DNA of 64,000 bases from Dictyostelium firmibasis (Eukaryota; Evosea; Eumycetozoa; Dictyosteliales; Dictyosteliaceae), in NCBI GenBank assembly GCA_036169595.1, contig CM069766.1, positions 567,001 through 631,000 of the forward strand, written 5' to 3'. A program made the position numbers and the translations under genes. Below the pieces are notes generated by a model that did no database searches, was not told the origin of the DNA, and worked only from the letters and a program-made list of their open reading frames with translations. Shown in pieces: positions 1-64,000 of this stretch. How positions within the stretch are numbered: the first letter of the stretch is position 1; each line of letters opens with the position of its first letter.

Positions 1-3086
<3,086 letters not shown>

Positions 3087-3249
3087 TAGGTGGATTATAT
3101 CTGTTTAGTGAAAAGGTTACTAATATTTGCGCGCCTAATTATTTGAAAATTTAAATTTTATCAGTTGTTGGAAAAAAAAAAAAAAAAAAATTATAAATTA
3201 AAAATTAAAAAAACCAAAAAAACCAAAAAAATTCACAAATAAAAAAAAC

Positions 3250-3280
<31 letters not shown>

Positions 3281-3400
3281 AAAAAAATAAAGATAAAGTA
3301 AAAATAAAACTGATATGTTAGTTTTAGCCTTGGATTGTATTTTTTTACATTTTTAAATTTTAAAAAGTTTATAAATGCAATTCAAAATTAACATACCTCC

Positions 3401-3431
<31 letters not shown>

Positions 3432-3463
3432 CAAATTATATTTTAGAATATATATTTATTTTT
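3087..3463. other. Intergenic, A/T tracts
   Basis: This is the probable promoter of the LIN-9 gene and the 3' flank of the acyl-CoA oxidase gene. It holds A-tracts only; no coding or RNA signal is seen. Confidence 0.6.
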
Positions 3464-5711
3464 TTACAATTTTGATTGAATATAATTATCTTTAGTGAAA
3501 GGACCACCGACTTGTTTACAAATATTTTCATAGAGATCACCTTCCTCCATACCTAAAGCTGAGTTAATCATGTATTCTTCATTACCAAAACCTTTAACTA
3601 AAACCATAGCTTGTTGAGAGAGATCTGAACATAATTGACCGATTAATTTGATGATAGCTTTAGCCTTACCTTTCTTGAGGTAATTGCTATTTCTAAAGAA
3701 CTCGAAATCCTCTCTAATGATGTAAAGACCATAGAGTTGGCAAAGTTTCTTCAAGATTGAAGATAATTCAAGATCTTTCTCAATTTGAACTTTTTCAATA
3801 AACTTTTGAAGAATGATAGTTTCAGTATGAGCTTTTGCCAAATGAATTAATATCTCCAATGATTGATTCCAAGCTGTGAAAGATTCTTTAGTTTTCTTGT
3901 AATTTTTACTAACAGTTTGAGCGGATTGAATCAATAATTTTGATGATCTAAATTCCATACAATCCAAAAGGAATTGGAACGAGAGTAAATGGGTATCATC
4001 ACTACGCATTGTAGTGATTGGATTCATACCACTTAAAAGGAGACTTGTATTCTTACCCAAGTATTTCAAAGTACCAGTGAACTTGTTACCACTGTATTCT
4101 TTCTTGAATTGAGTTAGTAAATCTTTGGCAACTTGTTGGAGTAACAATGTATTATCGCCTTCAAAGGTTCTACCAACATCAATCGATGACAATATTTTAC
4201 CAAGACGTGAATAACCAGCATAACCATGACCACCACAAAGTTTTCTCAATTCCACCAATGAAACAGTGGTGAATTGAGAAGTGATAGCTTTTAGACCTGA
4301 TGCCAATACATGGATTTCCGCTTCGTCAGTTCTCTCTTGAAATCTCTTACCTAGATAGATTTTAATTGCATCGAAAGCATATGTAGATGCAATCATTGGC
4401 ATAATTGCCAATTGATGTGTTGGATAAGATAGAATTGGGATCTCTGGACTGGTAGAAGTTGGACCGAATTGTAATCTCTTACAAGCATAACGAGTAGCAA
4501 TGATAATACCAGATTTTAAAGTACGTGTTGATCCGAAACTAATTGTAATTCTACCAGTGATCATTTGAGCTAAAATGTTTGCAAAACGTCTTGATGGATT
4601 TTTTATTGGTGATGAATAAACTCCATTTTCAACAGATCCGAAACGATCCAATAAATTACTTGAAGGAATTCTAACTTTATCAAATTGAATCCAGCCATTA
4701 TCAACACCATGTAATCCAAACTTTGCTCCTACATCACCGATTTTTACACCTGGCAATAAATCAAATCCATTTGATTTACGAATTGGAACTAAGAAACAAT
4801 GAACTTCATGATCTTTACCATCATCCATTATTAATCTAGCGAAAACAGATGCAATTTGTGCATGTGCAGCATTACCAATCCACCATTTTGTTGAGGTTCT
4901 ATAAGGTGTTTGAATTATAAATTCATCAGTCTTTGGATCATAGGTTGCAGTTGTCTCTAATGATCTAACATTACTACCATGTCCTAATTCTGTCATTGCA
5001 AAACATCCCAATAATCTACCAGATTGAATATCTGGTAATAATTTATGATGTCTATCGGTACCTAAATTAAATACTGCTGCTCCAAATAAAAAATTATTTA
5101 CAATTAATTTTGTCATTAGACCTATGTTTAAAAAAAAAAAGAAAAAAAAATTAAATTAGTATTTTTTATTTTTTTATTTGGATTTTCAAATAATAATAAA
5201 CATAATATTTTTAATTATACTAACTTGGATCATCAAATTGTGAAACTATATCAATGAAAGCTAATATTTTACTTGGATCATCACGAAGATCAGTGATTTG
5301 TATTAAACCTTTTTCAAAAATACCACGAGTAATCTCTAAAACTTGTTTTAAAACTAAAACTCTATTGGCTTCTTTTGTAATATCCAATTCGTTTGATTTA
5401 AAAATTTCACTTGTTGACATAATTCTATTTAGTTCATCCCTTATCTTTTGGGAAAAAAAAAAAATTAAAAAAATGTTTTATAAGTATTTTTATTAGTAAA
5501 TAATAATAATAATAATAATAATAATAGTTACATTATGATTTTCAAAACCTTGAATTGACCAATTTTTTAATTTATCAGAAAGAGTTAATTTATTCTTTGA
5601 ATTTTGATCATTTAGAATTTGTTGATTTTCATTTACATTTGTTGATTGAAATTGTAACATTGCTTTATATCCATCTCCAATTTTATATGGTTCACTAATT
5701 TGGCTGGTCAT
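3464..5711 (-). CDS. Peroxisomal acyl-CoA oxidase
   Basis: Three exons, 5711-5532, 5444-5225 and 5121-3464, encode about 685 residues, the usual acyl-CoA oxidase length. The protein performs the first, FAD-dependent, H2O2-producing step of peroxisomal beta-oxidation. Visible family motifs are CFAMTELGHGSNV (substrate/FAD region), KWWIGNAAHAQIASVFA, the RRFANILAQMITGRI segment, CGGHGYAGYSRLG and DVGRTFEGDNTLLLQQVAKDLL. The C-terminus is QSKL, a textbook type 1 peroxisomal targeting signal. Exon 1 gives the N-terminal leader and exon 2 the helical IRDELNRIMSTSEIF segment, both as expected for ACOX. The junctions are phase 0 (donor GTAACT) and phase 1 (donor GTTAGT, acceptor ATAG). The reading frame is intact. 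Confidence 0.95.
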
Positions 5712-6966
5712 TTTTTTTTTTTTTTTTTTTTTTCAAATATTTTTCTTTTATGAAAGATTAATCTAAATATGTGTATAATTTTTTAAATTTTGAAATTAGT
5801 GTTTATAATTATTTTTTTTTTCTTAATTAAGAATTTTAATATTTTTAATAAAAAAATTTTAAAAATTGCTTTATAATTATAATATTGTAGTTATTATTAT
5901 TTTTTTTTTTTTAAAATTTGTGCCACAAGATCAATTAATTTAATAATAATGTGGAAATTTTTATTTTTTTTTTCTTTTTTTTTTACAATAATTGGGGTGA
6001 ATAAATAATATTCAATTTTTATTATTTTTCTTATTTATTTTTTTATTTTTTTTATCTCAAATACATTTATGTGAAGTTTTATTAAAAAACCAAATATTAT
6101 GGTAATAGTATTTTTTTTTTTTTTTTTTTTTTTGACAAACATAAAAAAATAAAAATAAAAACAATAAAAAATTAAAATAATAAAATAGGTGTATTATTAT
6201 TTATACATACTTTTTTTTTTAATTGTAAATTTTAATTTATTTTTCTTTTTATTTTTCTACACAATTTTATAATGATTAAAAAAAAAACAATAGAAACATA
6301 AAAAATATAAAAAAATTACAAAAAAAAAAATTTAAAAAAAAATAGTAAAACCCCTTGTGCAAAATACACTATTAAAAAAAAAAAAAAAAAAAAATTGAGG
6401 GGCGGTTTGGCAGACATGCCATCACTTTTTTCAAAAAAAAAGGAATTTCAAAAGATATTTTGATTAAAAAAAATAAAAAAAAAATAAAATTTTAAAAAAA
6501 AAAAAAAAAATCGTTTTTATGACTCAATTTTGTGGAAAGGCGAGATTATGTGCAAAAAAAAAATAAAATTTTTATAAAAAAAAATAAACCCTGGTGATTT
6601 ATATGTCTTTTTATTACAAATTTCATTCCATAATGTTTTTAGGTTGTTTTTTTGAAGATATTTTTCATTGTGTCAAAAGAATGCACCCCTTTTTGAAGCA
6701 AAAAAAAGTTTTTTTTTTATATTTACATTTGTTTCTTTTTCTTTTTTATATTTTATTTAGTAAAGAGTAAACCAAAACTGTAATTTCTTTTACTATATTA
6801 AATACAATCAAAATAAAAAAGTAAAGAAAAAAAAAAAAAAAAAAATTGAGACAAATCCAAAACATACACCTTTTTTTATTTTATTTTTTATTTTTTTATT
6901 TTATTTTTTTATTTTTTTATTTTTTTTTTCAAAACACAAAAAATAATTTTTTTTTCCATTTCAAAA
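5712..6966. other. Intergenic, homopolymer-rich
   Basis: About 1.25 kb of A and T tracts between the acyl-CoA oxidase promoter and a pseudogene. A few less A+T-rich islands occur (for example 6396-6425 and 6528-6555), but they have no codon structure and no RNA-gene hallmark that I can recognise. Confidence 0.6.
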
Positions 6967-8192
6967 ATGAATGAATATAGTGATGGGTATTTTGAAAGAT
7001 TATTTTTTTCAGTTTTTAGAAATAAATATTTAAATAGAGTTATATTTGATAATTTGAAATCGGAATTTAGATTCAGAATTTATAGTTATGATGAAATTGA
7101 GAGTATAGGATGGATGATAAGAAATGGTTATTAAAAGATAATGTTAATTTAGGTGCACCATTATTATTTAATAGTTCTCATGTGAAGATGGTCCACAATC
7201 ATACTATGATTCAAATTGTATAGGTGATTTCAATGAAACTTATTTACCAATAAATATCCCAAGATATAAACTAGACACTCAAATATTTTGGATACAACAA
7301 AGTTTATTTCAAATCAACAATTTTCAATATTTTCAAAGATGATGAACAATTTTTTATAAATTTATATAAAAATTCTAAATTGTATTTTCAATTACCACCA
7401 CCACCACCACAACCACCACCACACTATATTATTCAATTCAAATGATAAAAGAGTTCAACCAATTTATGAGATGGCAATTATACATGTACTTTTCAGAAAG
7501 GAAACTATTGTTGAGAATTTTAGATATCATAAATTTAAATACAATCGCAAAATGATATCAAATCAAGATTTAATAAATTGTGGTAGATATTTTCGTCCAT
7601 ATATGTTTGGTATTTTTCATGTATTCTTACTTTAATATAAATGATGGTTATAGGAATCCATTTGAAAAGTGTGATGCATTTATAAAAAGTTATTATTCAA
7701 ATTACGAGAAATTTAATTTTTGTAAGAATCAAAAAGAATTAAGTCATAAATATTATAAAGATGCAATTGAACAAATACCAATTTTATTCCCAAAATCTTT
7801 AATATCAGTTGGATCATTTTTAGTTATGGAACAAGTTGTACAAGAATTGGATGATTTAGAATCTATTAAAATAGTATTTGAACAACCTGAAAGTTTAATA
7901 ATTTTTGATCAGTTAATGAAATCAATACTTCTCAACTCTATCAATCATGGTAAACTTAATATTAATAAACATTTAAAAGATAATTGTAATTATGAATTTA
8001 GTTATTCATTTAAATCTAGTGCACTTTACCGCTTTTCAATATGGATTTATTGATATTATTGATTATTTAATTAATGATTTAAAGTATAAACCAGAATAAT
8101 CATATTTCGAACAATCATTAAAAGATTTGTTAACAACTAATAATTATACTTTTATTTCTTATATGGATAAAAAAATACTTAAATTAGTTTAA
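6967..8192 (+). pseudogene. Decayed member of a dictyostelid multigene family
   Basis: It opens with an ATG at 6967 and 55 good codons (FERLFFSVFRNKYLNRVIF), the same N-terminal theme (Phe/Trp, Val-Phe/Tyr-Arg-Asn, Leu-Ile-Phe) as the genes at 11328 and 15090. It then hits a stop near 7132. The rest of the coding sense is spread over several frames: about 7110-7210, about 7200-7345, about 7430-7635 (VQPIYEMAIIHVLFRKET) and the longest piece, 7580-8053. A change of frame gives FQYGFIDIIDYLINDLKYK at 8035-8096, a stop follows, and in-frame sense continues to 8192. At least four frame changes or stops make a functional single protein implausible. The repeat-like FGFIDIIDYLI theme is ankyrin-like, common in this family. 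The alternative is several undetected introns, but the breaks lack good donor/acceptor pairs. Confidence 0.7.
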
Positions 8193-8497
8193 TAAACCTT
8201 TTATAATCAAGACTAAAATCTGGTTTTTTTGAATATTAAATTGTTTTTTTTGATTCAAAGAATAATTTTATTAAAAAAAGAAATGTGGTTTGCTGCAATA
8301 AAAAAAAAAAAAAAAAAAAAAAATTTCAAAGAATTAATTTTTTTGAAATTAAATAAAATCTGTTTGTATTTTTTTTCAATTTTTTTTTTTTGCTATTTAT
8401 TTTTCAAAAGGAAAAAAATCAACAACAAAAAAAAAATAAGAAGCTATTGTTATAATACATAAATATTATAGATAAAAATAAATACAAACTTAATAGA
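8193..8497. other. Intergenic
   Basis: A/T-tract sequence between the pseudogene and the sirtuin gene. The 77-codon frame at 8229-8462 is Lys/Phe homopolymer and not a believable protein. Confidence 0.6.
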
Positions 8498-9986
8498 ATG
8501 ATACAACAAATTAAAAAGTTTCTTTATGATTCCCTAAGCCTTTTAGCTTTCCCTTTATTTTATTTAAGGTGGGCAATAGGAAATACATATCAATCTAAAA
8601 ATAATAATTTAAAAGAAGAACCAAAACCTCCTCAATACCCAAAAGAATGGAGTGATTTATTTATTCATTCTTATAATAATGAACATGTATGTGTTTTTTT
8701 TTTTTTTTCAATATTTATTAGACAAATACTTACTATGGATATTATATAATATTATTTTTTTATTATTGTTATATTTCATTCTATAAAAACTAGGAAAAAG
8801 TTTTAGAAATACTTCAAAGGGAACCAAATAGTATAAATTCAGTAGATTCATTAAATTGGACACTGTTACATGTAGCAGTTTCTCATAAATCAATTGATGT
8901 CGTTAATTTATTGTTAGAAAAAAATATTGAAATATCAATTAAAAGTTTGTATTTATATATAAGAATTAATTAAATTTATATTTACTTACCTTATATAAAA
9001 TCAACTAGATAATAAAGGATATACAGCATTTCATATTGCAGCATGTAATGGAGATTTAGATATAATTGAAAAGATGATATCAATGAATAGAGTACCAAAT
9101 GGAAATATAATATCAAATGATATGGAGACTAGTTTATTTTTATCTATTACAAATAATCATTTTGGGATTGCAGAAAGTATATTGAACTATTATCATAGTA
9201 ACATGATTGGTAGTGATAATAATAATGAAAAAAAGAATGAATTTAAAAAAATGATAGATCAATTCAACGTTCATGGAGTATCACCATTGTTAATGTCAGT
9301 TTTAAGAAAGAACTTAATGATGATAAAGAAATTAATTGAAATGGGTGCAGATATAAATAGTTTTAAAAAAGATAATTCAACAGCATTACATTGTGCAGCA
9401 ATCATTGATTTCACTGAAGCAATTGAATATCTATTAAATAAAGGTGGTATTGAAATGATGAATTCAGTCAATAGATATGGTAATTCACCAATTCATGAAG
9501 CTGCAATTAAAGGAAATTTCAAATCTATTCAAACTTTTATAAAACAATTAAAAATAATAAATGAAAATGAACAAAAACAATTATTCTTAGAGATTATAGA
9601 TAAAAAAGATAAAGATGGGTCAACACCATTACATCTATGTTGTAATTGTGTAAATTCAAATAATATTGAAAATAATTTGAAATCATGTAAAGTTTTAATT
9701 GAAGAGGGTGGTGTCGATGTTAATGGTGTAGATAGTGGTAATGCAACTGCTTTACATATATTAGCATGTGTTAGTGGTGATTTATCATTACCATTGGTTA
9801 AATATTTCCTTGAAGTAGGTTGTGATCCAACCATTGAGAACAGATATGGTTGGACTGCAATTCATCAAGCATATCATAATAAGAATATTCAAGTCTATCA
9901 ATTACTTTTAGATCATTTAAAATCAAAAAACCCAACCTATAATTTAGATATTGAAAAGAAAAGAGTGTTTCCATCATCTTTAAATA

Positions 9987-10023
<37 letters not shown>

Positions 10024-10975
10024 CTCATCATTGAATAATAGTGAAGAATTGAAATTAAAAGGAATTGAAAGATTAAAGAATGTAATTAAAGATATTAAAG
10101 ATGGTAAAATTAAGAATGCGATTGTATTAAGTGGTGCAGGTATTAGTGCAAATGCGGGTATACCACCATATAGAACAAAGGATGGATTATTAGCAAAGAA
10201 CAAACAATTTTCATTCTCTATGGAGTTGTTAGAGAAACATCCAGATGTATTTTATGAAGCAATAAGAGATCACTTTTATCCAATTCATAAGGCATCCAAT
10301 GAAAATGATCGTGAAGATGGTATTTCTGCGGGTATAAAGTCAACGACATCTCATTATTTCATTAATGAATTAAATGAAAAACATGGTTGTCTCTTAAGAA
10401 ATTACACTCAAAATGTTGATCCACTTCAAGAGAGAACTGGTACGCCATTGGAAAAGATCATTCATGCTCATGGTTCATTCGATCAATGGTATTGTACAGT
10501 ATGTCAAAAACAATACACAGACAAGAGTGATAGAATTTGGAGAGAGATTGGCAGAGGTGGATTACCATTTTGTACAGTACCAGAGTGTAGACATGTTATT
10601 AGACCTGCAGTGGTATTCTTTGGTGAACCACTCTCTCAAGATTTCAGAGTAAATACAATTACAGACTTTAGAAAAGCTGATCTCTTAATTGTTATGGGAA
10701 CAAGTTTAATCGTCTATCCATTCGCTTCACTTGTTAATGATGTTGCTTCAGATGTTCCAAGAATACTTTTCAATTTCGAATCAACTGGTCCATTTGTAAA
10801 TACAAATGATTTAAATAGAAAAGAAAAATTAAAACAAGAAGAATCATTAAATAATAATAATGATAATAATAATGATGAATTAATAGTTGAAGCAAGAGGC
10901 AATAGAGATGTAGTAATTTTAGGTGATTGTGATAAAGGTGTTAATTATTTTAATAGTTTATTTAATTCAATATAG
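8498..10975 (+). CDS. Ankyrin-repeat sirtuin (NAD+-dependent protein deacylase)
   Basis: Three exons, 8498-8686, 8794-8944 and 9009-10975, give 768 residues. Residues about 1-30 contain a hydrophobic segment (LSLLAFPLFYLRWAIG). Ankyrin repeats fill about 65-420 (NWTLLHVAVSHKSIDVVNLL, GYTAFHIAACNGDLDIIEKM, DGSTPLHLC, TALHILACVSGDL, GWTAIHQAYHNKN). A short Asn run follows, then a complete Sir2 domain at about 485-765: GAGISANAGIPPYR (NAD-binding loop, about 488), TQNVDPL, HAHGSF with the catalytic His (about 600), a zinc site of CTVCQKQ and CTVPECRH cysteines, RPAVVFFGE and GTSLIVYPFA. All key residues are present, so it should be active. D. discoideum is known to have several lettered Sir2 genes; I cannot assign the letter from sequence alone. 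The N-terminal hydrophobic stretch could anchor it to a membrane. Confidence 0.93.
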
Positions 10976-11327
10976 TCACAGAAAAAAAATAAAAAATAAA
11001 AAATAAAAATTCAAACAAATTGTGTTTTAGATATTATTGTTTTAATACACCAAATCCTTAAAATTCAAAAAAAAAAAAGAAAATATCTTTCAGCCCCAAA
11101 AAATTATTTACACGTCAAGACGTCTTTATTTTTATTTTAACAAATTTTTTTTTTTTTTGAATTTTTTGGAGATAATTATCATGATATTTTTTTAGTTTTT
11201 TTTTATAATAAAATTAAATTTTTTTTCTCTTTTTTATTTTTTTACTTTTTTTTTATTGTGAAATTAAATTTTTTTTCTTTTTTTTTATTATTTTATTTTT
11301 TTACTTTTTCACAAAAAAAAAGATTAA
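10976..11327. other. Intergenic
   Basis: T-rich spacer, probably the promoter of the gene at 11328. No feature beyond homopolymer tracts. Confidence 0.6.
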
Positions 11328-14792
<3,465 letters not shown>

Positions 14793-15089
14793 ATCTCAAT
14801 TTTCAAACTAAATAAAATAAATATATAAAAAATAATAAAAAAAACAATAAAAATAAAATCTATAGCCATTAAAATTTTTCATAATGAAATAAATAAAAAC
14901 ACACGTCTTTCTATTTTTAATTTTATTCCTTTTTTTTTCTTTTTTTTTTTTTTTTTGTTTTGTTTTTTTTTTTTTCTTTTAATGAAAAAAAAAATCTTAT
15001 TAATATTTTTTTATTTTTTTATTTTTTTATTTTTTTTTTTTTTATATTTTTTTTTATTTTTTTAGCTTCAGATTAATTATACAAACAAA
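14793..15089. promoter_or_regulatory. Spacer/promoter between the tandem paralogues
   Basis: A T-tract-rich spacer of about 300 bp lies between the stop of paralogue 1 and the ATG of paralogue 2. Promoter function is inferred from position only. Confidence 0.4.
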
Positions 15090-17933
15090 ATGGATAATAT
15101 ATATGATTATAACAATAATAACAAAGATGAAATTCTATTTTGGAAATTTTATCGCAATAAATATATTATAAATTTAATTTTTCAACATTTAATTACAATG
15201 AAAATTAATTATAACAATCCTATCGATCGTTATAAATTAGGTAATAGGATACAATTTAAAGATATAATATCATTATCTTGGATAATAAAAAAGAGTAAAT
15301 GGTCAATATTAAAAATGAAATTAATACATAATGAATATATTTTTATAAAGAGTACTAGTATTGATCTCTTATTGAAAGAATGTAAAAAAGATAGAGAACT
15401 ATTAAAATTAATAATTGAAAAGAAATGGAATGAAATGAATCAAGTTGATTTAGTTTTAAAATCTATTGAGCATTCAAATTTAGTTGCTTTAAAATTAATG
15501 GTTGAAGATTTTAATTTACCATTCGATAAAAAATCGATGGATATGGCATTAAATAAAGCAGATTGTAAAACAGACAATAATCAAACAGTTAACTTTGAAA
15601 TATTACAATACTTTTGGGATCAAAAAAAAGAATCTATTAATTGTACAAAGTCATTAGTTTTCAAAGATCATTTTAATCCAAATATATTAAAATTCTTAAT
15701 AGATAATAGTGATTTATATAAAGGTGAACCAAAAAATACATTGATACCACAAATTCAATTCTTTGAATATTGTTTAAACCCATCTATCTCTGAAGAGATT
15801 TTAAATCAAATGATTGAAAGAGAATTAGTACAAATTGAACCAAACATGTCTATTATATCACAAAATTTACAAAAATTATTTAAAAGTTCAAGCCTTTATT
15901 TACCAAAATCAGTGTATCAATTTTTAAATAAAAATTATGAAAAAAAACAATTACTCCAATTTCCTTTCATTATCATTTGCTATCTAATGAGAATATTATT
16001 TGAATATCCTCAATATGATGATTCTCACTCAAAATTAAAAGAATTTTTAAAAGATAATCCCATTACATTAAATATATTAAAAACTTTTTCCTCTCAACTA
16101 CAAATTTTTACTAAAATAGGATGTGTTCAATACCATCCACCACCTCAAAAATTAAAAATAATAAAAACTCTAAAAAAATCATCACTTCCTTTGGTAGGTT
16201 GGTTTATTTCAAATACATACCCAATCCAACAATTAAATTCAATAAAAGAAACTAGAATTCTTTTTGATAGTTTATTGGAAAAAAAAAATTTAGTATGTGA
16301 TACAAAGGTTGAATTGGTATTAAAAAGTTTTTATCACTTAAATATTATTAAAACTTCAAATCTACAATTATTAGAACAATTTTTAAAAGAATTTTCAACC
16401 AAAAGAGATAGAGAGCTTTTATTTAATGGTAATGATCAAGTATCCTTAAATCAAGATTATTTTAAAGATTGTACATTGGATGATGGTGATAAAATTTTAG
16501 AATTTTTAAATAGATTATGTTTGATAAAAGAATTTAATTCTGATTCTATACAATTTTTAAATTGTTTAAAGTTTAAATTATTACCAATTTCAAATGATTT
16601 ATTTTTAAGATCATTAATAATATTAAAGAATTTTTCAACAAATTCAACAGTGACAACAACAAAAGCTCATAATCTTCTAAATAATTATTTAATTGATTTT
16701 ATAGAAACAAATGGCAATATTTATAAAAAAATTTTACCTGAAACTATAAATGATCTTTTTAAATTTTTCTTTAATAATTTTTCAAATAGTGAAACATTCA
16801 AATTACTAGATTGTGTTATTGGTAGTTGTGATTTAGAGTTTTTAAAAATAATATTAGATTCACAAAAAGAAAAAAAATTAAAATATAAAGTAAAAACAAT
16901 AAATTTTCAAGTTATTGAATTTCTAATTTCAAATTATAGTAATTGGTTTTCAATTTTAGATTTTACAAGACTACTAGATGAACTAGTTATATTTTACCAA
17001 GATAATAATCAATTCATTGAGATGATAGAAAAAATTATTAATTTTCAAATTTCAAATGAAATCTATCAAACCTCGCTAACAAGTGATTTTGATGATCTAT
17101 TCTTTATTGGAGACGATGATGATGGTGGTAATAAAAATGAAGCAAAAGGAGATGATAAAAAAAATAATGTTTCAATTAAAGCAACAAATCTAGCATATGA
17201 AAACAATTTCAATAAAGTATTATTGCTATTACTAAATTACAAAGAATTTTTCTATTGGGATAAAAATATTTTTTCAAACCTTCCAACATTACCAAATAAT
17301 ATTAATAAAACAAAACAAGTTGAAACTAAAGAACCAATTATTGAAGAGATTGAAAAAAATGAAATTTACTTTGACGATTTCGGTAACCTTCAAAATGTTA
17401 ATTATTTAAGTAGTAATAGCAAAATCATCTCAAAGATTGTGAGAACAATTGGTGATATAGATTTAGTAATGAAAAGTATATCTTTTATTTTATTAAAAGA
17501 ACCATCATCCAATCATCAATATATTATCAAAGTTGGAATTTTCAAATCTTTGAAATATCATAAATTTGAAATGGTGGAAAGATTATTTTCATTGCTATCA
17601 AATGAAAACCAAAATAATATCCATCAGTATTTCTTAGACTCAACAAAATATAAAAATAGTGGAATAGATTTAGAAATTGTAAAGTATTTTCTTTTTCATA
17701 AAATATTTAATCAATTTGATGAATTCTTTAAGAATGATTTTGTACAAGATCTATTAAATTCAGCAATTGTACAATCTAATCTCCAAGTATGTGAGTGGTT
17801 ATTCTCAAATAATAATCCATACCTAAAGTATTTTGATAATATAAGTATTTATAATTCCATACCAATCTCAGAATCAATAGTTTTTAAAAACCATTTAAAA
17901 AATAAATTCAATTATAAATCTTTAGTTTATTGA
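15090..17933 (+). CDS. Large intronless dictyostelid-family protein, paralogue 2
   Basis: One open frame of 947 codons, collinear with the upstream paralogue but without its long Asn, Gly-Phe and Asn/Gly insertions. Shared landmarks are ILFWKFYRNKYIINLIF at the start, NRIQFKDIISLSWIIKK, MNQVDLVLKSIEHSNLVALK, a DYFKDCT(L/I)DD block in the middle, FYWDxxxFxNLPxLP, and CEWLFSNNNPY near the end. A short acidic patch (GDDDDGG) precedes the last third. Function is unknown; degenerate helical/ankyrin-type repeats are the best guess. It ends only 33 bp from the stop of the convergent ABC transporter gene. Confidence 0.88.
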   Translation: MDNIYDYNNNNKDEILFWKFYRNKYIINLIFQHLITMKINYNNPIDRYKLGNRIQFKDIISLSWIIKKSKWSILKMKLIHNEYIFIKSTSIDLLLKECKKDRELLKLIIEKKWNEMNQVDLVLKSIEHSNLVALKLMVEDFNLPFDKKSMDMALNKADCKTDNNQTVNFEILQYFWDQKKESINCTKSLVFKDHFNPNILKFLIDNSDLYKGEPKNTLIPQIQFFEYCLNPSISEEILNQMIERELVQIEPNMSIISQNLQKLFKSSSLYLPKSVYQFLNKNYEKKQLLQFPFIIICYLMRILFEYPQYDDSHSKLKEFLKDNPITLNILKTFSSQLQIFTKIGCVQYHPPPQKLKIIKTLKKSSLPLVGWFISNTYPIQQLNSIKETRILFDSLLEKKNLVCDTKVELVLKSFYHLNIIKTSNLQLLEQFLKEFSTKRDRELLFNGNDQVSLNQDYFKDCTLDDGDKILEFLNRLCLIKEFNSDSIQFLNCLKFKLLPISNDLFLRSLIILKNFSTNSTVTTTKAHNLLNNYLIDFIETNGNIYKKILPETINDLFKFFFNNFSNSETFKLLDCVIGSCDLEFLKIILDSQKEKKLKYKVKTINFQVIEFLISNYSNWFSILDFTRLLDELVIFYQDNNQFIEMIEKIINFQISNEIYQTSLTSDFDDLFFIGDDDDGGNKNEAKGDDKKNNVSIKATNLAYENNFNKVLLLLLNYKEFFYWDKNIFSNLPTLPNNINKTKQVETKEPIIEEIEKNEIYFDDFGNLQNVNYLSSNSKIISKIVRTIGDIDLVMKSISFILLKEPSSNHQYIIKVGIFKSLKYHKFEMVERLFSLLSNENQNNIHQYFLDSTKYKNSGIDLEIVKYFLFHKIFNQFDEFFKNDFVQDLLNSAIVQSNLQVCEWLFSNNNPYLKYFDNISIYNSIPISESIVFKNHLKNKFNYKSLVY

Positions 17934-17966
17934 TTTATTTTAATTTTAATTTTTTTTTTTTTTTTT

Positions 17967-20900
17967 TTAATGTTTAATTAAAGATTTTAGATAGTGAGCA
18001 TTTTGAGCACCAGTTTCGTCAATTAACCAATTTAATAAACTATTTTCATTTTGAATGAGGACAGATGGTTTATTGAATTCAACTATTGAACCAGAGTCTA
18101 AAACCATAATTCTATCACTCTCCACGATGGTGTTAAGTCTATGGGCGATGGTTAAAATAATTGCATCTGAAAACTTTTCACGAATAATCTTTTGAATCAA
18201 CTCATCACTTAGAGAGTCCACACTAGCTGTTGCTTCATCACAAACTAAAATCTTTGGTTTCTTTAATAATGCACGGCCAAGTCCAATGAGTTGTTTTTGA
18301 CCTTGTGACCAATTATCATTGACTTTTAGATCCAAACCCTCGTCACCAACAGATACCTTTTTAACATGTTCATATAATTGAATCTCCCTTAGGACATCCC
18401 ATAACTCTGTATCTGTATGTTCTGATAAACTATCTAAATTACTTCTGAGAGTACCAGTGAACATGACTGGTTCTTGAGGGATGATTGCCAATTGGCTACG
18501 TAAATCTTTTAAGCCAATGGTAGAGATATCTATACCATCGATGATAATTCTACCACTTGATAACTCTACGATACGGAATAATGCCAATAACAAACTACTC
18601 TTGCCACTACCTGTTCTACCACAAATTCCAATCTTTTCTCCAGATTTAATTTCAAATGAAATACCTTTTAATACGGATGGTAAACCTTCACGATAACTCA
18701 TTACTACATTTTCGAATACGATCGGTGTATTTGAACTTGTGAGTGATGGCCAACCCATTGGTGGTCTATTGGATTCAACGATTTGATTTGGTTCCTGTGG
18801 TACATTCTCTGTATAATAACTAATTCTTTCAATGGAGTTCATTTTAGTTTCCAACTCTGCCAATTGTTGGGTTGCCTTATTTAAATTGGTGGTGAGACTG
18901 AGTGTATAACTAATTGACAAACCTACACTTGCAATTGCAATATTAGAACGATCTACTGTAATAAAAATACAACTTAAAAGGGTGATTAAATTACCAAGTA
19001 CACTTAAACGTAAACCCAACCATTGATTCATCGCTTGTAATGTTAAATAACACTTGTTATTGTCATCCAATAATGATTGGTTCTTTATAACATTTTCACC
19101 CATCTTTCTAAATGCTCTCAATGTGATAACACCATTCAATGTCTCGGCAAAGTGTGAGAAAATCGGTGAACGGGTGATCGATTCGATTCTTTGAATTTGA
19201 ATTGAAGTTCTTCTATAAAAATATTGAATGAAATAGAATAAAATTATAATTGGTGCCATTGGAAGTAAAAGCCAAGGTGTTGCAATTGAGATAATCACCA
19301 AAATCGCTATACAATTAGTTGAAAAATTCAAGAACTGATTTAAAGAATTTGTCAATAACATATCAACAATATCAGTATCTCTTGTGAATCTATTTAAAAT
19401 ACGACCTAATGGCACGGTATCAAAGAACCACATTGGTGCTCTAAGAATCGATCTAAATAATCTTTTGTGAATCTCTGTAGTTGCTCTGATTGAATATTCA
19501 AAAAATGTAATTGTACGACCAATAATTAATAAAACTGTAAGTGCACCAATTGCTATAAAAACACCAAGAAATTCTCCTGCATTTTCAATATTACCCTCTT
19601 CGTTGATACTTAAACTACTTAAACTATCAATAATTAAACTACCACTACTACTACCACTACCACTACCAGAGGAAGTATGTTTTGATGACCAATTACTTAA
19701 CCACCAATTTGTAAAGGTTGATGTTGAAGTATCAACACAATAACCAAGGAGTGCAACTAAAAATAAGAAACCACCACCAGCTGTTACATAATACATATAG
19801 TGTTTAAATGATACGGAACCTTCTTCTCTTTCTTCAATTGTTGTTAATTTACCATCGTAAAGATCATTGTTCTCCTTTGTTTTTATGACTTCATCATCTA
19901 CGATTTCGTCACTATCCTTATCGCTATCGCCGAGGTGGGCGTATTGTTTTAAAAGTTCAGAGAATAAACTAGAATTATCATAACCACTATTGAGAGTGGT
20001 AATGATGTTTTCAAAGGTATCATAATGCTCAACTTCGCCACCAGTTTTTAAAATTAAAGTTTGTGTAGAGTGAGGACAATAGTTTAGTTGATTCGTTGCC
20101 AACACCACTATTTTATCCTTTAAAATACTTTTGATGCAATTATAGAAAAGATGCTTACCAACATGAGCATCAACTGCCGATAAAATATCGTCCAAAATGT
20201 AGATATCTGCATCAGAGTAAACTGCACGAGCAATGGCAACACGTTGTTTTTGACCACCTGATAAATTGATACCACGTTCACCAATCTCTATAAGGTCACC
20301 TTGAGGAAACAAAGCAAGATCAGGTAAAAGCGCACAGCAATTCAATACCATATCATATCTCTCTTTGTTATACTCTTTACCGAATAGAATGTTATCTTTT
20401 AATGATGCATTCATAATCCATGCACTTTGTGAAACGTATGCAATACTACCAACTACTCTTAGGGAACCTTTATTTTCCAATTCCATTTCACCTAATAATG
20501 CTTGACAAAATGATGATTTACCACTACCAACTGGTCCAATAACCATTAATAATGACCCTTTATCTTTAACTTGACAACTGACATTTTTTAATGAAAATGA
20601 TGCTTGAATTTCTTTCTTATCCTCATTACGTTCACTAGCACCTCCACCACGGCCACTATCATTACTTGATGTAGTTGTTCTTGTTGTTGATGGATTTGCT
20701 TGAGGTTTAATGGCCCATGTAAAAGTTGTATTATCCATATAGATACCGAGATCAGTTTGTTGTTGTTTTTGTTGATCACTAACATTAACATTGATTTCAT
20801 TATTACTATCATCACCTTGATTGATTTCATCCATATTTAAGAAATTGACGACACGTTCAATCGAAACCTTAAATTGAATGTAAATATTATAACCATAGGG

Positions 20901-22010
20901 TAAGAAAGTGAATGGAACACGAATAATATTTAAATATGCAACTGCTGCAAAGATTTTATCTGCTGGCAATTTACTATTAACTAAATAATAAACTGTAAAC
21001 ATAAATATAGAAATAATCGTCGGTATTGATTGAACAACAACAATTAAACTATATCTGAATCTAATAAATTGTGTTAAAAATTTAATCTCTTCACCACGTT
21101 TTGCTATTATAAAAAACAAAATAAAAAAAAGAAATATAAATTATGATATTAATTAAATGAATTTGTTTGGTTTAATTTATATGTATATTATAAATTTTTT
21201 TAAAAACTTACACATCATTTTTTGAGCAAAATAATCCTCCCATGCATATAATTTTATAGTTTTAATTGCTTGAAACATTTCATTGACAACTTTAATACGT
21301 TGATCAGTGAAACCAACTAATTTTCTTCTGTAGATTGATAATTGTGAACCTCTATTCAAACTGTATGGTAATGAAATAGCCATGACCAACAATGCTATAA
21401 ATGATGGCCATCCAACACAATCATATAATAATACCATTGAAACTATGATCATTGGTACAGCAAATAGTAATGTATTAATCATTTGGAATAACTCTAATAA
21501 TCTTTGTGCATCATTACTCATTAAATTTACAATTTCACCATTACTTTTTTTAGCTCTACTTGAGTTTGTTAATTTTAATGATTTCTTATAAACATATAAT
21601 ACTATTAATGATTTTAACTAAATTATTATTGTTATTATTATTATTTAGGTTAGTATATCAATTGAAAAATGTTTAGATTGTATTATCAAAGGATAGATAA
21701 AAGTGATATAGATGATAATTATGACATACTCTATTACCAGTTCTTGCAGTTATCATATTAGATTGGTAAAGGAATATAGATCCAAACATCGAATTTGCAA
21801 ATAGAATTAATGCATAGTAATAACCCCAATTAGGATCTACTGATCCTGGATTCTCTCTGTATTTAATAACGAATGAAACGATTTTCTTTAAAAATATTGG
21901 ACCAATGAATTGAGTTATTACATTTAATCCAAAATAAACCCAACTTAATGCAAAATATTTTCCAAATGATTTGAATGCTGCTTTCATAAAATTGGGCCTA
22001 GTGGTTATTG

Positions 22011-22061
<51 letters not shown>

Positions 22062-22740
22062 ATTAATTAAAATAAAATAAAAAAAATAAAAAAATTATTA
22101 TTTTTTGATGTTAATTATTTGAATATTTTGGGGTAATAAAAAAAAAAATGATAAAAATAGAAATTAATTACCTTTTATTATTTTTTAATTCATATTGCCA
22201 ATTTACATCCATTATACCAAATAGGTAACTAGATCTATCATAATTTGCCAATTCCCAAATTTCATCTAATTGTAAAACATTTTTGAAACAATATAAAACG
22301 AATTTATCTGCCCATAAATATGTCATACTAGAGAAGAAATTAGCGTTCTCTTCCAATGATTTCAACCCACCAAATCCTTTTTTAGGAATTGGTAAATCTT
22401 TAAACTCATCATCATAACCATATGTAAACGGTGACGATGATGATGGTGATTCTGTTTCTTTATTCTCTATTCTATTAATGTCATCATCACTATCATCGTT
22501 TGTATCCTCTTTCTCATTTAATTTTACATATTTTTTATTATTCTTTTTACTGTTATTATTATTAGTATTATTATTACTATCACTATTTAATTTTATTTCT
22601 TCTAATTCAATGAAACTATCTCCTTCACCATCATTATTATTATTACTATTATTATTATTATTATTACTATTATTATTAATATTACTATCGTGTTTTTCAA
22701 TACTGTCTATTACATCATTTTCTAAAATGTTATATTTCAT
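17967..22740 (-). CDS. ABC transporter, ABCC (MRP) subfamily
   Basis: Four exons, 22740-22172, 21997-21730, 21617-21212 and 21103-17967, encode about 1459 residues, typical of a short MRP without TMD0. The order is an Asn/Asp-rich cytosolic N-terminus, TMD1 (RPNFMKAAFKSFGKYF opens it), NBD1, an acidic linker, TMD2 and NBD2. NBD1 has Walker A GPVGSGKSS (about 603), signature LSGGQKQR (about 695) and Walker B with DD where other ABCs have DE, the normal ABCC asymmetry that makes site 1 catalytically weak. NBD2 has GRTGSGKSSLL (about 1242), the variant signature WSQGQKQ (about 1343) and CDEATASVD (about 1369). ABCC proteins export glutathione conjugates and other organic anions across plasma or vacuolar membranes. 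D. discoideum has many abcC genes and I cannot give the number. Confidence 0.93.
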
Positions 22741-23251
22741 TGTGTTTTTTTATTTAAATTTTTTTTTTTTTTTGTGTTTACATTGACACCCATACAAATT
22801 TTTTTTTTTTTTTTTTTTTTTCAATCACAATGATTTTTTATGTGTGTCAATTGAATGATTTGACATGTGTCACGAAAATGAAGCAAAATAAAATATTTAA
22901 AAAAAAAAGATTTTTTTAATTTTTTAAAAATTTTATTTTTGCTTTTTTTTTTTTTTTATTTTTTTTTTTTTATTCTTTTGAAAATTCCAAAATATGACAT
23001 GTTACCAAATGTGATGGGGGTTACACAAAAAAAAAAAATTTCTTTTTTATAAAGTAAATATATATATATTTAATAAAAATTAAATTTAAAATAATAAAAA
23101 TAAAATAGGAAACTTTAAAAAATAAAAAAAATAAAAAAAATCTGATTATTTCATAATTTTTTTCAAAAGACTTTTTCATTTAAATAATAACTTTTTATTA
23201 CATGCATCAATACAAATATCGCCTAAACCTCTGTAGATATAATTTTTTTTC

Positions 23252-23300
<49 letters not shown>

Positions 23301-23873
23301 AAACAAGGTATGTGCGAAATAAAAAAAAAATCATTTTAGATCAGATTATTTTTTATTTTATTTTTTTATACGTGTGATAAAATTGGGACGTAAAAAAAAA
23401 AAAAATTTCAAAAACATAAAGAGATCTCTTCATTTTTTTTAATCGAAAATTTTTATTTTTATTTTTTTTTAATTTTTTTTTTTATGGTTGGAATTTCAGA
23501 GATTAATTTTTTTTTTTTTTTTTTAATTTTTTTTTTCGACCTCAATTCAAAATTTTATTTTTTTTTTATTTTTTTATTTTTTTTTTTTTTTTTTTACTAA
23601 AACTGGGTATATATAAGAAAAAATAGACTTACTTACTTTTAAAAAAGAAATTCTAAAAATACTTTCAAATTAGAAGCATAATCGAAATTCTCTAAAATTA
23701 TCAAATGATGAATTTTTTTCTCAATCAAGTTTAACAAAAACAATACTAAAACAAATTTCATTCAAACAAAAAACAATCATGGCAAGTTTGTTCCTCTTTA
23801 ATTTTTATTTAATTAAAATAATATTTAAACACAACTTCCTTTTTATAATTAAATTATAATTTGACTAAAAAAC

Positions 23874-23904
<31 letters not shown>

Positions 23905-24266
23905 GAAAATCAAAAAAGGGAATGGATTGTTTTGTTAACTCTTTGCCGACCAACTATTGACAACCATAAGAATTGTAAGTGTTAAAATTTTTTCATTTTT
24001 TTTATTTTTTGTTCTACTCGAAAAATTCCGGCTCAAAAAATATCATGGCCATGTTTTTTCCAATTTTTTTTTCTCACTATCCAACAAAAATCTTTTTTTT
24101 AAAACAACATCAATTTGATTTCCCACCATTAATAGCACTTATAATTTACTTTAAAATAATTTGTTAAAATTTTTTTTTATAAAAAAAAATTTATGCTTAA
24201 TATTTTTTTCTTTATTTTTTTTTTAAAATTTTTTTTTTTTTATTTTTCAACGAATAAAAATAAATA
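22741..24266. promoter_or_regulatory. Divergent intergenic region with a TATA-like element
   Basis: About 1.5 kb separates the ABC transporter (minus) from the first ComC-like gene (plus). Most is T-tract, including an almost pure run of about 45 T at 23257-23298. A clear TATATATAA lies at 23608-23616, followed by less biased sequence and an ATG in AATC context near 23779 that opens only a handful of codons. It may be the core promoter of a 5' leader for the ComC-like gene, or of a short non-coding transcript. No other gene is seen. Confidence 0.4.
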
Positions 24267-28581
<4,315 letters not shown>

Positions 28582-28985
28582 AATTCGCAATTAACAATTA
28601 ACAATTATTTGGTTGTTGTCTCAAAATAGGAACAAAAAAAAAAAATATAAAAAAAAAAAGTGTAAAAATCTTTGCAAAGGAAACATCATCAACTGAAAAA
28701 AAAAAAATTCGCCAGCAGAAAAAATAAAAAAAATAAAAAAAAATAAAAAAAAATAAAAAAAATAAAAACCTTTCAGTTGGCATTTAATGATTTTTTTTTT
28801 TCATACTATCTAAAAAAAATCTTATGAAAAAAAATAGCTTAGATTCTTTCCCACCTTAAAAATTTTTTTTGTGCGGACCTTTGGTAAATTCCCGAGGTAT
28901 TGGATTTTAGTAAGTTTTTTAATTTTTGTAATATTTTTTGAAGCCATCAAAAAAAATTTAAAAAAAAAAAAAAAAATAAAACAAA

Positions 28986-29023
<38 letters not shown>

Positions 29024-29101
29024 CAAAATAAACATATATATAACAATAAAAAGTTTTTTTTATTTTTTTTTATTTTAAATTATTATAAAAAAAAAAAAAA
29101 A
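28582..29101. promoter_or_regulatory. Spacer/promoter between the two ComC-like genes
   Basis: 520 bp of A/T tracts with a short less biased island near 28868-28915. The homopolymeric Lys frame that runs through 28960-29040 into the next gene is not part of the protein. Confidence 0.5.
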
Positions 29102-35071
<5,970 letters not shown>

Positions 35072-35224
35072 AAAAAAAAAATAATACTAAACCGATAGTA
35101 ATATTATAACCAACTATAATAGTTTATAAAAATAGTTAAATAAATTTATGAAATATTCACTTCACAATAGTTTTATTTAATAATTGCAGTAAAAAAAAAA
35201 ATACAAAAAAAAAAAAAAAAACTA

Positions 35225-35570
35225 CTAATTTTCTTGATGATAATTAATATAATTTAAACAATTTAAAACTGTTTTAATTTTAGTCATATCTTCAACTGGT
35301 ACTTTTATATCAAATTCTTTCTCTATTTTTGCATACAATTCGAAAAGTTTTCCAAAAGGTCTTGTTTCTGCAGTATTTGTAATCAATGTAGAAAGTTCTA
35401 TTTTCTCTTTTTTTATACCTAAATATTTTGCTATAATCTTTTTTAATTTTTCTTCGTTTTGACTTTTATCCTTTTTTTTATTTAAATGAAAATTTTATTA
35501 ATAATTACACAATATTTTAAATAATAATAAATATAATATTAATTTTAAACCATATTACAATTTCGCTCAT
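35225..35570 (-). CDS. Small acyl-carrier-protein-like protein lacking the carrier serine
   Basis: Two exons, 35570-35559 (ATG plus three codons) and 35470-35225, joined at phase 0 over an intron with donor GTAATA and acceptor AAAAAG, encode 85 residues. The body reads like an ACP four-helix bundle: LKKIIAKYLGIKKEKIELST (helix 1 and loop), LFELYAKIEKEFDIKVPVED (helix 2), then MTKIKTVLNCLNYI (helices 3-4). Aligned backwards from the conserved EKEF, the phosphopantetheine-bearing Asp-Ser-Leu falls on Pro-Phe-Gly, so it should not carry an acyl chain. It may be a structural partner or a diverged regulator. It is A+T-rich but with clean codon structure. Similarity was judged by eye only. The length fits ACP (about 80 residues). 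Confidence 0.7.
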
Positions 35571-35695
35571 AATTTTTATGTATATATTTTTATAAAAAAA
35601 AAAAAATAATGAAAAAAAAAAAATATGTGTGATTTTAGGATCAATATTTTTATTTCTTTGTGGGTGAAAATAAATTAATTTTTTTTTTTTAAATT

Positions 35696-35830
35696 TTAAT
35701 TTAGAGATTCTTCAACAAAATCATCATTTTGTGGTGGCGATTGAGTTGAAGTTTGAATTGGTGAGTCAATTTGTTGTGGTTGTTGTGGTGAAGTTGGGTC
35801 TTGCTGTGGTTGTTGTGGTGAAGTTGAGTC

Positions 35831-35870
<40 letters not shown>

Positions 35871-38216
35871 GGTTGTGGTTGTTGTGGAGATGGCTTAGTG
35901 GAAGTCATCGATTTTGGAGAAGTCATAGTATTTGAAATAGCAGCTTCATTTCTTTTTCTAGTTACAGCTTTATTGATAGCATCTTTCATTTTTCTAAGGT
36001 TATTATTAATGATTTGTGATTGAATATCAGAAGCTAATTGAGTTACTCTTTGTTGAACGGTTGTCGTAGTATCAACTAAACGAAGACGTTCTTTAATCAT
36101 TTGCATTGATGGTGAGTTTTCTGGTTGTTTTAAGAAATCTGCAATATCTAAAACCAACATTGGCATGTGTTGTATTGATTGATTACGTTTGAAACCAATT
36201 GAAAAGTACTCTAAACCTACAGTAGTTGTTAAATTCTCATCCCAATATAAAGTTTTAATGGTTTTATTAACTTGAATTACACGACCCAATGTAATTGCCA
36301 AATCATCACCTGCATGATGACCAGAGATATCGATCTCTGTGATTGTATCATTCTTTAGGAGAGCATGAGCCAATGGTATAATGTCACCCTTCAAACGACC
36401 ATTGTTTTGACCTGCAAAATGAAGCGTTTCCAAAGGACAAAGACTGAAAGATGATGGTGAAATCAATTTAACCAATGATTTAACTGCGTTACCTAATGAG
36501 CCACTACCAACACCACCACTAGAATCGCCACTTCCACTGCCTGCACCAGTAAGTTTTGAAGTTACCTTTGAAATCGAGAGTTTATTAATCAAATCAGTAT
36601 TAATTGTGAAATTACGATTTATATAGAGATGTTTCAATTTTGGTAATGTAGTATGACAAAGAATATCGACCAATGTTACGATACCCTCCTCTTCCAACTC
36701 GTTATCGGATAGATTCAAACGAATTAAATTTATAGCCGATGAGAGAATTGTATATATTGAATTTGGTGATGGACAAGTTGAAGACAAATCAATATCGGCA
36801 AGATTTGGACAAATGATTGAGAGGAATAAAGAGAGATCGTTGGCATTTTGTTCGAGTTGTTGTTTATTTGATGTGTTGAAATTCAATCTGTTCCCAGATA
36901 GATCCAACTTTGAAATGATTCTAGTTTCCTTTGATTTCACTATTATTGGTGGTGGTTTAATTGAGGACCAAGTTGGTTGACAATTTGACATTTCAAATTG
37001 ACGTAATGCAGTTGCCTCCGATAGGAATAAAACCATATCAGAGGCAGCCTCTTCCATTCGATTTCCAGAGACAGAGAGGAATTTCAAATTCTTTGAAATC
37101 CATTTATTCTGTCTAAATGATCTAAAAAGATTGGATAGACCTTGTTTACCAATATTACATTTCGATAGATTGATGGAATGAATTTCATGAGAGATAGTCG
37201 ATAACCAATCTTTGCAAAGGAATTGTACACCACGATCCTCTATGGAGTTATTTGATAAATCTACTTGAGTCAAATAGTTATTGAATGCCAATGACATCCA
37301 TGTCTCTGGTGTTATCCATGATTCTCTTGCGTTGATATTTGAGAGTTGCAATCTAGAAATCCTCTTATTGGTCTCCAATACTCTATTGATAGAATGTACA
37401 CCATCATTACCAATCTTACATTGTGTAGATGGAGTTGAATTGGATACCGTTATAGATTCGAACCATTGATTATACTTTAATGCATCAATCATTGCTCTAC
37501 CTTGTTGTGGTGTTGGTGATTCTGGCCAATCACTAAGATTTAAATCTTTAATATTGTTTGATTCAAATAAATTATCAACTTCCCAACAAATATCCTCTCT
37601 AACTTGAATACCATAAAAATCTGAACAACAACGATATGTTCTTGAAAATCCACCACATGATCCAATAGAAACTGTAATACCACCATTTTTTGTATCTTGC
37701 ATACCAGGGAAATTCAATGAAAACATTTTTTTTATTGCCATTGATAACTCTTGAACCTTTTCAGAGTTATTAAAGTTTATTGTAATTTGATTATTAAATT
37801 TTAATGTTGCCTCTTGTTCAGAACCCTCTGTAATTTGATAATCTAATAAATCCAATATATGTGCTTCGAATAATGGTTTACTACTTGATGATGTGGAAAA
37901 TACATGAAATCTAAATGATGAAACTATTAATATCTTTTGTTCTTCTTGTTGTTGTTGTTTAGATGATGAAAAGAAATTTTTCTTTTTTAATTCTGTAAAT
38001 ATACCACTAAAAAAAATTTGTTTTCCTTTTAAATATTGTTCAATATTTTCTGTTATTATTATTATTATTATCATTATTTTTTTTTTTTTTTTTTTTTTTT
38101 GAAAAATATATTAATATGAAGTTCACATATGTGTATGTATACATTTATATGTATATACTTTTTTCACTTGGACCAAAACTTGAATCTGGTGGAAAAATTA
38201 AACGACTTTCATCCAT
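35696..38216 (-). CDS. CARMIL/LRRC16-like leucine-rich-repeat protein, short form
   Basis: Exon 1, 38216-38159, encodes MDESRLIFPPDSSFGPSEK. It joins at phase 1 (donor GTATAT, acceptor ACAG) to exon 2, 38049-35696, total 803 residues. Residues about 20-125 resemble the N-terminal PH-like domain of CARMIL (KQIFFSGIFTELKKK, ILIVSSFRFHVFS). LRRs of RNI type occupy about 180-620 (LTQVDLSNNSIEDRGVQFL, IHSINLSKCNIGKQGLSNL, LDLSGNRLNF, LIRLNLSDNELEEEGIVTL). A helical segment (about 655-715) and a Gln/Pro tail follow. CARMILs link actin capping protein, Arp2/3 and myosin I at the leading edge. Here the tail shows no recognisable capping-protein-interaction motif, and the length is below the roughly 1050 residues of classical amoeboid CARMIL. 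The frame upstream of exon 2 (poly-Ile from AT repeats) is intron. Confidence 0.8.
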
Positions 38217-38669
38217 TTTTAGTGTATAACAGATAATGGTTTGATAAAAAAAAAAAAAAAAAAATTAAAATATTAAAAAAAAAAAAAAAAAGAAAAATAA
38301 AAAAAATAAAAATCACAGGGTGTGGTGAAAAAAAAAAAAAAAAAATAAAAATTAAAAAAATTATTTGAAAAGATATCAAAAAAAAAAAAAAAAAAATAAA
38401 AAGAAAAAAAAAAATATATCATTTATTTCATTTTTTTATTTATTTTTATTTAAAAATTCAATTGTTTAATTTGTAAACTTATTAATAACTGATGAACTTT
38501 CTTTAAAAACATATTCAGAGATATTTTTTTTTGTGACTAATAAATTTATTTTGAAAATGTTAACCTCAAAACTAAAAAAATTTATAATAATTGATGTGTT
38601 TCGACTCTAAACTTTGTTTTTATTTAAATTTTCTTTTTTTAATTGAATCTCAAGAACGTTTATTGTTTT

Positions 38670-38695
<26 letters not shown>
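38217..38695. other. Intergenic
   Basis: A and T tracts with short unique stretches (38460-38650). No codon structure. Probably the promoter of the CARMIL-like gene. Confidence 0.5.
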
Positions 38696-38705
<10 letters not shown>

Positions 38706-39091
38706 TATCCATGTTTTTTTTTTTTTTTGTTGTTGTTTTTTTGGAAGTCGAGCTTTTTTCCGGTTGATTATGAGGTGTGTTATTTATGACCACGTTACTT
38801 CGTGGTATGACCTAAGGCTCGAACCAAGGCCTCGGGGACTGTGTGATTCAGCGCAGAACCACACAGGCTCGAACCAAGGCCTCGGAGACTGTGTGATTCA
38901 GCGCAGAACCACACAGGATCGAACCAAGGCCACGGAGACTGTGTGATTCAGCGCAGAACCACTACGTATAGCCTCTAATAATTAGGGTTTTAATTATGAC
39001 GTTACTTCGTGGTATGACCAAGACTCGAACCCAATGTTCTTGGCCACGGAGGCTTGTGATTCAGCGTGGAACCACTACGCTAAGCCCCCAG
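38696..39091 (-). repeat. tRNA-like repeat unit 1 (A-box/B-box motifs)
   Basis: Composition jumps to near 50% G+C. On the minus strand the module reads A-box-like (TTAGCGTAGTGG), then GAATCACA, then B-box-like (GGGTTCGAGTC), then a hairpin ACCACGAAGTAACGTGGT. A second sub-module has CGTAGTGGTTCTGCGCTG and GGTTCGAGCC. These look like RNA polymerase III internal promoters, but no cloverleaf closes, so this is a tRNA-like or SINE-like repeat and not a tRNA gene. A T-run/TTGTTGTTG leader and AAGTCGAGC begin the unit and recur in unit 2. Confidence 0.7.
38816..38965 (-). repeat. Three 50-bp direct repeats carrying B-box motifs
   Basis: Starts at 38816, 38866 and 38916. Each contains, on the minus strand, GAATCACACAGTC and GGTTCGA(G/T)CC. 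Only one copy exists in the neighbouring unit 2, so this is a local expansion. Confidence 0.9.
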
Positions 39092-39154
39092 TTTTTATTT
39101 TTTTTGTTATTAATATTTTCGTGGCCTTACTTTTTTTTTTTTTTTTTTTTTTTT

Positions 39155-39475
39155 TAATATTATTGGGATTAGAATTTCTAATCACCATGTTTTTTTTTTT
39201 TTTGTTGTTGTTTTTTTGGAAGTCGAGCTTTTTTTTTTTTTTCCGGTTGATTATGAGGTGTGTTATTTATGACCACGTTACTTCGTGGTATGACCTAAGG
39301 CTCGAACTAAGGCCACGGAGACTGTGTGATTCAGCGCAGAACCACTACGTATAGCCTCCAATAATGAGGGTTTAATTATGACCACGTTACTTCGTGGTAT
39401 GACCAAGACTCGATCCCAAGGTCTTGACCACGGAGGCTTGTGATTCAGCGTGGAACCACTACGCTAAGCCCCCCG
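39155..39475 (-). repeat. tRNA-like repeat unit 2
   Basis: A duplicate of unit 1: the same T-run and TTGTTGTTG leader, AAGTCGAGC, CGGTTGATTATGAGGTGTG, both tRNA-like sub-modules and the AAGCCCC end, with one copy of the 50-bp element. It differs from unit 1 at scattered bases, including one B-box (GGGATCGAGTC). Confidence 0.75.
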
Positions 39476-39522
39476 GATGGCCTTACCGAGTGTCGATCCC
39501 TTGAACCAAGGGAAGGTTTTCC

Positions 39523-39527
39523 AAAAA
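39523..39527 (-). terminator. T5 terminator of tRNA-Tyr
   Basis: Minus-strand TTTTT begins two bases after the discriminator base of the tRNA, the normal RNA polymerase III stop. Confidence 0.75.
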
Positions 39528-39528
39528 G

Positions 39529-39611
39529 TCCGGCTTGCCAGATTCGAACTAGCAACCGATTGATCACCATTATTACTACAGTCAATCGCGCTACCATTGC
39601 GCCAAAGCCGG
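39529..39611 (-). tRNA. tRNA-Tyr (GUA) with an 11-nt intron
   Basis: A full cloverleaf can be drawn on the minus strand: acceptor CCGGCTT/AAGCCGG with discriminator A; D-arm GCGC/GCGC around AATGGTA; anticodon stem ATTGA/TCAAT with loop CTGTAG...A, anticodon GTA; an 11-nt intron TAATAATGGTG after position 37; variable loop of five; T-arm GCTAG/CTGGC with loop TTCGAAT. The C1-G72 pair and A73 are eukaryotic tRNA-Tyr identity elements, and introns at 37/38 are usual for this isoacceptor. 72 nt remain without the intron. The A- and B-boxes are intact. Confidence 0.95.
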
Positions 39612-39644
39612 ATTTTGATGATATTTTGTAATGAATGGTTAACT

Positions 39645-39691
39645 AAATAATTGATTATTACCGAGGAGAAACAGCTTAAACTGTAATATCC

Positions 39692-39727
<36 letters not shown>

Positions 39728-39807
39728 AATAATTGATTATTATCCCGAGGAGAAACAGCTTAAACTGTAATATCCAATTTTAAAAAAAAAAAAAAAAAAA
39801 ATAAAAA

Positions 39808-39840
<33 letters not shown>

Positions 39841-39851
39841 ATTGATTATTA
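39645..39851. repeat. Three 16-bp target-site duplications
   Basis: Identical AAATAATTGATTATTA at 39645-39660, 39727-39742 and 39836-39851, bracketing the two poly(A)-tailed fragments. Confidence 0.85.
39661..39835 (+). mobile_element. Two poly(A)-tailed fragments, likely 5'-truncated TRE5-class non-LTR retroelements
   Basis: Two copies of a 36-bp body (CCGAGGAGAAACAGCTTAAA, then CTGTAATATCCAATTT) begin at 39661 and 39745, each followed by a long A tail. The 16-bp sequence AAATAATTGATTATTA occurs before the first (39645-39660), between them (39727-39742) and after the second (39836-39851). This is what two successive target-primed insertions with target-site duplication leave. The first insertion point is 49 bp upstream of the 5' end of tRNA-Tyr; TRE5 elements of Dictyostelium are known to enter about 50 bp upstream of tRNA genes. 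The bodies are too short to confirm the family. No coding capacity remains. Confidence 0.7.
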
Positions 39852-40139
39852 TAAATTATTAAATTGGTTATTATAAATTATTGAATTTCTAAATTATTAA
39901 TTATTGGGTTGATATTTAATTAATTTATAGTTTTACCAATTTGTAATTTGTATTTTGATTCTTTGATTTTATTTTTATTTTATTTATTTTATTAATTATT
40001 TAGTTCACCATTCATTACAAATTGAGATCATACAACAAATTTTAACTTTAAAGATTAAAAAAAAAAAAAAAAAATTAACTTTAAAGATTGAGAAACCTTT
40101 GGTTAGTTGGTATATTGGAGCGAATTTTGATGATTTATA
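39852..40139. other. Intergenic
   Basis: Low-complexity TTAAATTATTA-type sequence, then GAGATCATACAAC and a short direct repeat (TTAACTTTAAAGATT at 40040 and 40075). No gene seen. Confidence 0.5.
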
Positions 40140-40541
40140 CTAACAAATTGCTAAATTTGAATGGACAAAAAAACACAATATTATTTTATCTTTTACTGGA
40201 TTGTTTATAATAGTTTCTAAAATTTCTTTAAGATATCCAAATCCATCAAAAGAATTTACATGAAAAATCACATTGAACCTCCATTTATTATTCAAAAGAC
40301 AAGAATGTTTCGAAACTGCAGTCCATTCACAAAAACATCGATAGTCCAGCTCTGGGTAAAAACAACCAACCAATCTCTCTATCTGACATCTATAATTCAG
40401 TGAAGTTTCATCTTGAATCAAAAATACCAAAGAATGATTGTCAAATAATCCTTCAAATAAATGGCTACACGTGTATATTTGGTATAACAAGTTATTACAG
40501 AGAATCAACTGAACTAAAGATCTAAAAGGAAGGAATACCAT
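40140..40541 (-). CDS. Hypothetical 133-aa ORF or gene fragment
   Basis: A single frame with complex composition (balanced Cys, Trp, Asp, Glu; about 33% G+C), unlike the flanking noise, for example CFCEWTAVSKHSCLL and FNVIFHVNSFDGFGYL. I recognise no family, signal peptide or motif. It may be a real small gene, one exon, or a fragment left by rearrangement next to the retroelement and tRNA island. Confidence 0.35.
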   Translation of the reverse strand: MVFLPFRSLVQLILCNNLLYQIYTCSHLFEGLFDNHSLVFLIQDETSLNYRCQIERLVGCFYPELDYRCFCEWTAVSKHSCLLNNKWRFNVIFHVNSFDGFGYLKEILETIINNPVKDKIILCFFVHSNLAIC

Positions 40542-40593
40542 ATTTATAAATCATCTACACAATCAAATTGTCCACTCTTATTTATAAACTGCA

Positions 40594-40815
40594 TCCACTA
40601 GAAACAATATAAAAATCAACTAAAGAAATTAATTTTAGAAACCACTGGTAAAAATTGTAATTATTCAAATAAAATACTTACTTTTGTTTTCAATGATCCG
40701 TCCAAAAGTGATGCAAATATCCAGAACTATTACATTGTAAAAGATGTACGTTTCAAATTGTCATACGATGACCTAAACCTTACTTCATCGTTCATACTTT
40801 TTTTTATAAAAAAAA
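40594..40815 (+). pseudogene. Possible gene fragment on the plus strand
   Basis: An open frame after a stop near 40591 reads NQLKKLILETTGKNC, then NKILTFVFNDPSKSDANI and YYIVKDVRFKLSYDDLNL, before running into an A-tract. Codon usage looks protein-like, but there is no start codon and no onward exon. Probably a relic; family unknown. Confidence 0.35.
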
Positions 40816-40993
40816 AAAAAAAAAATCCTATTTCTTAAAAGTCGCAGAAATTTTCAATAAAAATATAAAAAATTTCTAAAAATTATATATAATATTGAAA
40901 TTACAATTTATTGTAATTTTAACACACTTTATAAAAGCCAAAAAAAAAATTTTATTTTTTTTTATTTTTTTTTTTCATTTTTAAAATATAAAA

Positions 40994-41705
40994 ATGGTTG
41001 CAACATTAAAAAAATTATCAAACAAATTAAAGAATTTGAAATCTATATATGTCTTAATTCCAGCAATTATAATATTATATTATAATAATAAATTAATTTA
41101 TGAAAAGGTTGTATCAAAAGTTAATTCACCTGTAAATATTTCAATTTTTTTTTTTTAAAAAAATAATTGATTTTATTTTATATTATTTTATTTTATTTTA
41201 TTTTATTTTATTTTATTTTAATTTGTTAATCATAAAAAAAAAAAAAAAAAAAAAAATAAAGATTTTAGATTCTTTTTTAATTGGATATAGTAGAGAAGAG
41301 GCAATTAATACATTAGAAAAACTTGGAGATGATGGGAGAGAAATTTATAAAACTCTTTATTCAAGTTATTTTGATATTACATTTCCAATAGTTTTAGCTA
41401 CAACATTAATTTCTTTATTATCTTTGAACTATCCATTGTATAAAACCTCAACTTTAGGTATCTTTAATGTTTTACCCATCATATATATGATTTTCGATGA
41501 ATTGGAAAACTATTGTCATTTTCAAATTTTAAAATACTATTCTCCTTTATCAACATCAATTGAAAACTACATATTTTTTGGTTCATACTTTTGTTTATTT
41601 AAATATATATTTTTTTTTACATCTTTAGTATTATTATTAATAGGTATTATAAGTAATATAATACTTTTTATTTTCTTTAATATTAAAAATAAAAAAAACA
41701 ATTAA
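40994..41705 (+). CDS. Small polytopic membrane protein, 193 aa
   Basis: Exons 40994-41131 and 41262-41705, phase 0, donor GTAAAT and acceptor AATAAAG. The first exon gives a basic N-terminus and one hydrophobic stretch (YVLIPAIIILYY). The second begins with a conserved-looking loop, YSREEAINTLEKLGDDGREI, then about three more membrane spans (ITFPIVLATTLISLLSL, FNVLPIIYMIF, and a final long one ending IILFIFF). A loop of the form Tyr-Ser/Thr-x-Glu-Glu-Ala...Leu-Gly-x-x-Gly-Arg-x-x-Tyr before a membrane span is seen in small uncharacterised membrane proteins of bacteria and protists. The function is unknown. The frame before 41262 is poly-Lys from an A-tract and is intron. Confidence 0.75.
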
Positions 41706-41779
41706 TAAATAAAAAAAAACAATTAATTAAAAAAATAAAACAAATGTTTTATTAAAAGAATACAGGTAATAAATTTAAT

Positions 41780-41810
<31 letters not shown>

Positions 41811-41900
41811 GGGGAAAAGTATAAATTACAAAATGTTTTATTAGTGATAACTTTATATTCAAAATAACATTTTTGTTATTAGTAATCTAAAATATATAAT

Positions 41901-42180
41901 TTAAAGAACTTTAGCTTTGATATGAATACCAAGAATTCCTAACAAATTTGCCATAATATCAGTATCAATTAAACTTGTTGATTGATTTCCACCAAAAGAT
42001 AATGTTTCACTTGTTCCATTATTTGAAAATACAGAGTTGGTTTTTTTTAAACCATTACCGTTGTTAATTGATCCAATGTTTGAAATTGATGCTAATAGAA
42101 GGTATTTAAATTAAATTTTTAATAATTTAGGCCAATAGAATAATTAAAAAAAAAAAATTTAACTTACAAATTAAAGTCAT
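41901..42180 (-). CDS. Small multigene-family protein, 67 aa (copy 0)
   Basis: Exon 1, 42180-42168 (ATG plus 10 nt), and exon 2, 42091-41901, phase 1, donor GTAAGT and acceptor ATTAG. Starts MTLISSISNIGS and ends in TDIMANLLGILGIHIKAKVL, identical in its last 20 residues to the three genes downstream. The middle is Ser/Asn-rich and diverged, with four extra residues. The layout (tiny first exon MTLI, Ser/Asn-rich body) resembles small developmentally regulated families of Dictyostelium such as sigN or hssA types, but I cannot name the family. It points away from the other copies. Confidence 0.8.
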
Positions 42181-42878
42181 TTTAATATGTTTTTTTAATG
42201 TTTTGATATTTATAAAAATTATAAAAAATAAATTCAATTTATAGAATTTATAGGATTAAAAAAAAAAAAAAAAAACAAAAAAAAAACTAAATAAAATAAA
42301 ATAAATTCAATAATAACCAATTAATTTAAAAAACCAAAGTGTTGACTTGATTCATGTATATATAAAGAAGTAGATTTTTCAAAGTTTAATTAATAAAAAA
42401 ATATCATTCAGGAATGGGGGTTAGGGAAACTTTAAAATAATAATTTTTTGATTAATCTAGATTAAAAATCAAATTTCAAGAAAAAAAATCACAAGTTCGA
42501 TATTTTTAATATAGATAAAGTTGAAAAAAAATAATAGTATGTAAAAAATAAGAAAGTGAGTTCTTTTTACAAAAAAAAAAAATAAAAAAATAAAAAAATA
42601 AAACAGATCTTTGACACATTTTGATAAACCACACAAAACCACACACTAACACAAACACAAAAACAAAACAAAAAAAATAGTAGTACTATTTTGGATATAA
42701 AGATTTTGAAATTATTTAAAAAATGATGCAATAATCAATGCATATAGAGTAATGGCTTTTTCTTTAAATTAAATTAAATTATTTAGTAAAAATAAAAAAA
42801 AAAAAAAAAACTATAAAAAGAAAAATAAAAAAATTTTATAATTCAAATCAAAACAATTATTAAAAAAAACTAATAAAA
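42181..42878. promoter_or_regulatory. Shared divergent promoter region of the small-gene family
   Basis: About 700 bp between the minus copy and the first plus copy. It contains GTATATATAAAG near 42356-42367, the CA-rich TTGATAAACCACACAAAACC at 42621-42640 and AAATGATGCAATAAT at 42721-42735. The last two recur upstream of the other plus-strand copies. Confidence 0.6.
42621..42640 (+). promoter_or_regulatory. Conserved CA-rich upstream motif, copy 1
   Basis: TTGATAAACCACACAAAACC, 258 bp before the ATG of copy 1, here followed by further CACACA. CA-rich elements bind GBF-type factors in Dictyostelium; that link is inference. Confidence 0.55.
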
Positions 42879-43176
42879 ATGACACTTATTTGTAAGTTTT
42901 TTTATCATGATTGGTTTAATTATTTTTTTATTATTATTATTATTATTAAAACTATAAACTTTTATATATAATTCTAATTTTTTAAAAAATAAATCAGCTG
43001 CAATTTCAAACCTTAGCTCAGTTAATATTAATACCAATAAAACAATTTCAAATGGTGTTTCAAGTAAATCATTAACTTCATATGGTGCTAATGAATCAAC
43101 TAGCTTAATTAATACTGATATTATGGCTAACTTGTTGGGTATTCTTGGTATTCATATTAAAGCGAAAGTCCTCTAA
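42879..43176 (+). CDS. Small multigene-family protein, 63 aa (copy 1)
   Basis: Exons 42879-42891 and 42998-43176 (donor GTAAGT, acceptor ATCAG). Starts MTLISAISNLSSVNINTNK and ends TDIMANLLGILGIHIKAKVL. It differs from copies 2 and 3 at a few residues (Leu for Ile at 10, Asn for Lys at 16, Ala for Asp at 35). No signal peptide; the C-terminal third is hydrophobic and could be an amphipathic helix. Function unknown. Confidence 0.85.
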
Positions 43177-44031
43177 ATTCTCTTGTAGTATACTCTTTCT
43201 TTTTTCAATTCATGATTTAATATTGTAAAAATAATCAAATTAATAAAATTAAAATTTTATAATTCACAAATTTTTTTTTTTTTTTTTTTTTTTTTTATCC
43301 TACAAACTTGTTATGGCAAATACAATTTAATTCAGATGATTGAGTTTTCTAAATTTACATGTGTGTATCACCATTTTTAAAAAAAATTAAGTGATAAATG
43401 GAATAATTCAATTATTTTTTTTTTTTTTTCATTGTAAATGGGTAAAAAATAATCAACTTTTTTAAATGTTTCTTAATCCTCTTTTAACATTATAATTATG
43501 TATTTAAACAAATGTAAAAGAGAATTAAAATATAAATTTTTGAGTTGGTTTGTTCTTGTATATATTAGGTATAGAGATCGCACACTTATCTCAAGATTTT
43601 TTATTTTAAAAACAAAAAAAAAAATTTTATCTAGATTAAATAATATCTTACATTTAAAATCACAATCAAATTTAATTAATTATAATAATAAGCAAAAATT
43701 AATGTTATAAAAAGTGTTTGGGTTACAAATTGAGTAATAAAAAAAAATAGACTTGTTTTAACACATTTGATAAACCACACAAAACCAAAAAAATAAAAAA
43801 AATAAAAAAAAAAATCTATGTTTTACTATTTTTGATTTGGAGATTTAAAATTTGAATAAGAAATGATGCAATAATTAATATATATAGTGTTATGATTATA
43901 AGAATTACATTTTATTTGTTTTATTTTTTTTTATTAAAACTAAAAAAAAAAAACTATAAAAACAAAGAAAGAATTTTTTTATAATTCATTCAAACAAAAC
44001 AAATCAAATCAAAAAAAAAACAACATTCAAA
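43177..44031. promoter_or_regulatory. Spacer and promoter of copy 2
   Basis: The 3' flank of copy 1 contains a 70-codon frame at 43498 that recurs in the next spacer only because the DNA is duplicated. The promoter side has the CA-rich motif at 43767-43786 and AAATGATGCAATAAT at 43861-43875. Confidence 0.55.
43767..43786 (+). promoter_or_regulatory. Conserved CA-rich upstream motif, copy 2
   Basis: TTGATAAACCACACAAAACC, identical to the copy 1 motif, 265 bp before the ATG. Confidence 0.55.
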
Positions 44032-44285
44032 ATGACTCTTATTTGTATGTTTTTTTTTTTTTTTTTTCATTTCTAAAATAATACTAACATTAAAATTAAA
44101 TAATAGCTGCAATTTCAAACATTAGCTCAGTTAATATTAAAACTAATAAAACAATTTCAAATGGTGTTTCAAGTAAATCATTAACTTCATATGGTGATAA
44201 TGAATCAACAAGTTTAATTAATACTGATATTATGGCTAACTTGTTGGGTATTCTTGGTATTCATATTAAAGCAAAAGTCCTCTAA
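44032..44285 (+). CDS. Small multigene-family protein, 63 aa (copy 2)
   Basis: Exons 44032-44044 and 44107-44285 (donor GTATGT, acceptor AATAG). The encoded protein is identical to copy 3 as far as I can read, beginning MTLISAISNISSVNIKTNK. The intron is 62 bp. Duplication with copy 3 covers promoter, exons and part of the 3' flank. Confidence 0.85.
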
Positions 44286-45132
44286 ATTCTCTTGTAGTAT
44301 ACTCTTTCTTTTTTTAACTATCAATTAATGAATTTATATTGTAAAAATAATCAAATTAATAAAATTAAAATTTTATAATTCACAAATTTTTTTTTTTTTT
44401 TTTATTTTTATTCTACAAACTTTTTATGGCAAATACAATTTATTTCAGATGATTGAGTTTTCTAAATTTATAGGTGTGTATCACTATATTTAAATAAAAT
44501 TAAGTGATAAATGGGATGATTCAATTATTTATTTTTTTTCATTGATTAAAATAAAAAACTATTTTTAATGTTGCTTAACATTTTAATTAAGTATTTAAAC
44601 AAATGTAAAAGAGAATTAAAATATAAATCTTTGAGTTGGTTTGTTCTTGTATATATTAGGTATAGAGATTGCACACTTATCTCAAGATTTTTTATTTTTA
44701 AAACAAAAACAAAAAAAATTAAATCTAGATTAATTAATATTAATAATAATATCTTACATTTAAAATCACAATCAAATTTAATTAATTATAATAATTAAAT
44801 GTGTGAGTTACAAATTAAGTAATAAAAAAAAAACAGACTAGTATTAACACATTTGATAAACCACACAAAACCAAAAAAAAAAAATAAAAAAAAAAAAAAA
44901 ATCTATGTTTTACTATTTTTAATTTGGAGATTTAAAATTTGAATTAGAAATGATGCAATAATCAATGTATATAGTGTTATGATTATAAGAATTACATTTT
45001 ATTTGTTTTATTTTTTCTTACAAACTAAAAAAAAAAAACTATAAAAACAAAGAAAGAATTTTTTTTATAATTCATTCAAACAAAACAAATCAAATCAAAT
45101 AAAATCAATCAAATCAAAAAAAATACTTAAAA
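44286..45132. promoter_or_regulatory. Spacer and promoter of copy 3
   Basis: Near-duplicate of 43177-44031. It carries the duplicated 76-codon frame (44568), the CA-rich motif (44853-44872) and AAATGATGCAATAAT (44948-44962). Confidence 0.55.
44853..44872 (+). promoter_or_regulatory. Conserved CA-rich upstream motif, copy 3
   Basis: TTGATAAACCACACAAAACC, 280 bp before the ATG of copy 3. Confidence 0.55.
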
Positions 45133-45386
45133 ATGACTCTTATTTGTATGTTTTTTTTTATTATTTTTTATTTCTAAATAAATACTAACATTAAAATTAA
45201 ATAATAGCTGCAATTTCAAACATTAGTTCAGTTAATATTAAAACTAATAAAACAATTTCAAATGGTGTTTCAAGTAAATCATTAACTTCATATGGTGATA
45301 ATGAATCAACAAGTTTAATTAATACTGATATTATGGCTAACTTGTTGGGTATTCTTGGTATTCATATTAAAGCAAAAGTCCTCTAA
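45133..45386 (+). CDS. Small multigene-family protein, 63 aa (copy 3)
   Basis: Exons 45133-45145 and 45208-45386. The protein matches copy 2, but its downstream flank diverges soon after the stop (about 45410), so the duplicated block ends here. The hallmark tail TDIMANLLGILGIHIKAKVL is kept. Confidence 0.85.
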
Positions 45387-45649
45387 ATTCGCTTGTATTA
45401 TACTCTCTCTCTTTTGGTAAAATAATAATAATAATAATAATAGTTTGTAAAAATACAAACATAATTAATAAAATTAAAACTAATTAATTTTTATAGTTCA
45501 TAAAAAAATTGTTATTTTCTTATTTTATCATTTTATTATTTTTTTATATTATATCTATTTCCAGATATTTATGAATGAGATGATTAATAAAAAAAAAAAT
45601 TAAAAAAAAAAAAAAAAAAAATTTTATTTTAAAAATCATTTTTTTTAAT

Positions 45650-45704
<55 letters not shown>

Positions 45705-45709
45705 ATTAA
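45387..45709. promoter_or_regulatory. Spacer with a long T-tract ending in AG before the hydrolase ATG
   Basis: About 50 T residues (45651-45700) run straight into AGAAATTAAATG. It could be a T-tract promoter, or the polypyrimidine end of a 5' leader intron with acceptor TTAG eight bases before the start. Confidence 0.4.
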
Positions 45710-46117
45710 ATGAATTCCAAACAGAGAATTGAAATTATATCGAATCATTTAACAATGTCAGATACATCATCAACAATAAAAAAACTCTCAACATTATCAA
45801 CACATGTATTAGATACAACAACTGGTTTACCAGCAAAGGATATGAAAGTTTTATTGGAAAAAGATGTTGGTAATGGTCAATTTACAACATTAATGAATGT
45901 TTTAACCAATTCTGATGGTAGATCTAGAGATTTCCCAGAATTAGAGAATGGAAACTATAAGATTACTTTCTTTACAGAGGAATACTTTGTAAATCAAAAT
46001 GTTTCAAATTATTTCTTTCCAAAAGCAAGCATTGATTTTATAGTGAACCAACCAAAACATTATCATGTACCTTTATTATTATCACCTTTTAGTTTTTCAA
46101 CTTATAGAGGTAGTTAA
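45710..46117 (+). CDS. 5-hydroxyisourate hydrolase (transthyretin-like)
   Basis: 135 residues, intronless. It hydrolyses 5-hydroxyisourate to OHCU in urate breakdown. Family hallmarks are LSTHVLDTTTGLPAKDM at about 28-44 (with the catalytic His), DGRSRDFPEL, the YFFPKASIDF strand and the C-terminal YRGS that defines the hydrolase and separates it from transthyretin. Other expected active-site residues (Arg in GRSRDF, His in HYHVPLLLSPFSFSTYRGS) are present. A second in-frame Met at residue 16 may be the true start, since the conserved domain begins near residue 26. There is no PTS1; whether residues 1-15 act as a targeting leader cannot be judged. Confidence 0.94.
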   Translation: MNSKQRIEIISNHLTMSDTSSTIKKLSTLSTHVLDTTTGLPAKDMKVLLEKDVGNGQFTTLMNVLTNSDGRSRDFPELENGNYKITFFTEEYFVNQNVSNYFFPKASIDFIVNQPKHYHVPLLLSPFSFSTYRGS

Positions 46118-46315
46118 ACATTTTTTTAAAAAAAAAAAAAAAAAAAAAAGAAATGAAAAATTAAAAAAAATAATAAATTAAATAAAAAGAAAGAAATAGT
46201 AAAATTATTTTTATTATATGTATATATTTATATTATTTATTATAATTTATAATTTTTATTATAAAATATATAATATTTATTACTTTAAATTTTATTTTAT
46301 ATATTATATTTATTT

Positions 46316-48820
<2,505 letters not shown>

Positions 48821-49374
48821 TTTTATTTTAATAATAATAATTTCCTTCTTTCTATTGTTTTTTTTTTTTTCTTTTTTCTTTTTTCTTTTTTAAATTTTTA
48901 TATATAAATAAATTTCCTCAGAAAAGTTTTTTTTTTTTTTTATTTTTTTTTATTTTTGTTTTTTTTTTGTTTTTTTTTTTTTTTTTTTTTGCCGACTATT
49001 ATATAAATTCTAATAATAAAAATTTGTGTGTTTGTGTGTAAGTGATATAAAAATATTAAATAGTATAATAATTATTTTTTTTTTCAATAAAATTTTTCTT
49101 TTCTTTTTTTCTAATGTTGTTCTTTTTTTTATTTTTTTAATGGCGTTCTTTTTTTTTTTTTTATTTTTTTTTTTGGGAGAACGTTCGATTGAGTTTCATT
49201 TTACAAAATATAAATTCAAAAATATCTTTATTTTTTTATTTTTTTTTTGAAGATTTTTAATAATGAAAAGTCTTTTTATTTTTAATTTTATTTTTTTTGT
49301 TTTAAATAGGTTTTTTATTACTTTTTTTTTTTTTTTGTTTAAATAAATAAATTTTTTTTTTTTCTTTTTATATA

Positions 49375-49426
<52 letters not shown>

Positions 49427-49465
49427 TGAAAAAGGGTATGATGGATAAAGGAAAAAAAAAGATTT
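48821..49465. other. Intergenic, T-tracts
   Basis: Promoter side of the arrestin-FYVE gene and 3' flank of the ArfGAP gene. It holds a 45-T run at 49381-49425. No gene seen. Confidence 0.6.
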
Positions 49466-50441
49466 TTATAATTGTGAATTATTTTTCTTTGAAGATAATC
49501 TTGTATTTATAATCCAAACTAATAGTTGTTGGTAACTATCACAACTTATTAAGAAACGTCTTTTTGGAGTTGAAATGATGAAACAAAAGGTACGACCTTC
49601 CAACTCTTGAATACTATCAATTTGACCACAATCACGTAAACTAATTGAACCACAAGGTGTTTTCTCTTGATCATTTTTAAAATATTCTAAACGATCATCA
49701 CCTATAAATTTCATAAATCTTCTTTTCCAATTCTTTACTATTATACCTTTTTTATAAACATATCCTTCTCTCTTTGAAAAATCTATTCTTTTTGCGCCTG
49801 GTATTTCCTCTGGTACAAATGCTTTATCTTCATATTTACATCTAATCCATGCTTCTTTTAATCCACTTTTAGATAATAGTGAAAAAAAAAATATATATTA
49901 TAAATAATTTAATATCAATTTCATAATAGTGCTTTTTTTTTTTTTTTTTTCAAATGAATACACATACTTTGAATCTGCATATGTTGGTCTTATAAAATAA
50001 GTTGGTAATAATGCTTCCCAATATTCCTTTGCTTTAACATTATTTGTATCTTTAAATTTTTCTATTTCAGTCTTTAACCAATTATCAAGTTCACAACTTT
50101 TAACACGTGATATATGAGTACCTATATATTTTAAAAAAAATAAATCAATTATTAATATCATGATATAATTATATAATTAATTTTTTTTAAAAAAAAAAAA
50201 AAAAAAAAGAAAAAAGAAAATAATATATTTAAAAAAAAAAAAAAAAAAGAAACTCACCAAGTCGTCTATGCAAACCAGCACAACTCAAACATATAAAAAT
50301 TCCTAAATTAACAGATGCCCATTGTGGTTCAATCATGCCACATTCTCCACAAAATTGATTTTCTGGTAATTTTAATAATGTTCTTATTATTTCTTTATTA
50401 ACTGCATCTATATTAATATCTGTAATTGAAGATGTCATTGG

Positions 50442-50444
<3 letters not shown>
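49466..50444 (-). CDS. ArfGAP with C-terminal PH domain
   Basis: Three exons, 50444-50258, 50121-49968 and 49865-49466 (donors GTGAGT and GTATGT; acceptors ATATAG and AAAAG), give 246 residues. The ArfGAP zinc finger is complete: CGEC, 16 residues, CLSC, then the arginine finger in HRRLG (about 60). The remainder of the GAP domain runs through ISRVKSCELDNW, YWEALLP and AWIRCKYEDKAFVPE. A PH domain follows at about 145-240 (REGYVYKKGIIVKNWKRRF, LEYFKND, FCFIIST, and a terminal Trp helix). The architecture equals a minimal ADAP/centaurin-like protein: it stimulates Arf GTP hydrolysis at membranes selected by phosphoinositides. The tail is short and uncomplicated. Confidence 0.92.
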
Positions 50445-50476
<32 letters not shown>

Positions 50477-50578
50477 CTGTTTTGTTTTTTTTAATAAATA
50501 TTTATTTATTTATATACTAATTAATTTATTTATTTATTTATTTTTTATTATCCTTCACTGTGTTTTATTTTATTGCAC

Positions 50579-50619
<41 letters not shown>

Positions 50620-50634
50620 TAGAGAAAAATGGTT

Positions 50635-50668
<34 letters not shown>

Positions 50669-50996
50669 GTATAAAAATGTATATATCTATTATTATTGCA
50701 AAAACTTAAACATAAATAATACTCTTAAAAAAATAATAAAAAAAAAAATAAAAAAAAATAAAAAATAAAAAAAATATTAAAAAAAAAAAAAAATGTAAAA
50801 AATGAAATTTTTTTTATAGATATCGAGTTAAAATGTTAAAAAAAAATAAAAATTAAAATAAAATTAAATTTAGATTTTTTTTTAAAAAAGATGTGGGATC
50901 CAAGCAAAGGTTTTTTTTTATTTTTTTTTAAAAAAAAACAATAACTTTATAGGGGAGTATCCCAATTCCAATTTAAATTTTTGATATTTTTTTCAA

Positions 50997-51027
<31 letters not shown>

Positions 51028-51363
51028 AGACTGATGTTTTTTCAATCAAATATTAACTGACACCACGCCATGGTGTTATTAACTGCAAATGAAATGACAT
51101 ATCCATTGATTGGTTAATTCTTTTTTTAATTTTTTTTATTTCATATTCATAAACTTTAATTTGTCTTATATCTAACCCTCATCTTATTTTTTTAAAAAAA
51201 AAAAAAAACAATAAAAAATTTTAAATCATTCCTTTTTTTATTTTTTTTTTTATCTATCTAGATTACAAGATTCAAAATAAAGAAAAATAATAAAAATATT
51301 TTAGTTTTAATTTGATAATGAAGAGATTGTGTGATATAAAAAAGAATGAAATTTTTTTTTTTT
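50445..51363. other. Intergenic
   Basis: About 0.9 kb of A/T tracts with isolated unique patches (50890-50910, 51055-51110). The patch at 51058-51080 has a partial inverted repeat (CACCACGCCATGGTGTT). No gene recognised. Confidence 0.55.
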
Positions 51364-51798
51364 TTATTTTATTTTTAAAAAAGATAATTGTAAAACTAAT
51401 CTTTTTAAATCGAAATCTTCAACCGATACAAATACAGTATCACCAACAGAGAATGGAACAACCAAACCATTTGATTGATAGGTTGATTTTGATTTTTGAT
51501 TTTTAAAAGAAGCAACTGTTGTATATTTAAATTTAGTTAATTCAATAGTAAACTGTTGACTGTTGTAATCAATTGATTGAACTTTACCAATGAGAGATGG
51601 TTTAAATTGAGATATATTTCTATGATTATCACCCTTTTGTTGTTTAATATCTTTATCAATTGAAGTTAATATAAAATAATTTAATAATTTATTATCAAAT
51701 GATTGTTTTAATGTTAAAGTTTTTACTACATCATTACCAATCATTGAAATATAATCCCAATTAAAAACTGGTTGAATATTTAATTCTTTTTGATCATC

Positions 51799-51840
<42 letters not shown>

Positions 51841-54564
51841 TTGTTGGATATCATATTTTTTCTTTAAAATTGAAGTTAATTGAACTTGATTAAATAAATG
51901 AGGGAAATTTCTAAGTGGTGAAGTTGATGATAAAAAACTATTTGTATTTGAAGCACGTTGAAAAGCTGTTTGACCAAATTGTCTATAGAATCCATGAATG
52001 TTATGTTTTTTAAAGAAATCAGTAATAACATCATCTGCTGTTGATAAAAATTCATCTACAATTTCTTGACCTACTGAATAAATTGTTTTACTAACTTTAA
52101 CATCTATATTATGATTATCAATATTACCAAAACTAGGTCTTTTAATGAATACTGAACTTTTATCAATACCTAATCTACCATAATTTTCAAGTTCTTTTTT
52201 ATTTTCAATACGAAATTCTCTTCTTCTATTTAATAAATCATTAGCTTGTAATAATATTTTTTGACCAAGACCAATTGATTCATTTTCATTTTCATTTTCC
52301 TCTTGTTGTTGTTCCAATGAATCTCTAATATGTTTTGATGCTTGATCTTGTGATAATGTTACAACATTTGTAAGAAGGGTTGGATAGATTTTATAGGAAT
52401 TTAATTTACCAGAACCTTTTAATAAATTAAATTCAATGGTAATTGATGCAACTGGATTTTTTTTTGAAGCATTTGATAATGAAATTGATTCAAGTAATTC
52501 CCTTGGAAATAAATGAAAAGTACCTTGTGGTAAATATGAAGTTTTTAAATTTAATAAACTTGTTCTATAGAGTATATTATCATGTTGACTACCATCTGAA
52601 GGTATCCAACGTGAAACATCTGCAATATGAACATAAAGTTTATCTAAAGTATCACTACTATTAAAATCAATACTAAATGCATCATCAACTGCAAGTGTTG
52701 TTTTCTTATCAATTGCAATCACTGGTAAATCTTCATTAAATATAATTCTACTTTCACTCAATGAATCTTGAATTTCATTTGGTCGATTAATAATTGTTTC
52801 TGCATATTTAAAAAATTCTGGACTCCATAAACCAAAAAATGTTTTTTGTCTAATAACATTTTCATTTAGACAATCACTATCAATTTCAAGGAAACCAATT
52901 GAATTTAATAATTGTTTTGCACCATTTGGAGAAACTTCAAAATTTAAATCTAATAAAATCTTTCTAAAACTTTCATCGATTGTAAGTGAATTAAATGGCG
53001 ATAACGAAACAATCTTTAATAAATTTAAATAATAAATATCACCAATATCTATTTGATTCTCTTTTGAAATAATGGATTTTTTACTATTCTCATTATCTCT
53101 TAAAAGTTTAATAGTTTTTACTTGATCAATGTTTTCTATTTTTAAATCTTTTGAAAAATCTTCATCATAATCATCTTCGTCATAATCATCATAATCATTT
53201 TCTGTAATTGTTGATGATTCTGTAGTTTCATTGTATTCACCCTTTTCTAAAACTGTTTCAAATAAACTTTTTTCTAACTTTTCAATTGATTTATCTTCAT
53301 CATCATCTTCTTCTTCTTCTTCCTCCTCCTCTTCATCATATTCATCAATTTCTTGATTATTATTATTAATTTCTTGATTAATTTTTATAAAATTACCAAT
53401 TTTTTTAATGAATTTTTCTAAAGATTTATTGGATTCAATAAATTGAAAACCATTTTTACCCTCTTTTGATTTGATAATATTTGTATTGGTTGAAAGATAT
53501 TTAAAAGTGAAATAAGTTTGTTGTTTAGTTGGTGTTGAAGTATTATGAATTAATTTTGAAACTTGAGTTGATGTGAATTCAAATTCTTTAATAAATAAAG
53601 AATTTGCTGATTTTGCTGATAGATAACTATTGAATTCATAATTCTCCAATTGATACTGTTTTTGCATTTTAATTAATTCACTCATTTCAATGACTCCAAA
53701 ATTTTTACCCCAAAAATCGACTACATCATGTTTACTAATATAGATCGTATCAACTTTTGGTTCACTTGAAATATCATCATCATCAGTTATTAATCTTTCA
53801 ATTTTGAAAGTTCTATTATCTGCTGATATATCAATAACAATACCAATATAGAATTTTTCTTTATATAAAAATTCAATTGCTGAATTAATTAATGGATTAG
53901 ATGGAGGTTTATATAATCCTTCATTTATTACATTTTCAACACCAAATAATAATCCTAAATGTTTTAAATTTTTTTTTTCATTTAAACTATTTTCTAAATT
54001 AATTTTTTTATTTTTTGAAAAAATATTATTTTCTCTTATTTCCAAATCATTATTTGATTGTTGTTGTTGTTGTTGTTTTTTTTGTTGACCTATAAAATCT
54101 TTTTCGAGTTGAATTTGTTCAATTTTATTTTCATCTAAATTTTCTAATTTCTTTTTCATTTTCTCAGTTACTGAATTTGGAATAAGTAATTTCAATCCAA
54201 GTGGTAATCCTTCAACATCTTTTAGTGAATCTTGTAATTTTTCTTTTTTATTTTGAATATCTTTACTCAACTTTTCTTTTTTTGATTCCCAAACTTTTGC
54301 TTCTGCCCTTTTTTTTTTATTTTCTAATTTTTCAGAATCTGTTAATCTCTTTCTCTCTGTAATTGATAGTGAACTTTTAATTTGTGGTAATGGTAGATGT
54401 GAAACCCTCTTTATTGTATCTCTAATTTTTTCATCATTTATATATTCAAAATCATTATTATCATTTCTAACAACAAAATGACGTTTAATTATATGAGTTG
54501 TTGATATTATTGAATTTTGAAATTTACAATTATTTTTTAAAACATTCACATTAATTTTTAACAT
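51364..54564 (-). CDS. RNase II-type 3'-5' exoribonuclease, probably mitochondrial
   Basis: One exon, 1066 residues. The N-terminus (MLKINVNVLKNNCKFQNSII) lacks acidic residues for about 33 positions and is basic/amphipathic, fitting a mitochondrial presequence. A charged coiled segment, acidic patches and short Gln runs precede the RNB catalytic domain at about 610-960: AIDKKTTLAVDDAFSIDF holds the metal-binding aspartates, followed by YVHIADVSRWI, TSYLPQGTFHLFPRELL and FYRQFGQTAFQRAS. A C-terminal S1-like strand region closes it (VPFSVGDTVFVSVEDFD). The order matches the mitochondrial Dss1/RNR1-like branch, which degrades or matures organellar RNA. Catalytic residues appear intact. Confidence 0.9.
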
Positions 54565-54673
54565 TTTTTTTTTTTTACAAAAATAAAATAAAATGAAAAA
54601 AATAAAATGGAAAAAAAATAAAATAAAATAAAATAAAATAAAATAAAATAAAAATAAATAAAATAAGAAAAAA

Positions 54674-54708
<35 letters not shown>

Positions 54709-55131
54709 GAAAAAAAAAAAACGAAAGAATAATTTAAATTTTTTTTTTTTTTTTTTTTTTATTAAATTTTAATAAAATATTTTTGATTTTCCCTTTTTTT
54801 TTTATTTATTTGTTTTATTATTTTCAATATTATTATCAAAAAACATATATCTGTTTAAAAAAGATAGTTTTCTTTTTTTTTTTTTTTTTTTTTAATTTTT
54901 TTTAATTTTTATTTTTCAACAGAAAATTCTTTTATCAAAAAACAAAACTCGAAAAAAATCTTTTTTTTTTTTTTTAAAATATTTTTTATTTTTTTTAAAG
55001 CCGGTTTTAAAATTGAGAAATAAATTAAATTAAAAAATAAAATATACATATATACATACAGATACATATATTTTATATTGTTTACTTTTTTTTTTTTTTT
55101 TTCCGATTATTAAAATAATATAAAAATAAAA
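54565..55131. promoter_or_regulatory. Divergent promoter region
   Basis: About 570 bp between the RNase (minus) and the M6P-receptor-like gene (plus). A/T tracts include six AAAAT repeats (54617-54650). No sharp element can be named. Confidence 0.45.
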
Positions 55132-56345
<1,214 letters not shown>

Positions 56346-56632
56346 AATAAAAAAATAAAAAATAAATTAAAAATTAGTAAATAAATAAAAAAAAAGAAAT
56401 AATTTATATATAACTTTTCATTTTTATTAAATATAATTTATCATATATGTTAGGATATATTTTATTTTTTATTTTTTGATGGGTGGAAAAAAATAATAAT
56501 CAAATAAAATATGTCCTGAAGAAAGACTATCGCAAATTGATTATTAAAATACCGATATAGATTCACCAAAAATTAAAAACTATCAACTTATTTGTTTATA
56601 AATATATATATATATAAAAAATAAAATTTATT

Positions 56633-59600
56633 TTATTTTTTTTTATTTTTTGGTTTTAAAGGATCACCAAATTGAGATTGAGATTCTTTATAAATTTGAG
56701 ATTTTAAAAAGTTTTTATAAGAACCAACTCTTAACATTTCTAAAACTGATTGACCTGCACATTTGAAAGCTTCATGAGTTTCATCATCAATATTCTTCGA
56801 GAGTGATTGTTTACATTGAGCTCTAATATCATATTCGATATTAACTTCTAATGGAGAACCATCACGAATAAAAGTTTCATAGATATTATAGGCCACCTTA
56901 AGTGATCTTGGTTTACTTGATTTAACGAATGAATCTGTCTCTAATAAGAATAATAAAATCTCTTCACTCTTTTCTAATTTAACGTATTTCTTAAATGAAT
57001 CTAACCAATTTGGATCAGTTAATATAATTGTAAATGGATCACTTGGGTCTAAATCGAAAAATGTTGATGATGATGAGCTACCATCATTACTAGTTCTTGG
57101 TGAAACACATCCTTGACCATTATTATTTGATCCTTGTTGTGATGACACTGTTAATGCTGATGCTGATGATGAATTACTACTATTACCAGTAATTCCACCA
57201 ATTAATGGTAAACCACCTAAACTTGGTGAAAACATTCCCATAACACCACTTTTAATTCTTTCACTTACGCCTGATGATGATGATGTCGTTTGAGAACTTA
57301 AATTTGGTGAAGAAGTTTTACTGCTACTTGTACTGTTACTAACGCCATTACCATTATTATTGGTATTACCAATTAAATTACTATTTATATATGGATTATT
57401 TAAAGATGATGATGAACCTGAATTTGGTAATCTTGAGCCATTACTACCAACACTACTATTACTACCAACACTACTAGTTAATGATGTTATACCTAAATTA
57501 TTATTTATATTATTACCACCACTACTACCTCCGCTATTACTTAATGAACTACTTGTATTATAAATAGTACTATTATTTAAATTATTATTACTATTATTTA
57601 TATTATTATTTATATTATTTATATTATTATTTATATTATTATTATTATTGTTATTATTATTGTTATTATTATTGTTATTGTTATTATTATTTAAACTATT
57701 ACTTAAACTATTATTATTATTATTATTATTATTGTTATTGTTATTATTATTATTGTTATTAATATTATTATTATTATTATTAATATTATTGTTATTATTT
57801 TGATTATTTAGAATATAGGTTTTATAAGATGGTATGACTAATTTGAATTTCTCTTTTAAAATCAACTCAAATTGTTGATCAATTTTTGAATCTTGTTTTG
57901 TTTTTTTTTCTTCACGATCAATATATTTCTTCATTTTCTCTTCACGATTTAACATTTCTTTACAAAGATTAGAATTTAAAAATGGTTGGAAGTAATTGTA
58001 GGCGATATGTAAGATAACGTCTTGACCAACATTTTTAAACATATTTCTTGTTACTGATTTCGATGAGATTGCATCTTGAATGGTTTGATATTGAATGGTT
58101 GTAATTTGTTTCTCACAACCTGGTTTCAAATAAATATCATAGATATCCATTGCATACATTTCCAATAATTGGTCATCTTGGGTATCTTTGAATTTATTGA
58201 TCTCTAAATAAAATGAAATCATATTAACAATTTCTAAATGTGTATTACTATTAATTGAAAATGGGGTAATCAATGGTTCTAATCTTGGTGATAATGATAG
58301 TACTAATGGCGGTATTATACCATTATTATTATTATTATTATTATTATTTAAACTATTATTATTATTGATATTATTGTTATTATTGGAGCTATCTATATTT
58401 AATTGTGACATTAAACCAGAAATATTTGTATTACTATTACTTTTTGTTAAGTTACCATTATTTGTAGAGTTTGAATTATTTGGTGTTGTAGGGTGTAATT
58501 GTTTAATAAATAAAATGAAATATTCAATTGTAATTGGATTTTTAATGATTGAATCAACAGAATTGATACAATGAAATACACCTCTATTCTCGGTTAAATA
58601 TGTTTCAAAGTTTGATGATGATGTTGAAGATGATAATGGTGATGATGAAATTGGTGATATTGAATTTTTAATTAATGTACTTGCTGAATGATATAATGGA
58701 CTTGTCATAAATAATGGAAACATTGATAAATTTAATATAGTATAAACATTTTCAACTGCTAATACTAAACTTGAATAAAATGGTTGATCTTCTTCAACTG
58801 TATTCTTTCTATTTTCAATTAATTGTTTTGAACTAAATAAAATTTTTTTTTAATAATTAATATACAATTTTTTTTTTTGTTTTTTTTTTTTTTTATTATT
58901 TTTACTTACTCTGAGTCAATATTAATTTCATAATTACATTCATTTGCAATATAATTACCATACATATTTAAAAATAAAGTTCTAACTCTATTTCTTGGAT
59001 AGTTATTAGTTTCTAAATCTTTTAAAGTTGTTGCATCTAACCAAAATAATAAATTTTCAAGACAATGTTGTTTCTCTGCAAAGATTCTAAATGCCTTTAA
59101 ATAAATTGGCATATCCAATAAATCTTTAAAGTTTTGTGGTGGTAAATTTGAAATATTTCCACCATTTTGATTCAAAAATAATGATGATGAAGTTGGTGTT
59201 GTAATTGGTGATATCGTTGGTGATGAGTTATTTGAAAAAGTTGTATTAATTGGTGTAACTTCTTGATTGACTCCATTTTTACCAAATCTAACAATTTGAT
59301 GTAAATTTATCATCTTTTTTTGTATTAAAAAAATAAATATATAAATAAAATTAATAAAATGAAAATAAAATTGTAAATTTTAAATCTATATATATATGTG
59401 TGTGAATGTATATTTACTTGTTTTGAAATATTATATAAAAATTCATGTTTTCTTGTAACAAACTCTGATAATTCATTTTCAATTAACATTAAATATTTTT
59501 CATATTGATGAGTTGATTGATTTAATTTTGCCATTGTACTTGCAATTTTATCACTTGTACTATCAGAGATTGATTTGGAATATTTTAATAACAACGATCT

Positions 59601-60210
59601 CAATTCCTTTCTTTGAAAATTTGATTCAACTAAAAATTTGTCCATCTCTTGTTTTAAACTTTTAAATATTTCTGAATGATCAAATGGAATTCCATTTTCA
59701 AATGTATAATCTAATAAAAATTTACTCTCTTTCTATAAAATTTTATTGTTTTAAAAAAAAAATGTAAAATAATAAATAATTAATAATGTATAATAATGAT
59801 AGTTTTAATCATAATATAATTTCTTACTAATGTTTGAGGTAAAATAGAAGCTACTTCTTTATTAAATTGAATTACTGGTGAAGCAATAGAAGAGATTGAC
59901 GGAAATTGTAAAGAAACTCTGTTAAGATCATTTGATAATACAAACGATGATTGTCCAAATGATTCAGCTACACTTAAAAAAGATCTTGATGCCTCCAATG
60001 TATTAATCAATGAACCTCTCAAATTAACTAATGTTTGAATATTTGAGCTAAACCTTTTGGATGAAACTACCTCCATTTCAATTGAGTCTTCTAATAACTA
60101 TATTTTTGATAAATTTAAAAAATAATAATAGTAATAATAACAATCGTTTTTAATTAATACTGGAATTATTAATTTTATAGTATAAAAATAAAACTTACTG
60201 TAAATCCCAT
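56633..60210 (-). CDS. Multi-RGS-domain protein with helical (BAR-like) N-terminus
   Basis: Five exons, 60210-60199, 60097-59828, 59732-59418, 59313-58910 and 58832-56633, all in phase, give 1066 residues. Exon 1 is four codons (MGFT). Residues about 5-200 are a long helical region reminiscent of BAR/IMD domains (SIASPVIQFNKEVASILPQT, ELSEFVTRKHEFLYNISKQ). Three RGS-like domains follow: about 262-395 (FKDLLDMPIYLKAFRIFAEK, ENLLFWLDA), about 418-640 (NPITIEYFILFIKQLH, IVNMISFYLEINKFK, TTIQYQTIQDAI) and about 933-1050 (NWLDSFKKYVKLEKSEEILL, DIRAQCKQSL). Asn/Ser-rich linkers divide the second and third. RGS domains accelerate GTP hydrolysis on G-alpha; the sequence suggests a membrane-bound regulator of heterotrimeric G proteins. 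Whether each RGS is active cannot be told. Confidence 0.85.
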
Positions 60211-60455
60211 TTTTAATTGTTTTTATTCTTTTTTTTTTTGTTTCGTTTTATTTTTTTTTATAAAATACAATATTATTTTGTTTTTTTATCTTTTTTTTCT
60301 AGATAGTTATTGTTTGTTTGGAAATTATGAAAATAAAAAAAATAAAAAAAAAAAGTTAGTATTTATAGTTTCAAAAAAAATAAATAATGTTAATTTTGTT
60401 TGAAATATTTGATTGATTTTAAAATAAAAATTTAGATAGATAAAGTTATTGAAAT

Positions 60456-60494
<39 letters not shown>

Positions 60495-61084
60495 TTTAAA
60501 GATTATAATCAAGAAGTTTAGATATTGTTGTGATTGGTTATTTGAAAAGATGTATTGAGATTTATTGTATAAACACCATAATAGTTTACCTTTTTTTTTT
60601 TTTTTTTGCTTTTTTGCTTTTTTGCTTTTTTTTTTTTTTTGCTTTTTTGCTTTTTTGTTTTTTTTTTTTTTAAAAATTTTATTTTATTTTATTTTTTTTT
60701 ATAAATTTTGACGAAGGTGTGAAATGGTTAGATTTATAGTGTGTGTGTTTTGTGGTTTAAGTTTAAAAATGGTAAAATAAAAGAAAACAAAATTGTTAAC
60801 AAAAAAAAAAAAAAAAAAAAAAAAAAATTTATTTTTTGTTATATAGTTAAACCAAGTTATTTAAGTAATGAAATTTTAATTTTAATTTTAATTTTAATTT
60901 TTTTTTTTTTTTTTTTTTAATTTCAATTTTATTTTTTAAAATTTTATTTTATTTTTTTTTTTTTTTTGAATTATCAACAGAAAGGTACAATATTTTTTTT
61001 TTTTTTTTTTATTTCAATTTTTTTTTTTTTTAAAATTTTTTTTTTTTTTTTTTCACCAAATCTCCAACACATCGTGCACATCAC

Positions 61085-61115
<31 letters not shown>

Positions 61116-61399
61116 GAATTTTTTTTTTTCTTTTTTTTTCTTTTTTTTTCTTCATGTCTTGTCCCATTAAAAAATTTCGAAAAAAAAAGTAGAAAAAAAA
61201 ATATCTTAATGAATTTTCAATTAGTTATCTTTCTTTTGTAAATTCAAATAGATTTTTTTTTCCCAGCAACACAGAAAGAGGTATTTACAAATTCTTTCTT
61301 ATTCATTTATATATATATATATATAAAATAAAAAAAAAAAAAAATTATATATATATATATATATATATAAATATATAAAACAAAAATAAAAATAAAAAA
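60211..61399. promoter_or_regulatory. Divergent intergenic region
   Basis: About 1.2 kb between the RGS gene and the Rit1-like gene. Long T-tracts, four or five TTTTTTGC repeats (60604-60655) and an AT-dinucleotide run (61309-61370) just before the Rit1 ATG. No gene seen; the 91-codon frame at 60966 is poly-Phe. Confidence 0.5.
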
Positions 61400-63194
<1,795 letters not shown>

Positions 63195-63213
63195 TTTGTA
63201 AAATTAAAATTAG

Positions 63214-63249
<36 letters not shown>

Positions 63250-63350
63250 AACTTTGACTTTTCACCTGAAAAATTTTTTTTGTTGTTTTTTTTTTAATTT
63301 TTTATTTTTTTTATTTTTTTTTTGAATTATTATTATTTGAATAATAAAAT

Positions 63351-64000
63351 ATGTCAAAGGTTAATGACTTTGGATTTTCAGAAAACAATGGAGATGAAGT
63401 TGGTATTTCTATGAGTACACCATTTTTAGAGAGTGATAATAGTAATACACAAGGTGTTAGTGGTAGAATAGGTAGTGGTAATAGTAATAATAAAAGTAAT
63501 AGTATTGGTGGAGGTGGTGGTATAAATATTGATGGCGATCCATATAATAGTAGTAGTGGTAGTGGACCAAAAACGAGTAATAACTTTGGATCGGGTACAA
63601 TTGCATTTGTAAAAGGGTTAACACATCCAGTTGCAGCATCAATACATGTATTATTTAAATTATCAGCGATTTTATTATATTTATTTTCAGGTTTATTTGG
63701 TGGAGGTTTCATCCTTACATTCATTCTATGTATACTTTTTTTAAGTTTTGATTTTTATAGTGTAAAAAATATAACTGGTAGACTATTAGTTGGCCTAAGA
63801 TGGTGGAATCAAGTTGATCCAAAGGATGGTACAAATAAATGGTATTTTGAAACTGCCCCAGAGGTAATATTATTAAAATATATTAATAATAATAATAAAA
63901 CAATATAAACAATAATATATAATATCCTATAGAGCGAAAATAATAGAGGTAATATTAGTAATGGTAGCAGCTATTAATATATCAATATTTTTATAACAAT
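63351..64000 (+). CDS. TVP23/FAM18 Golgi membrane protein (3' end outside window)
   Basis: Exon 1 is 63351-63863 and ends in GCC CCA GAG before GTAATA. Exon 2 probably starts at 63933 after CCTATAG and may be very short, since a second GTAATA donor lies at about 63949; the remainder falls outside. The 171 codons seen have a Ser/Asn/Gly-rich head (1-78) and then the TVP23 core: HPVAASIHVLFKLSAILLYL, FILTFILCILFLSFDFYSVK, NITGRLLVGLRWWNQVD and KWYFETAPE. TVP23 proteins are four-pass membrane proteins of the late Golgi/TGN that act in vesicle trafficking. The last two membrane spans are not in the window. Confidence 0.88.

Follow-up and report, generated by a model that had tools for sequence, protein, structure and literature searches.

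Probable repeated insertion of truncated TRE5-type tails at one tRNA-Tyr target in Dictyostelium firmibasis, and a recurrent end point at a predicted 3′ hairpin

Dictyostelium non-LTR retrotransposons of the TRE5 type (TRE5-A, TRE5-B and TRE5-C) are described, in the part of PMC5911963 that concerns them, as residing about 44–54 bp upstream of tRNA genes in opposite orientation, with an oligo(A) tail, an ORF1 and an ORF2 of APE-RT-ZF layout. As to repeated insertion, sections of PMC5391098 report that TRE5-A insertions carry target duplications, and that TREs hitting an already targeted tRNA gene in D. discoideum typically form TRE-TRE tandems. A comparable process is outlined in a passage of PMC2718515 for Drosophila R1 tandems, where each new copy goes into the duplicated target of its predecessor, so that a single target copy separates the units. 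The locus presented here, three target copies around two tails, follows the same logic of re-use as far as that passage describes it; the R1 target is, however, 28S rDNA, whereas the site in D. firmibasis is set by the neighbouring tRNA gene and its units are tails only. In position, orientation, A tail and layout, these copies and a related full-length element of the same genome (locus L039) resemble TRE5 as portrayed in those sections. They differ from TRE5-A, -B and -C in belonging to another species, and the copies of our locus consist of 36/37-nt tails with a recurrent end point, a feature that those sections do not describe. The stem "truncat" is absent from the main texts of PMC5391098, PMC4559204 and PMC5006619, and among the titles and opening lines of abstracts found by searches of the open literature none plainly reports TRE5 copies reduced to their tails, tails in chains or a SINE of Dictyostelium. 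TRE5 tails as such are already known; we regard those described here as a new variant on account of their recurrent end point and of the tails that form chains.

The window, meaning the whole stretch of 64,000 nucleotides that was analysed, equals C2:567001-631000 of the D. firmibasis genome (12 contigs, 31.46 Mb), and the genome-wide searches cover those contigs. The layout of the locus is given in Table 1.

Table 1. Layout of the tRNA gene, target copies and tail insertions in the window
Feature	Position	Strand	Basis
tRNA-Tyr (GUA) gene, 11-nt intron, insertion landmark	39529..39611	-	Rfam, ARAGORN, isotype by eye
Spacer from tRNA 5′ end to first insertion, 49 nt; ends as target copy 1	39612..39660	.	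sequence
Target copy 1, TAAATAATTGATTATTA, last 17 nt of spacer	39644..39660	.	sequence
Tail insertion 1: TRE5-type 3′ terminus, 36 nt, begins CCGAGG	39661..39696	+	
Poly(A) tail 1, 29 A	39697..39725	+	
Target copy 2, TAAATAATTGATTATTAT, common to both insertions	39726..39743	.	
Tail insertion 2: TRE5-type 3′ terminus, 37 nt, begins CCCGAGG	39744..39780	+	
A-rich tail 2, 58 nt, three single T's inside	39781..39838	+	
Target copy 3, TAATTGATTATTAT	39839..39852	.	

The 36-bp body that an earlier note had recognised twice, each time followed by a long A tail, was verified in coordinates and tails; the two bodies (39661-39696, 39745-39780) do not differ at any of their 36 nt. When the first 31 bases of the body were searched with up to three mismatches, the window held these two places only and 100 shuffles gave none, which rules out a chance repeat as their origin. 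The sequence TAATTGATTATTA occurs exactly three times in the window (39648-39660, 39730-39742 and 39839-39851); the 16-mer of the same note is also present three times, except that in its third copy the leading AAA could be part of the tail. With the tRNA gene on the minus strand, the bodies stand upstream of it and point the opposite way, and the length of the spacer bears out the claimed distance of 49 bp. Thus distance (within the range of about 44–54 bp), opposite orientation, poly(A) and target duplication are all as in TRE5. The two units are unlike at their 5′ junctions (TTATTA/CCGAGG for unit 1, TTATTAT/CCCGAGG for unit 2), and they also differ in the length and composition of the tail and in the extent of the target duplication. 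The spacer upstream of the tRNA gene is repeated nearby in inverted form (39616-39655 against 39991-40030), 85% complementary, 335 bp off and without insertions.

The landmark gene reaches an Rfam score of 57.8 bits, while its type was left open by ARAGORN in one mode and given as Asn(gtt) with an intron in the other. Read by eye, it appears to be a tRNA-Tyr(GUA) gene with an intron of 11 nt after position 37, in agreement with the earlier reading. Four such genes (L001, L011, L015 and L028) vary from one another solely in the loop concerned, and the intronless Asn gene of L050 looks quite unlike them. At L028, a partial second tRNA-Tyr copy was found upstream of the tails, beside the intact gene. 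Elsewhere in the window, two paralogous frames (25650-28274 and 30921-34826) hold long runs of EGF-like cysteine repeats, as judged by eye, and are nearly identical in their C-terminal parts.

A pattern search of the genome with the body returned 62 places at up to three mismatches, 35 of them exact, and 0 with the reversed control. Genome-wide the body is mostly followed by an A tail and often target-duplicated, with C3:298994 (in L073) as one of the 62 places without A tail, and many copies run on upstream into an A-rich 3′ UTR and then into a coding region. A full-length element in L039 (C1:7508200-7513900) has exactly this body as its 3′ terminus; it holds an ORF1 frame of 427 aa and an ORF2 frame of 1163 aa, both measured from stop to stop. 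The Pfam search gave no hit for ORF1, and in ORF2 it detected the RVT_1 domain (E 5.7e-32); the latter also carries the motifs GDFN, SDHN, FADD and CCHC, its RT being identified by Pfam and its APE and ZF assigned by motif alone. Unnamed hypothetical proteins of D. citrinum and D. discoideum match ORF2 with about 50% identity. Some 48 bp separate the start of the element from a tRNA-Lys gene, upstream of which it lies in opposite orientation, and a 14-bp target duplication flanks it. The body thus shares its 3′ end with an autonomous element composed of ORF1 and an APE-RT-ZF ORF2, and the assignment of its family to the TRE5-type non-LTR elements is supported through this D. firmibasis element rather than through the named TRE5-A, -B or -C sequences. 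The comparison with 3′ ends proposed in the earlier note was carried out with elements of the D. firmibasis genome, where the body recurs, mostly A-tailed, as a TRE5-type 3′ terminus.

In regard to the extent of the copies, these were anchored at the 3′ end and extended leftwards from 84 anchors, the underlying search listing 100 of 111 places. The body's family (family a) contributes 77 copies whose tail measures at least 7; 41 of them stop no more than 60 nt from it, 20 at 61-170 and 16 beyond. Out of 42 rows ending at position 60 or below, four were dropped, two as chance matches (174464 and 172629) and two as decayed (L071 and L050), which left 38 short copies for the counts of duplications and tRNA genes; for the count of end points, two rows of L021 with shared mutations were also removed, leaving 36. 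Fourteen of these 36 end at positions 36-38 and the remainder is spread over 15-57, with a smaller cluster of seven ends at 24-28. Position 37 is the most frequent end (9 of the 38 short copies), followed by position 36 (5 of 38). The addition of seven short diverged copies fetched later changes the count to 15 of 43; neither 14 of 36 nor 15 of 43 was reached by the densest 3-nt window in any of 200,000 uniform simulations. Nine places were added late. Their ends, as read by eye, lie at about 36 in L126, at 49 in L130 and at about 16-19 in L123, L124, L125, L128 and L129, while L127 and L131 are longer and decayed. Besides the ends at 36-38, a second cluster is seen near 16-28; its part at 16-19 coincides with the limit of the search pattern, which may have raised the count there. 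Copies of only about 15-28 nt exist in the genome, so the window tails, taken in the earlier note to be among the shortest one could find, are not the shortest. In L124 and L128, GTCTAAC stands directly before AAACTGT, and a further related family may exist.

A script detected target duplications in 17 of the 38 short copies, compared with 5 of 353 pairings of flanks from different copies. Of the 38, 24 have a tRNA gene on their 5′ side that runs the opposite way, and in two (L061 and L033) gene and copy point the same way; for the other 12, no tRNA gene is present within the fetched stretch. The distance is 47-49 bp in L055, L017 and L070; of the remaining short copies for which a tRNA gene is in reach, most sit further away, at 64 to more than 1000 bp. 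In the chains of L037, L019 and L034, a SINE is found between or beside the tail and the tRNA gene. At L005, in the match near C5:2908158, the tail is followed by a tailless, 5′-only piece of the same element end (CGGGTTCTATCC...TTAAAC).

The most frequent end point among the short copies examined coincides with the boundary of a predicted hairpin. For the 3′ UTR of family a, the predicted fold consists of CGGG-UUCUAUC-CCCG and, after it, a further stem (MFE -11.7, z -2.6, with 4 of 200 shuffles folding equally well), and the hairpin also appears when 361 nt of context are folded. The CCCG 3′ arm begins at position 37, so ends at 36-38 fall at its loop side. Folds of variants range from z -3.05 in L038 to z -1.2 in L072, which is weakly better than shuffles. 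When 20 distinct 3′ ends were compared, pairing held in 90.4% of cells, and 3 of 500 shuffles reached the covariation score. Two-sided changes, however, concern one pair in four rows and another pair in one row, and as many two-sided pairs occur in 151 of 500 shuffles and as many pair types in 378 of 500. The signal comes mainly from the one pair in four rows, where it probably represents one event, and the covariation is weak. In a comparison of 82 sequences, gaps of family a in positions 33-48 were found in L064, L068, L021, L057, L050, L042, L046 and L020, some of them being alignment effects beyond true 5′ ends, against a single gap in positions 1-32 (L064).

The sister family b (L006, L017, L020, L025, L073 and L074-L102), with the 3′ end AAACTGTGATATTCAATTT, was found at 34 places at up to one mismatch, mostly as longer copies. 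Short copies are two among these 34 (L082, and L101 of about 19 nt), neither beginning at the hairpin arm. Both stems can pair in this family too (CGAG...CUCG), with a fold no better than shuffles (z -0.3). One of the 34 places, L074, has an internal deletion at the arm boundary, a skip from there to a point further upstream.

Re-used targets are found outside the window as well. One target sequence flanks both a SINE and a tail in L037, it is present three times in L031, and four copies of it surround a longer copy, a SINE and a double tail in L034. Such shared target duplications suggest that the site next to the tRNA gene stays attractive after every insertion, so that a stack of elements would form. 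Furthermore, two tails are enclosed by a single outer duplication with no target copy between them in L028, L041, L034 and L066. L019 is a less certain case, as its first unit comprises only about 8 nt plus A's, and L021 holds a triple chain whose outer duplication is unclear. Chains without intervening target fit either template jumping or insertion into a tail. The reverse transcriptase of R2 performs end-to-end template jumping, and by analogy this would explain chained tails that lack a target copy in between.

The SINE-like repeat mentioned above is tRNA-derived, 166 bp long (L037:1304-1469) and present at about 200-230 places in the genome (230 matches to its 3′ piece, 200 to its middle piece). 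It has an A box TAGCATAGTGG and a B box GGTTCAAGTCT, recognised by eye, as well as poly(A), and the inspected copies show target duplications, some of which are shared with TRE5-type tails. Among the 20 best-matching loci, which are not a random sample, the nearest SINE copy starts 43-57 bp upstream of a tRNA gene in 16, and SINE and tRNA gene have opposite orientation in all 19 in which a tRNA gene was found. It looks as if the SINE is carried by the TRE5 machinery. Four middle pieces (GGTCATACCACGAAGTAACG) of a related tRNA-like repeat are present in the window itself, on the minus strand downstream of the tRNA-Tyr gene (38787-39404).

The element 3′ end, the A tails, the duplications, the 49-bp distance, the orientation and the repeated target use can be read directly from the sequence. 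As for their origin, we consider it very likely that they represent two separate, extremely 5′-truncated TRE5-type insertions about 49 bp from the tRNA gene, the later one re-using the target duplication of the earlier. TRE5-type machinery would have been guided to about 49 bp upstream of the gene, the same target would have been nicked twice and reverse transcription primed on the poly(A) tail; the cDNA would end after 36-37 nt, inside the C-run of the 3′ arm of the predicted hairpin, and cDNA and target ends would be joined without microhomology. The distal unit (50 bp from the tRNA gene) was likelier the first, with the proximal unit then entering the tRNA-proximal target copy (49 bp), an order for which the more numerous T interruptions of the distal tail, that is, tail decay, are the sole basis. 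Identical order of parts could also be produced by one event and one exchange, if a single tail insertion was followed by tandem duplication of the 84-bp unit through slippage or unequal exchange between target copies, and Tandem Repeats Finder does report a period of 84 with 2 copies and 94% matches. Such a duplication is nevertheless improbable, considering CC against CCC, one extra target T, the unequal duplications and tails, and the fact that the unit ends, 37 and 36, are the two leading end points of the short copies (9/38 and 5/38). The earlier note had named target-primed insertions re-using one target and, alternatively, one insertion with subsequent target-site recombination; the latter is less likely, as junctions and tails differ, and two successive insertions fit best because junctions, tails and duplication extents all differ. 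The recurrent 5′ end in 14 of the 36 short copies could also mean that the 36 bp form a micro-element in their own right, a minimal SINE transcribed independently. We regard this as highly improbable, since the 3′ end of the long element repeats the window unit exactly, end points at 15-34 and 41-57 are found too, and no promoter is recognisable by eye within 36 bp.

The end point itself could arise in more than one way. Microhomology was rejected as its cause: in 17 loci selected for a visible duplication and read by eye, 15 junctions are without a shared base, and only L041 (two) and L052 (one) have any. The enzyme may most often lose its template at the hairpin, possibly when the latter re-forms and displaces the cDNA end, and the gathering of gaps at the hairpin together with the skip in L074 suggests such a loss. 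Against a role of the hairpin, it is small, the fold of family b does not surpass shuffles (z -0.3), neither short copy of that family begins at the arm, a second cluster of ends lies near 16-28, and a reverse transcriptase would be expected to halt at the hairpin base (around position 33) rather than where the 3′ arm meets the loop. Alternatively, TRE5 RNA may be cleaved in the hairpin loop, with the polyadenylated 3′ fragment serving as template from which the enzyme runs off or jumps between fragments. The concentration of ends within 3 nt would suit this scenario, as would the tail chains with a single outer duplication (L028, L041, L034, L066 and less surely L019) and the scarcity of microhomology at junctions (15 of 17 loci without, by eye), considering that, in the relevant passage of PMC2718515, truncated R2 junctions often show microhomology and run-off adds non-templated bases. 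The chains could, however, equally result from insertion into an existing poly(A) tail, which would make the duplication invisible, and the L074 skip on the same RNA and the small gaps at the hairpin suit drop-off on uncut RNA. Cleavage of the RNA thus seems possible rather than probable, a judgement not to be added to those on the other alternatives since it bears on the end point and not on the reading as two insertions, and we favour drop-off as the source of the end point.

A broader and rather doubtful proposal is that a polyadenylated 3′ fragment of TRE5 RNA, 36-38 nt long and ending at the hairpin, would be a regular substrate of the machinery, copied singly or in chains, and that the same machinery would carry the tRNA-derived SINE to tRNA genes, whereby tails, SINEs and full elements would accumulate at a single re-used target. 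Why non-LTR elements halt copying where they do is an old question. Tail copies of which 14 of 36 have their ends in one stretch of three bases, where a small predicted RNA hairpin has its boundary, would offer a natural read-out of either drop-off or RNA cutting.
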